Below are positions 1 to 64,000 of a stretch of 64,000 nt of DNA, piece after piece. The stretch covers positions 124,001 to 188,000 of the forward strand of contig NZ_FOMS01000001.1 in assembly GCF_900112685.1 (NCBI RefSeq), given 5' to 3'. A program made the translations under genes and the position numbers. The DNA is from Roseivivax sediminis. GTDB lineage: Bacteria; Pseudomonadota; Alphaproteobacteria; Rhodobacterales; Rhodobacteraceae. The first letter of the stretch is position 1; each line of letters starts with the position of its first letter. The notes under the pieces were generated by a model, which was not told where the DNA came from, did no database searches, and saw only the letters and a program-made list of their open reading frames with translations.

Positions 1-452
1 AGCCGGGATCGTCGATCATGCCGGGCAAGGTGAACCCGACGCAGGCCGAGGCGCTGACCATGGTCTGCGCGCATGTCATGGGCAACGACGCGGCGGTGGG
101 CTTCGCCGGCAGCCAGGGGCATTTCGAGCTCAACGTCTACAACCCGATGATGAGCTACAACGTGCTGCAATCCATGCAGCTTCTGGGCGATTCGGCGTCG
201 GCCTTCACCGACAACATGGTCGTCGGGATCGAGGCGAACGAGACCCGCATCGAGAAGCTGATGACCGAATCGCTGATGCTGGTCACCGCGCTGGCGCCGA
301 CGATCGGCTACGACAACGCCACCAAGGTCGCCAAGACCGCGCACAAGAACGGCACCACCCTGCGCGAAGAGGCGGTCAACCTCGGCTTTGTCGACGAGGA
401 AACCTTCGACCGTGTCGTCCGCCCGGAGGACATGATCGGCCCGAAAAGCTGA
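1..452 (+). CDS. fumC: Fumarate hydratase class II, C-terminal part (partial)
   Basis: The reading frame is open from the window edge (first full codon at base 3) to the TGA at 450-452, so about 149 C-terminal residues of a roughly 460-aa enzyme are present. The visible part opens with the fumarase/aspartase signature [11 protein letters not shown]. It continues with the helical bundle of class II fumarases and the usual C-terminal domain ending near [12 protein letters not shown]. Class II fumarase interconverts fumarate and malate in the TCA cycle as a cytoplasmic homotetramer. The signature and the tail fit FumC better than aspartase or argininosuccinate lyase. The small DUF4169 and ribbon-helix-helix genes follow on the same strand. 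Confidence 0.95.
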
Positions 453-520
453 GGCACCACCGGCGCGGCGCCCCCCAATGGAGGTCTTGGGCGGCCGCCG
501 CGCCGTGCTATACATGCTCC

Positions 521-697
521 ATGTCGAACACGGTCAATCTCAACCGCTATCGGAAGGACAAGGCCCGCGCCGAGAAGCGCGCCAAGGGCGATGAGAACGC
601 GGTGAAGTTCGGCCGCTCCAAGGGCCGGAAGGCGCAGGAGCGGGCCGAGGCCGACAAGGCGCGGCGCGATCTCGACGGGCACAAGGGCGAGTCGTGA
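521..697 (+). CDS. DUF4169 family small basic protein
   Basis: This 58-aa protein begins MSNTVNLNRYRKDKARAEKR and is rich in Lys, Arg, Glu and Ala. It probably forms one long charged helix or coiled coil, with no signal peptide or membrane segment. The opening VNLNRYRK, the NAVKFGRSK segment and the ending RRDLDGHKGE match my recollection of DUF4169, a family of unknown function common beside fumC in Rhodobacterales. Its TGA (695-697) overlaps the GTG start of the next gene at 694, which suggests translational coupling. The function is unknown; RNA or nucleoid binding is only a guess from the charge pattern. Confidence 0.8.
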   Translation: MSNTVNLNRYRKDKARAEKRAKGDENAVKFGRSKGRKAQERAEADKARRDLDGHKGES

Positions 698-939
698 GCG
701 GCCCGCCGGTCAAGCGCTCGCTCACGCTGCGCGGCCACCGCACCAGCGTCTCGCTCGAAGCACCGTTCTGGGACGCCTTTCGCCGCATAGCCGAAGCCGA
801 CGGCAAGGCCGTGAACGCGCTCGCGGCCGAGATCGACGCCGAACGCGAGGTTTCGACAGGGCTTGCCTCCGCGATCCGCGTCTACGTGCTGGAACGCACG
901 CAGCGCGGCATCGCCGAGGGTCAGCGTTCCAGGTCGTAG
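694..939 (+). CDS. Ribbon-helix-helix domain protein
   Basis: This 81-aa protein starts with GTG at 694, overlapping the stop of the DUF4169 gene. The segment VKRSLTLRGHRTSVSLEAPFW (about residues 6-26) looks like the beta strand and first helix of a ribbon-helix-helix fold (RHH_4 type). It is followed by an Ala/Glu-rich helix and a helix around LASAIRVYVLE. Proteins of this type are short and bind DNA as dimers. The fumC-DUF4169-RHH order suggests one transcription unit, but the target is unknown. Its last 19 nt overlap the end of the convergent SIMPL gene. Confidence 0.75.
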   Translation: MSGPPVKRSLTLRGHRTSVSLEAPFWDAFRRIAEADGKAVNALAAEIDAEREVSTGLASAIRVYVLERTQRGIAEGQRSRS

Positions 940-1616
940 ACGATCCGGACCGTGGCGCTGTAGCCGGTCTCGCCCGCCGCGATGGGCACGGACGCAGCGC
1001 GCATTTCGGCCATCGGCATCGGTTGGCCGCCCCCGGATCCGCTTTCGTCGATGGTCACGATCTCGCCCAGAGTCACGCCTGCCGCTTCGGCGTAAAGCTC
1101 GGCCTTCGCGCGGGCATCCTGCACCGCATCGCGCCGCGCGGCTTCCAGCAGCGGATCGGGATCGGCGACATCGAAGCTCAGCCCGCCGAGTGTGTTCGCC
1201 CCGTCCTCCAGAAGCGCGCCGAGCACGTCGCCGAGACTGTCCAGCGCGCGCACCCGCACGGTCACGTTGTTGGACGCCTCGTAGCCGTCGATGCGCGGAC
1301 GCTGCCCCGGCTCGCGGCTGTCGACGTAAACGGGATTGAGCGACAGGGACGTGGTCTGAACGTCCCGCGGCTGAACCTCCAGGCTCTCCAGCCGGCTCAG
1401 CATCCTGTCGGCCACGGCCGAGGCCGCGTCCATCGCCGCGACGGCCGTGTCGGCCTGCTCGCTGACGCCGACGGTCACCAGCGCCATGTCGGGCTCAGCG
1501 GCCGCCTGGCCTTCGCCGGTCACCGTCAGACGCCCGTCATGCGAGCGTCCGTCATGGGCCAGGGCCGGGCCGCTCAGAGCGGCGAGCGTCGCTATCACGA
1601 TTGCGTAACCGCGCAT
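921..1616 (-). CDS. SIMPL domain-containing periplasmic protein
   Basis: This is a 231-aa secreted protein. I chose the ATG at 1616 because GGAGG lies just upstream and because it opens a clear signal peptide, MRGYAIVIATLAALSGPALA, with cleavage expected after ALA. The mature part starts with LTVTGEGQAAAEPDMALVTVGV, the typical first strand of SIMPL/DUF541 proteins, and repeats the hydrophobic beta pattern through VRIVYDLER at the end. SIMPL proteins (YggE/BP26 type) form periplasmic oligomers whose function is poorly defined; some protect against oxidative stress. The gene diverges from the large scaffold gene at 1775, so both promoters must lie in 1617-1774. Confidence 0.85.
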   Translation of the reverse strand: MRGYAIVIATLAALSGPALAHDGRSHDGRLTVTGEGQAAAEPDMALVTVGVSEQADTAVAAMDAASAVADRMLSRLESLEVQPRDVQTTSLSLNPVYVDSREPGQRPRIDGYEASNNVTVRVRALDSLGDVLGALLEDGANTLGGLSFDVADPDPLLEAARRDAVQDARAKAELYAEAAGVTLGEIVTIDESGSGGGQPMPMAEMRAASVPIAAGETGYSATVRIVYDLER

Positions 1617-1774
1617 GATGATCCTCCGTATCGCGCCAGACGGGAAGGACTCTCGCGCCTTGCGCGGCGGGCGGCAAGCGGGTTCTCTTCCGTTGGGCAA
1701 ATCAGTGCTGTAGAGCACCTGGCACGCTTTCAACGGACTCCCCTAAGCCGCCATGCGATGGTAAGAGCGACACC

Positions 1775-4594
1775 ATGACAACCGATTTCGCGCTGAACCT
1801 GTCGTCCTCGGGCATCTCGCTCCTGCGCCGGGCGGACCGTGGCTGGCGTGTCGCCGGCGAGGCACAGCTGGACGGCGACCTCGATGCGGAGATGCGCGCG
1901 CTTCGGGCGATGACCGATGACGGCGCCGCCGTGAAGCTCGTCCTCCCGGAGGACCAGATCAAGTTCCTCAGCCTCGAGGATCCCGGGACCCCCAGTGGCC
2001 GGGCCGAGGCCGCGCGCGCTGTGCTGGACGGCGCGACCCCCTATCCGATCGACGAGCTCTCGCACGACTACGCAGTCAAGAAGGGGCGGCTCTTCGTCGC
2101 CGCGGTGGCCCGCGAGACGCTGGAAGAGGCCGAGCAGTTCGCTCTTGCACAGGGCTTCCGCCCGGTCTGCTTCGTCGGCCTGCCGATGCCACGCAAGTTC
2201 AACGGCGAGATCTTCTTCGGCGCCTGCGACAGCTGGGACGGCGAGGCCCCCTCCCGCGAGACGCCGCCGATCCGCGTGATGACGGACGAGGAGGCGCAGG
2301 CCATGGCCGCCCGCGCTGCCAAGGAGGCCGCCCGCAAGGCGACCCCGGCCCCGGCGGCGCAGCCACAAACGGCAGAGGCAAGCCCGGCCCCCGCGCCCGC
2401 AGACGTTCAGGCGTCCCGCGTCCCCGAGCCGGCCACGGCCGAGCCGCCGTCCGCTACGGCCACCCGCCGGGCGGCCCCTGCCCCGACACCGCCACCGGCC
2501 GAGCCGGCCCCCGCAGCGCAGGCGCGAAAGACCGCACAGGCGCAACCGGCCCCGTCCGCCCCTGCCGCGCCCCAGGTACAGACCACGCCGGAAACCCCGG
2601 CACGCGAGACCCCCGCACCGCCCCCGGAGCCGGAGCACACCGTGCGTCCTCTCCCGGCCGAGCCCGCGCCCGATCCGGACACGTCGCCAGCCCGGACGCC
2701 GCAGGCTCCCGAGGTCCCCTCGCCGAATACGGCGGCGTCAGAACCCGCCCCGGTGCCGACATTCTCGAGCATCCGGGCGCGGCGCGACGTGCCGCCGCCC
2801 ACCGCCGCGCCGCGCGTGGACGGGCCTGAAGGGCCTGCGGACGGGTCCGATGCCGGCCCGCTCAACCGACCCGTGCCCAGGCGGCCCAATCCGGACGAGG
2901 TGCAGGCGCGGTTGCGCACCATCGCCGCCACTGCACCATCGAAAAGCGATGTGCCGCCCCCGCCCGCCCAGGCGCCGGCCGCCGGCCGCGGCGCACGCGG
3001 TATTCTCGGCCGGCTGAAGCCGGGACAGGAGGAGGCCGCCGGCCCGGCGGCGGCACAGCCTTCAACGCCGCACACAACACCGAAGGTCGCGACCCAGCCG
3101 AAGCCGGCAGTTTCGATGGAGAAGCCGCCCGCCGCCGTTGCGCCGGAGGCCCCGAGCGCACCCGAAAGGATCGCGGCGCTACGGCCCGGGCGGGAGCCGC
3201 CGACAACGCGCGCTCCGGCGCAGGACAATGCCGGCGGCGGCGCCGCCGTGCTGACGGCCGGCACCGATGACGAAGCACAGCGCATGACCATCTTCGGCGC
3301 CCGCCAACGCGCCGAGCAGGAGCGCATCGGCGGCAAGCCCCGGTATCTCGGCCTGCTGCTGACCGTCGTCCTGCTGATCTTCCTCGCCGGGGTGGCGGCT
3401 TGGGCGTCCGTTTTCCTCGAGGATGGGCTCGCGCGCTTCTTCCGCAGCGACTCGGACGAAGCCCAGGTCGCGCAATTGCCCGACCCCGCCGCCACAGAGA
3501 CGTCCGCGTCCGGCACCGGGTCCGGCCCTGACGCGCAACCGCAGGAATCCCCGGACACCAGGGTTGCCGCACTCGAACCCGGCACGGCGGCAGAGCCGCC
3601 AGACGCAGAGACGCCCGCGGCCCTGTCCGAACCCGAGACGGCGCGCGCGCTCGATCCGGCGGAGGCCGAGGCGACCTATGCCGCGACCGGCATCTGGCAG
3701 CGCGCACCGACCGCGCCACTGGCGCTTTCACCGGGACAGGAAGGCGTCGGCGATCCCTACATGCTGTCGCTCGATGCCGGGGTCGAGGCGCATGACGCGG
3801 TCGCGCTGCCAGAGGCGGAGGCCGGCTACAACGATACGCCCTTCGACGCGCCGATGCCGCCGGCGCCGGCCGACACGGTCTTCGACCTCGACGAACGCGG
3901 CTTTGTCGTCGCTACGCCCGAAGGCGCACTCAATCCGGATCGCATCCGCGTCTTTGCCGGCATGCCGCCGGTGGTGCCGCCCAGCCGCAGCAGCGTTCTG
4001 CCCGGCGGCCAGGACGCCCCGGCGACGGCCGCCGAGGCCGAGGCGCTGAAACGGCTGAACAGCGTGCGCCCGCGGTCCCGCCCGGTCACGCTGGTGGAGG
4101 ACAACGAGCGTGCCGCACTCGGCGGCGTGTCGCTCGGTGAACTGGCCGCGCTGCGCCCCAATGTCCGCCCGGAATCCGCGAAGGCCGAGGCCGAGACCGA
4201 CACGGCCGCGACCGACCAGGCGGTGGCCGAATCGCGCGCGCCCATCGCCCGCCCGCGCAACTTCGCCAGCATCGTCGAGCAGGCCCGCGAACGCCAGGAG
4301 CAGCAGCCGCAGCAAGTCGCCGCGGCGCCGCGCACCGTGGAGCCGAGCGCCCCATCGAGTGCCTCGGTCACCCAGCAGGCCACGGTGCGCAACGCGCTGA
4401 ACCTGCGGCGGGTCAACCTGATCGGCGTCTACGGTCAGCCCTCGAACCGCAGGGCGCTCGTGCGCCTGTCGAACGGGCGCTACCAGAAGGTGCAGGTCGG
4501 CGATCGCATCGACGGCGGCCGCGTCGCCGCCATCGGCGAAAGCGAGCTGCGATACGTCAAGGGCGGCCGCAACGTGACGCTGGAGATGCCGTAG
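1775..4594 (+). CDS. Large Pro/Ala-rich membrane protein with PilM/GspL-like N-terminus and PilP/GspC-like C-terminus
   Basis: This is a 939-aa protein with four visible parts. Residues 1-150 resemble the actin-like cytoplasmic domain of PilM/GspL proteins: FALNLSSSGISLLRR, then VKLVLPEDQIKFLSLE, then VAAVARETLEEAEQFALAQGF. Residues about 170-520 are a low-complexity Pro/Ala/Glu linker. Residues about 523-549 (YLGLLLTVVLLIFLAGVAAWASVFL) form one transmembrane helix. After a second disordered stretch, residues about 873-939 (VNLIGVYGQPSNRRALVRLSNGRY, then VGDRIDGGRVAAIGE) resemble the beta domain of PilP/GspC. The topology is cytoplasmic N-terminus, one helix, periplasmic C-terminus. No other pilus or type II secretion gene is nearby. 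Automated annotation may mislabel the Pro/Ala-rich part as a translation factor. The domain matches are by eye. Confidence 0.6.
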   Translation: MTTDFALNLSSSGISLLRRADRGWRVAGEAQLDGDLDAEMRALRAMTDDGAAVKLVLPEDQIKFLSLEDPGTPSGRAEAARAVLDGATPYPIDELSHDYAVKKGRLFVAAVARETLEEAEQFALAQGFRPVCFVGLPMPRKFNGEIFFGACDSWDGEAPSRETPPIRVMTDEEAQAMAARAAKEAARKATPAPAAQPQTAEASPAPAPADVQASRVPEPATAEPPSATATRRAAPAPTPPPAEPAPAAQARKTAQAQPAPSAPAAPQVQTTPETPARETPAPPPEPEHTVRPLPAEPAPDPDTSPARTPQAPEVPSPNTAASEPAPVPTFSSIRARRDVPPPTAAPRVDGPEGPADGSDAGPLNRPVPRRPNPDEVQARLRTIAATAPSKSDVPPPPAQAPAAGRGARGILGRLKPGQEEAAGPAAAQPSTPHTTPKVATQPKPAVSMEKPPAAVAPEAPSAPERIAALRPGREPPTTRAPAQDNAGGGAAVLTAGTDDEAQRMTIFGARQRAEQERIGGKPRYLGLLLTVVLLIFLAGVAAWASVFLEDGLARFFRSDSDEAQVAQLPDPAATETSASGTGSGPDAQPQESPDTRVAALEPGTAAEPPDAETPAALSEPETARALDPAEAEATYAATGIWQRAPTAPLALSPGQEGVGDPYMLSLDAGVEAHDAVALPEAEAGYNDTPFDAPMPPAPADTVFDLDERGFVVATPEGALNPDRIRVFAGMPPVVPPSRSSVLPGGQDAPATAAEAEALKRLNSVRPRSRPVTLVEDNERAALGGVSLGELAALRPNVRPESAKAEAETDTAATDQAVAESRAPIARPRNFASIVEQARERQEQQPQQVAAAPRTVEPSAPSSASVTQQATVRNALNLRRVNLIGVYGQPSNRRALVRLSNGRYQKVQVGDRIDGGRVAAIGESELRYVKGGRNVTLEMP

Positions 4595-4618
4595 GCATTC
4601 CGACGATATCCAATCGCG

Positions 4619-4646
4619 AAGGGGCGGCTCGCCAGAGCCGCCCCTT
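4619..4646. terminator. Bidirectional hairpin between convergent genes
   Basis: A perfect 12-bp stem (AAGGGGCGGCTC, loop GCCA, GAGCCGCCCCTT) lies between the scaffold gene (stop at 4594) and hppD (stop at 4673). It is symmetrical, flanked by A on one side and T on the other, so it can serve both strands. The T-run is short. Confidence 0.75.
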
Positions 4647-4672
4647 GCCATGCCGGACAGCTCGGCGCCGGG

Positions 4673-5779
<1,107 letters not shown>

Positions 5780-5903
5780 CTGTGCCTCTCCTCCTGTTTC
5801 GCCTTGCGAGTCACAGGATGGGGCCAAAGCCGTGCGGGGTCTGCGCATTCTTGGCGCAATTCGGGGCTTTGTTGCGTGGAATACGGCATTTAGACTGCCA
5901 AAC

Positions 5904-6377
5904 ATGCACGATTCCCGCACCGACCTCGACGATACCGACCTGCGCCTCCTTGCGGAACTTCAGACCGACGCGCATCTGACCGCCGAGGAGCTGGGCCGCC
6001 GGCTGCACCTGTCGGCCAGCCAGGCCGGGCGCCGGCGCCAGCGGCTGGAGGCGTCGGGCTATATCCGCGGCTACATCGCCCGGCTCGATCCGGAGCGTCT
6101 GGGCCTCGACGTGCAGGCCTTCGTGCAGGTGCAGCTTGCCTCCCACGGGGCGGAGCAGGGGCAGAGCTTCGCCCGCCTACTGCGCGTGCGGCCCGAGGTC
6201 ATCTCGGCCTGGACGTTGACCGGGGAGGCCGATTACCTCCTGCGGGTCTTCTGCACAGATCTGCGCGCCCTTCACCGGCTGATCCACGACGTCCTGCTGA
6301 CCCACCCCACCGTCGCGCGGGTGCAAAGCCAGATCGTCATGGACCAGACCAAGCCCGACGCGCCCTTCCCGGTCTGA
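5904..6377 (+). CDS. Lrp/AsnC family transcriptional regulator
   Basis: This 157-aa regulator has an N-terminal helix-turn-helix (LDDTDLRLLAELQTDAHLTAEEL, then LSASQAGRRRQRLEASGYI, residues about 7-55) followed by a RAM effector domain (about 70-145, ending VARVQSQIVMDQTK). The ATG at 5904 is the first in frame after the intergenic gap. It diverges from hppD with 124 bp between the starts, and such a pairing usually means the regulator controls the neighbour in response to an aromatic amino acid. That target is inferred from position only. Confidence 0.9.
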   Translation: MHDSRTDLDDTDLRLLAELQTDAHLTAEELGRRLHLSASQAGRRRQRLEASGYIRGYIARLDPERLGLDVQAFVQVQLASHGAEQGQSFARLLRVRPEVISAWTLTGEADYLLRVFCTDLRALHRLIHDVLLTHPTVARVQSQIVMDQTKPDAPFPV

Positions 6378-6514
6378 CCGCCCTGCCCGCCGCTTGCGCG
6401 GCAAGACCCTGTCGCACCTCCGCCACCCATTGGGCGGTTGTATTTCCGACGCCCGGCACGGCATGATCGGTCCGCAGTCCGTAACCGCGATCCCGAACCA
6501 GGCCCGGAGGTCCG

Positions 6515-8383
6515 ATGGAAACCTTCCTCTATCAGGCGTCGATCTTTCTTGCGGCCGCGGTGATCGCGGTGCCGATCGCGGCGCGTCTGGGGCTGGGTTC
6601 GGTGCTCGGCTACCTCGCGGCGGGGATCGTGATCGGCCCGGTCCTCGGCCTCGTGACCGCGACGTCGGATCTGCAGCACTTCGCGGAGTTCGGCGTGGTG
6701 ATGATGCTGTTCCTCATTGGTCTGGAACTCGAGCCGAGGGCGCTCTGGGCCATGCGGCAGAAGCTCATCGGACTCGGGGGCCTGCAGATCGTGATCACCG
6801 GCGCGGCCTTCATGGGCGGGGCGATGGCGCTGGGGCTCGACTGGCAGCCGGCGCTCGCCGTGGGCATGATCTTCGCGCTGTCCTCGACCGCCATCGTCTT
6901 GCAGACGCTGTCGGAAAAGGGGCTGATGCAGACGCCCGGGGGGCGGTCGACCTTCTCGGTCCTGCTCACCCAGGACATCGCTGTCATCCCCATGCTCGTG
7001 GTCCTGCCCCTCCTCGGCAGCGCGGGGGCAGCGACCCTGTCCGCCGACGGCGCGATCGAGCGGCACACGGAGAGCGATGCCCATCATTCCATGAGCCTTG
7101 TCGAAGGGCTGCCGGGCTGGGGCGTCGCGCTGGTCACGCTCGGCGCGATCGCGGCGATCATCCTGGCAGGGATCTTCCTGATCCGGCCGCTCTTCCGCTT
7201 CATCCACTCGGCGCACCTGCGCGAGATGTATACCGCCTTCGCGCTGCTCATCGTGCTGGGCATCGCCTTCCTGATGCTGCTCGTCGGGCTGTCGCCGGCG
7301 CTGGGGACGTTCCTGGCCGGCGTCGTCCTGGCCAACAGCGAATTCCGGCACGAGCTCGAAAGCGATATCGAGCCGTTCAAGGGCCTGCTGCTGGGCCTGT
7401 TCTTCCTGACCGTGGGCGCGGGGATCGACTTCGGCGTGTTCTTCGCAGCGCCGCTGACGCTGCTCGGCCTCGCGCTCGGGGTTATGGTACTCAAGGGCGC
7501 GATCCTCTTCATTCTCGGCCGCGCCTTCGGGTTGCGAGGGCGGAGCAGCTGGCTCTTCACGCTGGGCCTCGCACAGGCCGGGGAGTTCGGCTTCGTGCTG
7601 GTGTCCTTTTCGCTGCAGCAATCGGTCTTCGGGACGGCCTTCGGCGCGCAGCTCCTCCTGGTGATCGCGCTGACAATGCTGTTCACGCCGCTGTTCTTCA
7701 TCGCCTACGAGGCGCTCTCCAGGCGCTTGCGGGAAGACGGCGAAACGCACGATCCCGACAGCATCGACGAGGAAGCGCCCGTCATCATCGCCGGAATCGG
7801 CCGGTTCGGCCAGATCGTGAACCGCATGGTCACCAATTCGGGCTTCTCGACCGTCGTTCTCGATCACGACATGGAGACGATCCAGGTCATGCGCCGGTTC
7901 GGCTTCATGGGTTATTTCGGCGACCCGACGCGCCCCGACCTGCTGCACGCGGCCGGGATCGAGAAGGCGAAGGTGCTGGTCGCCGCGCTCGACGATCCGG
8001 AGGCCACGAACCGGCTGGTCTCCTACGCGCGGCGGCTGCGGGGCGAGGATCTGCACATCATCGCGCGGGCGCGCGATCGCAGTCATGTCTACGCGCTCTA
8101 TCAGGCCGGCGCGGACGACATCGTGCGAGAGCTGTTCGACAGTTCCATGCGCGCGGGCCGCTACGTGCTGGAGAACGTGGGCCTGACCGAATTCGAGGCG
8201 GCCGAGGCGCAGAAGACCTTCTACCACCACGACCGCCGCATCGTGCGCGAGCTTGCCTCGCTCTGGAAGCCCGGCGTTGCGGCGAAGGACAACGCCGAAT
8301 ACATCGCCCGCGCGCGGGAGTTGGAGAAGGAGCTGGAGACAGCGCTGTTTTCAACGCTTGAGCGAAAAGACGACGCGGCCTGA
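6515..8383 (+). CDS. CPA2-family monovalent cation:proton antiporter with TrkA-N domain (KefB/KefC type)
   Basis: This 622-aa inner-membrane protein starts at ATG 6515, seven bases after GGAGG. Residues 1-385 contain about 12 hydrophobic segments of the Na+/H+ exchanger fold. Residues about 423-540 are a Rossmann TrkA-N domain beginning VIIAGIGRFGQIVN (GxGxxG). This layout is that of KefB/KefC and related K+/H+ antiporters, which export potassium under electrophilic or osmotic stress with gating by nucleotide or glutathione. No KefF/KefG ancillary quinone reductase adjoins it. The following carD gene is convergent. Confidence 0.9.
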   Translation: METFLYQASIFLAAAVIAVPIAARLGLGSVLGYLAAGIVIGPVLGLVTATSDLQHFAEFGVVMMLFLIGLELEPRALWAMRQKLIGLGGLQIVITGAAFMGGAMALGLDWQPALAVGMIFALSSTAIVLQTLSEKGLMQTPGGRSTFSVLLTQDIAVIPMLVVLPLLGSAGAATLSADGAIERHTESDAHHSMSLVEGLPGWGVALVTLGAIAAIILAGIFLIRPLFRFIHSAHLREMYTAFALLIVLGIAFLMLLVGLSPALGTFLAGVVLANSEFRHELESDIEPFKGLLLGLFFLTVGAGIDFGVFFAAPLTLLGLALGVMVLKGAILFILGRAFGLRGRSSWLFTLGLAQAGEFGFVLVSFSLQQSVFGTAFGAQLLLVIALTMLFTPLFFIAYEALSRRLREDGETHDPDSIDEEAPVIIAGIGRFGQIVNRMVTNSGFSTVVLDHDMETIQVMRRFGFMGYFGDPTRPDLLHAAGIEKAKVLVAALDDPEATNRLVSYARRLRGEDLHIIARARDRSHVYALYQAGADDIVRELFDSSMRAGRYVLENVGLTEFEAAEAQKTFYHHDRRIVRELASLWKPGVAAKDNAEYIARARELEKELETALFSTLERKDDAA

Positions 8384-8447
8384 AGACGCGGACCTGCCCG
8401 GTCGGTGATGGCGGGTTGGCCCTGCCCTTCGAGAAACGGATGCACAC

Positions 8448-8478
8448 AAAAAGGGCCGCACCGAAACCGGCACGGCCC
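8448..8478 (-). terminator. Rho-independent terminator of carD
   Basis: Read on the minus strand, GGGCCGTGCC pairs with GGTGCGGCCC (two G-T wobbles) around a 6-nt loop and is followed by TTTTTG. It lies 25 bp beyond the carD stop. The antiporter gene on the other strand ends at 8383 and faces the same hairpin. Confidence 0.8.
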
Positions 8479-8502
8479 TGCGTTACGCTTTGAACGGCAG
8501 AA

Positions 8503-9012
8503 TCAGGCGGCGCGCGAGACCAGGACCTCGTCCACCTGCTTGGCCGCCGCGACCTCGTCACCGCCGGTGACGGCGGCCACTTCGCGGGTCAGGCGTTCGA
8601 GCGCGGCCTCGTAGAGCTGACGCTCCGAATAGCTCTGCTCGCGCTGGTCGTCGGCGCGGTGCAGGTCGCGCACGACCTCCGCAATGGCGATCAGGTCGCC
8701 GGAATTGATCTTCTGTTCGTATTCCTGTGCGCGGCGCGACCACATGGCCTTCTTGACCTTGGCCTTCCCCTTCAGCGTCTTCATGGCCTGGCCGACCACG
8801 TCGGGCGAGGACAGCGACCGCATGCCGACCTCGGTCGCCTTGTGGGTGGGTACCCGCAGCGTCATCTTGTCCTTCTCGAAGGAGATCACGAAGAGTTCCA
8901 GCTTGATGCCGGCGATCTCCTGCTCTTCGATCGACATGATCTGACCGACGCCGTGCGCAGGATACACGACGTAGTCATTAGGGCTGAACTCGGACTTCTT
9001 GGCTTTGGTCAT
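8503..9012 (-). CDS. carD: CarD family transcriptional regulator
   Basis: This 169-aa protein starts at ATG 9012, with GAGGAAG upstream; the longer in-frame version adds residues unlike the family. The N-terminal RNA-polymerase-interacting Tudor-like domain is clear (FSPNDYVVYPAHGVGQI, residues 9-25), and a helical C-terminal DNA-binding part follows (MWSRRAQEYEQKINSGDL). CarD binds the RNA polymerase beta lobe and stabilises open complexes at promoters. The gene has its own terminator downstream. On the minus strand, AT-rich DNA at about 9169-9174 reads TATATT and may be the -10 element. Confidence 0.95.
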   Translation of the reverse strand: MTKAKKSEFSPNDYVVYPAHGVGQIMSIEEQEIAGIKLELFVISFEKDKMTLRVPTHKATEVGMRSLSSPDVVGQAMKTLKGKAKVKKAMWSRRAQEYEQKINSGDLIAIAEVVRDLHRADDQREQSYSERQLYEAALERLTREVAAVTGGDEVAAAKQVDEVLVSRAA

Positions 9013-9285
9013 CAGGCTTCCTCGACAGCTCGGCATGTGCACAGGCGACACGTACGGGCGAGCGGAAACCATTTGCTTCCGTTCACCCTTGTCAGATCAG
9101 CATTTCAAGAGACCGGGAGCAGCTTAGCCCGGACGACATATGCACACGACGTACTCATTTGTAACGTAAATATAGCACTTTCACAGCGCCATTGCCAGCG
9201 CTGTAGCAAGCACTGTTTTTCGCATTTGATTCAATTACTTCGCTCCGAGGGCGCGCGGCATGTGCCGCCGCCCCCGCGAATCGCG

Positions 9286-9624
9286 TCAGCCGCCCTCGCC
9301 CGCGCCTTCGGAGAAGTACTTGCCCAGCTTGCCGTCCTCGCCGTCGCGTTCGTCGGCCTCCGGCAGGGGATCCTTCTTCGTCACGATCACCGGCCATTGC
9401 TCGGAATACTTGCGATTGAATTCGACCCACTGCTCGGCGTCCGGCTCGGTGTCGGGGCGAATGGCGTCTGCCGGGCACTCGGGTTCGCACACCCCGCAAT
9501 CGATGCATTCGTCGGGGTGGATCACCAGCATGTTCTCACCCTCGTAGAAGCAATCCACGGGGCAGACCTCGACGCAGTCGGTGTACTTGCAGGCGATGCA
9601 ATTGTCAGTGACGACGTAGGTCAT
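9286..9624 (-). CDS. fdxA: Ferredoxin FdxA (7Fe-8S type)
   Basis: This 112-aa protein begins [32 protein letters not shown] in two overlapping cysteine clusters: an N-terminal [3Fe-4S] set ([15 protein letters not shown]) and a [4Fe-4S] set ([14 protein letters not shown]). The C-terminal extension of about 55 residues ([13 protein letters not shown]) is typical of Azotobacter-type FdI/FdxA proteins. It is a small soluble electron carrier whose partner here is unknown. It lies between carD and the S4-domain gene on the same strand, an order I recall as conserved in Rhodobacterales. Confidence 0.95.
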
Positions 9625-9678
9625 GGGGCTTCGGGCTTCCTGTCCGTTTCCCGGCGACAGCTAATCCATCGCCCGAGG

Positions 9679-10059
9679 TCATTCAAGCGCCTCGCCGCGG
9701 GTTTGATCGAGCTGCCGGCGTGCCTTCTTGGTGGGGCGTCCACCCGGCTCGGGCTTCGGTTTGGACGGGTCCGGATCCCGCGGCTCGGGCGGCGACAGAT
9801 CGTCATAGAGCGCGCGCGCCTCGGGTGCCGGCCCCCGCCGTTCGCCGAGCGCGAGCACCCGTACCACGCGCACGTCTCGCGCCTGCGGAAAGGTCAGAAC
9901 ATCGCCGACAGCGACCGCCACGCTCGCCTTGGCGATGCGCGCGCCGTTCAGTCGCACCGCACCGCCCGAGACGACTTTCGCGGCGAGGCTCCGCGTCTTG
10001 AAGAAGCGGGCATGCCACAGCCACTTGTCAACGCGGAGTTTGGCCGTGCCCTCCGCCAC
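9679..10059 (-). CDS. S4-domain RNA-binding protein (Hsp15-like)
   Basis: This 126-aa protein starts with GTG at 10059, directly after the TGA of the helicase gene (TGAGTG), so the two are coupled. An S4 RNA-binding fold is clear at residues 7-60 (LRVDKWLWHARFFKTRSLAAKVVSGGAVRLNG). A Pro/Lys-rich charged tail follows, ending with a KARRQLDQTRGEALE helix. Hsp15 (HslR) recognises stalled 50S subunits that still carry peptidyl-tRNA. Whether this protein does so is unproven, but the pairing with an RNA helicase supports a role in RNA or ribosome metabolism. Confidence 0.85.
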   Translation of the reverse strand: MAEGTAKLRVDKWLWHARFFKTRSLAAKVVSGGAVRLNGARIAKASVAVAVGDVLTFPQARDVRVVRVLALGERRGPAPEARALYDDLSPPEPRDPDPSKPKPEPGGRPTKKARRQLDQTRGEALE

Positions 10060-13000
10060 TCAGGAGCGGTCCTTGAACCCCATAAGCGCCGCCGCGAAGG
10101 GATTGTCTGGATCGATGCGGTCCTTCTTCTCGGGACGGGCGGAGTAGGACTTGCCGCCCTCGCGGTCCTGGCCGCCCTTGCCGCCCTTTCCCTTGCCCTT
10201 CGGCGGGCGGCCGCGGCTTTCGCCACCCTTGCCGCCACCACGCCCTTCGGCCCCCTTGCCACCACGGGCTTCGCCCGGCTTGCCGCCGCCGCGCTGGCGG
10301 CCCTGGCCATCGCGACCCCGGTTCCGGGCGCCGCGATTGCCGGCCCAGGTGAAGGTGTAGTAAATCTCGATCTCCGGCTCGGCCACGTCGGCATCTGGCG
10401 GGGTGCCGACCGGCACCTCTTCGTCCGACACTTCGGGCACGGGCGACTCCGGCGGCGTGTCCGACGGCTCCTCGGCCACGGGCGCAAGGTCGGAGTCGGG
10501 GATCTGCTCGGCCTCAGCCTCGGCCTCGGTCTCGGGCGCAACCTCGGGCTGCTCGGTGATCGCGCCGGGCTCCGCATCCTGCGCAGCGTCGAAGACCGGA
10601 GTGTCCTCGGCCGGCACGGGAGCATCGGCCTCTGCCTCCTCCGCGGCGGCGGCACCGTCGGCGGCGCCCGCTTCGTCGGCCGGGCGTTCGGCGGCCTCTT
10701 CCTGTGGCGTGGCGGCAGCGTCGGGAACCACGGCCTGGTGCGCCTCGCCGGAATCTGTGGGCACGGTCTGGTCGACCGCCTTGACCTTGGTGCGCTCGCC
10801 CTGCTCGGCGCGGTAGCCGAGACCCTGCATCAGGTCGGCGAACTGCTCCAGCGTGAGGCCGGTGATCGACAGCATGTCGGCCGACGCCTCGAAGCCGCCG
10901 CGCGTGTCCTCGCCGCGGATCATGTCGGCGAGACGCTCCAGCATGTCGATGCGGATCGCCCGCGTGCCGGCCTTGCGATAGCCCATGATCGCGTAGTGAT
11001 CGTTCGGCATTCCCGGCGTTTCGGGCACCGTCACCAGCCCCGGCGGCGGCGCCTCCGGGAAGGTGTCGAGTCCGTTCGCAAGGCTCCACAGCACGAGCCG
11101 CAGCCGCGTCGGCGCGGGTTTCAGGAGCGCGCCCATGAAGATCGTGAACTGGCCGAAGCGGATGCCGTGCTTGCGCAGCGCCCCGCGCGCATCCTGGTCG
11201 AGCGCCTTCACGTCCTCGGCCACTTGGCCGCGCGGGATGACGCCCATCGCCTCGACCATGCGGAACCCGAAGCCCTTGGCGAGCCCGGTCAGCGCCTCGT
11301 CCTTCTGGATGCTCACCAGCGGCTCGAAGAGCGCGGCGATCTTGCGGTCGATGAAGTGCTGCAGCCGGCGTTCGACCTTATGCTGCACGTCCGGCCCCGC
11401 GGCCTCGTCGACGAAGGCCACAATCCTGGGTTTGAGGGGGTCGTCCCCGGCGGCGAGCTTGCCGATCGCCTGGTCGCCCCACATCAGGCCACCCTGCTCG
11501 GTGAAGTCGATCTCCGTGTCGGGCGCGTTGTAGAACCGGTCCGCCCGCAGGTGGAAATGCGGCGCCAGCGCCTGCAGAGAGGCGGACTTCAGCGTCTTCG
11601 CCTCCTGGCCCTGTGCGTCCTGGTCCTGCCGGAACCGGAATCCTTCGAGCCGGCCGACGAATTCGCCTTCGACCGTGACTTCGCCCTTGTCGTTCACTTC
11701 GGCCAAGAGGGCCTCCTTCTGCTTGAGCCGGCGAAGGAGCACGCTCGTCCGCCGGTCAACGAATCTCTGAGTCAGTCGCTCGTGGAGCGCATCCGACAGC
11801 CTGTCTTCTACAGCGCGCGTTTCATCGCGCCAATGCGTTTCGTCCCGGACCCAGCCACTGCGCTGCGCGACATAGGTCCATGTGCGGATATATGCCAACC
11901 GCTTGGAGAGCGTGTCGATATCCCCGTCGGTCCGGTCGATGCGCCGGACCTGGCCGGCGATGTAGTCGTCGGGCACGCGCCCGATCTGGTGAAGATGTCC
12001 GAAGATAACCTGCAGAAGGCCGGCATGTTCCGCGTGAGAGATGCCGCGGAAATCCGGAATGCGGCACACGTCCCACAGAAGCTGGACAGAGCGCGGATCC
12101 GAAGCCCGCGCCGTCACTTCAGCGTCGCGCGACAAGGCCTTGAGCGCGCCCAGATCGTCGGCCTCGCGCGCCTTGGTGAGCCGCAGATCGTCCGGCGCCG
12201 CCTCGAGGCTGGCGATCAGCCGCTCGATCGAGCCGAATTTGAGGTCGGGATTGCGCCAGTTGAGCTTGCGGATCGGCGTGAAGCGGTGATCGACGATGGC
12301 CTCCGCCACCTCGTCGTCCAGAGGCTGCGCCTCCCCGGTGACACCGAAGGTGCCGTTCGCCATGCCGCGCCCGGCGCGCCCGGCGATCTGCGCCAGCTCG
12401 TTCGGAGCAAGCGGCCGCATCCGCCGGCCGTCGAACTTGGAAAGCGATGAGAAAGCAACGTGGTCGATGTCGAGGTTGAGGCCCATCCCGATCGCGTCCG
12501 TGGCGACGAGGTAGTCGACTTCCCCGTTCTGGTAGAGTTCCACCTGCGCGTTGCGCGTCCGCGGGCTGAGCGCCCCCATGACCACCGCGGATCCGCCCTT
12601 CTGACGCCTCAGAAGCTCTGCGGTCGCGTATACATTCTCAACTGAAAAGCCGACGATTGCGGTCCTGGGCTTCAGTTTGCTTATCTTTTTCGAACCTGTG
12701 TAGGCCAGCTCGCTCATCCGCTCGCGGCGCACGAACTCCACCCCCGGAACGAGCTCCGCAATGGCGCCGCGCATGGTGCCGGCGCCCATGAACACGGTCT
12801 CGCGCAGGCCGCGCATCCGCAACAGACGGTCGGTGAAGACGTGCCCGCGCTCGGGGTCGGCGCAAAGCTGGATCTCGTCGATGGCCACGAAGTCGCAGCC
12901 CATGCCCTCGGGCATCGCCTCCACGGTGCAGACCCAGTAGGCGGCGCGGGGCGGCACGATCCGCTCTTCCCCGGTAACCAGAGCCACGACCGACGGGCCG

Positions 13001-13158
13001 CGCGCGGCCACGATCTTGTCGTAGACCTCGCGCGCCAGCAGGCGCAGCGGCAGGCCGATCATGCCGGTCCGGTAACCGAGCATCCGGTCGATGGCGTAAT
13101 GGGTCTTGCCCGTATTCGTCGGACCGAGGACGGCCGCGACGCGCGCACGCTCTGTCAT
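10060..13158 (-). CDS. SUV3-like ATP-dependent RNA helicase with long charged tail
   Basis: This 1032-aa protein has helicase motifs of the Ski2/SUV3 type: Walker A GPTNTGKTH (residues 12-20), DEIQ (94-97), motif V DAIGMGLN (221-228) and motif VI QIAGRAGRG (257-265). Accessory helical domains follow, up to about residue 780. The tail has two parts: about 795-935 rich in Ala, Glu, Pro and Asp (acidic), then about 938-1010 rich in Arg, Gly and Lys (basic), ending in the short block DNPFAAALMGFKDR. Mitochondrial SUV3 works with polynucleotide phosphorylase in RNA turnover, and the alphaproteobacterial homologue may do likewise. It is coupled to the downstream S4 gene. Confidence 0.88.
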   Translation of the reverse strand: MTERARVAAVLGPTNTGKTHYAIDRMLGYRTGMIGLPLRLLAREVYDKIVAARGPSVVALVTGEERIVPPRAAYWVCTVEAMPEGMGCDFVAIDEIQLCADPERGHVFTDRLLRMRGLRETVFMGAGTMRGAIAELVPGVEFVRRERMSELAYTGSKKISKLKPRTAIVGFSVENVYATAELLRRQKGGSAVVMGALSPRTRNAQVELYQNGEVDYLVATDAIGMGLNLDIDHVAFSSLSKFDGRRMRPLAPNELAQIAGRAGRGMANGTFGVTGEAQPLDDEVAEAIVDHRFTPIRKLNWRNPDLKFGSIERLIASLEAAPDDLRLTKAREADDLGALKALSRDAEVTARASDPRSVQLLWDVCRIPDFRGISHAEHAGLLQVIFGHLHQIGRVPDDYIAGQVRRIDRTDGDIDTLSKRLAYIRTWTYVAQRSGWVRDETHWRDETRAVEDRLSDALHERLTQRFVDRRTSVLLRRLKQKEALLAEVNDKGEVTVEGEFVGRLEGFRFRQDQDAQGQEAKTLKSASLQALAPHFHLRADRFYNAPDTEIDFTEQGGLMWGDQAIGKLAAGDDPLKPRIVAFVDEAAGPDVQHKVERRLQHFIDRKIAALFEPLVSIQKDEALTGLAKGFGFRMVEAMGVIPRGQVAEDVKALDQDARGALRKHGIRFGQFTIFMGALLKPAPTRLRLVLWSLANGLDTFPEAPPPGLVTVPETPGMPNDHYAIMGYRKAGTRAIRIDMLERLADMIRGEDTRGGFEASADMLSITGLTLEQFADLMQGLGYRAEQGERTKVKAVDQTVPTDSGEAHQAVVPDAAATPQEEAAERPADEAGAADGAAAAEEAEADAPVPAEDTPVFDAAQDAEPGAITEQPEVAPETEAEAEAEQIPDSDLAPVAEEPSDTPPESPVPEVSDEEVPVGTPPDADVAEPEIEIYYTFTWAGNRGARNRGRDGQGRQRGGGKPGEARGGKGAEGRGGGKGGESRGRPPKGKGKGGKGGQDREGGKSYSARPEKKDRIDPDNPFAAALMGFKDRS

Positions 13159-13206
13159 GCAGGACCCTTCGTGCCCTCTCTCACCGCAATTCCTGACAGA
13201 AGTCGG

Positions 13207-13782
13207 TCAGAGCTTCCAGCCCGTCGCCTCGCGCTCCAGCCGCGTCAGCGCCGCATCGAGATCCTCGTCATGCGGGCGGAGTCGCGCGGCGGCGGCATAG
13301 GCGTCATAAGCCAGCTGGGGCTTTTCGAGACTGTCGTAAATGGCGCCAAGCCCCTGCAGCGCCCCGAAATGATCGGGATTGAGCGCCAGCGTGCGTTCGA
13401 GCGCGTGCGCGGCGGGGCCGAACATCTCCTCCGCGTAATAGGCGGTGGCGAGCGCCAGCCAGCCCTCGGCGAAATCCGGTGCATGGTCGGTCAGAGCCCG
13501 CAGATGTTCCAGCGCCGCCCCCGTGTCGTTGACCTCAAGCGCGTCGCGCCCGCGCTTGAGCAGCAGATCCATCGCCGGGGACCCCGACTTCGACCATTCC
13601 AGCCGCAGCTCGCGCTCCAGCTTTCCGGCCGCAACCCGATCCTCGGCCTCCGCCAGATCGGCCAGCAATTCGGCAGAGCGGTCCGACCCGACCTGCGCCG
13701 AAACGGACACAGGTAGGGAAATCATGACTATGGCGGCCAGTGCCGCGACGGTAGATTTGAACTTCGGATATGTGATGCGCAT
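13207..13782 (-). CDS. Periplasmic tetratricopeptide-repeat protein
   Basis: This 191-aa protein has a signal peptide (residues 1-29, STVAALAAIVMISLPVSVSA then QVG). Three to four TPR-like helix pairs follow, for example AALEHLRALTDHAPDFAEGWLA and AAHALERTLALNPDHFGALQGLG. TPR proteins act as assembly or docking platforms; the partner is unknown. A GGAG sits just upstream of ATG 13782. It is the first gene of the minus-strand run leading to the helicase and is divergent from the SCP2 gene (71 bp between starts). Confidence 0.85.
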   Translation of the reverse strand: MRITYPKFKSTVAALAAIVMISLPVSVSAQVGSDRSAELLADLAEAEDRVAAGKLERELRLEWSKSGSPAMDLLLKRGRDALEVNDTGAALEHLRALTDHAPDFAEGWLALATAYYAEEMFGPAAHALERTLALNPDHFGALQGLGAIYDSLEKPQLAYDAYAAAARLRPHDEDLDAALTRLEREATGWKL

Positions 13783-13852
13783 TGTACTCCAGAGATTAGC
13801 TTACATGGCGGGAAATACCACCCGCCGGTCGATCAAATGGAGGACAGCGCGC

Positions 13853-14140
13853 ATGAGTGACGTCGTGAATGGAGCCGTTGCGGCAATGAACGAAAAGGAC
13901 GTGTCGGGCTTCGACGGCACAGCCAAGTTCGACATCGAGGGCGAAGGCGCCTTCGTGCTCGATTCGGACGGCGCGCGCGCCGGCGACGGGGACGCGGACG
14001 TCACGCTCAAAGCCGACGCCGACACGTTCCGCCAGATCATGGAGGGCGATCTCGACCCGACCTCGGCCTTCATGTCCGGCAAGCTCGCCATCGAGGGCGA
14101 CATGGGCAAGGCGATGCAGCTGGCGCAGGTGCTCGCCTGA
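13853..14140 (+). CDS. SCP2 sterol-binding domain protein
   Basis: This is a 95-aa single-domain protein. I took ATG 13853 because TGGAGGA lies 9-14 bases upstream and the product then starts MSDVVNGAVAAMNEKDV, like other stand-alone SCP2 proteins; an ATG at 13805 would add 16 basic residues. The fold is marked by FDIEGEGAFVLDSDGA, DVTLKADADTFRQIMEGDLDPTSAFMSGKL and IEGDMGKAMQLAQVL. Such proteins bind lipids or acyl-CoA. Its stop overlaps the start of the hydrolase gene (TGATG), so the two are probably co-translated. Confidence 0.9.
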   Translation: MSDVVNGAVAAMNEKDVSGFDGTAKFDIEGEGAFVLDSDGARAGDGDADVTLKADADTFRQIMEGDLDPTSAFMSGKLAIEGDMGKAMQLAQVLA

Positions 14141-15105
14141 TGCACGACGCCGCGCCGTTTCTCGACGCGCTGGCCGAAGGGCCGGAGGGCAGCCATGCCT
14201 TCTGGACCCATACGCGCGACGGGGTGAGGCTGCGGCTGGCGCATTTTCCGGGGCCGGCGGACGCGAAAGGCACGGTCCTGCTCTTCCCCGGCCGCACGGA
14301 ATACGTGGAAAAGTACGGTCGCACGGCGACCGACCTTGCAGCCTACGGCTATCACACGCTCGCCATCGACTGGCGCGGCCAGGGGCTCGCCGACCGGTTC
14401 CTCCCGGACAGCCGCACCGGGCACGTGAACGCGTTTCTCGACTACCAGTCGGACGTGGCGGCGATGGTCGCGGCGGCCCGCGATCAGGACCTTCCGGAGC
14501 CCTTTCACCTCATCGCGCATTCCATGGGCGGGGCCATCGGCCTGCGCGCCCTTGTCGAAGGGCTGCCCGTAAAGGCCGCCGCCTTCACCGGGCCGATGTG
14601 GGGCATCCGCATCGCCGCGACGCTGCGACCGGTGGCCTGGGCACTCGGCTGGTCGAGCCTGCGTATCGGGCTGGGCCATGTCTTTGCCCCGGGCACCAAG
14701 CCCGAGGCCTACGTGCTCGAGCAGGCGTTCGAGGACAACCTGCTGACCCCAGACATCGAGATGTACGAATACATGCGCAGCCAGGTCGCGGCAGAGCCGA
14801 AGCTGCAGCTCGGCGGACCGTCGCTGCGCTGGCTGCACGAGGCGCTGGCCGAATGCTGGGATCTCGCGCGGCTGCCGTCGCCGGACGTCCCCTGCATCGC
14901 CTTCGTGGGCGAGAACGAGCGCATCGTCGACGTGGAGCGCATTCGCGCCCGCATGGACCGCTGGCCCGGCGGCCGGCTGGAGGTGATCGAGGGCGGCGCG
15001 CACGAGGTGCTCATGGACCGCGCCGAAGTGCGTCACCAGATCACCGACGCCATCGCCCGCCATTTCGAGGCCGCCCCGCCCGAGGTCGCCCGCGCCGCAG
15101 GTTGA
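14140..15105 (+). CDS. Alpha/beta hydrolase, lysophospholipase/monoacylglycerol lipase type
   Basis: This 321-aa hydrolase has an oxyanion-side motif FPGRTEYVEKYG, the nucleophile elbow HSMGG (about residues 127-131), and the late Asp and His of the triad around FVGENERIVD and GGAHEVLMDR. The EKYGR segment after the HG-like turn resembles PldB/monoacylglycerol lipase (Hydrolase_4) enzymes, which hydrolyse lysophospholipids or monoglycerides. Its start overlaps the SCP2 stop, hinting at a lipid-binding and lipid-hydrolysing pair. The exact substrate cannot be read from sequence. Confidence 0.85.
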   Translation: MHDAAPFLDALAEGPEGSHAFWTHTRDGVRLRLAHFPGPADAKGTVLLFPGRTEYVEKYGRTATDLAAYGYHTLAIDWRGQGLADRFLPDSRTGHVNAFLDYQSDVAAMVAAARDQDLPEPFHLIAHSMGGAIGLRALVEGLPVKAAAFTGPMWGIRIAATLRPVAWALGWSSLRIGLGHVFAPGTKPEAYVLEQAFEDNLLTPDIEMYEYMRSQVAAEPKLQLGGPSLRWLHEALAECWDLARLPSPDVPCIAFVGENERIVDVERIRARMDRWPGGRLEVIEGGAHEVLMDRAEVRHQITDAIARHFEAAPPEVARAAG

Positions 15106-15136
15106 GCGCGCGCGGCGCGGCGCTAGCTTCGCCGCC

Positions 15137-16150
15137 ATGGCCGTGCTGACCTTCACCGACCGCGGGATCTACTGCCCTGCCGGGGACTTCTTCGTCGACC
15201 CCTGGCGGCCGGTCGACCGCGCGCTGATTACCCACGGCCATGCCGACCACGCCCGTCCGGGCCACAATCGCTACCTTGCGACCGAGGCCGCCGCACCGGT
15301 CATGCGCCACCGTCTGGGAGAGATCGACCTCGACACGGTGGCATATGGCAAGGCACTGACCATTGGCGATGCGAAAGTGTCCTTCCATCCCGCCGGCCAC
15401 ATCCCGGGCTCGGCGCAGATCCGCGTGGAGGTGGGCGGCGAGGTCTGGGTCGTCTCCGGCGACTACAAGACCGAGGCGGACGGCTTCTGCGAGGATTTCG
15501 AGCCGGTTCGCTGTCATTCCTTCATCACCGAATGCACCTTCGGCCTGCCGGTCTTCTCATGGGTCTCGCAGGCCGCGGTCGCCGCCGAGATCAACGCCTG
15601 GTGGGCGGCGAACGCGGCGGAGGGGCGGGCCTCGCTCCTCGGGGCCTATTCGCTGGGCAAGGCGCAGCGGCTGCTTGCGCTGGTGAACCCGAAGATCGGA
15701 CCGATCCTCACCCACGGCGCCGTCGAGGGCACAAACGCCGTGCTGCGCGGCCAGGGCTACGCGCTGCCGGAGACGGTGCAGGTCCTGCCGGACACCGATC
15801 CGAAGGCTCATCCCGGCGCGCTGGTGCTGGCGCCGCCCTCGGCGCTCGGCACGCCGTGGGCGCGGCGCTTCGGGCCGGCCTCCACCGGGTTTGCCTCCGG
15901 CTGGATGCGCCTGCGCGGGGTGCGGCGCCGCCGCGCGGCCGACCGCGGCTTCGTGCTGTCGGACCATGCCGACTGGCCCGGCCTGATCGGGGCGATCCGC
16001 GAAACCGGTGCGGAAAACATATATGCGACGCACGGTTACACCGACATCTTCGCGCGATGGATGAACTCCGAAGGCTGGAACGCGGAAGTCGTGCCCACCG
16101 AATTCGGCACAGACGAGGATGACGACGCAGCGGTGACGGACGCGGCATGA
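15137..16150 (+). CDS. Ligase-associated DNA exonuclease (metallo-beta-lactamase fold)
   Basis: This 337-aa protein has the metal-binding motif HGHADH (about residues 33-38), a second His in FHPAGHIPGSAQI, the Asp in VVSGDYKTE and late His residues in LSDHADW and ATHGYTD. These are the MBL plus beta-CASP features of the nuclease family found next to ATP-dependent DNA ligases. The stop overlaps the ligase start by 4 nt (ATGA at 16147), so the two are translated together. They probably act in one repair pathway. The Lhr-type helicase and phosphoesterase often linked to such genes are not adjacent here. Confidence 0.92.
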   Translation: MAVLTFTDRGIYCPAGDFFVDPWRPVDRALITHGHADHARPGHNRYLATEAAAPVMRHRLGEIDLDTVAYGKALTIGDAKVSFHPAGHIPGSAQIRVEVGGEVWVVSGDYKTEADGFCEDFEPVRCHSFITECTFGLPVFSWVSQAAVAAEINAWWAANAAEGRASLLGAYSLGKAQRLLALVNPKIGPILTHGAVEGTNAVLRGQGYALPETVQVLPDTDPKAHPGALVLAPPSALGTPWARRFGPASTGFASGWMRLRGVRRRRAADRGFVLSDHADWPGLIGAIRETGAENIYATHGYTDIFARWMNSEGWNAEVVPTEFGTDEDDDAAVTDAA

Positions 16151-17745
16151 AGGACTTTGCCGCACTCTTCACCGCTGTCGATCAGACGACGAAAACCACA
16201 ATCAAGACAAGGGCTTTGGCCGACTACTTCAGCCAGGCCTCGGACGACGACAAGCTCTGGACCATCGCGCTCTTCTCCGGCCGGCGACCGAAGCGTGCGG
16301 TCACCACCACGCAACTGCGCGAATGGGCGGCGGAGCGGGCGGGCATCCCGCTCTGGCTTCTGGAAGAAAGCTATCCGATCGTCGGCGATCTGGCCGAGAC
16401 CATCGCGCTCGTCCTGCCGCCCCCGGCGGAAGAGACCGACCGCCCGCTCTCCCACTGGATCAATGACTTGCGCGCGCTTGCGCAGGTCGACATCGACACG
16501 CGCCGCGACCGGATCGTCGCCGCGTGGGACCAGCTCGACGCCACCGAACGATTCCTGTTCAACAAGCTTCTGACCGGCGGCTGGCGCATCGGCGTGAGCC
16601 AGAAGCTGATGACTCGCGCGCTGGCGCAGGCCACCGGGCAGGACGAGGCGGCGCTGGCGCTGAAGCTCATGGGCGGCTGGACGCCGGACGATGTCAGCTA
16701 CCGGACGCTGATCGAGGCGGACGACGGTTCCGCCGATCTCTCGCGGCCCTACCCTTTCTACCTGGCCTACCAGCTCGACGATCCGCCGGAGACGCTCGGT
16801 GATCCAGAGGAGTGGCAGGCGGAATGGAAGTGGGACGGGATCCGCGGGCAACTGGTGGTCCGGGGCGGCGAACACCATGTCTGGTCCCGCGGCGAAGAGC
16901 TGATGACGGACCGGTTTCCGGAATTCGCCCGCGCCCGCGACTTCCTGCCGGACGGCACCGTGATCGACGGCGAGATCGCCGCCTGGGACGCCGAGGCGGT
17001 CATGCCGATGCCGTTCAACACGCTGCAAAGCCGGATCGGCCGCAAGACCGTTCCGAAGAAGCTGCTGACAGAGGCGCCGGTGATCATGCTGGCTTACGAC
17101 CTTCTGGAAGAGGCCGGCACCGATCTGCGCGAGACCCCGATGGCCGACCGCCGCGCGCGGCTCGAGGCGCTGATCGCGCCCCTGCCGGCCGAGGCGCCGC
17201 TTCGCCCCTCACCGCTCATCGACTTCGCCGATTGGGAGAACCTCGCCCGGCAGCGCGCCACCGCGCGGGAGTTCCGCGCCGAGGGCGTGATGCTCAAGCG
17301 CAAGGGCTCGCCGTATCTCTCGGGGCGCAAGAAGGGCGATTGGTGGAAGTGGAAGCTCGACCCGCTCGTGATCGACGCGGTGATGATCTATGCCCAGCAG
17401 GGCGCGGGGCGGCGCGCGAACCTCTTCACCGACTTCACCTTCGCGGTCTGGGACGCGGAGACACTGGTGCCCTTCACCAAGGCCTATTCGGGACTGACGG
17501 ACGCAGAGTTCCGCAAGATTACCGCCTGGGTGCGCCGCAACACCGTGGAGCGATACGGGCCGGTGCGACAGGTCACGCCCGAGCACGTGTTCGAGATCGC
17601 CTTCGAGGGGATCCAGGCCTCGCCCCGCCACAAGTCCGGCGTGGCGCTGCGTTTTCCGCGCATGAGCCGCTGGCGGCACGACAAGCCGAAAGAGGAGGCG
17701 AACACGCTTGAAGACCTCAAGGCGATGCTCGCGGCCTACGGGTAG
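16147..17745 (+). CDS. ATP-dependent DNA ligase (LigB/LigC-type)
   Basis: This 532-aa protein has an N-terminal DNA-binding domain (about 1-200), then an adenylation domain with the nucleophile Lys228 in EWKWDGIRGQ. Later motifs include DGEIAAWD, LAYDLLE, EGVMLKRKGSPY and DWWKWKLDPL, and an OB-fold follows up to residue 532. All nucleotidyltransferase motifs are intact. It is a bacterial accessory ATP-dependent ligase, distinct from the essential NAD-dependent LigA, and is cotranslated with the MBL-fold exonuclease. It lacks the polymerase and phosphoesterase domains of LigD. Confidence 0.93.
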   Translation: MKDFAALFTAVDQTTKTTIKTRALADYFSQASDDDKLWTIALFSGRRPKRAVTTTQLREWAAERAGIPLWLLEESYPIVGDLAETIALVLPPPAEETDRPLSHWINDLRALAQVDIDTRRDRIVAAWDQLDATERFLFNKLLTGGWRIGVSQKLMTRALAQATGQDEAALALKLMGGWTPDDVSYRTLIEADDGSADLSRPYPFYLAYQLDDPPETLGDPEEWQAEWKWDGIRGQLVVRGGEHHVWSRGEELMTDRFPEFARARDFLPDGTVIDGEIAAWDAEAVMPMPFNTLQSRIGRKTVPKKLLTEAPVIMLAYDLLEEAGTDLRETPMADRRARLEALIAPLPAEAPLRPSPLIDFADWENLARQRATAREFRAEGVMLKRKGSPYLSGRKKGDWWKWKLDPLVIDAVMIYAQQGAGRRANLFTDFTFAVWDAETLVPFTKAYSGLTDAEFRKITAWVRRNTVERYGPVRQVTPEHVFEIAFEGIQASPRHKSGVALRFPRMSRWRHDKPKEEANTLEDLKAMLAAYG

Positions 17746-17812
17746 GAGGGGCGCTGCCCCTCTTGGCCGCTTGCGGCCAATTCACCCCGGAGTATTTGCG
17801 ACGAGAAGAAGC
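17746..17812 (+). repeat. Dispersed intergenic element, copy a
   Basis: Directly after the ligase stop there is a hairpin (GAGGGGC, loop GCT, GCCCCTC), a second hairpin (TTGGCCGC/GCGGCCAA), then CCCCGGAGTATTTG and GACGAGAAGAAGC. The same order of hairpin, GGAGTATTT and AAGAAG recurs at six other places in this window. It may act as a terminator or 3' RNA stabiliser. Confidence 0.7.
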
Positions 17813-17877
17813 GCATGCGGGCTTGAACCGGGGGGGCGCGCGGGCCTACCTCAGACGGATAACAGCAGGAGACATCC

Positions 17878-19692
17878 ATGAGACTTCGCCCGCTTCTCGA
17901 CGCCAATGCCGCCGCCGGCGGCCGCGACCTCGGCGACCTGCCGGAATGGGATCTGAGCGATCTCTACACCGCGCCGGACGCGGCGGAGCTCAAGCGCGAT
18001 CTCGACTGGCTGGAGGAGGCCTGCCAGCGCTTCGCGGCCGATTACGAGGGCAGGATCGCGGATCTGGACGCCGCCGGGTTCCTGGAGATGGTGCAGCGCC
18101 ATGAGCGGATCGAAGGCGTCGCGGGGCGGATCATGTCCTATGCCGGCCTGCGCTATTACCAGAACACCACCGATCCGGCGCGCACCAAGATGCTGTCGGA
18201 CATGCAGGAGAAGATCACCACCTACACCACGCCGCTGGTGTTCTTCTCGCTGGAGCTGAACCGGCTGGACGATGCCGATTACGACGCGCTGTTCGCGGCG
18301 GACGAGGCGCTGGCGCGCTACAAGCCGGCTTTCGACCGGGTCCGGGCGATGAAGCCCTACCAGCTTTCGGACGAGCTGGAGAAGTTCCTGCACGACATGG
18401 GTGTCGTGGGCGACGCGTGGGAGCGGCTCTTCGACGAGACCATCGCGGGGCTGGAATTCGACGTGGACGGTGAGGTCCAGGGCATCGAGGCGACTCTGAA
18501 CGGGCTGACCGAGCAGGACCGTGCCAAGCGCGAGGCCTCGGCAAGGGCGCTGGGGGCGGTGTTCACCAACAACGTGCGGACCTTCGCGCGGGTGCACAAC
18601 ACCCAGACCAAGGAGAAGGAGGTGATGGACCGCTGGCGCGGCATGCCGACGCCGCAGACCGGCCGGCACCTGGCCAACGACGTCGAGCCCGAGGTCGTGC
18701 AGGCCCTGCGCGACGCGGTCGTTGCGGCCTACCCCAAGCTGTCGCACCGGTACTACGAGCTCAAGCGGCGCTGGCTGGGGGTCGAGCGGATGCAGGTCTG
18801 GGACCGCAACGCGCCGCTGCCGATGTCCTCGGACCGCGTGGTGAACTGGGACGAGGCGCGCGAGACGGTGATGAACGCCTATTCGGCCTTCGACCCGAAG
18901 ATGGCGGAGATCGCGCAGCCCTTCTTCGACCGCGGCTGGATCGATGCGGGCGTGAAGCCGGGCAAGGCGCCCGGGGCCTTCGCGCATCCGACGGTGACCG
19001 ACGTGCACCCCTACGTGATGCTCAACTACCTCGGCAAGCCGCGGGACGTGATGACGCTGGCGCACGAGCTCGGCCACGGTGTGCACCAGGTGCTGGCCGC
19101 GGGCCAGGGGGAGATGCTGTCCTCGACCCCGCTGACGCTGGCCGAGACCGCGTCGGTGTTCGGCGAGATGCTGACCTTCCAGCGGATGCTGGCGAACGCG
19201 GGTGACGCGGCGGAGCGCAAGGTGCTCCTGGCCGGCAAGGTCGAGGACATGATCAACACGGTCGTGCGGCAGATCGCGTTCTACGATTTCGAATGCAAGC
19301 TGCACGATGCACGGCGCGGCGGGGAACTGACCCCGGACGACATCAACGCGCTGTGGATGTCGGTGCAGGGCGAGAGCCTCGGGCCCGCCTTCGACTTCAT
19401 GGAGGGCTACGAGACGTTCTGGGCGTATATCCCGCATTTCGTGCATTCGCCCTTCTACGTCTATGCCTATGCCTTCGGCGACGGGCTGGTGAACGCGCTT
19501 TACGCCGAGTACGTGGAACGGCCCGAGGGCTTCCAGGAGAAGTATTTCGACATGCTGCGCGCGGGCGGATCGAAGCACCATTCGGCGCTCTTGGCGCCGT
19601 TCGGGCTCGATGCCTCGGATCCGACGTTCTGGGACAAGGGGCTGTCAATGATCTCGGGCATGATCGACGAGCTGGAGGCGATGGAAGAGTGA
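17878..19692 (+). CDS. pepF: M3-family oligoendopeptidase F
   Basis: This 604-aa zinc metallopeptidase has the motif HELGH at His396-His400 (TLAHELGHGVHQVLA) with the third ligand expected in LAETASVFGEM. AGGAGA stands upstream of ATG 17878. The N-terminal helical half and the FVHSPFYVYAYAFGDGLVNALY block match PepF/M3B enzymes, which cut short peptides in the cytoplasm. No signal peptide is present. It stands alone between two copies of the dispersed intergenic element and is convergent with ribD. Confidence 0.93.
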   Translation: MRLRPLLDANAAAGGRDLGDLPEWDLSDLYTAPDAAELKRDLDWLEEACQRFAADYEGRIADLDAAGFLEMVQRHERIEGVAGRIMSYAGLRYYQNTTDPARTKMLSDMQEKITTYTTPLVFFSLELNRLDDADYDALFAADEALARYKPAFDRVRAMKPYQLSDELEKFLHDMGVVGDAWERLFDETIAGLEFDVDGEVQGIEATLNGLTEQDRAKREASARALGAVFTNNVRTFARVHNTQTKEKEVMDRWRGMPTPQTGRHLANDVEPEVVQALRDAVVAAYPKLSHRYYELKRRWLGVERMQVWDRNAPLPMSSDRVVNWDEARETVMNAYSAFDPKMAEIAQPFFDRGWIDAGVKPGKAPGAFAHPTVTDVHPYVMLNYLGKPRDVMTLAHELGHGVHQVLAAGQGEMLSSTPLTLAETASVFGEMLTFQRMLANAGDAAERKVLLAGKVEDMINTVVRQIAFYDFECKLHDARRGGELTPDDINALWMSVQGESLGPAFDFMEGYETFWAYIPHFVHSPFYVYAYAFGDGLVNALYAEYVERPEGFQEKYFDMLRAGGSKHHSALLAPFGLDASDPTFWDKGLSMISGMIDELEAMEE

Positions 19693-19702
19693 TCGCGTGC
19701 GT

Positions 19703-19723
19703 GGGTGGGCAGATTGCCCACCC
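19703..19723. repeat. 21-bp palindromic repeat, copy 1
   Basis: GGGTGGGCA and TGCCCACCC flank a GAT loop, 10 bp after the pepF stop. An identical 21-bp palindrome occurs at 42363, also just after a stop codon. A longer hairpin with similar arms is at 51488. Confidence 0.8.
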
Positions 19724-19750
19724 TACGGGCGGTTACCAGCGGAGAGCGGC

Positions 19751-19797
19751 GGGGGCGCTGCCCCCGGACCCCCGGGATATTTTCGGGCAGATGAAAC
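19751..19797 (+). repeat. Dispersed intergenic element, copy b (variant)
   Basis: A GGGGGC/GCCCCC hairpin is followed by GGACCCCCGGGATATTTTC and GGGCAGATGAAA. This is a divergent copy: GATATTTT replaces GTATTTG, and GATGAA replaces GAAGAAG. It lies between the convergent pepF and ribD genes. Confidence 0.6.
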
Positions 19798-19816
19798 CAG
19801 GGGCGGGCTGCGCTTG

Positions 19817-20917
19817 TCAGGCGCGGTGCCAGCGGTGCATGACGTCGGCGCCGATGGCGCGGGTTTCGGCGAGGCGGAACCGCGGGGCTTCGGAGAGGCG
19901 GTCGATGCCGAGCGCGCCGAGGCTGGGCTGGCCCTCCGCGCCGAGGGCGAGGCCGGCGGTGAAGCCGACGAGCTCGTCGACGAGGTCCGCGGCGAGAAGC
20001 GTCGCGGCGAGCGTGCCGCCGCCTTCGCAGAAGACCCGCGTGAGGCCGGCCTCGCCGAGGCTGTTCAGGAGCGCCCTGGCGTCGAGCTGGCGCCCCGAGA
20101 GCGGACAGGCGATGAGGCGGGCGCCGAGCCCTTCCCAGGCGGTGCGGCTTTCGGCCGGGGCGTCGGGGCCGTGGCAGATCCAGACCGGCACCTCGCGCGC
20201 GGTGCGGGCCAGTTGGCCCATGAGCGGCAGGTCGAGAAGGCGGGAGGCGACCACGCGCACCGGCTGCGGCACCCTCCCCCAGCCGCGCACGGTCAGCGCC
20301 GGATCGTCGGCGCGGGCGGTCCCTGCCCCGACCAGCACCGCGTCGTGGCTCGCGCGCAGGCCGTGCACCACGGCGCGGGCTTCGGGGCCGGTGATCCAGC
20401 GGCTTTCGCCGGTGGCGGTGGCGATGCGGCCGTCGAAGCTCGTGGCGAGCTTGAGCGTCACCGTTGGCCTACCTTGTTCCGTGCGCAGGAAGAAACCTGC
20501 GTGGTCGCGCGCGGCCTCTTCGGCCATCACCCCGGTCGTCACGTCCACGCCCGCGGCGCGCAGGCGGGCAAAGCCCTGGCCCGAGACGCGCGGATCGCTG
20601 TCCTCCAGCGGAGCGACGACACGGGCGATGCCGGCGGCGATCAGCGCGTCGGCGCAGGGCGGCGTCTGCCCGTGATGGGCGCAAGGCTCCAGCGTGACAT
20701 AGGCGGTGGCGCCCTTCGCGGCCGCGCCGGCGGCAGCGAGCGCCTCGGTCTCCGCGTGAGGGCGGCCGCCGTCGCCCGTCCAGCCACGGCCGATCACGCG
20801 GCCGCCATTCACGATCACGCAGCCGACCGCCGGGTTCGGCCAGGTTCGCCCCATGCCGCGCCGGCCGAGGGCCAGCGCATGCGCCATGTGGCGCGCGTCC
20901 GCCTCGGAAAGTGCCAC
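19817..20917 (-). CDS. ribD: Bifunctional riboflavin biosynthesis deaminase/reductase RibD
   Basis: This 366-aa enzyme starts with GTG at 20917, one base past the nrdR stop; this gives the short lead (VALSEADARHMAHALALGRRG) usual before the deaminase domain. The N-terminal cytidine-deaminase-like zinc site is HAETEAL with PCAHHGQTPPC (about residues 50-90). The C-terminal reductase domain begins around RPTVTLKLATSFDGRIAT. It deaminates and then reduces the pyrimidine from GTP cyclohydrolase II in riboflavin synthesis. In many alphaproteobacteria nrdR-ribD is followed by ribE, ribB and nusB; here the run ends with ribD. Confidence 0.93.
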   Translation of the reverse strand: MALSEADARHMAHALALGRRGMGRTWPNPAVGCVIVNGGRVIGRGWTGDGGRPHAETEALAAAGAAAKGATAYVTLEPCAHHGQTPPCADALIAAGIARVVAPLEDSDPRVSGQGFARLRAAGVDVTTGVMAEEAARDHAGFFLRTEQGRPTVTLKLATSFDGRIATATGESRWITGPEARAVVHGLRASHDAVLVGAGTARADDPALTVRGWGRVPQPVRVVASRLLDLPLMGQLARTAREVPVWICHGPDAPAESRTAWEGLGARLIACPLSGRQLDARALLNSLGEAGLTRVFCEGGGTLAATLLAADLVDELVGFTAGLALGAEGQPSLGALGIDRLSEAPRFRLAETRAIGADVMHRWHRA

Positions 20918-20918
20918 G

Positions 20919-21383
20919 TTACTTGTCGGCGGCGCCGGGGCGCAATTCGCTGACGAACTTGTCGAAATCGTCCGCCGCCTGGAAGTTCTTGTAGACGCTG
21001 GCGAACCGGACATAGGCCACGGTGTCGATGCGGGCCAGCGCCTCCATCACGATCTCGCCGATCTGCTTGGAGGGGATGTCGGTTTCGCCCATCGATTCAA
21101 GCCGCCGCACGATGCCGGAGATCATCTGGTCGATGCGCTCGGGCTCCACGGGGCGTTTCTGCATGGCGATGCGGATGGAGCGTTCGAGCTTGTCGCGGTC
21201 GAAATCCTCGCGCCGACCGTTGGTCTTGATGACCACGAGGTCGCGCAGCTGCACCCGTTCGTAGGTGGTGAACCGGCCGCTGCATGCGGGACAGAAGCGC
21301 CGGCGCCGGATCGAAACGTGATCCTCGGCCGGTCGCGAGTCCTTCACCTGCGTGTCGATATTGCCGCAAAACGGGCAGCGCAT
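20919..21383 (-). CDS. nrdR: Transcriptional repressor NrdR
   Basis: This 154-aa protein has an N-terminal zinc ribbon (CPFCGN and [14 protein letters not shown], Cys pairs at about residues 3/6 and 31/34) and an ATP-cone (about 49-139, [18 protein letters not shown]). NrdR senses ATP/dATP and represses ribonucleotide reductase genes. A GAGGGGG lies upstream of ATG 21383. A TTATCCACA box sits across a possible promoter about 50 bp upstream. The single base between its stop and the ribD start shows they form one operon. Confidence 0.95.
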
Positions 21384-21432
21384 GACCGTCCCCCTCGTCC
21401 GTAATTCGCCTGTTTCTGGGGTTCGGCCCCAA

Positions 21433-21461
21433 ATTATCCACAGTGACTATAGGAGGTCGGC
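21433..21461 (-). promoter_or_regulatory. Candidate nrdR promoter overlapping a DnaA-box-like site
   Basis: On the minus strand GATAAT (21433-21438) is a good -10 hexamer; the -35 match (CCGACC at 17-bp spacing) is weak. The plus strand over the -10 reads TTATCCACA (21434-21442), the consensus DnaA box. An inverted repeat CCCAAATT/AATTTGGG (21428-21435 and 21465-21472) brackets the region. Confidence 0.4.
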
Positions 21462-21507
21462 CAGAATTTGGGTAGGGGGGAATTGGCGCCGCAAGATGCG
21501 GGGCGTG

Positions 21508-21930
21508 TCAGCTTGCGAGATGCGCGAAGATCTGGCGCGTGTGCGCCGCGTCGCGATGCTCCACGACGTAGATGCCCTGCCAGGTGCCGAGAACGGGGCG
21601 TCCGTCCGCCACCGGGATCGACAGGGACACGGGCAGATGCGCGGCCTTGATGTGGCCCGGCATGTCGTCCGGCCCCTCGTAGGTATGCGTGAGGTACGAC
21701 ATCGCGGGATCGGTCGTGGGCGGCACGAGCCGCGATAGCCACGCGAGCACGTCCGAGCGCACCTCGGGGTCGGCATTCTCCTGGATGAGCAGGCTCGCCG
21801 ATGTGTGGCGGATAAAGAGAGTCAGAAGGCCGGTCGATGCGCCTGTGCCCGCAACCCACATCGTCACGTCGCGTGTGATCTCGATCAGGCTCGGGCCGCG
21901 CGTGGCCACGTCGAAGGTCGTCTGGTGCAT
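21508..21930 (-). CDS. YjbQ family protein (secondary thiamine-phosphate synthase)
   Basis: This 140-aa single-domain protein starts at ATG 21930 (MHQTTFDVATRGPSLIEIT). It carries the UPF0047 core: LLTLFIRHTSASLLIQENADP, a conserved Asp/His region MSYLTHTYEGPDDMPGHIKAA and GTWQGIYVVEHRD. YjbQ proteins have been reported to have weak thiamine-phosphate synthase activity, but the physiological role is unclear. Its promoter would lie in the short gap to the next minus-strand gene at 21986. Confidence 0.93.
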   Translation of the reverse strand: MHQTTFDVATRGPSLIEITRDVTMWVAGTGASTGLLTLFIRHTSASLLIQENADPEVRSDVLAWLSRLVPPTTDPAMSYLTHTYEGPDDMPGHIKAAHLPVSLSIPVADGRPVLGTWQGIYVVEHRDAAHTRQIFAHLAS

Positions 21931-21985
21931 GTCGCGTGGTCCGTTTGGGGCCCGCGCAGACGGACCCCGTAAGTGCCTCGGGCGA

Positions 21986-22237
21986 TCAGGCTTCCGCGAC
22001 CACGCATTGCACGCTGGGCAGGTCCTGCGTGCGGTCGAAGAAAAGCGGGGAGCCGTTGTCGGCAACGGCCGGGGATTGTGCGACCTGCGCGAGCGTCTCG
22101 CGGCAATCGTTCAGTTCGGCGGCGGAGACCTCGATCTCGATCACCTCGGCTTCTGGGGCCTGCAAGACGTTCGTGGCAGCGAACGACGCGGCGGCGACGC
22201 AGGTCAGGGCGGCGGCAGTAAGGGCGGTACGACGCAT
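21986..22237 (-). CDS. Small secreted protein of unknown function
   Basis: This 83-aa product opens with a signal peptide (MRRTALTAAALTCVAAASFA, cleavage near residue 20). The short mature part has two Cys (NDCRETL and SVQCVVAEA) that could form a disulfide. No family is recognised. The ATG at 22237 begins the signal peptide; longer in-frame versions read through low-quality sequence. A GGAGTTCC lies upstream. It is divergent from the SDR gene. Confidence 0.65.
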   Translation of the reverse strand: MRRTALTAAALTCVAAASFAATNVLQAPEAEVIEIEVSAAELNDCRETLAQVAQSPAVADNGSPLFFDRTQDLPSVQCVVAEA

Positions 22238-22406
22238 AACTGGAACTCCGATCTGGCTTCGGGGACAAAACGGGTGGGGCGCAGAAAAGTTTCCTCGGAA
22301 TGCGCGTTCGGGCTTGACGCCCCTCCCGCACCGCATCCTGCAACCGGCCCGCATCGGGCTGCGTTACCATCCGAACACACGGATGCAGTTCAGCAGGGAG
22401 ACCTTT

Positions 22407-23078
22407 ATGGCGCGCACTCTCTTCATCACCGGTGCCTCCAGTGGCATCGGCGCGGAAACGGCCCGGCAGGCGGCCTCGAAGGGCTGGAATGTCGGGCTTT
22501 TCGCCCGATCGAAGGACAAGCTGGACACGCTCGCCGCCGAGATCGGAGAGCAGGCGATGGTTCTGCCCGGCGATGCGAGCGACCTGTCGCAGCAGCGCGA
22601 GGCCGTTGCGCATCTGGCAGAAGCCTACGGCGGGGTCGACGCCGCCTTCGCCAATGCCGGCACCGGCGCTTCTGTCCCAGGCGCGGAGGACGGCGATCCC
22701 GAGGAATGGGAGACCATGGTGCATCTCAACGTGCTGGGGCTGTTGTGGACCGTGAAAGCGGCGATCCCCCTCTTGCGCGAAAGCCGCGGGCACATGGTGC
22801 TGACCGGGTCCGCCGCAGGGCGCAAGCACATCAAGGGGTCGGTCTATTCGGCCACGAAATGGTTCGTACACGGCTACGGCGGCAACCTCGCCGAAGAGAT
22901 GCGAGACTGGGGCGGGCGCTGCACCGTGATCGCGCCGGGCATGGTCGACACGCCGTTCTTCGAGGAGGCCAAGCCCGACAAGCTGAAGCCCGAGGACGTG
23001 GCCGGCGCGGTGATGTACGCGCTGGAGGCGGAGCGCCGGGCGAACGTGCAGGAAGTCTTCGTCATGCCCACCGACTGA
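22407..23078 (+). CDS. Short-chain dehydrogenase/reductase
   Basis: This 223-aa SDR has the cofactor motif TGASSGIG (residues 8-15), NAGTG, the catalytic Ser in TGSAAG and the YSATK active site. Its length is typical of classical SDRs. CAGGGAG precedes ATG 22407. The substrate is unknown; the closest named group I can suggest is the YdfG/serine-type NADP-dependent oxidoreductases. It is flanked by two minus-strand membrane or secreted genes and seems monocistronic. Confidence 0.88.
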   Translation: MARTLFITGASSGIGAETARQAASKGWNVGLFARSKDKLDTLAAEIGEQAMVLPGDASDLSQQREAVAHLAEAYGGVDAAFANAGTGASVPGAEDGDPEEWETMVHLNVLGLLWTVKAAIPLLRESRGHMVLTGSAAGRKHIKGSVYSATKWFVHGYGGNLAEEMRDWGGRCTVIAPGMVDTPFFEEAKPDKLKPEDVAGAVMYALEAERRANVQEVFVMPTD

Positions 23079-23101
23079 GGGAGCGTGCGGTGGCCTGGCC
23101 T

Positions 23102-23485
23102 CTACCCTTCGGTCCGGCGGGCGCGCAGATGCGGCACCATGAGCGCCGCGAGGCTGAGCTCGACCGCGACGGTGCCCCAGGCGGTCCAGCCGGCGACGCC
23201 GCGCAGGATCGCCTGGACCCCGAAGAGCGCCAGGCCCGCCCAGATCACCACGACGCCCAGCACGATGGCCCGCCGCTCCGGCGAAGGGCCTGTGTTGCGC
23301 ACGAGCATGAGGATCACCGCGATGCCCAGCAGAACGACGCCCGAGCGACGTATCGCGAGTTGCGCACCCGGCGTCGCGGTCTGATCGAAGGCGGCGAGCG
23401 GCAGGCCCGGCAGCACGACGTAGATGGCAAAGAGCGCCGCGAAGACGGCGGCGTGGATATGGCAGGCGGTACGGAAATCAGGCAT
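23102..23485 (-). CDS. Four-helix membrane protein of unknown function
   Basis: This 127-aa protein has four likely transmembrane segments (AAVFAALFAIYVVLPGL, SGVVLLGIAVILMLV, AIVLGVVVIWAGLALFGV, WGTVAVELSLAALMV) and a short basic tail. The ATG at 23485 is the only start that begins just before the first helix. It is divergent from the DedA frame. No family was recognised. Confidence 0.7.
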   Translation of the reverse strand: MPDFRTACHIHAAVFAALFAIYVVLPGLPLAAFDQTATPGAQLAIRRSGVVLLGIAVILMLVRNTGPSPERRAIVLGVVVIWAGLALFGVQAILRGVAGWTAWGTVAVELSLAALMVPHLRARRTEG

Positions 23486-23545
23486 GTGCAGTGAGCTAGA
23501 GAAAGCTGCGGCCCCGTCAATCGTCGCAAGCGGGAGGGCGCGCAG

Positions 23546-24100
23546 ATCGAAACGCTGATCTCCGAATTCGGGCTTCTGGCGGTCTGGCTGGGATGCGCGC
23601 TGGAAGGGGACGCGGTGGCCATCACGGCCGGCGTGCTGTCGCATCGCGGCTACTTCACCCACTGGCACGCGATCGTGGCGGTCGCGGCGGGCGGATGGAC
23701 CACCGACCTCATCACCTATTACGGCGCCCGCTACTTCCGCGATCATCCACGGGTGCTGCGCGCGCTCGCCCGGCCGGCGGCGCAGCGGCTGACCGCGCGG
23801 TTCCTGACGCGGCCGCTACTGCTGACCGCCATCTTCCGGTTCATTCCGGGCGCGCGGTTCATCGTGCCGGTCTATATCGGCACGGCCACGGGCGTGCGGT
23901 CCGCCCGCTATCTGCCAATCACCTTCTGCTCGGCGGTCGTGTGGGCGACGCTACTGGTGACGCTCGGCACGAAGATCGGCCGAGCGCTCGGTTACCTCTG
24001 GGGGCACCTGTGGTCGCCGACGGGACTTCTGGTGGTGCTAGGGCTGGCGATACTGGGAACCGCCGCGCGCGACCTCTGGCGCTACGCCCGGTCGGCCTGA
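23546..24100 (+). CDS. DedA/SNARE-associated family membrane protein with apparent ATC start
   Basis: The frame gives a DedA-type protein: EFGLLAVWLGCALEGDAVAITAGVLSHRG, then FRFIPGARFIVPVYIGTATG, with C-terminal hydrophobic helices. The first normal start, GTG at 23615, would remove the first helix and the conserved Glu of ALEGD. The family-like beginning is ATC-GAA-ACG-CTG at 23546, with GGGAGGG 8-14 bases upstream, so the natural start appears to be an ATC where ATG would be expected. No ATG, GTG or TTG occurs in frame between the upstream stop (23492) and 23615. From 23546 the product is 184 aa. DedA proteins include lipid-carrier flippases and affect envelope homeostasis. Confidence 0.8.
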   Translation: METLISEFGLLAVWLGCALEGDAVAITAGVLSHRGYFTHWHAIVAVAAGGWTTDLITYYGARYFRDHPRVLRALARPAAQRLTARFLTRPLLLTAIFRFIPGARFIVPVYIGTATGVRSARYLPITFCSAVVWATLLVTLGTKIGRALGYLWGHLWSPTGLLVVLGLAILGTAARDLWRYARSA

Positions 24101-24110
24101 ACCGGGCGGA

Positions 24111-24395
24111 TTACTCGAAAAGCGCCTTGCCCTGCTGGTCGATCGCCTGCCGCGCCTTGGCGAGCGAGGCCTCGACCGCGGCGTCGTAATCGCTCATCAC
24201 GTCCGCACGAATGAGCTGATGCGACTTGCGCTCGCCGTCCACATCGCCCTCGATCAGCGCGGCGATGCGGAACTGGCCGTCATCGGGCATCGGTTCGGGC
24301 GTGATGTAGAAGCCGTTGTATTCCACGGTCTCGGCGGGAGCCGGCTTGCCGCCGTCGTTCCCGCCGCCGAAGAGTTTGGAAAAGAAGCCGGCCAT
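24111..24395 (-). CDS. HlyU family protein
   Basis: This 94-aa product (MAGFFSKLFGGGNDGG, then VEYNGFYITPEPMPDDGQFRIAALIEG, then SHQLIRADVMSDYDAAVEASLAKARQAIDQQG) matches the HlyU family (PF10115). The name comes from a Vibrio haemolysin activator; most alphaproteobacterial members are uncharacterised. It begins 11 bp after the rpoD stop on the same strand and is probably part of the rpoD transcript. Confidence 0.85.
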   Translation of the reverse strand: MAGFFSKLFGGGNDGGKPAPAETVEYNGFYITPEPMPDDGQFRIAALIEGDVDGERKSHQLIRADVMSDYDAAVEASLAKARQAIDQQGKALFE

Positions 24396-24405
24396 ACCCT
24401 GCCCT

Positions 24406-26403
<1,998 letters not shown>

Positions 26404-26547
26404 TCTCAGCACTCCTCTCGAGGGGCCGGGTCGCGCATCGGGCGCATTGCGCATCGAGCGATTCGATTAGCGCGAATCAATAGCGCGGTGAAGTGATTCG
26501 CACACCCGGGCCAGCCGATTCTTTTGACGATCCGCGACGTTTGTGCA

Positions 26548-28491
26548 TTAGCTGCGCCGTTTGTCGAACCGTATCGTTTCCATCAGGGCGGCGAAGGCGT
26601 CGCGTTCGCCGCGGTCGATTCGCGCGCCGTTGGCGCCCGTGTCGAACTCCCTGTCATCCTCCCGTGCGGCCCGTTGGGCACGGGCGTAATCCTCGGACGC
26701 CTGTCTCAGTCGCCAGGTCAGCACCTCGTCGGAATGCGCCTCCAGATCCTCGACCGCCTCGGTTTCCGCTTCGTGTCGGCCCCGTGCGGCGTTCCGCTTG
26801 GCCAGTTCCTCCGCAACGGTCAGCGCCGCGATCTCGGCATCGCCGGGCTGGCGCAGGCACGGAACGACCTGCAAATGAGGTGCCGAAAGAAAGGAATCAA
26901 GGGCCGACTGACCGATCGCCGCGGCAACGGCGGCGCGGGCATCCGATTCGCCGGCGGGCATCGCACGGAGCAGCGCATCGCGGATCGCGGAATGGGTGGC
27001 GTCGGCGCAATCCATCTCCGCGATCTCGGCATCGAAGGTGTCGAGCACCTCGGGCGTCGACAGCACCGCGGCGAGGATCACCGCCTCGCGGATATGCTCC
27101 TCCGCCCGCGCGTCGGAGGCCAGGAGCGACGCCTTGGCCGACGGCGAGGCGGGCGCCGGCGCATCGCGGCGCCAGGGCGTGCGGCGCTTGCCCTCGGGGC
27201 GCGCGGGGCGGAACAGCTCCCACCTCAGGCGCTTGATCTCCTCGCCGTAATGGTAGCGCAGCGACGGGTCGGGGATGCGCTTCAGCGTCTCGCGCAGCGA
27301 CTGGTCGAGCGCGGCCTTGCGCTCGGGGCTGTCGAAGACGCGGCCTTCGGTCTCGCGCCGCCAGAGCAGGTCGACCGTGGGCGCCGCGGCGTCCAGCACC
27401 TCGCGCACCGCCGCCTCCCCGCCCGAGCGGACGAGATCGTCGGGATCCTTGCCCTCGGGCATCCGCGCGAACCGCAGGGAGCGCCCGGCCTCCAGAAGCG
27501 GCAGGGCGAGGTCGATCACCCGGTAGGCGGCGCGCAGGCCCGCCGCGTCGCCGTCGAGCGCGATCACCGGCTCGGGCGCGACGCGCCAGAGCGTCTGAAG
27601 CTGTGCCTCGGTCACCGCTGTGCCGAGCGGCGCGACGGCGGCGGTGAAGCCGCCCTCGGACAGCGCAATCACGTCCATGTAGCCCTCGGCGACGATCAGC
27701 GGCTGGCCCTTGCCCGCCGCCTCGCGCGCCGGCGCGAGGTTGTAGAGGTTGCGCCCCTTGTCGAAGAGCTCCGTCTCGGGCGAGTTGAGGTATTTGGCTT
27801 TGTCGTCCGGGTCCATCGCGCGGCCGCCGAAGGCGATGGCGCGACCGCGCCCGTCTCGGATCGGGAACATGATGCGGTTGCGGAAGACGTCGTAGGGCTT
27901 GCCGCCCTTCTGCGAGGCCCGGGCAAGACCGGCGGCCAGAATCAGCTCCTCGCTCACCCCGTCGTGGCGCAGATGATCCCACAGGCCCTGCCAGCCGTCG
28001 GGCGCGAAACCGATCTCGAACGTCTCCACCGCCTGCTCCGACAGCTTCCGCTTGCCGAAAAGGTAATCGCGGGCATCCGCTCCTGCCCCGGTACGCAGCT
28101 GCATCCGGTAGAAGCGCACGGCCGCCTCCATGACCTCGGCGAGCTGGTCGCGGCGGTCGGACTTCTCCTTCGTGCGCGGGTCCTGCGCGGGCATCTGCAT
28201 GCCGGCCTCGCGGGCAAGGATCTCAACCGCCTCCATGAAGCCGACATTCTCGCTTTCGCGGACGAACGAGATCGCGTCGCCCTTCGCCTGGCAGCCGAAG
28301 CAGTAGTAGAAGCCCTTGCGGTCGTCGACGTGGAACGACGCGCTCTTTTCCTGGTGGAACGGGCACGGCGCCCACATGTCCCCCTTGGCTTGGTTGGACT
28401 TGCGGTTGTCCCACATGACCTTGCGGCCGACGACCTGGCTCAGGCTGAGGCGGCCGCGCAATTCGTCGAGGAAACCGGGGGGGAGACTCAT
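26548..28491 (-). CDS. dnaG: DNA primase DnaG
   Basis: This 647-aa primase has the CHC2 zinc finger at about residues 41-66 (CPFHQEKSASFHVDD and YCFGCQAKGD). The TOPRIM domain follows at about 265-345 (LIVAEGYMDVIALSEGG and ALDGDAAG), and then a C-terminal helicase-binding region. It makes RNA primers for replication, recruited by DnaB. It starts at ATG 28491 and lies directly upstream of rpoD. The C-terminal domain is diverged from the E. coli type, as is usual in alphaproteobacteria. Confidence 0.97.
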   Translation of the reverse strand: MSLPPGFLDELRGRLSLSQVVGRKVMWDNRKSNQAKGDMWAPCPFHQEKSASFHVDDRKGFYYCFGCQAKGDAISFVRESENVGFMEAVEILAREAGMQMPAQDPRTKEKSDRRDQLAEVMEAAVRFYRMQLRTGAGADARDYLFGKRKLSEQAVETFEIGFAPDGWQGLWDHLRHDGVSEELILAAGLARASQKGGKPYDVFRNRIMFPIRDGRGRAIAFGGRAMDPDDKAKYLNSPETELFDKGRNLYNLAPAREAAGKGQPLIVAEGYMDVIALSEGGFTAAVAPLGTAVTEAQLQTLWRVAPEPVIALDGDAAGLRAAYRVIDLALPLLEAGRSLRFARMPEGKDPDDLVRSGGEAAVREVLDAAAPTVDLLWRRETEGRVFDSPERKAALDQSLRETLKRIPDPSLRYHYGEEIKRLRWELFRPARPEGKRRTPWRRDAPAPASPSAKASLLASDARAEEHIREAVILAAVLSTPEVLDTFDAEIAEMDCADATHSAIRDALLRAMPAGESDARAAVAAAIGQSALDSFLSAPHLQVVPCLRQPGDAEIAALTVAEELAKRNAARGRHEAETEAVEDLEAHSDEVLTWRLRQASEDYARAQRAAREDDREFDTGANGARIDRGERDAFAALMETIRFDKRRS

Positions 28492-28590
28492 GCCCCGAAT
28501 ATGGCCGCCGTCCGGAGCGGAGTCGAGAGCCGGCGGCGGCGCAACCGGGCGTCGGGGACCTGCACGCGCCCGGCCGCGCGACTCGCGGGA

Positions 28591-28896
28591 TCAGCGTGCC
28601 AGGCACGCCTCCACCCAGCTCTGGCCGACCCCGTCGCCAAGCTGATCCTCGGGCAGTGTGTAGACCCAGTCGACCACCGCCGGCACGACCGAGGCATATT
28701 TCGCCTCGGGTCCCGACAAGTTGGACTGCACGGTCTCGACCGCTTCTTCGGCTCCCACGCCCTCTCCGCGGCTGTTGACAACGGCCATCACCATGTCCGC
28801 CTGGAGATTGCATTCCTCCGCCTTGTCCTGAGCGGTGGCCGCGGGTCCAACGATCGCGGCCGCCGTCAGCAACATCGCAAAAAGCGCCTGTTTCAT
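28591..28896 (-). CDS. Small secreted protein of unknown function
   Basis: This 101-aa product begins with a signal peptide (MKQALFAMLLTAAAIVGPAATA, then QDKAEECN). The mature part of about 79 residues is acidic, with Cys at ECNLQ and near the end (EACLAR), allowing a disulfide. The ATG at 28896 has GGACGCGACG upstream and no better start. It lies between dnaG and the glutamate dehydrogenase gene. No family is recognised. Confidence 0.65.
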   Translation of the reverse strand: MKQALFAMLLTAAAIVGPAATAQDKAEECNLQADMVMAVVNSRGEGVGAEEAVETVQSNLSGPEAKYASVVPAVVDWVYTLPEDQLGDGVGQSWVEACLAR

Positions 28897-28991
28897 CGTC
28901 GCGTCCTTTCGTTGTCGGTCGCGCCTGCACTTAGAGTGAGGCGCCGGGCATGCCAAAGGCACGGCGGCCGAACCGGCGAAGTTTCGCCTTT

Positions 28992-30428
28992 CTAAAGGCC
29001 CTTGGCCCGATAGCTCGATGCCACGCGGTTGATCGCCACCATGTAGGCGGATGTTCGCAGATCGGTGACGTCGGACCTTTCGTGCCACGGCACGCGCATC
29101 GACTGGTAGGCAATGCGCATAGTGTCGTCGAGACCCGAGCGCACCAGTTCCAGTTCGTCCGCGCCCTTGAGATACTTCGACTTGAAGTCGGGCGACATCG
29201 ACCAGGCATCTCCGAGATACCGGTCGAGCCGCTCCAGCTCGTCGACGATAAGCTGGTGGCGCGCTTCCTCCTGCCGGCGCTGCATCCGGCCGAACCGGAT
29301 GTGGCTGAGGTTCTTGACCCATTCGAAATAAGACACCGTCACACCGCCGGCATTGGCGTACATGTCGGGAATGATGACGGTGCCGCGCTGGCGCAGGATG
29401 TCGTCGGCGCCGGCGGTCACGGGGCCGTTGGCCGCCTCCACGATCAGCGGCGCCTTGATGCGGTGCGCGTTCGACAGGTTGATCACCCCTTCGAGCGCGG
29501 CGGGGATCAGCACGTCGCATTCGTGTTCGAGCACGGCGTTGCCGGTCTCGGTGTAATCGGCATCGGGGCAGCCTGAGACGCCGCCGGTTTCCAGGATGTG
29601 CGCGCGCACCTTCTCCACGTCGAGGCCCTGGGCGTTCATCACCGCGCCGTCGCGCTCGACGATGGCGACGATCTTGCAGCCGTCCTCCTCCGACAGGAAC
29701 TTCGCGGCGTGGTAGCCCACGTTACCGAGGCCCTGGACGATCACCTTCTTGCCGTCCAGCGTGCCGGACATGCCGGTCTTGGAGACGTCCTCGGGGTGGC
29801 GGAAGAACTCGCGCAGGGCGTATTGCACGCCGCGGCCCGTCGCTTCCACACGGCCGGGGATGCCGCCGGAATTGAGCGGCTTGCCGGTGACGCAGGCCTT
29901 GGAATTGATGTCGGTGGTGTGCATCCGCGCGTACTGGTCCGCGATCCAGGCCATTTCCCGCTCGCCGGTGCCCATGTCGGGCGCCGGCACGTTCTGCGAG
30001 GGGTTGATCAGGTCGCGCTTCACCAGTTCATAGGCGAAACGGCGGGTGATCTGCTCCATCTCGTGGGCGTCCCAGTCGCGCGGATCGACGCAGAGCCCGC
30101 CCTTCGAGCCGCCGAACGGCGTCTCCACCAGCGCACATTTGTAGGTCATCAGCGCGGCCAGCGCCTCCACCTCGTCCTGGTTGACGGCGGTGGAATAGCG
30201 GATGCCGCCCTTCACGGGCTCCATGTGCTCGGAGTGGACGGACCGGTAACCGGTGAACGTGTGGATCGCGCCGCGCAGCCGCACGCCGAACCGCACCGTG
30301 TAGGTGGCGTTGCACACGCGGATCTTCTCCTCGAGCCCGGGACTGAGGTCCAGAAGCTTGACCGCGCGATTGAACATCAGATCGACGCTCTCGCGGAAGG
30401 TGGGTTCGTTGAGCGGGGTGTGTTCCAT
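28992..30428 (-). CDS. Glu/Leu/Phe/Val dehydrogenase (glutamate dehydrogenase)
   Basis: This 478-aa protein starts at ATG 30428 (GAGGAGG upstream). It has the substrate-binding segment MEPVKGGIRYS, the catalytic Lys in VETPFGGSKGGLCVDP, PAPDMGTGEREMAW, and the NAD(P) Rossmann motif VIVQGLGNVGYHAAKFL. The C-terminus contains EAANGPVTAGADDIL and DMYANAGGVTVSYFEWVKNL. It oxidatively deaminates glutamate to 2-oxoglutarate, or the reverse; cofactor preference is not clear from sequence. It is transcribed away from the Tad-like cassette and stands alone. Confidence 0.93.
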   Translation of the reverse strand: MEHTPLNEPTFRESVDLMFNRAVKLLDLSPGLEEKIRVCNATYTVRFGVRLRGAIHTFTGYRSVHSEHMEPVKGGIRYSTAVNQDEVEALAALMTYKCALVETPFGGSKGGLCVDPRDWDAHEMEQITRRFAYELVKRDLINPSQNVPAPDMGTGEREMAWIADQYARMHTTDINSKACVTGKPLNSGGIPGRVEATGRGVQYALREFFRHPEDVSKTGMSGTLDGKKVIVQGLGNVGYHAAKFLSEEDGCKIVAIVERDGAVMNAQGLDVEKVRAHILETGGVSGCPDADYTETGNAVLEHECDVLIPAALEGVINLSNAHRIKAPLIVEAANGPVTAGADDILRQRGTVIIPDMYANAGGVTVSYFEWVKNLSHIRFGRMQRRQEEARHQLIVDELERLDRYLGDAWSMSPDFKSKYLKGADELELVRSGLDDTMRIAYQSMRVPWHERSDVTDLRTSAYMVAINRVASSYRAKGL

Positions 30429-30815
30429 TGCGCCTCCTCGGGCCCTTGCGGGCAATCGGTCCCGGGCCGCACGACGGCCGGCCCGGGATGGAGCGTAACG
30501 CAGGATGGCGACGGAGACATCCGCGAACTGCACAAATTTGTGGCGCAGAGTCGCCGGTACCCGTCATGGCCCGACGGGACGACCGCCGCCCGAGGCCGCC
30601 CGGCGTCGCCACCCCGGGGACAATGACCCGCAGCGCCCCGCAATGTGCGCGATCGGCTGCAAACAAGCCGAAATTGGCGGTAATCGCGCCCCATTTTCGC
30701 CGACTTGCCGGAGCAGTGTCCGGTTCCGTCGACCTGTCCGGCTGCTCGCGGCAGGCCACGAAACACCGAACAATGTGTACGCCCCGGCGAGAAGCTCCGG
30801 GGGGAAAGGTACGGC
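30429..30815. other. 387-bp intergenic region between divergent gdh and the Tad-like cassette
   Basis: No gene is seen. It begins with the gdh leader on the minus strand (GC-rich inverted repeats around GGCCCGGG) and ends with GGGGGGAAAGG upstream of ATG 30816. It must hold two divergent promoters; I cannot place them with confidence. Confidence 0.5.
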
Positions 30816-32267
30816 ATGCGTATTGAATTGCCCAGATGCCGGGGAACCGCTTCGGCCGGAAGGTCCGCCCGCGCGCTCCGGCAGGCGCGGCGAGATTGGC
30901 CGGCCCCCCTGCGCGCCTTCGTGCGGGACGAATCCGGCGCACTTTCCATCACGATGATCTTCACGTCGCTGATTCTGGTCGCTGTCGGCGGGATCGGCGT
31001 CGACCTCATCATCGCCGAGTACAAGCGCGTGAACGTGCAGAACACTCTCGACCGCGCGGTGCTGGCCGCGGCCGACCTCGAACAGGTGCTCGACCCCGAC
31101 GTCGTCGTGCGGGATTATTTCGACAAGATGGCGCTCGACGGCACGCTGACCAGCGTCCGGTCGCAGGAGGGGCTGAACTTCAAGGACGTCACCGGCACCG
31201 CCGACATGGAGGTCCCGGCGAACTTCACGCGCCTGCTCGGGCAGCAGTCCTACCGGACCGGCGGCACCGCCCAGGCAGTGGAGCGGATCGCCAATGTGGA
31301 GATCTCGCTCGTGCTCGACATCTCGGGCTCTATGGTCTCGAACAACAAGATGGCCAACCTGAAGACGGCGGCCAACACCTTTATCGACACCGTCCTGTCG
31401 GACGAGAACGACGATCTCGTCTCGGTGACGCTCGTGCCCTATTCGGAGCATGTGAACGCCGGCCCGGACGTGGCCAGCCATTTCAACGTCGACTGGCGGC
31501 ACGGCTATTCGCATTGCCTCGAGATCGACGGCAACCAGTTCGACAGCACCGAACTCGACATGTCGGTCACCTACGAGCAGGCGCAGCACTTCCAGTGGAA
31601 CTATCCGGGCTACAACGAGCGCAGCGACACCGTCTGCCCGCGCTATTCCTACGAGCGGATTCGCGCGTTCTCGCAGGATGCCGGGGCGCTGAAATCGCAG
31701 ATCTCGCAATTCCAGCCGCGGGCGGGCACGTCGATCTTCCTGGGCATGAAGTGGGCGACCGCCTTCCTGAGCCCGGAGCACCGGCCGCTGGTCTCCGCCA
31801 TGGCGGCGGAAGGCGACGTCGATTCCACCTTCGCGAACCGTCCGGCCGACTGGGACGACGAGAACACGTTGAAAACCATCGTGCTGATGACCGACGGCCA
31901 GCACGACCGGTCCTACCGCATCTCGGACTGGGCCTATGACAGTTCATCGGAAGTGTCGCACTGGAACCAGTACAACCTGTGGTACTACCTGAACCGGCAC
32001 GTGAACTCCTATTACCACTCGCAGTTCTATTACCAGAAATACAATGCCGGCATGGGCGACGGCCTGATGGACCGGATCTGCGACGCGGCCAAGGCGGAAG
32101 GCATCGTCATCTGGTCCATCGGTTTCGAGGTGAGCGACCACGGCGCCGACGTGATGCGCAGCTGCGCCTCTTCGCCGGCCCATTTCTACCGGGTCGACGG
32201 GCTGGAGATCGAAGACGCATTCTACTCGATCGCCCGGGCGATCAACCAGCTGAGGCTCGTGCAATGA
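30816..32267 (+). CDS. TadG-like pilus-associated protein with VWA domain
   Basis: This 483-aa protein has a basic N-terminus, the segment RDESGALSI and one N-terminal transmembrane helix (IFTSLILVAVGGIGVDLI, about 47-64). The large extracellular or periplasmic part holds a von Willebrand A domain whose MIDAS motif is LVLDISGSMVS (Asp near residue 168), followed by a metal-ring Thr and an IVLMTDGQHD strand. Several Cys and Tyr-rich stretches occur (YNLWYYLNRHVNSYYHSQFYYQKYN). It starts at ATG 30816 after GGGGGGAAAGG and its stop overlaps the next start. TadG-type proteins help anchor or assemble tight-adherence pili. Confidence 0.8.
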   Translation: MRIELPRCRGTASAGRSARALRQARRDWPAPLRAFVRDESGALSITMIFTSLILVAVGGIGVDLIIAEYKRVNVQNTLDRAVLAAADLEQVLDPDVVVRDYFDKMALDGTLTSVRSQEGLNFKDVTGTADMEVPANFTRLLGQQSYRTGGTAQAVERIANVEISLVLDISGSMVSNNKMANLKTAANTFIDTVLSDENDDLVSVTLVPYSEHVNAGPDVASHFNVDWRHGYSHCLEIDGNQFDSTELDMSVTYEQAQHFQWNYPGYNERSDTVCPRYSYERIRAFSQDAGALKSQISQFQPRAGTSIFLGMKWATAFLSPEHRPLVSAMAAEGDVDSTFANRPADWDDENTLKTIVLMTDGQHDRSYRISDWAYDSSSEVSHWNQYNLWYYLNRHVNSYYHSQFYYQKYNAGMGDGLMDRICDAAKAEGIVIWSIGFEVSDHGADVMRSCASSPAHFYRVDGLEIEDAFYSIARAINQLRLVQ

Positions 32268-32854
32268 CCCGTGTCCATACCGCGTATCTGCGCCGTTTCG
32301 CGCGCAACGAAGACGGCGCCGTGCAAACCGTTCCCTACGTTCTGTGGATCCTGATCTTCATCGTCTTCATCCTCGGCGGCGTCGAAATGGGCATGTACAC
32401 CGCCCGGCAGACGATGCTCGAGCACGGGCTCGACAAGACGATCCGGCGCGTGCGGCTCGGCACCGGCACGATCTACGATCGCGAGACGCTGAAAGAGATG
32501 ATCTGCGACAACTCCGTCATCCTGCCGTATTGCGAGGACGAACTCTACCTGGAGATGGTCAAGCTCGACATCCGCGACTGGCAACTGCCGCCCCAGAACG
32601 TGAAGTGCTACGACGACACGGTCGACGCCACGGGATCCGGATCGGACGGCTACGGCGGTTCCGACGACGAGGTCCAACCGCAGGTCGCCTTCGAATACGG
32701 CCGCGAAAACGAACTGATGATGCTGCGCGCCTGCTTCCGGTTCGAGCCGATCACGCCGACGCTCGGCCTCGGCAAGTACCTGGCCAGCTACTACGAGGAT
32801 GACGGCCATGCCCGGATGAATGCCGTCGGCGCCTTTGTCCACGAACCGCTCTGA
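32264..32854 (+). CDS. TadE/TadF-like membrane protein
   Basis: This 196-aa protein overlaps the TadG-like gene by 4 nt (ATGA). It has a charged N-terminus with ARNEDGAVQT, then a single transmembrane helix (YVLWILIFIVFILGGVEMGMYTA, about 25-47) and a periplasmic domain with several Cys (ICDNSVILPYCEDE, CYDDTVDA, RACFRFEP). The DEDG-helix layout is that of TadE/F minor pseudopilins, though the canonical Glu-5 of the processed form is not obvious. It probably acts with its two neighbours. Confidence 0.75.
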   Translation: MTRVHTAYLRRFARNEDGAVQTVPYVLWILIFIVFILGGVEMGMYTARQTMLEHGLDKTIRRVRLGTGTIYDRETLKEMICDNSVILPYCEDELYLEMVKLDIRDWQLPPQNVKCYDDTVDATGSGSDGYGGSDDEVQPQVAFEYGRENELMMLRACFRFEPITPTLGLGKYLASYYEDDGHARMNAVGAFVHEPL

Positions 32855-32867
32855 GGAGGATCGGCGC

Positions 32868-33596
32868 ATGTTCGATGCAATCAAGTCCCGCGCGCACCGC
32901 TTCCTCGGCCAAGAGGACGGCGATGCGACGGTCGAAGGTCTGCTGCTGATCCCGGTGGTCGCCACGCTCTTCGCAGCCGGCTGGGTCTGGCACGATTTCG
33001 GCCGCCAGACGGCGCTGGAGCAGCGGATCAATTACACCGTCGGCGACATGATGTCCCGCGAGACCGACCCGATAGACGACGCCTATATCGATCACACCTT
33101 CGAGCTTGTCCTGGCGATGCTGAAGAGCAATCTGGACAAGACCGACCTGCGCATCAGCGTCGTCCGTCAGACGAAGAAGATCGACCGGCAGGATCCCGAG
33201 TACCGGGTCGTCTGGTCCGAGACCCGCGGCGACCGGGCGGTGCTCTCGGGCACGCTGACGGATTGGGACGACAGGCTGCCGCTGATGGCGCGCAACGATC
33301 AGGTGATCGTCGTCGAGACATGGACGGACCACCAGCCGGTCTTCACCATCGCCGGTCTGGGAGCGTCCGAGATCACATCCTATTCCTTCACCCGCCCGCG
33401 CTTTGCTCCGCAGGTGCTGTTCGACGACGGCGGCGGCGGATCCCACGCCAACAATGGCTGGGGCAACGGCGACCAGGACGCGCCCGGAAACTCGCTGTGC
33501 AACAACAACGCCGAGAACTACGACGAGGGTCAGAACTCCAACAAGTGCAGGGACAACGTCGACGGCAGCGAAAACATCGAGCCGAGCGGGGTGTGA
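32868..33596 (+). CDS. TadE-like membrane protein with Asn/Gly/Asp-rich tail
   Basis: This 242-aa protein starts at ATG 32868 after GAGGAGG, which overlaps the previous stop. Its N-terminal part (FLGQEDGDATVEGLLLIPVVATLFAAGWVW) resembles a TadE prepilin helix with a Glu after the Gly. A compact domain up to about residue 190 is followed by a low-complexity tail rich in Gly, Asn, Asp and Ser with two Cys (SLCNNNAE, KCRDNVDG). It is the last gene of the three-gene Tad-like cassette. The processing site and partners are inferred. Confidence 0.75.
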   Translation: MFDAIKSRAHRFLGQEDGDATVEGLLLIPVVATLFAAGWVWHDFGRQTALEQRINYTVGDMMSRETDPIDDAYIDHTFELVLAMLKSNLDKTDLRISVVRQTKKIDRQDPEYRVVWSETRGDRAVLSGTLTDWDDRLPLMARNDQVIVVETWTDHQPVFTIAGLGASEITSYSFTRPRFAPQVLFDDGGGGSHANNGWGNGDQDAPGNSLCNNNAENYDEGQNSNKCRDNVDGSENIEPSGV

Positions 33597-33602
33597 CCCC
33601 GC

Positions 33603-34091
33603 TCAGATCTGCCCAGATTTCAACGCCGCGATGATGTCGGCCATGGGGCGGGTCTGCGCTCCGGCTGTCACGCCCCCCACCGCCACGCGCCGCCCAAGGC
33701 GCCACCAGAGCCCCGGCCGCCAGACCCGTGTCTGCGGCCGGGACAGCTTGAGAAGAAAACCGTTCGACGGCTTCATCGCGAACATCGACCGGTCGACGCG
33801 TTCGACCTCCTCGATCCGCGCCAGGACGAGGCCGCCGCGCTCGCGCAGCTCCTCCCGCGTCAGTTCCAGCACCGCCTGCGTCGCGCGGTGCATGGCCGCC
33901 GCACCGGCGATGGCGCCCGCCGCCCCGGCCAGGAACACCAGCCGCCAGAGGAACGCCATCGGGGTGCCAATCGCCAGCGCTGCCAGGAGCGTGCCCAGTC
34001 CCGCCAGCGCGACGATCCCCATCCAGCGCCGTGGCGCGGAGGCATGGACAACCACCAGTACCTCGCCCGCGTCCGTGTCGTCCCTGTCCAT
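33603..34091 (-). CDS. Two-helix membrane protein of unknown function
   Basis: This 162-aa protein has two adjacent hydrophobic segments (IVALAGLGTLLAALAIGTPMAFL and LVFLAGAAGAIAGAAAM, about 26-70). A soluble part then follows (TREELRERGGLVLARIEEVERVDRSMFAMKPSNGFLLKL) that looks like the PH-like domain of small bacterial membrane proteins. The C-terminal MADIIAALKSGQI is amphipathic. It is convergent with the Tad-like cassette (7 bp apart) and divergent from the HAD gene. No function is known. Confidence 0.75.
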   Translation of the reverse strand: MDRDDTDAGEVLVVVHASAPRRWMGIVALAGLGTLLAALAIGTPMAFLWRLVFLAGAAGAIAGAAAMHRATQAVLELTREELRERGGLVLARIEEVERVDRSMFAMKPSNGFLLKLSRPQTRVWRPGLWWRLGRRVAVGGVTAGAQTRPMADIIAALKSGQI

Positions 34092-34213
34092 GCCCGCTCT
34101 CCTGCTGCCGCCCCTGCCCTAGCGCCCTTCCGCGCCGAGGGAAACCGCCCGGGCTTTTCGCCGCCCCGGCGCCGTGCCAGTGTTCGGCGCGACACCGGCA
34201 GCGCGGAGGCCCC

Positions 34214-34897
34214 ATGCCGATCACCACCTGCATCTTCGACGCCTACGGCACGCTCTTCGACGTCGGCGCCGCGGCCCGTGCGGCCGCGGCCGAGCCCGGC
34301 CGCGACGCGCTCGCCGCCTGCTGGCAGGAACTGGCCGAGGACTGGCGGCAGAAGCAGCTGCAATACACTTGGCTGCGCGCTGTGATCGGAGAGCATTGCC
34401 CGTTCTGGCAGGTGACGCAGGACGGACTCGACTGGGCGCTGGAACGCCGCGGCCTCGATGGCGACGCGGAACTGCGGGGCCGCCTGCTGGCGCTCTACCG
34501 CGAGCTTGACGCCTATCCCGAGGTGCCGCAGGTGCTGGCCGCGCTCAAGGCCGCCGGCAAGACCTGCGCGATCCTGTCGAACGGCAATCCCGAGATGCTG
34601 CAAGACTCCGTCGACGCCGCCGGGATCGGCGGATCGCTCGACGCCGTCCTGTCGGTGGAGGAGGTCGGCGTCTTCAAGCCGGCCCGGGCTGTCTACGACC
34701 TCGTCGGCCGGCGCTTCGGCTGCGCGCCCGCCGAGGTGCTGTTCGTCTCCTCCAACGGCTGGGACGCCGCGGCCGCCGCCGGCTACGGCTTTGTCACCGC
34801 CTGGGCCAATCGCGCCGGCGCCCCGGTCGACCGGCTGCCGCACCGGCCGGCGCATGTCGTGCCCGACCTCACCCCCATTCCGGAGCTTGCCCCCTGA
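34214..34897 (+). CDS. Haloacid dehalogenase type II (HAD superfamily)
   Basis: This 227-aa protein starts at ATG 34214 (CGCGGAGGCCCC upstream), giving motif I DAYGTLFDV with the nucleophile Asp9. The later motifs LSNGNP, KPARAVYD (Lys) and SSNGWDAAAAAGYGF (Asp) are in place. The subfamily is L-2-haloacid dehalogenase, which replaces halogen with hydroxyl on 2-haloacids, though many members act as phosphatases. The stop shares its A with the start of the next (broken) hydrolase gene (TGATG), so they form one transcript. Confidence 0.9.
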   Translation: MPITTCIFDAYGTLFDVGAAARAAAAEPGRDALAACWQELAEDWRQKQLQYTWLRAVIGEHCPFWQVTQDGLDWALERRGLDGDAELRGRLLALYRELDAYPEVPQVLAALKAAGKTCAILSNGNPEMLQDSVDAAGIGGSLDAVLSVEEVGVFKPARAVYDLVGRRFGCAPAEVLFVSSNGWDAAAAAGYGFVTAWANRAGAPVDRLPHRPAHVVPDLTPIPELAP

Positions 34898-35723
34898 TGC
34901 CGCGCTTCACCTCCTCCGACGGCCTGTCGCTGCATTACGAGGACGAAGGCGACGGCCTGCCGCTCCTCTGCCTCGCCGGTCTCACCCGCGACCACCACGA
35001 TTTCGACTATGTCGCACCGCACCTGACAGGGGTGCGCCTGATCCGCCCCGATTATCGCGGGCGCGGACAGTCCGACTGGGGCCCGCCCGAAACCTACGCG
35101 ATCCCGGTGGAGGCGCGCGACGCCGTCGAACTCCTCGACCATCTGGGGATCGAGCGGGCGGCGATCCTCGGCACCTCGCGCGGCGGGCTCATCGCCATGG
35201 TACTCGCGGCGACGGCGAAGGACCGGCTGTCCTGTCCGGCATCGCCTTCAACGACATCGGCCCGGAGATCGCCGAGGAGGGGCTGGAGGCGATTCGCAAC
35301 TATCTCGGCCGCGATCCGGTCTGGAAAACCCATGCCGATGCGGCCGAGGCGCTCGCCACCCGCCTGCCGGGGTTCGAGGGCGTCCCGCCCGAGCGCTGGG
35401 AGCGCGAGGCACGCATCCTCTTCCGCGAAGGCCCGCACGGACTGACCATCCCTTACGATCCCAAGCTCAGGGACGCCGTGCTTGGCGGCGGCGCGCAGCC
35501 CGCAGCGGATCTCTGGCCGCTCTTCGACGCGGCCGCGGGCCTGCCGCTCTGCGCCATCCGCGGCGCCAATTCCAACCTGCTCGCGCCCGAGACCTTTGCC
35601 GAGATGCAGGCCCGCCGCCCCGACATGATCGCCGCCGAGGTGCCGGGCCGCGGCCACATTCCCTTCCTCGACGAGCCCGAGGCGCTGGACGCCCTGGATC
35701 GCTGGCTGGACATGCTGCGGTAA
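34897..35723 (+). pseudogene. Alpha/beta hydrolase interrupted by a 5-bp tandem duplication
   Basis: The first frame (34897 on) gives the start MPRFTSSDGLSLHYEDEGDGLPLLCLAGLTRDHHDFD and the nucleophile elbow GTSRGG. It runs off into nonsense after DRL at about 35229. The other half continues in a second frame: LSGIAFNDIGPEIAEEGLEAI, up to the catalytic His in PGRGHIPFLDEP and the stop at 35721-35723. The shift coincides with CTGTC repeated in tandem (35227-35231 and 35232-35236). Removing one copy restores DRLSGIAFNDIG, the usual family sequence. The intact gene would encode about 273 aa. Either the gene is inactive in this strain, or the read carries an error. Confidence 0.8.
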
Positions 35724-35755
35724 GGCCCGCGCCGGTTTTCCAAGGAGGCTGCCCC

Positions 35756-36724
35756 ATGAACATCGAGATGATCCGCGCCGCCGCGGCCCGCCTTCACGGC
35801 CACATCCGGCGCACGCCGCTCCTGTCCTCTCCGGCCCTCGACGACATCGCCGGGCGGCGGGTGCTGGTAAAGCCCGAATGCCTCCAGCACACCGGCAGCT
35901 TCAAGTATCGTGGGGCGCGCGCCGCGCTCTCGGCCCTCGACCCCGACACCCGCGCCCGCGGCGTTCTCGCCTTCTCCAGCGGCAACCACGCGCAGGGCAT
36001 CGCCCGCGCGGCCGGCGAATATGGCGTGCCGGCGGTCATCGTCATGCCGCGCGACGCGCCGCGCCTGAAGATCGACACCACCCGCGCGCTCGGCGCGGAG
36101 GTGGTGCTCTACGATCGCGGCCGCGAGGATCGCGCCGCCATCGGCGCCGCCCTCGCCAAAGAGCGCGGCCTGACCCTGATCCGCCCCTATGACGAGCCCG
36201 AGGTGATCGCCGGCCAGGGCACCTGCGGGCTGGAGATCGCCGAGGACGCACGCGCCCTCGGCATCGAGACAGCCGAGGTCCTCTCCTGCTGCGGCGGCGG
36301 CGGGCTCTCCTCGGGCATCGCGCTCGCGCTCGAGGCCGAGGCGCCCGGCCTGACCCTGCGAACGGTTGAGCCCGAGGCCTTCGACGACATGAAACGCTCT
36401 CTCGCCGAGGGGCGCATCACCGGACATTGCGGCCCCGAGGGCGGCCTCTGCGACGCCATCCTCACGCCGCAGCCGGGCGAGATCACCTTCCCGATCCTCG
36501 CCCGCCTTGCCGGCCCCGGCATCGCGGTGAGCGACGATCACGCGCTGCGCGCCATGGCGCTCGCCTTCCAGCGGCTGAAACTCGTCGCCGAACCCGGCGG
36601 CGCCGTCGCCCTCGCCGCCGCGCTCTTCAGCCCCGAGATCCGCGCGGGCACCGTCATCGCCACCATCTCCGGCGGCAACGTGGAAGCGGACACCTTCACC
36701 CGCGCCCTCGCCACGCTCGGATAG
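35756..36724 (+). CDS. Threonine/serine dehydratase (PLP-dependent, fold type II)
   Basis: This 322-aa enzyme has the PLP lysine at Lys50 in HTGSFKYRGA, the SSGNHAQG phosphate-binding loop, and a later CGGGGLSSG glycine-rich loop. It resembles biodegradative threonine dehydratase/serine racemase-like proteins, without the ACT regulatory domain of IlvA. It deaminates Thr or Ser to 2-oxo acids and ammonia. AAGGAGG precedes ATG 35756. The broken hydrolase and HAD genes lie upstream on the same strand. Confidence 0.92.
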   Translation: MNIEMIRAAAARLHGHIRRTPLLSSPALDDIAGRRVLVKPECLQHTGSFKYRGARAALSALDPDTRARGVLAFSSGNHAQGIARAAGEYGVPAVIVMPRDAPRLKIDTTRALGAEVVLYDRGREDRAAIGAALAKERGLTLIRPYDEPEVIAGQGTCGLEIAEDARALGIETAEVLSCCGGGGLSSGIALALEAEAPGLTLRTVEPEAFDDMKRSLAEGRITGHCGPEGGLCDAILTPQPGEITFPILARLAGPGIAVSDDHALRAMALAFQRLKLVAEPGGAVALAAALFSPEIRAGTVIATISGGNVEADTFTRALATLG

Positions 36725-36763
36725 CCACTGCAGAACGCCCGCCTCCCCCAGCACCCTCTTCCC

Positions 36764-36812
36764 GCTTCTTTGGGCGTCAAATACTCCGGGGAGCGCGAGG
36801 GGCCGGCCCCTC
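36764..36812 (-). repeat. Dispersed intergenic element, copy c
   Basis: Read on the minus strand: GAGGGGCCGGCCCCTC palindrome, then CTCCCCGGAGTATTTG, then CCCAAAGAAGC. It lies between the convergent dehydratase and MATE genes, with the element oriented away from the MATE gene. Confidence 0.75.
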
Positions 36813-36837
36813 GCTCCCGCACTCTCCACCGGCGCCG

Positions 36838-38163
36838 TCAGCCGGTCGCCGCGCGCTCGAGCGCCGGATAGCGCGCGGCCAGCGTCGCCGCCCGGAAGAC
36901 GTAGGACAGCGCCAGCGCCGCCCAGAGACCGTGCATCCCGAACACCGGCATCAGCACGCCCAGTGATGCGAAATAGAGCGCCGCCGCCAGCGCGGTCATG
37001 TTGCGCATGTCGCCGGTGCGCGTCGCGCCGATAAAGACCCCGTCGAGCATCCAGGACGCCAGCCCAAGCACCGGCACCGCGACCATCCAGGGCAGGTAGA
37101 CCCGCGCCTCGACGCGGACCGCCTCGGCCTCGGCCATCACGTCGATGATCCACGGGCCCAGGGTCCAGAACGCCGCCGCCAGAGACAAGCTCGCCGCCAG
37201 CCCCCAAGCCGAGGACACCAGCGCCGCGCGGCGCAGCACCGGCACCGCGCGCGCACCCATCGCCTGGCCCACCATCGCCTCGGCCGCGAAGGCGAAGCCG
37301 TCGAGCGCGAAGGCGGTGATCTGCACGAATTGCGAGAGAACCTGCGCCGCGGCGAGCGTGACGTCGCCGAAATCGGCGGCAAAGAGCATGAAGGACAGCA
37401 TGATGGACTGCAGCGCCATCGACCGCAGCAGGATGTCCGAATTGACCCGCGCCATGCGCACCAGCTTCACCCGGTCGAAGACCCGCGCCCAGTCCCGCCA
37501 GTCGGGCACGCGGAACGCCGCCCGGCAGAGCCAGAGCCCCACTGCGAGCCCCGACCATTCCGCGATGAAGGTCGCGGTGGCCACCCCGTTCACGCCCCAG
37601 CCGAGGCCGAGCACGAACCACAGGTCCAGCACCACGTTCACGCCGTTCATCCACAGCTGCAGCGCCAGCACAGCGCCGGCGCGTTCGCGCGCGATCAGCC
37701 AGCCGGTGATGCCGTAGATCGCGATCGCCGCCGGGGCAGACCAGATGCGGATGGCCATGTAGCCGCGGGCCAGCCCCTCCACCTCGTCGCTGGCCGGCGA
37801 AATCGCGAAGGCGCCCCGGAACAGCAGCGGTTGCAGCACGATCAGCGCCGCGCCGCCGGCAAGGCCGATCATCAGAACCCGCGTGAGCAGCGCCGCAACC
37901 TCCGCGCGATTGCCCTCGCCTTCGGCCTGCGCGGCAAGGCCGGTGGTGCCCATGCGCAGAAAGCCGAAGACCCAGTAGAGCGCCGAGAGGATCACCGCGC
38001 CGATGCCCACCGCCCCGATCGGCGCGGCGGCGCCGAGCTGGCCGACCACGCCGGTATCGACCGCGCCGAGGATCGGGATCGTGGCGTTCGACAGCACGAT
38101 CGGCAACGCGATCTTCAGAACGCGCGCATGCGTGACCTCGCGCGGCGCGGCGATGTCGGTCAT
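36838..38163 (-). CDS. MATE family efflux transporter
   Basis: This 441-aa protein has about 12 transmembrane segments in two similar halves (LKIALPIVLSNATIPILGAVDTGVVGQLG at the N-terminus and LALSYVFRAATLAARYP near the C-terminus). The DTGVVG motif and general layout are those of the DinF subfamily of MATE pumps, which export cationic drugs or protect against stress with Na+ or H+ as driving ion. The substrate is unknown. The start at ATG 38163 is one base past the thioesterase stop, so the genes form one transcript. Confidence 0.9.
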   Translation of the reverse strand: MTDIAAPREVTHARVLKIALPIVLSNATIPILGAVDTGVVGQLGAAAPIGAVGIGAVILSALYWVFGFLRMGTTGLAAQAEGEGNRAEVAALLTRVLMIGLAGGAALIVLQPLLFRGAFAISPASDEVEGLARGYMAIRIWSAPAAIAIYGITGWLIARERAGAVLALQLWMNGVNVVLDLWFVLGLGWGVNGVATATFIAEWSGLAVGLWLCRAAFRVPDWRDWARVFDRVKLVRMARVNSDILLRSMALQSIMLSFMLFAADFGDVTLAAAQVLSQFVQITAFALDGFAFAAEAMVGQAMGARAVPVLRRAALVSSAWGLAASLSLAAAFWTLGPWIIDVMAEAEAVRVEARVYLPWMVAVPVLGLASWMLDGVFIGATRTGDMRNMTALAAALYFASLGVLMPVFGMHGLWAALALSYVFRAATLAARYPALERAATG

Positions 38164-38164
38164 T

Positions 38165-38677
38165 TCAGTCCTCGCGCAACGGCATGAGGAAATGCGCCAT
38201 CGCCTGCGCCATCGGCCGGTCGCGGTTGTCCTGCCACGCCTCCACCTGCACCGAGGCGTAGCGCCGCCCCGAGCGCGTGATGCGCGCCCGCGCATAGGCG
38301 TCGCGCGGCAGGCCCGACCGCAGGTAGTCGACGGTGAAATCGACGGTCTTGGGCAGGCGCGGCAGGTCCCCCGCTTCCAGCGCGTCGACCTCGATCCGCC
38401 CGGTTTCCACGTCTTCCCAGAGCCACAGGTAACTGAGCGATATGAGCGCCGTCATCTCCAGGAACGCGGCCGTCACCCCGCCATGGATCGCCGGCAGCAT
38501 CGGGTTGCCGATGAGATCGTCGCGGAACGGCAGGATCCCGGTCAGCTCGTCGCCGCGACGGTCGAAGCGGATGCCGAGGAACTGGATATAGGGCACGCCG
38601 CCGGCCAGCGCGGTCAGCGCCGCGTCACGCCGCTGCTTGACCACCTGCACGGGCTCGGGCTGGGGGCGCTTGCTCAT
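38165..38677 (-). CDS. PaaI-type thioesterase (hotdog fold)
   Basis: This 170-aa protein includes LGIRFDRRGDELTGILPFRDDLIGNPMLPAIHGGVTAAFLE (active-site region) and TVDYLRSGLPRDAYARARI. The HGGV loop with a helix start marks the 4HBT/PaaI thioesterase family, which hydrolyses acyl-CoA. ATG 38677 overlaps the stop of the upstream thioesterase gene by 4 nt. It and the next gene are a tandem pair of related enzymes. Confidence 0.88.
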   Translation of the reverse strand: MSKRPQPEPVQVVKQRRDAALTALAGGVPYIQFLGIRFDRRGDELTGILPFRDDLIGNPMLPAIHGGVTAAFLEMTALISLSYLWLWEDVETGRIEVDALEAGDLPRLPKTVDFTVDYLRSGLPRDAYARARITRSGRRYASVQVEAWQDNRDRPMAQAMAHFLMPLRED

Positions 38678-39099
38678 GTGCCGCGCTCCACGGTGAATGC
38701 GCCGCTGGCGGTGGCGACCGGGCGGTCCCGGTCGTCGTCCATCGCGGTGGCGCGGATGAAGGCGACGGCGCGGGTGACGTGGTAGCACGTCGCCTCCGCC
38801 ACGATGGTCTGGCCGGGGGTCGCGCCGCGCATGTAGTCGATGCGCAGGTCTATGGTCGCGGTGCTCACGGGCGCCTCGGGATGGCTCATCACCGCCGCCC
38901 CGCCGCAGGTGTCCATCAGGGCGGAGACCGCACCGCCATGGATCACCCCGGTCTGCGGATCGCCGACGAAGCGCGCGTCGTAGGGCATCTCGATCCGCGC
39001 GAACCCGTCCCCGAGCTCGGTGATCGCCATGCCGAGCGTGAGGGAATGCGGGATGGAGTCGATGAATTGTCGAGCGATGCGGGCCTTGTCGGCTTCCAT
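38674..39099 (-). CDS. PaaI-type thioesterase (hotdog fold)
   Basis: This 141-aa protein shows the classic PaaI layout: FVGDPQTGVIHGGAVSALMDTCGG (HGGA with catalytic Asp) and RIDYMRGATPGQTIVAEA. ATG 39099 is the first Met and gives the usual length. It probably hydrolyses acyl- or aryl-CoA and is translationally coupled to the downstream thioesterase (overlap ATGA). These genes end 440 bp from the beta-oxidation cluster, but on the opposite strand. Confidence 0.9.
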   Translation of the reverse strand: MEADKARIARQFIDSIPHSLTLGMAITELGDGFARIEMPYDARFVGDPQTGVIHGGAVSALMDTCGGAAVMSHPEAPVSTATIDLRIDYMRGATPGQTIVAEATCYHVTRAVAFIRATAMDDDRDRPVATASGAFTVERGT

Positions 39100-39538
39100 G
39101 GCGGATGTCCCTCGGTGTCGCCCGCCTTTATGCGCACCGGCCCGGGCGGGCTTCAACCCTCGGGCTCGAACGACACGGCGGCAAGCCTCACGTCACTCTT
39201 TCTTCTGAGACGATTGATTACTGCTTCTGCGCGGACTCAAGGCCGAAGGGCGACGAGGGACCGTCGCGCCGGTGGCGCGGCGTAAGCCAGAGGAGCGCGC
39301 ATCGCCGGGCCGCCCCCCGGACCGGCGATTTGTCGACGCTGGGCGCAGCGCTCAGAGGTCGTCCTGACTTGGCTGACATAAAGCGCGCCGCTCGGCGGTC
39401 CGGATCGCCGATCCGCGGCCCGTCGCTGCGCGGCTCCCCAACCCTTCAAACGCATCGGCCGACCCCCGCTTTCTTGCCATGGTTGCTCCGGCGCCCGGCG
39501 GCACCTAGATTTCCATCAGCCGCCAGACCGGAGCGCCG
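39100..39538. other. 439-bp intergenic region before the MerR genes
   Basis: No supported gene. It contains a candidate sigma-70 promoter (39483-39511) for the MerR gene, and a palindromic unit near 39298-39322 (CGCCGGGCC, then CCGGACCGGCG). The rest is unremarkable GC-rich DNA. An arginine-rich 145-codon frame on the plus strand is judged spurious. Confidence 0.5.
39483..39511 (+). promoter_or_regulatory. Candidate sigma-70 promoter of merR-1
   Basis: TTGCTC (39483-39488) and TAGATT (39506-39511) are separated by 17 bp, 28 bp upstream of ATG 39539. Each hexamer matches consensus at 3-4 positions. Confidence 0.35.
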
Positions 39539-39910
39539 ATGACCGACCCCCGCCTCAGCTTCAAGGAGATGTGCGCGAAGTTCGACGTGACCCCGCGCAC
39601 GCTTCGGTACTACGAATATATCGAACTCCTGCAGCCGGAGCGTCAGGGGCGGGCGCGCTTTTACGGCCCGCGCGAGATCGCGCGCATGACGCTCATCATG
39701 CGCGGGCGGCGCTTCGGCTTCCAGCTCGAGGATATCCGCCAATGGCTGATGATCTACGAGAATGACGGCACCGAGGCGCAGATGCGCGCCTGGATCGAGC
39801 TTGCCGACCGGCAGATGGCCGAACTCGCCGAACAGCGCCGCCAGCTCGACGCCGCGATGGACGAGCTGAAGGCACTCCGCGACGAGACGGCGGCGGCCCT
39901 CTCCGGCTGA
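39539..39910 (+). CDS. MerR family transcriptional regulator
   Basis: This 123-aa regulator starts at ATG 39539. The winged helix is [31 protein letters not shown] (residues 7-37), and a C-terminal dimerisation coiled coil follows (MAELAEQRRQLDAAMDELKALRDET). There is no Cys-rich metal-binding loop, so it is not a metal sensor of the classical MerR/ZntR kind. It resembles the next MerR gene (about 230 bp downstream). The pair probably controls the acyl-CoA cluster. Confidence 0.88.
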   Translation: MTDPRLSFKEMCAKFDVTPRTLRYYEYIELLQPERQGRARFYGPREIARMTLIMRGRRFGFQLEDIRQWLMIYENDGTEAQMRAWIELADRQMAELAEQRRQLDAAMDELKALRDETAAALSG

Positions 39911-40048
39911 AGCACGCCGAATCTGCCCCCGGCGCCGCGCGGAAACCGGCCCGTGCCCGGGTGCGTTGCTTGAAACCACGGAAAGAAAATTCCAGCTGCC
40001 GTGGGGTCAAATCCCCTTATCTTACGTCAGCCGGAAAGTGACGCGACG

Positions 40049-40069
40049 TTGAACTTACGTAAACGTCAA
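40049..40069. promoter_or_regulatory. Palindromic operator upstream of merR-2
   Basis: A 21-bp imperfect palindrome has outer TTGA/TCAA and a central TTACGTAA. A half-site-like TTACGTCA lies at 40022-40029. MerR-type regulators of branched-chain and fatty-acid catabolism (LiuR-like) are recalled to bind TTACGT-type palindromes; no search was possible. Confidence 0.6.
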
Positions 40070-40138
40070 TGGCTGTTGTACGAGGCGAGCGAGGCTCGCA
40101 GATGGGCGGACACCCGTTGGCGAGAGAGCAAGGAAAGA

Positions 40139-40543
40139 ATGACCGACGACACCACCATGACCATCCGCGAGATGTGCGACGCCTACGACGTCACCCCGCG
40201 GACCCTGAGGTTCTACGAGAGCAAGGAGCTGATCTTTCCCGTCCGGCAAGGCCAGAAGCGGCTCTTCACCCGTCGCGACCGGGCCCGGCTCAAGCTGATC
40301 CTGCGCGGCAAGCGTTTCGGCTTCAGCCTCGAGGAAATCCGGCAGCTTCTGGACCTCTACCACATGGGCGACGCGCAGGCGACGCAGCTGGCCAAGACCT
40401 ACGAGATCGCCGAGGGGCGCCTCGATCAGATGAAGGCTCAGCGCGCCGAACTCGATACCACGATCGCCGAGCTTGAAGAACAGATGCGCTGGGGCGAGAA
40501 GATGCTCGCCTCGCTCGACCAGCCGAAGAAAGCCGCCGAGTAA
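40139..40543 (+). CDS. MerR family transcriptional regulator (LiuR-like position)
   Basis: This 134-aa protein has the winged helix [31 protein letters not shown] and a C-terminal coiled coil ([29 protein letters not shown]). The start is ATG 40139 (AAGGAAAG upstream); an internal ATG at 40157 is less likely. It is 33 bp upstream of the acyl-CoA dehydrogenase, so both are probably cotranscribed. The 21-bp palindrome upstream suggests autoregulation. It shares the ITR-type helix VTPRTLRYYE with merR-1. Confidence 0.9.
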
Positions 40544-40575
40544 CGACCGCGATCCCGCGGGGGAGGAGACCCGAC

Positions 40576-42357
40576 ATGCCGATCTACCACGCGCCCACCA
40601 AGGATCTGGGCTTCGTCCTGCACGAGGTACTGAAGATCCACGAGCAGGACATCCCGGGCTATGACGAACTCGACGCCGACACCACGGCGGCGATCCTCGA
40701 AGAGGCCGGCAAGCTGTCCGAGAACGTGCTCGCGCCGCTGAACCCCGTGGGCGACCGGCAGGGCTGCGTGCTGGAAAACGGCGTGGTGCGCACCCCCGAG
40801 GGGTTCAAGGACGCCTACGAGCAGATGCGCGCGGGCGGCTGGATGGGTCTCGACGCCGATCCCGAATATGGCGGCCAGGGCATGCCCTACGTCCTGAACT
40901 GCGCGGTGGGCGAGATGTTCGTGTCCTCGAACATGGCGTTCAACATGTACCAGGGCCTGACCCACGGCGCCTATTCGGCGATCCACGCGCACGGCTCGGA
41001 CGCGCAGAAGCAAACCTATCTGCCGAACATGATCGACGGCATCTGGTCGGGCACGATGAACCTGACGGAGCCGCATTGCGGCACCGATCTCGGCCTGATC
41101 CGCACCAAGGCCGAGCCGCAGGACGACGGCAGCTACTCCATCACCGGCTCCAAGATCTGGATCTCGGCCGGCGAGCACGACCTGTCCGAGAACATCATCC
41201 ACCTGGTGCTGGCCAAGGCGCCGGGCGGCGGCGAGGGCACCAAGGGCATCTCTCTCTTCATCGTGCCGAAGTTCCTGGTGAACGAGGACGGATCGCTCGG
41301 CGCGCGCAACGCGGTGTCCTGCGGCGGGCTCGAAGAGAAGATGGGCATCCACGGCAACGCCACCTGCGTGATGAACTACGACGGCGCGCGCGGCTTCCTC
41401 GTGGGCGAGATCCATAAGGGCATGCGGGCGATGTTCACCATGATGAACGAGGCGCGGCTCGGCGTCGGCCTGCAGGGCTACGCGCAGGGCGCGGTGGCCT
41501 ACCAGAACGCGCTCGGCTTCGCGAAGGACCGCCTGCAGGGGCGCGACGTGACCGGCACCCAGAACCCGGACGGGCCGGCCGATCCGATCATCGTGCATCC
41601 CGACGTGCGCCGGAACCTGATGGCGCAGAAGAGCTTCGTCGAGGGCGCGCGCGCCTTCGTGCTCTGGGGCGCCCAGATGATCGACCGCGCGCACCGCAAG
41701 GAGGATGCGGACGCGGAAGGTATGATCTCCCTGCTCACGCCGGTCATCAAGGGTTTCCTGACCGACAAGGGCTTCGAGACCACGGTGCTGGCGCAGCAGA
41801 CGCTGGGCGGCTCGGGCTTCACCCGCGAATGGGGCCTGGAGCAGTTCGTGCGCGATGCCCGCATCACCATGATCTACGAAGGCACCAACGGCGTGCAGGC
41901 GCTCGACCTCGTGGGGCGCAAGCTGGCGCAGTCGGGCGGCAAGCACGTCATGGCCTTCTTCGACATGGTCAAGAGCTTCATCGCCGAGCACAAGGGGAAG
42001 GACGAGGCGCTCGACCGCGACTTCCTCGACCCGCTCAAGGCGGCGTCGAAGGATCTTCAGAGCGCGGGGATGTTCTTCATGCAGAACGGGATGAAGACCC
42101 CCAACGCGGCTCTTTCGGGGTCGTATGACTTCATGCACCTCTTCGGGCATGTGTGCCTCGGCCTGATGTGGTCGAAAATGGCGGTGGCCTCGCGCGCCGC
42201 ACTCGATGCCGGCACCTCCGACACCGAGTTCCACGCCGCCAAGCTGGCAACCGGGCGCTACTACATGGCGCGCGAGCTGCCGGCGACGGGCACGCACCTG
42301 CGCCGCATCGAGTCCGGCGCGGACCCGGTGATGGAACTGGACGCGGCGCAGTTCTGA
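40576..42357 (+). CDS. Acyl-CoA dehydrogenase, long form with C-terminal AcdC domain
   Basis: This 593-aa enzyme is longer than the 380-aa short-chain types. FAD-binding signatures are visible: [27 protein letters not shown], and the late [16 protein letters not shown] segment. The extra C-terminal domain (residues about 460-590) matches the Acyl-CoA_dh_C type found in DmdC-like and FadE-like enzymes of roseobacters. It oxidises an acyl-CoA to enoyl-CoA; DmdC acts on methylmercaptopropionyl-CoA in DMSP demethylation, but substrate cannot be decided here. GGAGGAG lies upstream of ATG 40576. Confidence 0.9.
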
Positions 42358-42362
42358 TCCGA

Positions 42363-42383
42363 GGGTGGGCAGATTGCCCACCC
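42363..42383. repeat. 21-bp palindromic repeat, copy 2
   Basis: Identical to the palindrome at 19703 (arms GGGTGGGCA and TGCCCACCC, loop GAT). It starts 6 bp after the acyl-CoA dehydrogenase stop. Confidence 0.8.
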
Positions 42384-42399
42384 TGCGAAAGGTCCCGCC

Positions 42400-42612
42400 A
42401 TGCCGAAGCGCTTCCGCCTCACTCGCCGATTTCCCGTCGCGATGACGGAGGACAGCTATCGCAGATTGAAGCGGTTCGCGCATGAGGCGGGGCTCGACGA
42501 GGGCGAGGCGCTGTCGTTCCTGTTCGAGCATTTCGACAGCGTCACCGACGACGAGGCGCTGTCGCACAGGCTGCGCCTGTTCAACGCCGAGCTCGACGCG
42601 CGCAAACGGTGA
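42400..42612 (+). CDS. Small charged protein of unknown function
   Basis: This 70-aa protein (MPKRFRLTRRFPVAMTEDSYRRLKRF, then LDEGEALSFLFEHFDSVTDDEAL) looks helical and charged, with no signal peptide. AAAGGTCC lies upstream. It might be a ribbon-helix-helix-like regulator, since AMTEDSYRRLKRFAHEAGLDEGEALSF has a strand-helix-helix pattern, but this is not certain. It follows the acyl-CoA dehydrogenase with the 21-bp palindrome between. Confidence 0.6.
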   Translation: MPKRFRLTRRFPVAMTEDSYRRLKRFAHEAGLDEGEALSFLFEHFDSVTDDEALSHRLRLFNAELDARKR

Positions 42613-42702
42613 CCAGAATGCCGGAGGATGCGTGACTCATTCGTGGCGAAACGTCGGGGTACGCGCCATAGCGTCGAAGCTGTACCTGGCGGCGCCGTAC
42701 GG

Positions 42703-42737
42703 ACGCCTCCGGCGGGAGTATTTTGAACGAGAAGAAG
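42703..42737 (+). repeat. Dispersed intergenic element, copy d
   Basis: ACGCCTCCGGCGGGAGTATT, then TTGAACGAGAAGAAG. This is the CGCC/GGCG sub-type of the hairpin, with the same core and tail. Confidence 0.75.
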
Positions 42738-42930
42738 GACCGGACATCGGGCCCTTGAATGGCAGCGCGGGCGGCAGCCGGTCCACCCCGCCAGCCGGCC
42801 CGGTTCATTCCTGGAACAGCGGCGGGCCGGCGGGGCTTCTCCTCGTGCGGTCATCGGCTCTCCAGCCTGTACCGCCGCGCCAGCTTGGGGGCATCAAGCT
42901 TAACGCGAGGTTTACAGAGCAGCGCCCCTG

Positions 42931-42966
42931 CTTCTTCTCGTCGAAAATACTCCCGCCGGAGGCATC
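42931..42966 (-). repeat. Dispersed intergenic element, copy e
   Basis: Read on minus: GATGCCTCCGGCGGGAGTAT, then TTTCGACGAGAAGAAG. It differs from copy d at few positions and is inverted relative to it. Confidence 0.75.
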
Positions 42967-43002
42967 CGACCGCGCCTCCTGGCACACCGCAAAGGACATC
43001 GC

Positions 43003-43641
43003 ATGACGATCAAGCTGCACTGCTTCGGTGAATCGGGACATTCCTACAAGGCCGCGCTGGCGCTCGAGATGGCCGGGCTGGAATGGAAGCCCGTCTTCAT
43101 CGACTTTTTCGAGGGCGAGACCCGAGGCGACGCCTACCGGCGCGATGTCAACGAGATGGGCGAGGCGCCCGTGCTCGTCGATGGCGACACGCGGCTCAGC
43201 CAGTCCGCCGTCATCCAGGGTTACCTATCGGAAAAAACCGGCCGGTTCGGCGGGAGGGACGCCGCAGAAGCGCGCGAGATCCTGCGCTGGCAGTTCTGGG
43301 ACAATCACAAGCTCAGCTCGCAGGCCGGGATGCTGCGCTTCCTGATGAACTTCCTGCCCGAAGAGAAACGCCCGGCGGAGGTGATCGACTTCACGAAGAA
43401 CAGGCTGACAGCCGCCTACAACGTGCTCGACGCGCATCTCGCGGGCCGCGACTGGATCGTCGGCGAAGCGCCGAGCAACGCCGACCTGACCTGCTGCGGC
43501 TATCTCTACTATCCCGAGCCCTTCGGCTTCGACCGGGCCGAGTGGCCCAATATCGACGCCTGGCTCACGCGCCTGTCCGATCAGCCGCGCTGGAAATCCC
43601 CCTACGACCTCATGCCCCGCGCCTGGCGCGCGGCCGATTGA
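43003..43641 (+). CDS. Glutathione S-transferase
   Basis: This 212-aa protein has an N-terminal thioredoxin-like domain (LHCFGESGHSYKAALALEMAGL; EAPVLVDGDTRLSQSAVIQGYL is the glutathione gamma-Glu site). The all-helical C-terminal domain contains FLMNFLPEEK and DWIVGEAPSNADLTCCGYLYYP. It conjugates or isomerises with glutathione; the partner is unknown. It is 12 bp upstream of the thiolase in the acyl-CoA cluster, so a role in detoxifying an acyl intermediate is possible. Confidence 0.9.
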   Translation: MTIKLHCFGESGHSYKAALALEMAGLEWKPVFIDFFEGETRGDAYRRDVNEMGEAPVLVDGDTRLSQSAVIQGYLSEKTGRFGGRDAAEAREILRWQFWDNHKLSSQAGMLRFLMNFLPEEKRPAEVIDFTKNRLTAAYNVLDAHLAGRDWIVGEAPSNADLTCCGYLYYPEPFGFDRAEWPNIDAWLTRLSDQPRWKSPYDLMPRAWRAAD

Positions 43642-43653
43642 AGGAGCCTTCGC

Positions 43654-44865
43654 ATGACCGATGCCTATATCTACGACGCGATCCGCACGCCGCGCGGCAA
43701 GGGCCGCAAGGACGGCGCGCTGCACGAGGTGACCTCCGCGCGGCTTTCGGCGCAGGTGCTCGACGGGCTCGCCTCCCGCAACCATCTGGACGGCTACGAC
43801 GTCGAGGACGTGATCTGGGGCAATGCCACGCAGGTCGGCGAACAGGGCGGGTGCCTGGCGCGCACCGCCGTCCTGGCCTCGATGCTCGACGAGCGCATTC
43901 CGGGCCTGTCGATCAACCGCTTCTGCGCCTCCGGCATGGAGGCGGTGAACCTCGCCGCGAACCAGGTGCGGGCCGGCGCCGGCGCCGCCTACATCGCCGG
44001 CGGGGTGGAGATGATGGGCCGCGTCGCGATGGGCTCTGACGGCGCCGCCGTGGCGGTCGATCCGTCCGTCGCCATCGACAGCTATTTCGTCCCGCAGGGC
44101 ATCTCCGCCGACATCATCGCGACGGAATACGGCATCAGCCGCGACGACGCCGACGCCTTCGCCGTCGAAAGCCAGAAACGCGCCGCGAAGGCGTGGGAGG
44201 AAGGCCGGTTCGACAAGTCGATCCACACCGTACGCGACGTGAACGGCCTGCCGATCCTCGAGCGTGACGAGTACATGCGGCCCGGCACCGACATGCAGTC
44301 GCTCGGCAGCCTCAACCCGTCCTTCAAGGACATGGGCGAGACCATGCCCGGCTTCGACAACGTGGCGATCCTCAAGTACCCGCACCTGGCGAAGATCAAC
44401 CACATCCACCACGCCGGCAATTCCAGCGGCATCGTCGACGGTGCCGCGGGCGTTCTGGTGGCCTCGAAGGAATGGGGCGAAGCCCATGGCCTGACGCCCC
44501 GCGCGCGCATCAAGGCGACCGCGAAGATCGGCACCGATCCGACCATCATGCTCACCGGCCCGGTCCCGGCGACCGAGAAGATCCTGCGCGAGAGCGGCAT
44601 GTCGATCTCCGACATCGACCTTTTCGAGGTGAACGAGGCATTCTCCTCGGTGGTGCTGCGCTTCATGCAGGCCTTCGACGTCGACCACGGCAAGCTCAAC
44701 GTGAACGGCGGCGCCATCGCCATGGGCCATCCGCTGGGCGCCTCGGGCGCGATCATCATCGGCACGCTGCTGGACGAGATGGAGCGCACCGACCAGGGCA
44801 CCGGCCTTGCCACGCTTTGCGTCGCGTCCGGCATGGGCGCCGCCACCATCATCGAGCGCGTGTGA
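43654..44865 (+). CDS. Acetyl-CoA C-acetyltransferase (thiolase)
   Basis: This 403-aa thiolase has the acyl-accepting Cys91 in NRFCASGMEAVN, the NEAFSS segment, the His in GGAIAMGHPLGASGA and a second Cys near CVASGMGAA at the C-terminus. It cleaves 3-ketoacyl-CoA to acetyl-CoA and shortened acyl-CoA (or condenses two acetyl-CoA). AAGGAGCC lies upstream of ATG 43654, and the FadB/J-type gene follows 23 bp later, as in fatty-acid oxidation operons. Confidence 0.95.
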   Translation: MTDAYIYDAIRTPRGKGRKDGALHEVTSARLSAQVLDGLASRNHLDGYDVEDVIWGNATQVGEQGGCLARTAVLASMLDERIPGLSINRFCASGMEAVNLAANQVRAGAGAAYIAGGVEMMGRVAMGSDGAAVAVDPSVAIDSYFVPQGISADIIATEYGISRDDADAFAVESQKRAAKAWEEGRFDKSIHTVRDVNGLPILERDEYMRPGTDMQSLGSLNPSFKDMGETMPGFDNVAILKYPHLAKINHIHHAGNSSGIVDGAAGVLVASKEWGEAHGLTPRARIKATAKIGTDPTIMLTGPVPATEKILRESGMSISDIDLFEVNEAFSSVVLRFMQAFDVDHGKLNVNGGAIAMGHPLGASGAIIIGTLLDEMERTDQGTGLATLCVASGMGAATIIERV

Positions 44866-44888
44866 GCGCGCGGAGGGAGACCGAGAGA

Positions 44889-47090
44889 ATGACCGATTTC
44901 ACCATGGAGAAAGACGCGGGCGGCGTCGCGGTGATCACCTGGGACTGCCCCGGAAAGTCGATGAACGTGCTGTCGATCGAGGCCGGCGGGCACCTCGAGA
45001 CGCTGATCGAGGACGCGCTGGCCGACGACGCGGTCAAGGGCATCGTGATCACCTCGGCCAAGGACAGCTTCGCGGCGGGCATGGACCTCAACGCCATCGC
45101 GGCGATGAAGGACGCCGCCGGCGACAACCCGGCGCAGGGTCTCTTCGACGGCGTCATGGGCCTGCACCGCATGCTGCGCCGGATCGAGCTTGCGGGGATG
45201 GACCCCAAGACTCAGAAAGGCGGCAAGCCGATCGCCGCCGCCCTGCCCGGCACCGCGCTCGGCATCGGGCTGGAGCTGCCGCTGGCCTGCCACCGCATCT
45301 TCGTCACGCCCGATCCGAAGGCCAGGATCGGCCTGCCCGAGATCATGGTCGGCATCTTCCCCGGCGCCGGCGGCACCACCCGGCTGGTGCGCAAGATGGG
45401 CGCTATGGCGGCCTCACCCTTCCTGCTGGAAGGCAAGACGCAGGACCCGGTGCGCGCGCAGAAGGCCGGGCTCGTGGACGAAGTCGTGGCCGACCCGCTC
45501 GCCGCGGCGAAGGAATGGGTGCTGAACGCCAAGGACGCAGACCTCGTCAAGCCGTGGGACGCGAAGGGCTACAAGATGCCCGGCGGCGCGCCCTACCACC
45601 CGGCGGGCTTCATGACCTTCGTCGGCGCCTCGGCGATGGTTCACGGCAAGACCCAAGGTGTCTATCCCGCCGCCAAGGCTCTGCTCTCTGCGGTCTACGA
45701 AGGCGCGCTCGTGCCCTTCGACACCGCGCTCAAGATCGAGGCGCGCTGGTTCACCAACGTGCTGATGAACCCGTCCTCGGGCGCGATGATCCGGTCGCTC
45801 TTCATCAACAAGGGCGCTCTGGAGAAGGGCGCGAACCGCCCCGACGTGGCCGACGAGACGGTCAAGCGCGTGGGCGTTCTCGGCGCCGGCATGATGGGCG
45901 CGGGCATCTCGCTTGTCGCCGCGCAGGCAGGGATCGAGGTGATGCTGCTCGACCGCGACACCGAGGCGGCGGAAAAGGGCAAGGCCTATACCGCGTCCTA
46001 CATGGACGAGGGCATCAAGAAGAAGAAGGCGACGGAGGACAAGAAGGAGAAGGTCCTGTCGCTCATCACCCCGACCGATGACGTAGAGGACCTCAAGGGC
46101 TGCGACCTGATCGTGGAGGCCGTGTTCGAGGATCCCAAGGTCAAGGCCGAGATGACGCAGAAGGTGGAGGCGGTGCTGGGCGAGGACGCGATCTTCGCCA
46201 CCAACACCTCGACCCTGCCTATCACGGATCTTGCGAAGGCGTCGAAGCGGCCCGAGCAGTTCATCGGCATTCACTTCTTCTCCCCGGTCGAGAAGATGAT
46301 GCTGGTGGAGATCATCAAGGGGCGTGACACCGGCGACCGCGCCGTGGCCAAGGCGCTCGATTTCGTGCGGCAGATCAAGAAGACGCCGATCGTGGTGAAC
46401 GACGCCCGCTTCTTCTACGCCAACCGCTGCATCATCCCCTATATCAATGAGGGGATCCGCATGGTCGGCGAGGGCGTGAACCCGGTGCTGATCGAGAATG
46501 CGGCGAAACAGGTCGGCATGCCGCTGGGGCCGCTGCAATTGGTGGACGAGACCTCCATCGACCTCGGGGCGAAGATCGCCCGCGCGACCAAAGCGGCGAT
46601 GGGCGACGCCTATCCCGACGCGGCCGTGGACGACATCATCTTCTGGATGGAGGGCGAGGGCCGGCTCGGCCGCAAGGCCAATGCGGGCTTTTACGCCTAT
46701 GACGAGAAGGGCAAGCGCCAGGGCCTCTGGGAGGGTCTCGACGCGAAATTCCCGCGCGCGGAGGACCAGCCGGACCTGATCGAGGTACAGCACCGCCTGC
46801 TCTTCGCACAGGCGCTGGAGGCCGTGCGCGCGCTCGAGGAGAACGTCCTGCTCGACATCCGCGAGGGCGATGTCGGCGCGATCCTCGGATGGGGCTTCGC
46901 GCCCTGGTCGGGCGGGCCGCTGTCCTGGCTCGACATCCTCGGCGCGCCCTACGCGGCCGAACGCTGCGACCAGCTTGCCGAGGCCCATGGCGACCGCTTC
47001 GCCTGCCCCGCGCTCCTGCGCGAGATGGCCGAGAAGGGGCAGAGCTTCTACGGCCGGTTCGGCACGGAAACTGCCGGCGAAGCGGCCTGA
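44889..47090 (+). CDS. Bifunctional enoyl-CoA hydratase/3-hydroxyacyl-CoA dehydrogenase (FadB/FadJ type)
   Basis: This 733-aa protein has an N-terminal crotonase domain (residues about 1-190: ITSAKDSFAAGMDL, PGTALGIGLELPLAC, PEIMVGIFPGAGGTTRL). A 3-hydroxyacyl-CoA dehydrogenase follows from about residue 325 (VGVLGAGMMGAGIS; IFATNTSTLPITDL; GIHFFSPVEKM), with two C-terminal HCDH domains. It hydrates enoyl-CoA, then oxidises the hydroxyacyl-CoA with NAD. The start at 44889 has a purine-rich GGAGGGAG upstream. Together with the thiolase it forms the trifunctional beta-oxidation complex. Confidence 0.95.
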   Translation: MTDFTMEKDAGGVAVITWDCPGKSMNVLSIEAGGHLETLIEDALADDAVKGIVITSAKDSFAAGMDLNAIAAMKDAAGDNPAQGLFDGVMGLHRMLRRIELAGMDPKTQKGGKPIAAALPGTALGIGLELPLACHRIFVTPDPKARIGLPEIMVGIFPGAGGTTRLVRKMGAMAASPFLLEGKTQDPVRAQKAGLVDEVVADPLAAAKEWVLNAKDADLVKPWDAKGYKMPGGAPYHPAGFMTFVGASAMVHGKTQGVYPAAKALLSAVYEGALVPFDTALKIEARWFTNVLMNPSSGAMIRSLFINKGALEKGANRPDVADETVKRVGVLGAGMMGAGISLVAAQAGIEVMLLDRDTEAAEKGKAYTASYMDEGIKKKKATEDKKEKVLSLITPTDDVEDLKGCDLIVEAVFEDPKVKAEMTQKVEAVLGEDAIFATNTSTLPITDLAKASKRPEQFIGIHFFSPVEKMMLVEIIKGRDTGDRAVAKALDFVRQIKKTPIVVNDARFFYANRCIIPYINEGIRMVGEGVNPVLIENAAKQVGMPLGPLQLVDETSIDLGAKIARATKAAMGDAYPDAAVDDIIFWMEGEGRLGRKANAGFYAYDEKGKRQGLWEGLDAKFPRAEDQPDLIEVQHRLLFAQALEAVRALEENVLLDIREGDVGAILGWGFAPWSGGPLSWLDILGAPYAAERCDQLAEAHGDRFACPALLREMAEKGQSFYGRFGTETAGEAA

Positions 47091-47100
47091 CAGGGCGGGA

Positions 47101-47149
47101 GTGGGGGCCAGCCCCCACACCCCCGGAGTATTTGCGCGCCCAAAGAAGC
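47101..47149 (+). repeat. Dispersed intergenic element, copy f1
   Basis: GTGGGGGC/GCCCCCAC hairpin, ACACCCCCGGAGTATTTG, then GCCCAAAGAAGC, 11 bp past the fadB/J stop. Its core is repeated in inverse at 47165-47199. Confidence 0.8.
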
Positions 47150-47164
47150 AGGGCGCGCGCCCCG

Positions 47165-47199
47165 GCTTCTTTGGGCCGCAAATACTCCCGCCGGAGGCG
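47165..47199 (-). repeat. Dispersed intergenic element, copy f2
   Basis: Read on minus: CGCCTCCGGCGGGAGTATTT, then GCGGCCCAAAGAAGC. Inverted relative to f1; the two cores can pair into a long hairpin between the convergent fadB/J and xseA genes. Confidence 0.8.
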
Positions 47200-47225
47200 T
47201 CCCGCAGGCGCCGCCCGCAAACGGA

Positions 47226-48773
47226 TCAGAAAAGGGAGCCCTGTTCCGGGGCTCTCTTTCTTTGTGCGGGCTTCTTCGGCGCGCTGCCGCCGAGGCGCAG
47301 GCGGCCGTCGTGGAACTCGATCTCGAGACCGGAGGCGGCTTCGGCGGCAGGCCGGTTGGTGACCACATGGCCGTCGCCGCGCACGACCGCGTATCCGCGG
47401 CGCAGCGTTTCGCGGTAGCCGAGCGTCTCGCGCAGCCGGTCGAGCGCGTCGAGCTTCTGGCGCCGGGCCTGCGTGCCCTCGCGCAGCGCCACGTCGAGCC
47501 GGCGCGACAGGGTCGCGAGGCGGTCCTGCTGGTGGGCGATGCGCGCCGCGAAGGGTCGCGGGTCGAGCCGGTCGGCGCGCCGGCCCAGCGCCTCGCGCCG
47601 CGCGGCGATCAGCCGAGCAAGCGCGGGATCGGGGCGCGGCGCCAGCGCGGCGATGTTGCGGCGCGCCTCCGCCACGCGGCTGCGCAGGAGCGCGGGCCGC
47701 AGCGAGCCCGCGCAATCGGAGAGCGCCACGCGCCGCGTCTGCACCCCGCGCGTCAGGGCCGCCGGAAGCCGGTCGCCGGCGACGTCGAGCCGCTGGCGCG
47801 CGGTATCGACCAGCGTTTCGGGCCGCGGCATGGCGCGCGACAGATCGCGCAGGCGCTGGCCGCGCACCTCCAGCCGGTAGCCCGCCGCGCGCGACATGCG
47901 CGCGCCCATCTCCGCCGCCCAGGCCATCAGGTCGCGCCGCACCGGCACCGCGATCTCGGCCGCCGCCGTGGGCGTCGGCGCGCGGCGGTCGGCGGCGAAA
48001 TCGATGAGCGTGGTATCGGTCTCGTGCCCGACCGCAGAGATCAGCGGGATCTCCGAGGCGGCGGCGGCGCGCACAACCGCCTCCTCGTTGAAGCCCCAGA
48101 GATCCTCCACCGAGCCGCCGCCGCGCGCGACGATCAGCACGTCGGGCCGGGGCAGCGCGCCACCGCGGCTGAGCGCATTGAACCCGGCGATGGCACGGGC
48201 GACCTCGGGCGCGCAGGCCGCGCCCTGCACCGCGACCGGCCAGATCAGCACCTTGCGGGGAAAGCGTTCGCGCAGGCGGTGCAGGATGTCGCGGATCACC
48301 GCGCCCGAGGGCGAGGTGACGACGCCGACGATCTCGGGCAGGTAGGGAAGCGGCCGTTTTCGCCCCTCGTCGAAGAGGCCTTCGGCGGCGAGCGCGGCTC
48401 GGCGCTTTTCCAGCATCGCCATCAGCGCGCCCTGCCCCGCCGGGCGGATATCCTCGATCACGATCTGGTACTTGGACTGGCCGGGAAAGGTCGTCAGCCG
48501 GCCGGTGGCGATGACCTCCAGCCCCTCTTCGGGCTGCGTCTCCTGCCGCGCGGCGACGCCCTTCCACATGACACCGGAAATGACGGAGCGGTCGTCCTTG
48601 AGGTCGAGGTAGACATGCCCCGATCGCGGGCGCGAGACGCGCCCGACCTCGCCACGGATGCGCACGTGGCCGAATTCGCCCTCGATCACGCGCTTGACCG
48701 CGCCCGAGATCTCGGAGACCGAGAATTCCGGCGTGTTGCCGGGCTCGCTGCCGTCGTCGTCGATCAGGTCCAT
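47226..48773 (-). CDS. xseA: Exodeoxyribonuclease VII large subunit
   Basis: This is a 515-aa protein taken from the ATG at 48773 (MDLIDDDGSEPG). An earlier GTG/ATG adds only 11 residues. The N-terminal OB-fold (FSVSEISGAVKRVIEGEFGHVRIRGEVGRVSRPRSGHVYLDLKD) and the nuclease domain (GVVTSPSGAVIRDILHRLRERFP; IVARGGGSVEDLWGFNEE; SAVGHETDTTLIDFAADRRAPTPTAAAE) are clear, with a long coiled-coil C-terminus. ExoVII degrades single-stranded DNA with the small subunit XseB, which is not in this window. A possible terminator stem lies within its last codons. Confidence 0.95.
   Translation of the reverse strand: MDLIDDDGSEPGNTPEFSVSEISGAVKRVIEGEFGHVRIRGEVGRVSRPRSGHVYLDLKDDRSVISGVMWKGVAARQETQPEEGLEVIATGRLTTFPGQSKYQIVIEDIRPAGQGALMAMLEKRRAALAAEGLFDEGRKRPLPYLPEIVGVVTSPSGAVIRDILHRLRERFPRKVLIWPVAVQGAACAPEVARAIAGFNALSRGGALPRPDVLIVARGGGSVEDLWGFNEEAVVRAAAASEIPLISAVGHETDTTLIDFAADRRAPTPTAAAEIAVPVRRDLMAWAAEMGARMSRAAGYRLEVRGQRLRDLSRAMPRPETLVDTARQRLDVAGDRLPAALTRGVQTRRVALSDCAGSLRPALLRSRVAEARRNIAALAPRPDPALARLIAARREALGRRADRLDPRPFAARIAHQQDRLATLSRRLDVALREGTQARRQKLDALDRLRETLGYRETLRRGYAVVRGDGHVVTNRPAAEAASGLEIEFHDGRLRLGGSAPKKPAQRKRAPEQGSLF
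47236..47253 (-). terminator. Terminator-like hairpin inside the xseA 3' end
   Basis: On minus: GAGCCC, 6-7 nt loop, GGGCTC, then CCTTTTCTGA, the last T-run ending at the stop codon. A hairpin overlapping the coding end would end transcription exactly at the gene end. Confidence 0.5.
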
Positions 48774-48948
48774 ACTGCCCCTCGCTGTCTCGCCCGGGGC
48801 CGACACTAGCGGTCCCTAGCGCGGGAGGGAACGGGGCCTCCATCCCCGCGGACGCTTTTGCGGTGCCCGGGCGCGCCTGTCGCAGCCCGCACTTGTGCGG
48901 CGGATGCGGCGCGGCTAGGAGGCGGGCGAACCAGGCAGGGGGCGGCGC

Positions 48949-50214
48949 ATGAACATCCTCATTCTCGGCGGCGGCGGACGCGAGCACGCGCTTGCCTGGG
49001 CGGCCTTGCAGAACCCCAAATGCGACAAGCTGATCGTGGCGCCGGGCAATGCCGGGATCGCCGAGATCGCCACCTGCGCCACACTCGACACCGAAGACCC
49101 CGGCGCGGTGACGGAATTCGCGGGCGAGCATGCCATCGACCTCGTGATCATCGGCCCCGAGGCTCCGCTGGCCGCCGGCGTGGCGGACCGGCTGCGCGAG
49201 GCCGGTCTGCTGGTCTTCGGCCCCTCCGCCGCGGCGGCGCGGCTGGAGGCATCGAAGGCCTTCACCAAGGAGATCTGCGCCGCCGTGGGGGCGCCCACCG
49301 CCGCCTACGCCCATTTCACCGACGCCGAAGCGGCGCGGGCGCATGTGCGGGCGGAAGGCGCGCCTATCGTGGTGAAGGCCGACGGGCTCGCCGCCGGCAA
49401 GGGCGTGGTCGTGGCCGAGACCGAGGAGGAGGCGCTGGCCGCCATCGACGAGATGTTCGGCGGCGCCTTCGGATCGGCCGGCGCCGAGGTGGTGATCGAG
49501 GCGCTTCTGACCGGAGAGGAGGCGTCGTTCTTCGTGCTCGTGGACGGCGAGACCTGCCTGCCCATCGGCACCGCGCAGGACCACAAGCGGATCGGAGAGG
49601 GCGACACCGGCCCCAATACCGGCGGCATGGGCGCCTATTCGCCGGCCCCGGTGATGACGTCGGAGGTCGAGGCGCGCGCGCTCGAGGAGATCGTGCGCCC
49701 GACGATGGCCGAGATGGCCCGCCGCGGCACGCCCTACCAGGGGGTGCTCTACGTCGGGCTGATGATCGAGGACGGCGCGCCGCGGCTGGTCGAATACAAC
49801 GCGCGCTTCGGCGATCCCGAGGCGCAGGTGCTGATGATGCGGCTCGGGGCGCAGGCGCTCGACCTCATCCATGCCTGTGCCGAGGGCCGGCTGGACGAGG
49901 CGCAGGTGAACTGGGCGGGCGATCACGCGATGACCGTGGTGATGGCCGCCGAGGGCTATCCGGGCGCCTACCGGAAGGGCAGCGTCATCGGCGGACTGGA
50001 GGCGCTGCCGGAGGACAGTTTCCGCATGACGTTCCATGCCGGGACGGCGCGCGACGGGCGGCAGGTGGTCGCTGCGGGCGGCCGGGTGCTCAATTGCACC
50101 GCGCGCGGCGCGACGCTGGCCGAGGCGCGGGACCGGGCCTACGCGCTGGTCGATGCCGTGGAGTGGCCCGAGGGCGTGTGCCGAAGGGATATCGGCTGGC
50201 GCGCGCTGGGATAG
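48949..50214 (+). CDS. purD: Phosphoribosylamine-glycine ligase (GARS)
   Basis: This 421-aa ATP-grasp enzyme joins glycine to phosphoribosylamine in purine synthesis. Recognisable blocks are the N-domain (NILILGGGGREHALAWAALQNP; IGPEAPLAAGVADRL), the ATP-grasp (VKADGLAAGKGVVVAETEEEA; IGTAQDHKRIGEGDTGPNTGGMGAYSP) and LVEYNARFGDPEAQVLM. GGGGGCGGCGC precedes ATG 48949. It is monocistronic, divergent from xseA and convergent with a quinone oxidoreductase gene, with a large inverted repeat in the gap. Confidence 0.97.
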   Translation: MNILILGGGGREHALAWAALQNPKCDKLIVAPGNAGIAEIATCATLDTEDPGAVTEFAGEHAIDLVIIGPEAPLAAGVADRLREAGLLVFGPSAAAARLEASKAFTKEICAAVGAPTAAYAHFTDAEAARAHVRAEGAPIVVKADGLAAGKGVVVAETEEEALAAIDEMFGGAFGSAGAEVVIEALLTGEEASFFVLVDGETCLPIGTAQDHKRIGEGDTGPNTGGMGAYSPAPVMTSEVEARALEEIVRPTMAEMARRGTPYQGVLYVGLMIEDGAPRLVEYNARFGDPEAQVLMMRLGAQALDLIHACAEGRLDEAQVNWAGDHAMTVVMAAEGYPGAYRKGSVIGGLEALPEDSFRMTFHAGTARDGRQVVAAGGRVLNCTARGATLAEARDRAYALVDAVEWPEGVCRRDIGWRALG

Positions 50215-50258
50215 ACGGCAGGCGGGAGGATGGCGCGCTGCGCCTTCAAGGGAGGCAG

Positions 50259-50413
50259 CGCAGGTGCCGGGCGCGCGCCGGACCGGGGGCTGGCGCCACA
50301 CCCTCCGAGGTCATCACTTTATCCCCGCCAAGCCCCTCCAAAATACGAACGGAGCACAAGGGTGACATCGCGCCAGACCGCAGGGACGGTCCGGCGCGCG
50401 CCCGGCACCTGCG
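50259..50413. mobile_element. 155-bp inverted-repeat element (MITE-like), unproven
   Basis: Arms of 27 bp (50259-50285 and 50387-50413) are perfect inverted repeats of each other; with one mismatch they extend to about 31 bp outward. Arms contain GCGCAGGTGCCGGGCGCGC. The 101-bp interior (50286-50386) has no gene. It lies between convergent purD and a quinone oxidoreductase. It may be a non-autonomous mobile element or a very stable RNA hairpin. No target duplication was recognised. Confidence 0.6.
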
Positions 50414-50485
50414 GTGCTGTTCGGGCGGGTAGGCGCCTGGCTCCTATCGGGCCAGGCAAGCGGCGAAACGACGCTCCCCGCCCCT

Positions 50486-51460
50486 TCACACCGTCAGAAC
50501 GGTCGACCCGGTGGTCTTGCGCGCCTCCAGCGCCCGGTGCGCCTCGGCGACCTCCTCCAGCGGGAAGCGCTGGTCGATGCGCAGCTTCACCTCGCCCGCG
50601 GCAACCTTGCCCATCAACATCGCCGCCATCTCCTGGCAGGCCGCATGATCGGCGATGTGGGTGAACAGCAGCGGCCGCGTGAGCTTGAGCGAGCCCTTGG
50701 CCCCCAGTGTCGCGATCTCGAACGGCGGCACCGGCCCCGAGGCGTTGCCGAATGAGATCATCATGCCCAGCGGCGCGAGGCAGTCGAGAGAGCCCTCGAA
50801 CGTGTCCGCGCCGACCCCGTCCATCACGGCCGCAACGCCCTTGCCGCCGGTCAGGTCCTGCACCCGCGACACCCAGTCGGCGTCGCGGTAGTCGATGCAG
50901 ACCTCGGCGCCGTGATCTTCAGCCAGGCGGCACTTCTCCCGCCCGCCGGCGGTGCCGATGAGGCGGATCCCCTCCGACCGCGCCCATTGGCAGGCGATCA
51001 GCCCGACACCCCCGGCGGCCGCATGGAACAGCACCGTGTCGCCCGGGCCGAGCGGCGTGGTCCGGTGAAAGAGGTACTGCACCGTCAGGCCCTTCAGCAT
51101 CATCGCCGCGCCGTCCTCGAAGGCGATCGGCTCGGGCAGCGGGCAGACCTGCGCGGCCGGCATCACCCGCGCCTCGGCATAGGCGCCCGGCGGCACCGCG
51201 GCATAGGCGGCGCGGTCGCCCGGCGCGAGGTGCGTCACGCCCTCGCCCACCGCCTCCACAACACCCGCGGCTTCCATGCCCAGCGCGTGCGGCAGGTCCA
51301 GCTTGTAGAGGCCCGAGCGCTGGTAGGTGTCGATGTAGTTGAGACCGCAGGCGGCGTGACGGATGCGGATCTCGCCCGGACCGGGTTCTCCCACATCTCG
51401 GTCCACGACGCGCAGCACCTCGGGCCCGCCTGTTTCCTTGATGATCACCGTCTTCGCCAT
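50486..51460 (-). CDS. Quinone oxidoreductase (MDR, zeta-crystallin type)
   Basis: This 324-aa protein has a GroES-like N-domain (GEIRIRHAACGLNYIDTYQRSGLY; GMEAAGVVEAVGEGV) and a Rossmann domain with the glycine-rich AAAGGVGLIACQWA. There is no zinc-binding Cys cluster, fitting QOR-type enzymes that reduce quinones or enones with NADPH. It starts at ATG 51460 (MAKTVIIKETGGPEVL) with GGAAAGGAC upstream. Its upstream neighbour is a paralogue on the same strand, separated by a strong hairpin at 51488-51531. Confidence 0.92.
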   Translation of the reverse strand: MAKTVIIKETGGPEVLRVVDRDVGEPGPGEIRIRHAACGLNYIDTYQRSGLYKLDLPHALGMEAAGVVEAVGEGVTHLAPGDRAAYAAVPPGAYAEARVMPAAQVCPLPEPIAFEDGAAMMLKGLTVQYLFHRTTPLGPGDTVLFHAAAGGVGLIACQWARSEGIRLIGTAGGREKCRLAEDHGAEVCIDYRDADWVSRVQDLTGGKGVAAVMDGVGADTFEGSLDCLAPLGMMISFGNASGPVPPFEIATLGAKGSLKLTRPLLFTHIADHAACQEMAAMLMGKVAAGEVKLRIDQRFPLEEVAEAHRALEARKTTGSTVLTV

Positions 51461-51487
51461 GTCCTGTCCTTTCCAAGCGGTGCCCGT

Positions 51488-51531
51488 AGGGTGGGCGGTC
51501 CGCGCACCGGCAGTGCGCGAGTTCGCCCACC
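51488..51531. repeat. Hairpin of the GGGTGGGC family between two quinone oxidoreductases
   Basis: GGTGGGCG/CGCCCACC outer arms enclose GCGCAC/GTGCGC inner arms. The outer arms resemble the 21-bp palindrome seen at 19703 and 42363. It separates two paralogous genes on the minus strand and could reduce read-through. Confidence 0.6.
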
Positions 51532-51537
51532 GCCCGG

Positions 51538-52509
51538 TCACACCTTCAGCACGATCTTCCCGATATGGTCCGACGCTTCCATCCGCGCGTGCGCGGCGGC
51601 GGCCTCCTCCAGCGGAAACTCCGAATCCATCACCGGCGCGACGATGCCCGCCGACAGCAGCGGCCAGACATCGCGGCGCAGTTCCCCGGCGATGCGCGCC
51701 TTGGCCAGGTCGCTTTGTGGGCGGAGGGTGGAGCCGGTGATGGTCAGCCGCCGGGTCATCACCTCCGCGAAGTTCAGGTCCGCCTTCGGCCCCGACAGGA
51801 AGGCGATCTGCACCAGCCGTCCCTCGTCGGCGAGCGCCTTGACATTGCGCTTGATGTAGTCGCCGCCGACCATGTCGAGGATCAGGTCCGCGCCGCCCTC
51901 CGCACGCAGGACCTCGACGAAATCCTCCTCGCGGTAGTTGATGGCGCGCTCGGCGCCCAGTTCCGTGCAGCGCGCGCATTTGTCGGCCGACCCGGCGGTG
52001 GCGAACACGCGGGCGCCGAAATGGCGGGCAAGCTGGATCGCCGTGGTGCCGATACCGGAAGACCCGCCATGGCAAAGGAACCGCTCCCCGGCCTGCAGCC
52101 CGCCGCGCTGAAAGACGTTGGACCAGACGGTGAAGAAGGTCTCGGGCAGGCAGGCGGCCTGTTTCAGATCCAGGCCCTCAGGCACCGGCAGGCAATGCGC
52201 CGCCGGCGTGACCGCGTATTCGGCGTAGCCGCCGCCGGGCAGAAGCGCGCAGACGGCGTCGCCCACTGCCAGATCGTCCACACCCGGCCCCACGGCCGCG
52301 ACCTCGCCGGAAGCTTCGAGCCCCGGCAGGTCGCTGGCCTTGAGCGGCGGCGCGTACATGCCCGCGCGCTGGAGCGCGTCCGGGCGGTTCACGCCGGCAT
52401 AGGCGATCTTGAGCAGGATCTGCCCGTGGCCCGGATGCGGCACATCGCGCTCCGCCGTGCGCAGCACCTCCGGCCCGCCCGGCTCACCGATCTCGATCAC
52501 CCGCATCAT
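51538..52509 (-). CDS. NAD(P)H-quinone oxidoreductase (MDR, PIG3-like)
   Basis: This 323-aa protein (start ATG 52509, a second ATG directly after) has the GroES-like domain LLKIAYAGVNRPDALQRAGMYAPP, SDLPGLEASGEVAAVG, and the cofactor loop HGGSSGIGTTAIQLARHFG. The pattern PGASDLPGLE and SSGIGT is that of the TP53I3/PIG3-like branch, distinct from the downstream QOR. It uses NADPH to reduce quinones. GGGAG is located upstream. Confidence 0.92.
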   Translation of the reverse strand: MMRVIEIGEPGGPEVLRTAERDVPHPGHGQILLKIAYAGVNRPDALQRAGMYAPPLKASDLPGLEASGEVAAVGPGVDDLAVGDAVCALLPGGGYAEYAVTPAAHCLPVPEGLDLKQAACLPETFFTVWSNVFQRGGLQAGERFLCHGGSSGIGTTAIQLARHFGARVFATAGSADKCARCTELGAERAINYREEDFVEVLRAEGGADLILDMVGGDYIKRNVKALADEGRLVQIAFLSGPKADLNFAEVMTRRLTITGSTLRPQSDLAKARIAGELRRDVWPLLSAGIVAPVMDSEFPLEEAAAAHARMEASDHIGKIVLKV

Positions 52510-52564
52510 GCTCTCCCGTTCCTGCCGCTGTGACCCGGCAAGATGGGGCGGCGGCGCGGGGGCG

Positions 52565-53275
52565 TCAATCGAACGGGTGCGCGGCGTGCGTGCCCTGCCG
52601 GCTGCCGGGGATGTCGCGGGCATTCCGGGGCGGGCGCACGCGGGTCACCATGCGATTCTGCAGGTCCATCAGCGAGCCCATCAGTGGCAGCTTGCGCACC
52701 GCGGCCTTGGCGCTCTCCACCCGCATCACGTCGTCGATGCGGCGGTCGAGGAAGGCCCAGGTCTCCTGCGCGCCGGGCGACTCGTCGCCCAGCCAGTACA
52801 GCACGGTGGCCGAGTAGACGCCCGACAGCGTCGCCCGCTTGGTGTACCAGTTGAGATCGTCGGACGTGTCTCCGAGAGCCATCCAGATCGCATCGGCGGT
52901 GTTCCACAGGGCCCGCGTGCCATCCGCGGCATAGACCGGCAGCGCGAAGAGCGTCATGCCGCGGCGCACGGCCTCGCGGTCTTCCGAAGCCTCGATGCGC
53001 AGACGCACGGCGCGGGCGATCTTGTCGCGCATCCGCAGGCCATCGAGCGATTGCTCGCGCAGACGCGCCGCCATACGCCGGTCGCCCCGGGCATGGAACG
53101 CCAGGGCAAGATCCACGGGACCCCGCGGAAAGAGCCCGCGCGCGACGGCGCGGGGCACGTCGGCATCCGCGATGGCGGCTCGGAACGTGGTCTCGGACCA
53201 GCCGTCGAAGGGCACGTGCATCAGCGCCGCGTCGATCAGCGCGTCGGTGGGATCGTCGGTGGAAGCATCGGACAT
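52565..53275 (-). CDS. COQ9 family ubiquinone biosynthesis protein
   Basis: This 236-aa protein has the TetR-like helical N-part ([29 protein letters not shown]) and the COQ9 core (RNMA-type helix with [44 protein letters not shown]). COQ9 binds lipid and helps COQ7-like hydroxylases act on ubiquinone intermediates. It starts at ATG 53275 and is divergent from rpsU, an arrangement recalled as common in alphaproteobacteria. Confidence 0.93.
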
Positions 53276-53388
53276 CTGGCTCGGTCTCCCTGTCTGGCTC
53301 GGGCACTGGACAAGCTAGGAGGCGTTTGCTATATGGCCACCTCCTGCAGTTCCATGCAACTTCAACCCAGAAAGGTGGTGACAACCAC

Positions 53389-53595
53389 ATGCAGGTGAGT
53401 GTTCGCGACAACAACGTCGATCAGGCGCTCCGCGCCCTGAAGAAGAAGCTCCAGCGCGAAGGCGTCTTCCGCGAAATGAAGCTCCGGCAGCATTTCGAGA
53501 AGCCGTCCGAGAAGAAAGCGCGGGAAAAGGCCGAAGCGATCCGCCGTGCGCGCAAGCTGGCGCGCAAGAAGGCACAGCGCGAAGGTCTGCTCTGA
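53389..53595 (+). CDS. rpsU: 30S ribosomal protein S21
   Basis: This 68-aa protein ([31 protein letters not shown], then a Lys/Arg-rich C-terminus [15 protein letters not shown]) is a typical bS21. The start at ATG 53389 has AAGGTGG upstream. S21 sits near the 3' end of 16S rRNA and helps initiation. A strong terminator follows at 53631-53667. It is divergent from COQ9. Confidence 0.97.
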
Positions 53596-53630
53596 GGCAG
53601 CACGCTTCCGACACTATTCGGACGAATTGA

Positions 53631-53667
53631 CGACCCCCGAGGCTGCCGCCTTCGGGGGTTTGTCGTT
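53631..53667 (+). terminator. Rho-independent terminator of rpsU
   Basis: CCCCCGA pairs with TTCGGGGG around a 10-nt loop (GGCTGCCGCC) and is followed by TTTGTCGTT, 36 bp beyond the rpsU stop. Confidence 0.85.
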
Positions 53668-54093
53668 CTCGAGGGTGATGCCGCGTAGCGGCGTATCGGA
53701 CCCATGTCATCGGAATTTCATGCGGAAACTACCGTTTAACATCAAGCGGTAAGAACGTATGCAATTGAAATTGCCAAGACTTTTGTTGAATTCTGCGCTG
53801 CGGCTGCTATTCATCATGTCCGTCGGGGTCCTCGTTTACTGGACCGCAGCCGTCCGACGTTGCCCGAGCCGAAACGCGGCGGGCGTGTAGACCGATCAGT
53901 GCCTGACGACGTGGAACCCGGAATCTGGGGCGTCCGCGGTCGGGTAAGCGGCTGTCTGGAGAAAAAGCGTGTCGTTCCGCACCGCCGCAAGGCGCCGGGA
54001 CGCGTTTGACCGACCGCAGAGCGGTCGCGGGGCCGCCGCGACTGCCCGGGAAAGCTTTGTCCGTGGATCTTCCGCGGCACAGGGAGACATAAG
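53668..54093 (+). promoter_or_regulatory. 426-bp leader of the betaine synthase gene
   Basis: No conserved gene is seen between the rpsU terminator and the methyltransferase ATG. AT-rich DNA at about 53745-53815 includes the palindrome GCAATT-GA-AATTGC (53761-53774) and may hold the promoter. Further on, CGACCGC-AGA-GCGGTCG (54011-54027) is a perfect hairpin. An ATG at 53816 opens a 24-codon frame without a clear ribosome site. GGGAG lies just before ATG 54094. It is unusually long for this genome and may be a regulated 5' UTR. Confidence 0.45.
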
Positions 54094-55779
54094 ATGACCG
54101 AAGCCAAGACAAATTTCGAACTCGAGCTAGAGGATCAGACCTACAGCGAAGATCCTCTGGCCGACCGCGAGACGGACATGTATCGCGCCGAATACGTGAT
54201 GGCATTCGTAGACAAGTGGGACGAGCTCATCGACTGGCGCGGCCGGGCCGAGAGCGAGGGACAATTCTTCATCGACATCCTGCGCGCGCGCGGGAAGGAA
54301 AGCGTGCTCGACGTGGCCGCGGGCACCGGCTTCCATTCCGTCCGGCTGACCGAAGCCGGCTTCAACGTGGTGACCGCCGACGGCTCTGCCGCGATGCTCG
54401 CCAAGGCGTTCCAGAACGCCCAGGAGCGTAACATCATCCTCAAGACCGTGCAGGCCGACTGGCGCTGGCTGAACCGCGACATCAACGGCAAGTACGACGC
54501 GATCATCTGCCTCGGCAATTCGTTCACGCACCTGCACGAGGAAAAGGACCGCCGCCGCGCGCTGGCCGAATTCTACGCCGCGCTGAAGCATGACGGCATC
54601 CTCATCCTCGATCAGCGCAACTACGACGCGATGATCGACCACGGCTATTCGACCAAGCACAAGTTCTACTATTGCGGCGACAAGGTCACGGCAGAGCCCG
54701 ACCACGTCGACGAAGGCCTGTGCCGGATGCGCTATACCTTCCCGGGCGGCGAGAGCTACACGCTCAACATGTGCCCGATCCGCAAGAACTACATGCGTCG
54801 GCTCCTGCAGGAGGCCGGGTTCGCGCGCGTACGCACCTACGGCGACTTCCAGGAAACCTATGCCGAGGACGATCCGGATTTCTTCGTCCATGTCTGCGAG
54901 AAGTCGACGATGCACCTAGTGCGCTGGGGCGGCGGCGAGCGCGAGGAAGGCGAGAGCGATGTCCGCGACGTTGCCGAGGATTACTATGACAGCGACGACG
55001 CCGACACGTTCTACTCCCTCGTCTGGGGCGGCCAGGACCTGCACGTCGGCTGCTACGACGAGACGCCGGACATCCGCGAGGCGTCCGACGTGACCATCGA
55101 CCGGATGGTCGAGATGCTGCCCGAGATCAAGCCGGACACGCGCATCCTCGACATCGGCGCGGGCTATGGCGGCGCCATGCGCAAGGTCATCGGCGAGCAC
55201 GGCGGCACCGCGACCTGCCTCAACATCTCCGAGATCCAGAACGACACCAACCGGCTGCGCAACCGCCAGCAGGGCTTCGTCGAGAAGATCAACGTGATCC
55301 ACGGCGTGTTCGAGGACATCCCCGAGCCGGCGGCAAGCTACGACATCGTCTGGAGCCAGGACGCGATCCTGCACTCGGATCAGCGCGAGAAGGTGCTGGA
55401 GGAAGTCTGGCGCGTGCTGAAGTCGGGCGGCTACTTCATCTTCACCGACCCGCAGCAATCGGACCACGCCGATCCGGCGCAGCTTCAGCCGGTCTATGAC
55501 CGCCTGCAGCTGACCAATCTCGGCTCCCCGGGCTTCTACCGCCAGGCGGCGGAGAAGATCGGCTTCGAGACGATCGAGCAGCGCGACATGACCAACCAGC
55601 TGCGCACCCACTACTTCCGGGTCCGCGAAGAGCTGATGGGCAACTACGACAAGCTGCGCGCCGCGGGCGCCTCGTCGGAATATCTCGACAAGATGTCCTC
55701 GGGACTGGAGAACTGGGTGAAGGCGGCCGACGAAGGCAACCTGCACTGGGGCATCCAGCTCTTCCGCAAGCCGGAGTGA
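54094..55779 (+). CDS. Fused glycine/sarcosine N-methyltransferase and sarcosine/dimethylglycine N-methyltransferase
   Basis: This 561-aa protein has two SAM-dependent methyltransferase domains. The first (residues about 1-275) has motif I VLDVAAGTGFHS (about 71-82) with the GSMT-like start RAEYVMAFVDKWDELIDWRGR. The second (about 290-561) has ILDIGAGYGGAM (about 351) and SQDAILHSDQREKVLEEVWRVLKSGGYFIFTDP, as in sarcosine/dimethylglycine methyltransferases. Together they convert glycine to glycine betaine by three methylations with SAM, giving an osmoprotectant. Such fusions are known from Actinopolyspora; separate genes occur in Ectothiorhodospira. ATG 54094 has CAGGGAGACATAAG upstream. It is preceded by a long leader and stands alone. 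Confidence 0.9.
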   Translation: MTEAKTNFELELEDQTYSEDPLADRETDMYRAEYVMAFVDKWDELIDWRGRAESEGQFFIDILRARGKESVLDVAAGTGFHSVRLTEAGFNVVTADGSAAMLAKAFQNAQERNIILKTVQADWRWLNRDINGKYDAIICLGNSFTHLHEEKDRRRALAEFYAALKHDGILILDQRNYDAMIDHGYSTKHKFYYCGDKVTAEPDHVDEGLCRMRYTFPGGESYTLNMCPIRKNYMRRLLQEAGFARVRTYGDFQETYAEDDPDFFVHVCEKSTMHLVRWGGGEREEGESDVRDVAEDYYDSDDADTFYSLVWGGQDLHVGCYDETPDIREASDVTIDRMVEMLPEIKPDTRILDIGAGYGGAMRKVIGEHGGTATCLNISEIQNDTNRLRNRQQGFVEKINVIHGVFEDIPEPAASYDIVWSQDAILHSDQREKVLEEVWRVLKSGGYFIFTDPQQSDHADPAQLQPVYDRLQLTNLGSPGFYRQAAEKIGFETIEQRDMTNQLRTHYFRVREELMGNYDKLRAAGASSEYLDKMSSGLENWVKAADEGNLHWGIQLFRKPE

Positions 55780-55787
55780 TCATGGCC

Positions 55788-55811
55788 GGGCGCGGGGATC
55801 ACCCCGCGCCC
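55788..55811. terminator. Hairpin between convergent methyltransferase and CAP gene
   Basis: GGGCGCGGGG, loop ATCA, CCCCGCGCCC: a perfect 10-bp stem 9 bp past the methyltransferase stop. There is no long T-run, so termination efficiency is uncertain. Confidence 0.6.
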
Positions 55812-55827
55812 ACCCCTTCCGGGCCGG

Positions 55828-56253
55828 TCAGCAGCCCGGACGGCCGAGAACGAGCGCCCAGTATGGACCGCTCTGCGCGAGGCCGAATTCGCTGACCTCA
55901 CGGTCCAGCATGTTGCGCCGATGCGGACGCGAGTCTGCCCAGAGCGCCATGGCGTCGTCGACCGAGCCGGCCCCCCAGAGGATATTCTCCGCGATCCGGC
56001 AATAGCCGTAGCCGCGTGCGCGGACGCGCGCACCGATCTTGCGCCCGCGCGGCCCGAGATGGGTCATGTCGCCCGTTCGCGCCATGTGCGCCGCCTGCGC
56101 CCGGGCCACAGCCTCGAGCGTTGCGGAAGGTCTCAGCGGCGCGCGACCGGCCTCGGAACGATAGGCGTTCAGGTGCCCCTGCCCCTCGATGGCGCTAGCG
56201 GAGACCGGCGCAAGAACCAGGGCGGCGGCAAGAACGGCGGATCGAAACGGCAT
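55828..56253 (-). CDS. CAP domain-containing secreted protein
   Basis: This 141-aa protein has a signal peptide (MPFRSAVLAAALVLAPVSASA). I chose the ATG at 56253 (AAGGG upstream) instead of the GTG at 56262. The CAP/SCP core is visible: LNAYRSEAGRAPLRPSATLEAVARAQAAHMARTGDMTHLG and AENILWG, DAMALWADSRPHRRNMLD. The tetrad of CAP proteins (His, Glu, His) appears in HMAR, RIAEN and SRPHR. Bacterial members are secreted and mostly of unknown function. Confidence 0.88.
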   Translation of the reverse strand: MPFRSAVLAAALVLAPVSASAIEGQGHLNAYRSEAGRAPLRPSATLEAVARAQAAHMARTGDMTHLGPRGRKIGARVRARGYGYCRIAENILWGAGSVDDAMALWADSRPHRRNMLDREVSEFGLAQSGPYWALVLGRPGC

Positions 56254-56295
56254 GGAATACACCCTTGGGTTGCGTGACGCCGTCGACCATGTATC

Positions 56296-57627
56296 CTAGG
56301 CGAGCCGGGCCGCCAGCGCGTTCTGTCTCGAAATGATTGTATCGAGGTCCATGGGCAGAAAGATGCCGTCGCGCACCAGCGCCCGACCCTCCACGAAGAG
56401 GTGCCGCACCTTCGCCGGCCCGGACAGCAGCAACGCGGCGGGGTCCCAGCTTCCGGCGCTGTCGATTCCGGAGACGTCCCAGAACGCAAGATCCGCCCTG
56501 TAGCCCGGCGCGATCACCCCCACGTCATCGCGGCCCAGCACCTCTGCACCGCCGCGCGTGGCGATACGCAGCGCCTCCCGCGCGCTCATCGCCTCGGCGC
56601 CGAACCCGACACGCTGAAGCAGCATCGCCATGCGCGCCTCGGCCACGAGGTTGCCCGCGTCGTTTGAGGCCGAGCCATCTACGCCGAGGCCCACGCGCAC
56701 GCCCGCGTCCCGCATCGCCCTGGCCGGCGCGATGCCCGACCCGAGCCGGCAATTCGAGCAGGGGCAATGGGCGATCCCCGTGCGGCTGCGGGCGAAGAGG
56801 TCGATCTCGGCGCCGTCCAGCTTCACGCAATGGGCGTGCCAGACATCCGGGCCGGTCCAGCCCAAGTCCTCGGCGTACTGGCCGGGACGGCAGCCAAAGG
56901 TTTCCAGCGAATAGGCGACGTCCTCGTCATTCTCGGCCAAATGCGTATGCAGCATCACGCCCTTGTCACGCGCCAGAAGCGCCGCGTCGCGCATCAGCTC
57001 CCGGCTGACCGAAAAGGGCGAACAGGGCGCGACGCCGACCCGCACCATCGCGCCCGGCGCGGGGTCGTGGAACGCGTCGATCACCCGGATGCAATCTTCG
57101 AGGATCGCCGCCTCCTCCTCCACCAGCGCGTCGGGCGGCAGGCCGCCCTTGCTCTCGCCGATGGACATGGCGCCGCGGGTGGCGTGGAAGCGCATGCCGA
57201 TGGCCTCCGCCGCCGCGATCGTATCGTCGAGCCGCGCGCCGTTGGGGTACAGGTAGAGATGATCGGAGGTCAGCGAACATCCCGACAGCGCCAGCTCTGC
57301 CAGTCCGGCGAGCGCGGAGACGTGCATCTCCTCCGGCCCGAAGCGCGCCCAGATCGGGTAGAGGGTGCGCAGCCAGCCGAACAACGCAGCATCCTGCGCG
57401 CCCGGCACAGCCCGCGTGAGGGTCTGGTAGAGGTGATGGTGGGTGTTCACCAGGCCGGGGGTCACGACGCAGTTCGCGGCGTCCACGATTTCCCCCTCGG
57501 TGCGGAGCCCCTGCCCCAGCGCGGCGATGACGCCGCCCCGGATCAGGATGTCGGTATCGGCCGGCTCGCTGCCGGCATCGTCCATGGTGAGCACAATCCG
57601 GGCGTTGCGGATCAGGATCTCGGTCAT
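56296..57627 (-). CDS. 8-oxoguanine deaminase (amidohydrolase family)
   Basis: This 443-aa protein starts at ATG 57627 (MTEILIRNARIVLTMDD). It contains the metal-binding segment PGLVNTHHHLYQTLTRAVPGAQ, HTHLAENDEDVA, DVWHAHCVKLD and GLGVDGSASNDAGN, the sequence set of TRZ/ATZ-type deaminases. The NTHHHLYQ segment and Ala/Gly around are those of 8-oxoguanine deaminase, which converts 8-oxoguanine to urate. Related hydrolases such as chlorohydrolase or guanine deaminase remain possible. It forms a minus-strand pair with the histidinol-phosphatase-like gene. Confidence 0.85.
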   Translation of the reverse strand: MTEILIRNARIVLTMDDAGSEPADTDILIRGGVIAALGQGLRTEGEIVDAANCVVTPGLVNTHHHLYQTLTRAVPGAQDAALFGWLRTLYPIWARFGPEEMHVSALAGLAELALSGCSLTSDHLYLYPNGARLDDTIAAAEAIGMRFHATRGAMSIGESKGGLPPDALVEEEAAILEDCIRVIDAFHDPAPGAMVRVGVAPCSPFSVSRELMRDAALLARDKGVMLHTHLAENDEDVAYSLETFGCRPGQYAEDLGWTGPDVWHAHCVKLDGAEIDLFARSRTGIAHCPCSNCRLGSGIAPARAMRDAGVRVGLGVDGSASNDAGNLVAEARMAMLLQRVGFGAEAMSAREALRIATRGGAEVLGRDDVGVIAPGYRADLAFWDVSGIDSAGSWDPAALLLSGPAKVRHLFVEGRALVRDGIFLPMDLDTIISRQNALAARLA

Positions 57628-57748
57628 GGGGTCGCCTTTCCGGGCGCCCTTTCGTTGTGGGAAGGCAGCGGCGCGACGGAAAGGGGCAGAAGAACTCGCG
57701 ACGCCGGCCCAGTTCATAGCGCGGCCGAGTGCGCCTGTCAGCCCGGTT

Positions 57749-58555
57749 TCACCCGGCCAGCCGCGCCAGTGCGGCCGCGTGCAGCTCCGGCGTCGCGGCG
57801 GCGAGCACCTGCCCGCCCTCATTCACCGGCCCGCCCTGCCAATTGGTAACGACGCCGCCCGCCGCCTCGATCACGCCGATCGGCGCCTGGATGTCGTACG
57901 CTTGCAATCCCGCCTCTATCACCAGGTCGATCTGGCCGAGCGCGAGCAGAGCGTAGGCGTAGCAGTCGCACCCATAGCGGATAAGCCGCACCTCCGGCGC
58001 CACACGGGCGAAGGCCGCGCGCTCAGCCTCCGTGCCGATCTCGGGAAAAGTCGTCATAAGCGTCGCCTCGGCGAGCGTCGTGGTGCCGCGGGCGCGCAAG
58101 GAGCCGCCGCCGTGCGGCCCGCTCCAGCGTGCCTCTCCGAGACCGCCAAGAAAGCGTTCGCCGATATAGGGCTGGTCGATGAGACCGAAGCGCACGCCGG
58201 CCGCGTCGGACAGCGCGATCAACACGCCCCAGGTCGGTGTGCCCGAGAGAAAGCCGCGCGTCCCGTCGATCGGATCGAGCACCCAGGTCAAGCCCGAGGT
58301 GCCGGGGCGCGCTTCCTCTTCCTCACCGAGTATGCCGTCTGCCGGGCGCCGCGCGGCCAGGACCGCGCGCATCGCCGCTTCGGATTCGCGGTCAGCCGCG
58401 GTGACCGGATCGAACCCGACCGCCAACTTGTTGTCCACGCCCAGCCCTGCCTGTCGGAAATGCGGCAGGATGGCCGCCCGGGCCGCGTCGGCCAAGGCAT
58501 GTGCGGTTGCGATGATGTCGGGGATATCGCGTTCTGCGATGGCGCCGCTGTTCAT
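57749..58555 (-). CDS. Inositol-phosphatase family protein, histidinol-phosphatase (HisN)-like
   Basis: This 268-aa protein has the Li-sensitive phosphatase motifs: GEEEEARPG (metal ligands), WVLDPIDGTRGF, and the C-terminal AYDIQAPIGVIEAAGGVVTNW. The FDPVTAADRESE segment and PTWGVLIAL are characteristic of HisN-type histidinol-phosphatases. It dephosphorylates histidinol phosphate or another sugar phosphate such as inositol monophosphate. It starts at ATG 58555. Confidence 0.88.
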   Translation of the reverse strand: MNSGAIAERDIPDIIATAHALADAARAAILPHFRQAGLGVDNKLAVGFDPVTAADRESEAAMRAVLAARRPADGILGEEEEARPGTSGLTWVLDPIDGTRGFLSGTPTWGVLIALSDAAGVRFGLIDQPYIGERFLGGLGEARWSGPHGGGSLRARGTTTLAEATLMTTFPEIGTEAERAAFARVAPEVRLIRYGCDCYAYALLALGQIDLVIEAGLQAYDIQAPIGVIEAAGGVVTNWQGGPVNEGGQVLAAATPELHAAALARLAG

Positions 58556-58635
58556 CTCGTCCCCCGTCCGATTGACCGGTTCCGGCTAGACCGGACGGAG
58601 ACGCGGCGCAAGGTTCGGCGTCAGCCGTCGCGCTT

Positions 58636-59007
58636 TCAGGCGACGTCCGACAACACGCGCGCCAGCTCGAACAGGCGGCGGCGCTGATGCTCGGGGATGG
58701 CGTAGTAGGACCGTACGAGATCGAGCGCTTCCTTGTCGCCAAGGATGTCCCCCGGAACAGTCTCGGCTTCCGGCTCCATCGGCTGGTCGGTGTCGATACC
58801 GTTGAAGAAGAACCCGACCGACACATCGAGCGCGTCGGCGATATCCCACAGGCGGGAGGCGCTTACGCGATTGGCACCGGTCTCGTACTTCTGGATCTGC
58901 TGGAACTTGATTCCGACCTTCTCGGCCAGCTGCTGCTGGGTCATGCCGACGAGCCAACGGCGGTGCCTGATACGTTTGCCGACATGGACGTCCACGGGAT
59001 GCGTCAT
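58636..59007 (-). CDS. XRE family helix-turn-helix regulator
   Basis: This 123-aa protein starts at ATG 59007 (AAGGAAAA upstream). The HTH is RIRHRRWLVGMTQQQLAEKVGIKFQQIQKYETGANRVSASRLWDIADALDVSV, then a Pro/Glu-rich region and a C-terminal helix (ALDLVRSYYAIPEHQRRRLFELARVLSD). Such short Cro/CI-type proteins are common in roseobacters, but their targets are unknown. It lies between the histidinol-phosphatase-like gene and a divergent quinone oxidoreductase. Confidence 0.88.
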   Translation of the reverse strand: MTHPVDVHVGKRIRHRRWLVGMTQQQLAEKVGIKFQQIQKYETGANRVSASRLWDIADALDVSVGFFFNGIDTDQPMEPEAETVPGDILGDKEALDLVRSYYAIPEHQRRRLFELARVLSDVA

Positions 59008-59295
59008 GCGTATTTTCCTTGCGCCAAAATCCATACTTCACGCGCCGGCCCGGAAGCGCCGGAACGAGGCGTTTTGTGTTTACTATCAAGAGCCGAGCAC
59101 CCCTTCGGCGTGAGACAGGCATACATCAGATCAACGTCACCGAGCAAGAAAAAGCATGCCGACGGCAGCATGTCGATGTTGGCGTGCAAACACCTTCCGC
59201 ATTGCGTCTTCGGCACTCCAGGCTACGGTGTCGCGCAAGGGAAGCTCCGGATCGCTAATTACTCAGAAACCATGACAAAATTCGGGAGGCCGATG

Positions 59296-60276
59296 ATGTC
59301 ACAGATGCAGGTCCGCGCCCTGCGCGTGAGCGGCGACAGCGACATGCCGGTTGAAAGTGACGTTGCGTTACCCCTCCCCGGCGAGGGGCAGATCCGGGTC
59401 AGGATCGAGGCATGCGGGCTGAACTTCGCGGACCTGCTCATGCTTAACGGCACCTATCAGGACACGCCCGAGCGTCCGTTCACGCTCGGAATGGAGGTCG
59501 CGGGCATTGTCGATTCGGCCGGCCCGGGGGCCGGGCATTTCGCGCCCGGCACGCGCGTCGCGGTCTTCGGCGGGCAAGGCGGGCTGGCCGAGGCGGGGAT
59601 CTTCGACGCGGCCCGCGCGGTGGCGCTGCCCGACGGCATGGACGCGGTCGCCGCCGCCGCCTTCCAGATCGCCTACGGCACCAGCCACGTGGCGCTCGAT
59701 CACCGCGCGCGGCTCGTACCGGGCGAGACTCTGCTGGTGCTCGGCGCTGCCGGCGGCGTGGGACTGACCGCGGTCGAGATCGGCAAGCGCATGGGCGCCC
59801 GCGTCATCGCCTGCGCGCGCGGCGCGGACAAGCTCGAGGTCGCGCGCGCCGCGGGGGCCGATCACCTGATCGACGCCGGGACCGCCGACATCCGCGCGGA
59901 GGTGAAGGCGCTCGGCGGCGCGGACGTGGTCTATGACCCCGTGGGCGGCGAGCAGTTCACCGCCGCCCTGCGCGCCTGCCGGCCCGAGGCGCGCATCCTC
60001 ACCATCGGTTTCGCTTCGGGCGAGGTGCCGCAGATCAAGGCCAATCACCTGCTGGTCAAGAACGTCTCCGTCCTCGGGCTCTACTGGGGCGGATACCTCT
60101 CTTTCCGCCCCGAGGTCATCACCCGCAGCCTCGCCACCCTCCTCGGTTGGTACGCCGCCGGAGAAATCCGCCCGCATGTCAGCCACGTGCTGCCCTTCGA
60201 TCGCGCCAAAGAGGGCCTGGAGCTTCTGCGCACCCGGCAGGCCACCGGCAAGGTCGTGATCCGGATACCGGACTGA
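59296..60276 (+). CDS. NADPH:quinone oxidoreductase (MDR family)
   Basis: This 326-aa protein (start ATG 59296, with GGAGG 6 bases before; a tandem ATG at 59293 is too close) has the GroES-like domain IRVRIEACGLNFADLLMLNGTYQDTPERPFTLGMEVAG and the cofactor loop GAAGGVGLTAVEIGKRMGA. The absence of zinc Cys and the ALNFADLLM pattern place it in the QOR/AST1-like branch. It is the third MDR gene in 10 kb. It is convergent with the LysR gene. Confidence 0.92.
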   Translation: MSQMQVRALRVSGDSDMPVESDVALPLPGEGQIRVRIEACGLNFADLLMLNGTYQDTPERPFTLGMEVAGIVDSAGPGAGHFAPGTRVAVFGGQGGLAEAGIFDAARAVALPDGMDAVAAAAFQIAYGTSHVALDHRARLVPGETLLVLGAAGGVGLTAVEIGKRMGARVIACARGADKLEVARAAGADHLIDAGTADIRAEVKALGGADVVYDPVGGEQFTAALRACRPEARILTIGFASGEVPQIKANHLLVKNVSVLGLYWGGYLSFRPEVITRSLATLLGWYAAGEIRPHVSHVLPFDRAKEGLELLRTRQATGKVVIRIPD

Positions 60277-60295
60277 GCGTCCCGCTCCGGCACGG

Positions 60296-61159
60296 TCAGG
60301 CCGCAGCCACCGTCGCGGGCAGCGCGCCAAACCCGCGGCGGACCAGATCGGCGAGATCGCAGAACGGCGTGTCCTGGCGCCGCCCGAGATGCAGGTTGAT
60401 CTTGATCGTGCCGAGATCGGGCAGCGAGTCCCCGGTGTCGATCGGCGCCAGCTGCGGCGGCGCGTGCCCTTCCAGCAAGGCCACGAGCCCGAGGTCGGCC
60501 GCCACGGTGGCATAACTGGCCCGGTCGCTCCCGGTCTCGATCACCTGGGTCCAGGGAATGCCGACAGCGTCGAGCCGGTCGATGGCCGCCGGCCGGAAGG
60601 CGCAGTTGCGGGTCTGGGCGATCGGCACCGGCCGCTGGCGCCAGGCGGTGCCGCCCGGCGCGCCGTGCCAACGCAGGGGCGTCTCGTGCAGCGTCTCCCC
60701 GGCGCTGTCGACTTCCGTGGCGAGCGACAGGTCGATTTCGGCGTCCGCCAGCATTCCGAGAAGCTCGATGGTCGGCGCCGTGAGCAGCTGCACCCGCATC
60801 CGCGGATAGGAGGCGTGGAATGTCTGCAGGACCCGCGGCACCACCGGGTAGAGGATGTCCTCGGGCACGCCGAACACGATCTCGCCCTCGAAATTGTCGG
60901 CGGTGAGCCGGGCATAGATCTCGTCGTTGAGCGCGATCATCCGCTTGGCATAGCTCAGAAGCTGTTCGCCCGCCGGCGTGAGCGCGATCGTCCGCCCGGA
61001 CCGGTCGAGAAGATCGAGACCCAGCATCTCTTCAAGCCGCTTGAGCTGCATGGAGACGGCCGATTGCGTCAGATTGAGCATCCGCGCGGCCCGCGTCACG
61101 CCGCCCGTCTCGGCGACTGCGGCAAAGGAGCGCAGCGTGGTGATGTCGAGATTTCGCAT
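60296..61159 (-). CDS. LysR family transcriptional regulator
   Basis: This 287-aa protein has the N-terminal winged helix LDITTLRSFAAVAETGGVTRAARMLNLTQSAVSMQLKRLEEML (residues 4-46) and a substrate-binding domain (FEGEIVFGVPEDILYPVVPRVLQTFHASYP). The effector is unknown. It is divergent from the DUF1127 gene with 124 bp between, a usual arrangement in Rhodobacterales in which LysR controls the small DUF1127 protein; that control is inferred. Confidence 0.92.
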   Translation of the reverse strand: MRNLDITTLRSFAAVAETGGVTRAARMLNLTQSAVSMQLKRLEEMLGLDLLDRSGRTIALTPAGEQLLSYAKRMIALNDEIYARLTADNFEGEIVFGVPEDILYPVVPRVLQTFHASYPRMRVQLLTAPTIELLGMLADAEIDLSLATEVDSAGETLHETPLRWHGAPGGTAWRQRPVPIAQTRNCAFRPAAIDRLDAVGIPWTQVIETGSDRASYATVAADLGLVALLEGHAPPQLAPIDTGDSLPDLGTIKINLHLGRRQDTPFCDLADLVRRGFGALPATVAAA

Positions 61160-61283
61160 CGTTCAATTCCCGTGATGGCCGACTTCAGAAACATTCGTTT
61201 TCAATATGACCAAGCTGCACGATATCAATCGCCGAAACAGATGCGAAGACCTCGAAACATCACATCTCGTGAAGGAGATCATC

Positions 61284-61493
61284 ATGCTGCGTGCGTTCCG
61301 CCTCGCCCTCCCGGGACCCTCCGGGCGCGGTTTTCTGTCCCGGATGCGCCGGATCGGCGCCATCCGCCGCGAACGCGCCGCTTTGGGGCGCCTCGATGAC
61401 GCACAATTGCACGACATCGGGGTGACACGCGCGGAGGCCACCGCCGAGGCACGTCGCCCCGCCTGGGACGCGCCCGAACGCTGGTATCGCTGA
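61284..61493 (+). CDS. DUF1127 domain-containing small protein
   Basis: This 69-aa protein uses ATG 61284 because GAAGGAG lies 6-12 bases upstream; ATG 61206 would add 26 residues without homology. The C-terminal half RRERAALGRLDDAQLHDIGVTRAEATAEA is the DUF1127 motif, an Arg-rich helix thought to bind RNA or protein. Some alphaproteobacterial members (e.g. in Agrobacterium and Rhodobacter) affect phosphate and small-RNA metabolism. It is divergent from LysR. Confidence 0.85.
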   Translation: MLRAFRLALPGPSGRGFLSRMRRIGAIRRERAALGRLDDAQLHDIGVTRAEATAEARRPAWDAPERWYR

Positions 61494-61614
61494 GCCCGCG
61501 ACACAGCGTTCCCGCCGGCCGGATATGCTTGAAATACGGCCCTCGCCTGCCGATATTCGTAGCAGAGTCCGGGCGCGCGTCCGCGCCCCGGGGAGGGTAC
61601 ACACGGAGGCATGA

Positions 61615-62397
61615 ATGGCTGACTACAACACGGCCCGGGCTGGTATCGGCACGGGCACGCGATCGGCACAGATCGACGAGGGCCTGCGCGCCCACATGAA
61701 CAAGGTCTACGGCACCATGTCGGTCGGAACGTTCATCACGTTCCTGGCGGCTTGGGCCATTTCGGGTCTGGCGACCACGGCCGATCCCTCGGCCGGCGTC
61801 GCGCAGATCTCCTCGGGCCAGTACCTGACCGGTCTCGGCCAGACGCTCTACATGTCGCCGCTGAAATGGCTGATCATGTTCGCGCCGCTGATCTTCGTCT
61901 TCGGCTTTTCGGCCGGCATCAACCGCATGTCCGCGGCCACCGCACAGACCGTGTTCTACGTCTTCGCGGCGGTCATGGGCCTGTCGATCAGTTCCATCTT
62001 CCTGGTCTTCACCGGCTATTCGATCATCCAGGTCTTCCTCGTGACCTCGATCGCCTTCGCCGGCCTGTCGCTCTGGGGCTACACCACGAAGAAGGACATC
62101 TCCGGCTGGGGATCGTTCCTCATCATGGGCGTGATCGGCCTGATCGTCGCGTCGATCATCAACATCTTCCTGGGCTCGCCGGCGATCGCCTTCGCGATCT
62201 CGGTACTGGGCGTACTGATCTTCGCCGGTCTGACCGCCTACGACACCCAGCAGATCAAGAACGAGTATCTCGAGCACGCCCAGCACGGCGACAGCGAGTG
62301 GCTCGGCAAGTCGGCGATCATGGGCGCGCTGCGTCTCTATCTCGACTTCATCAACATGTTCATGTTCCTTCTGCAACTTCTCGGCAATCGAGAATAA
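61615..62397 (+). CDS. Bax inhibitor-1/YccA family membrane protein
   Basis: This 260-aa protein has seven transmembrane helices in the BI-1 pattern (FITFLAAWAISGLA; LIMFAPLIFVFGFSAGI; VFYVFAAVMGLSISSIFLV) with the C-terminal Asp pair region AYDTQQIKNEY and DFINMFMFLLQLLG. BI-1 proteins are pH-sensitive calcium leak channels in some bacteria; their role in roseobacters is unknown. ATG 61615 has GGAGG 10 bases upstream. A strong terminator follows. Confidence 0.93.
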   Translation: MADYNTARAGIGTGTRSAQIDEGLRAHMNKVYGTMSVGTFITFLAAWAISGLATTADPSAGVAQISSGQYLTGLGQTLYMSPLKWLIMFAPLIFVFGFSAGINRMSAATAQTVFYVFAAVMGLSISSIFLVFTGYSIIQVFLVTSIAFAGLSLWGYTTKKDISGWGSFLIMGVIGLIVASIINIFLGSPAIAFAISVLGVLIFAGLTAYDTQQIKNEYLEHAQHGDSEWLGKSAIMGALRLYLDFINMFMFLLQLLGNRE

Positions 62398-62424
62398 GCG
62401 CAGCATGACCTGATCGCACGGACG

Positions 62425-62452
62425 GGCCGGCCCTTCGGGGCCGGCCTTTTTC
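62425..62452 (+). terminator. Rho-independent terminator
   Basis: GGCCGGCCC, loop TTCG, GGGCCGGCC followed by TTTTTCG. It lies 27 bp beyond the Bax-inhibitor gene stop and could also block the convergent GNAT transcript. Confidence 0.9.
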
Positions 62453-62475
62453 GTGCCGGGCCGGAGCTTTGCGGA

Positions 62476-62988
62476 TCAGAGCGGCCGGCGCATCAGCACC
62501 GCTGGAAACCCGATCCCGCGCGGCAGTTCGATGCTGATCGGCCCGACCTCCTCGAAGCCCATGGCGCGATAGAACGGCACGGCGGTGAGCGTCGACTGGC
62601 AGCGCAGTTCGACCACGCCGGCCCGGGCCGCGTCCCGCATCACGTAGCTGACAAGCGCGCACCCTATTCCCTGGCGCGTGCGCCGGTGATCTGTCACCAC
62701 GTGACGCAGATGCCCGACGCTGCGGCGCACGCCGCGCGCGTTGCCCTGCGCCGCCTCGGTCCAGCCGCCCGCGCCGACCACCCGGCCCTCGCGCTCTGCC
62801 AGGAAGAAAGTACCGGATTCCAGCAGCGCCGGCTGTGCGCGCGAGATGATCGGGATCGACGTCACGTAGACCGATGGCGGATAATCCGGGCGGAGGAGCG
62901 CCGGATAGGATCGCTGGAACAGCGCGTCCACGGCCCCGAGATCGTCGGGCGTGGCGGTGCGGATGCTGAGCGCTTCGAGGTCTGACAT
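62476..62988 (-). CDS. GNAT family N-acetyltransferase
   Basis: This 170-aa protein has the acetyl-CoA-binding pattern VGHLRHVVTDHRRTRQGIGCALVSYVMRDAARAG (R/Q-x-x-G-x-G/A) and a hydrophobic core strand before it. GNAT enzymes transfer acetyl groups to amines; the substrate is unknown. It starts at ATG 62988. Downstream on the minus strand only the terminator at 62425-62452 intervenes before the Bax-inhibitor gene. Confidence 0.88.
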   Translation of the reverse strand: MSDLEALSIRTATPDDLGAVDALFQRSYPALLRPDYPPSVYVTSIPIISRAQPALLESGTFFLAEREGRVVGAGGWTEAAQGNARGVRRSVGHLRHVVTDHRRTRQGIGCALVSYVMRDAARAGVVELRCQSTLTAVPFYRAMGFEEVGPISIELPRGIGFPAVLMRRPL

Positions 62989-63047
62989 GACGGATCTCCT
63001 CCATCACAGTTCTAGCGCTGAATGGTCGCTCGGGCGAGACAAATGAC

Positions 63048-63082
63048 AAAACCGCCGCGGGATTGCTCCGGCGCGGCGGTTT
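63048..63082 (-). terminator. Rho-independent terminator of rpmG
   Basis: On minus: AAACCGCCGCG, 12-nt loop, CGCGGCGGTTT then TTGTC, 33 bp beyond the rpmG stop. Confidence 0.9.
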
Positions 63083-63114
63083 CGCTGTCCCTCGTCTTAC
63101 GCGAGGCGGAAGGC

Positions 63115-63282
63115 TTACTTGATCTTTCCTTCCTTGTATTCGACGTGCTTGCGCGCGACCGGATCGTACTTCTTGATCGTCATCTTTTCGGTCATCGTGC
63201 GGGCGTTCTTCTTCGTCACGTAGAAGTGGCCCGTGCCTGCGGTGGAATTCAGGCGGATCTTGATCGTGGTGGGCTTCGCCAT
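63115..63282 (-). CDS. rpmG: 50S ribosomal protein L33
   Basis: This 55-aa protein ([30 protein letters not shown], then [19 protein letters not shown]) is a typical bL33 without the CxxC zinc motifs (C- form). GGAGACGA lies upstream of ATG 63282. It has its own terminator and is not in a ribosomal operon. Confidence 0.97.
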
Positions 63283-63418
63283 CGCTTCGTCTCCTTCGGG
63301 CGGCCTCGCGCGCGGGCGCCCGGGCCGTGAAATCTGTCAAAGCCGCCTTCTACCCGGTGCGCCCCGAGAGTCAACCGCTCTTGCGACATTTCCGCAGGCG
63401 CCGCTGCGTCCCGGCGAG

Positions 63419-63438
63419 GAAAGCCCGCAAGGGCTTGA
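63419..63438 (-). terminator. Rho-independent terminator of rnpB
   Basis: On minus: AAGCCC, TTGC loop, GGGCTT, then TCC. It lies a few bases past the 3' arm of RNase P RNA helix P1. Confidence 0.8.
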
Positions 63439-63441
63439 GGA

Positions 63442-63835
63442 GCTGCGCGCGGAGGGCCTGTAAGCCGGATTCTGTCTGCACCCGCGAAGGGCGGAGATGA
63501 CCATTCCTCTGGGCCGCCGGTTGCCCGGCGGCTCGAGCTGCCAACCCGGATCTCTCGGGCTGAAGCGGCCCTGCGAGGACAAAGCCCCGCGCGAGATCCC
63601 TATTTGGCATTGCTCCCGGTGGGGCTTGCCATGCGGGCGCCGTTGCCGGCCCCCCGGTGGGCTCTTACCCCACCGTTTCACCCTGACCGCGGAAAGCCCG
63701 CGGCGGTCTGTTTTCTGTGGCGCTGTCCGTCAGGTTGCCCTGCCCGGGCGTTACCCGGCACCGTCGCTTCAGGGAGTCCGGACTTTCCTCGGACCGATAC
63801 CGGCCCGCGGCCATCCGGCCCTCCGCGCAGCTTCG
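63442..63835 (-). ncRNA. rnpB: RNase P RNA (class A)
   Basis: Read on minus, the RNA has the conserved GAGGAAAGTCC (near 63780-63790), an internal TAAGAGCCCACCG block and the 3' ACAGAATCCGGCTTAC (near 63460-63475). The 5' AGCUGCGCGGAGGGCC pairs with GGCCCUCCGCGCGCAGCU at the 3' end (P1, with a 2-nt bulge). The catalytic RNA processes pre-tRNA 5' ends with RnpA. Ends are set from P1 and may differ by a few bases; its length of about 394 nt suits alphaproteobacteria. Confidence 0.95.
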
Positions 63836-63860
63836 CACATATGCGCCGCCGCCGCGGCGG

Positions 63861-64000
63861 TCAACGCGTGAGCGCCGGGGCCGAGAGCCAGTCCGACAGC
63901 GCATCGGTCACCGCGTCAGGCGCCTCGACACTGGGCAGATGCCCCGCCTCGTCGATCACCGTCAGCCCCGCCTGCGCGATCAGTTCGGCCATGAAGCTCT
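63861..64000 (-). CDS. Alpha/beta hydrolase C-terminus (partial)
   Basis: The frame is open from the window edge and ends with TGA at 63861. The visible 46 residues, read from the edge, include FMAELIAQAGLTVIDEAGHLPSVEAPDAV and DALSDWLSAP. The GHLPSVEAP pattern is that of the catalytic His region of alpha/beta hydrolases. The rest of the gene lies beyond the window. It begins where rnpB ends, on the same strand. Confidence 0.7.
   Translation of the reverse strand, partial: SFMAELIAQAGLTVIDEAGHLPSVEAPDAVTDALSDWLSAPALTR

Follow-up and report, generated by a model that had tools for sequence, protein, structure and literature searches.

PilM of the type IV pilus and GspL of the type II secretion system (T2SS) have an actin-like domain on the cytoplasmic side of the membrane. 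PilP and the homology region of GspC (GspC-HR) lie at the periplasmic end of their chains, behind a long flexible arm. In the available text of the sources cited here, the IA-IC cleft present in PilM and FtsA accommodates the tails of PilN and FtsN (PMC7613929), and the part of the secretin to which GspC-HR binds is the N0 domain (PMC3169554). PilM, PilN and PilO have also been redeployed outside the pilus, as the FcpM/FcpN/FcpO cage of Campylobacterota flagella, according to the accessible part of a preprint (PMC11870540). The same part reports that PilM-PilN fusions occur in pilus clusters (PMC11870540), and PilO-PilP fusions are mentioned in passages of another paper (PMC3169554).

The window analyzed here, a 64-kb stretch of the Roseivivax sediminis genome, encodes a protein that is related to each of these systems in part. 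Its modelled N-terminal domain shares the fold and the cytoplasmic side of PilM and GspL, its best structural neighbours, but spans only about 150 residues, is joined through a transmembrane (TM) segment to a PilP-like domain, and is often retained in genomes with no detected T2SSE-type ATPase. The C-terminal domain shares with PilP and GspC-HR its modelled fold, its position at the periplasmic chain end, and the long flexible arm before it. Unlike those proteins, it is fused to the N-terminal domain and conserved where no secretin was found, and the window protein falls below the Pfam PilP and TIGR03021 cut-offs. The likeness to the Fcp cage, as far as the preprint text covers it, is that of type IV pilus platform proteins working outside a pilus. 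However, the cage comprises three separate genes tied to flagella, whereas the fusion is one chain that includes the PilP end and occurs in another lineage. PilM-PilN and PilO-PilP fusions likewise combine platform proteins in one chain, but neither joins PilM/GspL to PilP/GspC, and both are described, in the passages available, as parts of pilus systems. Unlike members of type IV pilus and T2SS gene clusters, the fusion is not sited with other genes of such systems in the window. No description of a PilM/GspL-to-PilP/GspC fusion was found in the accessible portions of the open-licence literature, and no matching gene was seen in the available part of an R. sphaeroides Tn-seq paper (PMC5513736). 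As far as seen, the parts are known, and the combination, its breadth and its secretin independence are new.

Gene and domain architecture

The original prediction of a single 939-aa protein at this site agrees with the open reading frame (ORF), its ATG start, and its codon constraint. Over the last 83 codons, which encode the C-terminal domain, the window was compared with 12 of 80 fetched relative loci; the codon pairs were identical in 460 cases, synonymous in 341, and non-synonymous in 195. For nine of the 12, the +1 frame served as a control and gave 334 identical, 39 synonymous, and 365 non-synonymous pairs. Because of this constraint relative to the control frame, the ORF is a real gene, and a chance ORF in a GC-rich genome is ruled out. 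Purifying selection acts on the C-terminal domain. The length of the fusion is highly variable among relatives. A promoter and terminator scan found neither. The features of the gene are listed in Table 1.

Table 1. Features of the fusion gene, with positions counted from the first nucleotide of the window.
Feature	Window position	Residues	Strand	Evidence
Whole gene: fusion of PilM/GspL lobe I, linker, TM, periplasmic linker and PilP/GspC-HR	1775..4594		+	ORF, codon constraint, family relatives
N-terminal cytoplasmic domain, modelled fold of GspL cytoplasmic domain/PilM lobe I	1775..2221	1-149	+	AlphaFold2, Foldseek, VIA, alignment
Cytoplasmic Pro/Ala-rich linker	2222..3283	150-503	+	Composition, motif counts, column conservation
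Juxtamembrane MTIFGAR motif, cytoplasmic, candidate docking peptide	3284..3304	504-510	+	Motif count
Single transmembrane helix	3344..3412	524-546	+	Hydropathy
Periplasmic stretch with conserved islands	3662..4351	630-859	+	Column conservation; model
Two RPxxRP motifs	4067..4171	765-770, 794-799	+	Motif count
C-terminal PilP/GspC-HR domain with leading helix	4340..4591	856-939 (strands 881-937)	+	Model, VIA, Pfam, TIGR03021

The N-terminal domain, taken as residues ~1-150, was modelled with AlphaFold2 as residues 1-160 from an alignment of 69 sequences (pLDDT 92.6, pTM 0.87). The top Foldseek matches in the PDB were the GspL cytoplasmic domain (1yf5, 7.1e-9) and PilM (5eoy, 3.9e-8), with FtsA further down (1.4e-4). 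VIA aligned the model with GspL 4pht at Z 11.0 (147 residues, 4.0 A) and PilM 5eou at Z 10.2 (148 residues, 3.5 A), and more weakly with FtsA (Z 8.0) and Hsp70-type folds (Z 6.8). As modelled, this is an actin-like (ASKHA) cytoplasmic domain of the GspL/PilM type, and it probably corresponds mainly to the first lobe of PilM. Four of the six PilM rows in VIA stop by residue 207 of a chain of about 350, but two extend to 354 and 366, these ranges being the first and last matched residues only. The loss of the second, nucleotide-binding lobe is thus likely, not proven.

The residues modelled at the other end, 630-939, came from an alignment of 60 sequences from which nine of 68 relatives, among the longer, were omitted. 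The mean pLDDT is 75.9, and the C-terminal six-strand beta domain (residues 881-937) averages more than 90. For this domain, the best VIA matches were GspC-HR 3oss at Z 10.5 (60 residues, 1.5 A) and PilP 2y4y at Z 9.1; eleven GspC, PilP, GspB and Dot/Icm rows were followed by the first unrelated fold, at Z 4.8. Foldseek ranked PilP (2.7e-4) and GspC (1.8e-3) at the top, with only one match below 0.001. The model therefore has the GspC-HR/PilP fold, and the C-terminal fold alone does not separate PilP from GspC.

Direct sequence links to the PDB are weak or absent, and domain identity consequently rests on folds. Searching the PDB with the fusion sequence (phmmer) gave no match, the N-domain profile retrieved unrelated chains only, and the C-domain profile retrieved one weak true GspC (7oio, E 0.54) beneath ribosomal L2 noise. 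In Pfam, the window protein matched neither PilM_2 nor T2SSL at E-values up to 10, and no PilN or PilO domain scored. Among 23 N-domains, T2SSL was matched by two (best 0.0034) and PilM_2 by one (0.082). PilP was the commonest Pfam match of the C-domain: all 24 members searched matched it when a loose E-value was allowed (best 9.4e-5). The window C-domain scored 16.6 bits against Pfam PilP, where 25.6 are needed. The window protein was also below cut-off for PF04351 (13.8 of 25.6 bits, curated), TIGR03021 (27.8 of 34.65 bits, 4.2e-6), and GspC_delta (18.1 of 150 bits).

Between the two domains, column conservation was computed over 71 aligned full-length sequences, comprising the window and 70 of the 80 loci; seven loci ending at a contig edge and three without the start motif were left out. 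The cytoplasmic linker is barely conserved, except for short motifs of the F-x-S-R/I-R type. MT[IVL]FGAR was found in 50 of the 71 sequences and is missing from 21; in several divergent members from secretin-less genomes, MTIFGAR was not seen adjoining the TM segment. The hydrophobic helix is also present in full-length relatives. It is followed by a periplasmic stretch of ~310 residues (about 549-875) that is absent from the original prediction and carries strongly conserved islands. Those conserved over the 71 sequences are YAATGIW, TPEGAL, RPxxRP repeats, and RPRNF. At least two RPxxRP-type motifs occur in 69 of 71 periplasmic parts versus one of 71 cytoplasmic parts, using a slightly looser pattern for the former and a strict one for the latter. 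The stretch is mostly without a compact fold in the model.

These results bear out the domain layout that had been proposed by eye. Structure models and fold comparison agree that a PilM/GspL-like and a PilP/GspC-like domain are joined in one protein, with both folds matched. The actin-like N-terminal region is recovered in a high-scoring model, and the C-terminal beta domain, put at ~66 residues, appears as six strands. Hydropathy gives one TM segment with a core from residue 524, where a single helix at about 523-549 had been expected, and Pro plus Ala make up 43% of residues 151-520, in keeping with a Pro/Ala linker of ~350 residues. The predicted lengths and positions are close to those computed.

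Distribution and genomic context

In a set of 41 genomes, the N-domain was found in 23 of 25 from the same family and the C-domain in all 25, and neither was found in the 16 others. Both domains lie in one frame in 21 of the 25. Among the exceptions, G001 has the domains on different contigs, G016 and G023 have the C-domain but no N-domain match, and G022 splits them between two overlapping frames. The first of these contains the N-domain and runs to a stop; the second has an early ATG and a hydrophobic export-like segment (mean hydropathy 1.62) ahead of the C-domain. From its sequence, G022 reads like a two-gene form, and the export-like start would fit a periplasmic C-domain. In G023, the C-domain frame is 230 aa long and starts in a similar way to that of G022. 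The one-chain fusion is thus usual, but not absolute, in the family.

A wider set of 199 family genomes, one per genus and each at least 95% complete, contains the C-domain in 197. The protein, whose spread across Rhodobacterales was a point raised with the original prediction, is therefore not a local oddity. The 80 relative loci come nearly all from Rhodobacteraceae or roseobacters, with the nearest in Roseivivax. A class-wide search of 289 genomes left 252 without a C-domain match, a number not split by family. Among the matches listed, those in five members of the same family are strong. Twelve weak matches (1.6e-8 to 1.9e-4) fall in other families, in frames of 162-372 aa. They look like ordinary GspC/PilP, because in G028, the one genome of the 12 where coordinates were compared, a secretin is located no more than 2 kb from both matches.

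The neighbours of the fusion in the window are SIMPL, HPPD, KefC, and CarD genes. In the stretches fetched for the 80 loci, many of them truncated, KefC was found in 69, CarD in 58, SIMPL in 48, HPPD in 42, and Lrp in 37; no conserved operon partner is apparent among them. The expectation that no other pilus or secretion genes surround the fusion held up, as 15 predicted ORFs from the T2SS and Tad-like loci of the same genome gave no tblastn match in the window at 1e-3. A stand-alone C-domain paralogue lies near purF. PADLOC gave no match for either the fusion protein or this small paralogue, and a defence system was set aside as a candidate.

The host genome also encodes components of the same kinds elsewhere. 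In its T2SS locus (L146), GspD and GspL pass their family cut-offs, and the genes resembling GspC and GspM fall short of theirs. Because this locus has its own GspL, the fusion is not the genome's missing GspL. Unlike the fusion, these GspL, GspC, and GspM components are separate genes. Alignments of the fusion domains gave no significant hhalign match to the genome's own GspL or GspC, a profile-to-single-sequence comparison that is insensitive. A second locus, which lies on the same contig ~60 kb outside the window, carries a 478-aa secretin and a T2SSE ATPase; its Tad/Cpa label rests on how its genes are ordered and how long they are, rather than on a family search.

Genomes with no detected secretin

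A secretin, defined by a PF00263 match, was detected in 179 of the 199 family genomes. The other 20 have no Pfam match, which is the sense of absence here, and most of these assemblies are drafts. One of them (G063) is a single contig with 100% completeness. The C-domain is present in 19 of the 20 (all but G050) and the N-domain in 18 (not in G101 or G157). A secretin therefore does not accompany the C-domain in every genome. The loci were fetched for 17 of the 20. A single frame contains both domains in 16 of these, and G050 has only the N-domain. The unfetched loci are those of G101 and G157, which have no N-domain match, and G205, whose N-domain lies in a 218-aa frame at a contig end. Hydropathy places a TM segment over threshold in 14 of the 16 fusions (not in L194 or L198). 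At least one neighbour known from the window (SIMPL, HPPD, Lrp, KefC, or CarD) adjoins 14 of the 16. Among the fetched stretches, L193 and L199 are without any shared neighbour, L192 and L197 have CarD only, and L189 has KefC only.

T2SSE scored over cut-off in two of the 20 genomes (G087, G111) and below cut-off in two (G084, G187), and had no match in 16. A T2SSE ATPase is therefore not found with every fusion, as 18 of the 20 lack a match over cut-off. Fourteen genomes have a one-frame fusion but neither a detected secretin nor a T2SSE ATPase over cut-off. The C-domain scores are often weaker in secretin-less genomes (7e-23 in G105, 2e-23 in G101), which suggests that constraint on this domain may be looser there, but those of G145 (8e-41) and G084 (1.5e-40) are not weak. 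The presence of the C-domain is not significantly associated with that of a secretin (Fisher p 0.19), a test of weak power with two genomes lacking the domain. The original prediction considered the fused protein a device in its own right. This reading, which we continue to infer, gains support because the fusion persists in genomes with no detected secretin.

A proposed envelope scaffold and its alternatives

We favour, with a probability of roughly 55%, that the fusion derives from the type IV filament platform and acts as a secretin-independent envelope scaffold, with only two docking domains of that platform left in a single chain. Support comes from the folds at both ends, retention in 197 of 199 family genomes, the fusions in secretin-less genomes, and the separate GspL of the host genome. 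Counting against it are the draft state of most secretin-less assemblies, the often weaker C-domain scores there, the members in which the two domains do not share a frame, and the sequences that lack MTIFGAR. The predicted topology, the one-chain architecture, and the family-wide conservation were likewise computed for the fusion itself. In the proposed arrangement, one PilM/GspL-type lobe would lie in the cytoplasm, the second, nucleotide-binding lobe apparently being lost. The lobe should keep the IA-IC cleft, which in PilM and FtsA is the site of a bitopic partner's cytoplasmic tail. It would bind a peptide, with its own MTIFGAR segment as a candidate ligand or else a partner's tail, and would serve as a clamp with no nucleotide switching. 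A flexible linker and the single TM helix would lead to the long periplasmic arm with its conserved peptide motifs, from whose end the PilP/GspC-HR domain could reach across the periplasm. The C-domain may contact a secretin where one is present, and it would have a different partner at least in genomes where none is detected. The protein could thereby couple inner-membrane processes with periplasmic or outer-membrane ones as a housekeeping scaffold.

A bolder version has slightly less than even odds in our judgement. It holds that Rhodobacteraceae possess, nearly family-wide, a secretin-free and ATPase-free trans-envelope housekeeping scaffold made of one protein. Parts of the PilM/PilP type would then have been redeployed independently for a second time away from any pilus, here in a single chain whose lobe I acts purely as a peptide clamp. 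If true, one chain can be all that remains of the type IV filament inner-membrane platform when it is taken over for another envelope task, and the case would stand alongside the Campylobacterota flagellar cage, as the preprint's available text portrays it. An old part of the pilus machine seems to have been given a new job. In any case, almost all members of a large bacterial family have this envelope protein. No earlier description of it was found, and it opens a testable question, namely what PilM/PilP-type docking domains do without a secretin.

The protein could instead be an accessory of the Tad pilus or T2SS, its C-domain docking on the secretin N0 domain and its N-domain on the ATPase or platform, as GspC/PilP and GspL/PilM do. 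The two folds are those of the known docking parts, most family genomes have a secretin, and the host genome contains both a T2SS and, on the same contig as the fusion, the secretin/ATPase locus. We nevertheless consider this unlikely. The C-domain is kept in nearly all secretin-less genomes, with one-frame fusions confirmed in 16 of them, and its presence shows no significant association with secretin in the low-powered test above. Furthermore, no Tad or T2SS genes adjoin the fusion in the window, and homologues of PilMNOP are in general absent from, or very uncommon in, the neighbourhood of Tad genes, according to the accessible part of PMC6668835. A role in DNA uptake was also considered and dropped, as it found no support.

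A clamp of the FtsA/FtsN type in the divisome or elongasome, in which the lobe would bring in cytoskeletal proteins and the periplasmic arm would work on building the wall, would suit the near-universal conservation, as might be expected of a core cell process. Among the folds next in rank for the N-domain is FtsA, and type IVa pilus machinery is itself recruited to division sites, as stated in the available text of PMC5285504. However, GspL and PilM match the N-domain better than FtsA does, neither Pfam nor NCBIfam gave a hit to SPOR or any other wall-binding domain, and the identified neighbours are not division genes. This role is accordingly rather improbable. Less probable still is that the protein is a barely functional relic of a lost T2SS or type IV pilus, or an adaptor in which each domain works on its own. 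Such a reading would agree with the lack of an apparent operon partner, the very variable length, the split frames of G022, the C-domains found with no detected N-domain in G016 and G023, and the stand-alone paralogue near purF. Against it, the C-domain is under purifying selection and retained almost throughout the family, and the periplasmic islands are conserved.

Neighbours of the fusion and variation in its architecture

In the window, a SIMPL (DUF541) gene and the fusion, which joins a PilM/GspL-like N-domain to a PilP/GspC-like C-domain, are divergently oriented. SIMPL is also a frequent neighbour of the fusion in relatives, being found in 48 of 80 fetched loci. Farther along the window lies a 258-residue ORF whose start, judged by its sequence, reads like that of a TadE/TadG-type pseudopilin; a Pfam search with this ORF returned nothing at E 0.1.

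In family genome G022 the two domains lie in separate, overlapping frames, the second of which includes a hydrophobic segment and an early ATG. A C-domain match is missing in two of the 199 family genomes, G050 and G155. G050 retains an N-domain frame with a hydrophobic helix (locus L202), and neither C-domain nor secretin was found there in the family-genome searches (n = 199). In the same searches, the N-domain and C-domain were both not found in G155, in which the secretin is present.

Features in the window and at other loci
Feature	Location	Strand	Remarks
SIMPL (DUF541) gene	window 921-1733	-	PF04402, 188 bits
ORF, 258 aa	window 32820-33596	+	start pseudopilin-like by eye
C-domain paralogue, 87 aa	L003:7936-8199 (G000:C7)		stand-alone; own genome, outside window
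N-domain and C-domain	L025:1408-2894 (G022:C15)		two overlapping frames, not one

A stand-alone C-domain paralogue

No leader or TM is visible in the 87-aa paralogue, which is flanked in its own genome by purF and a short-chain dehydrogenase (SDR) gene, upstream of surE. When the results of the C-domain search are counted per genome, two matches are present in 63 of the 199 family genomes. In eight loci, including that of the own genome, the genes around the second match were examined by tblastn; SDR and surE occur in all eight and purF in seven.

Title of one database record

L131 belongs to a record titled Enemella evansiae, an actinobacterial name. Its contig, 41,574 bases long, bears a locus of roseobacter type, and the title looks misassigned. 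Contig C6 of family genome G010 is the same size.
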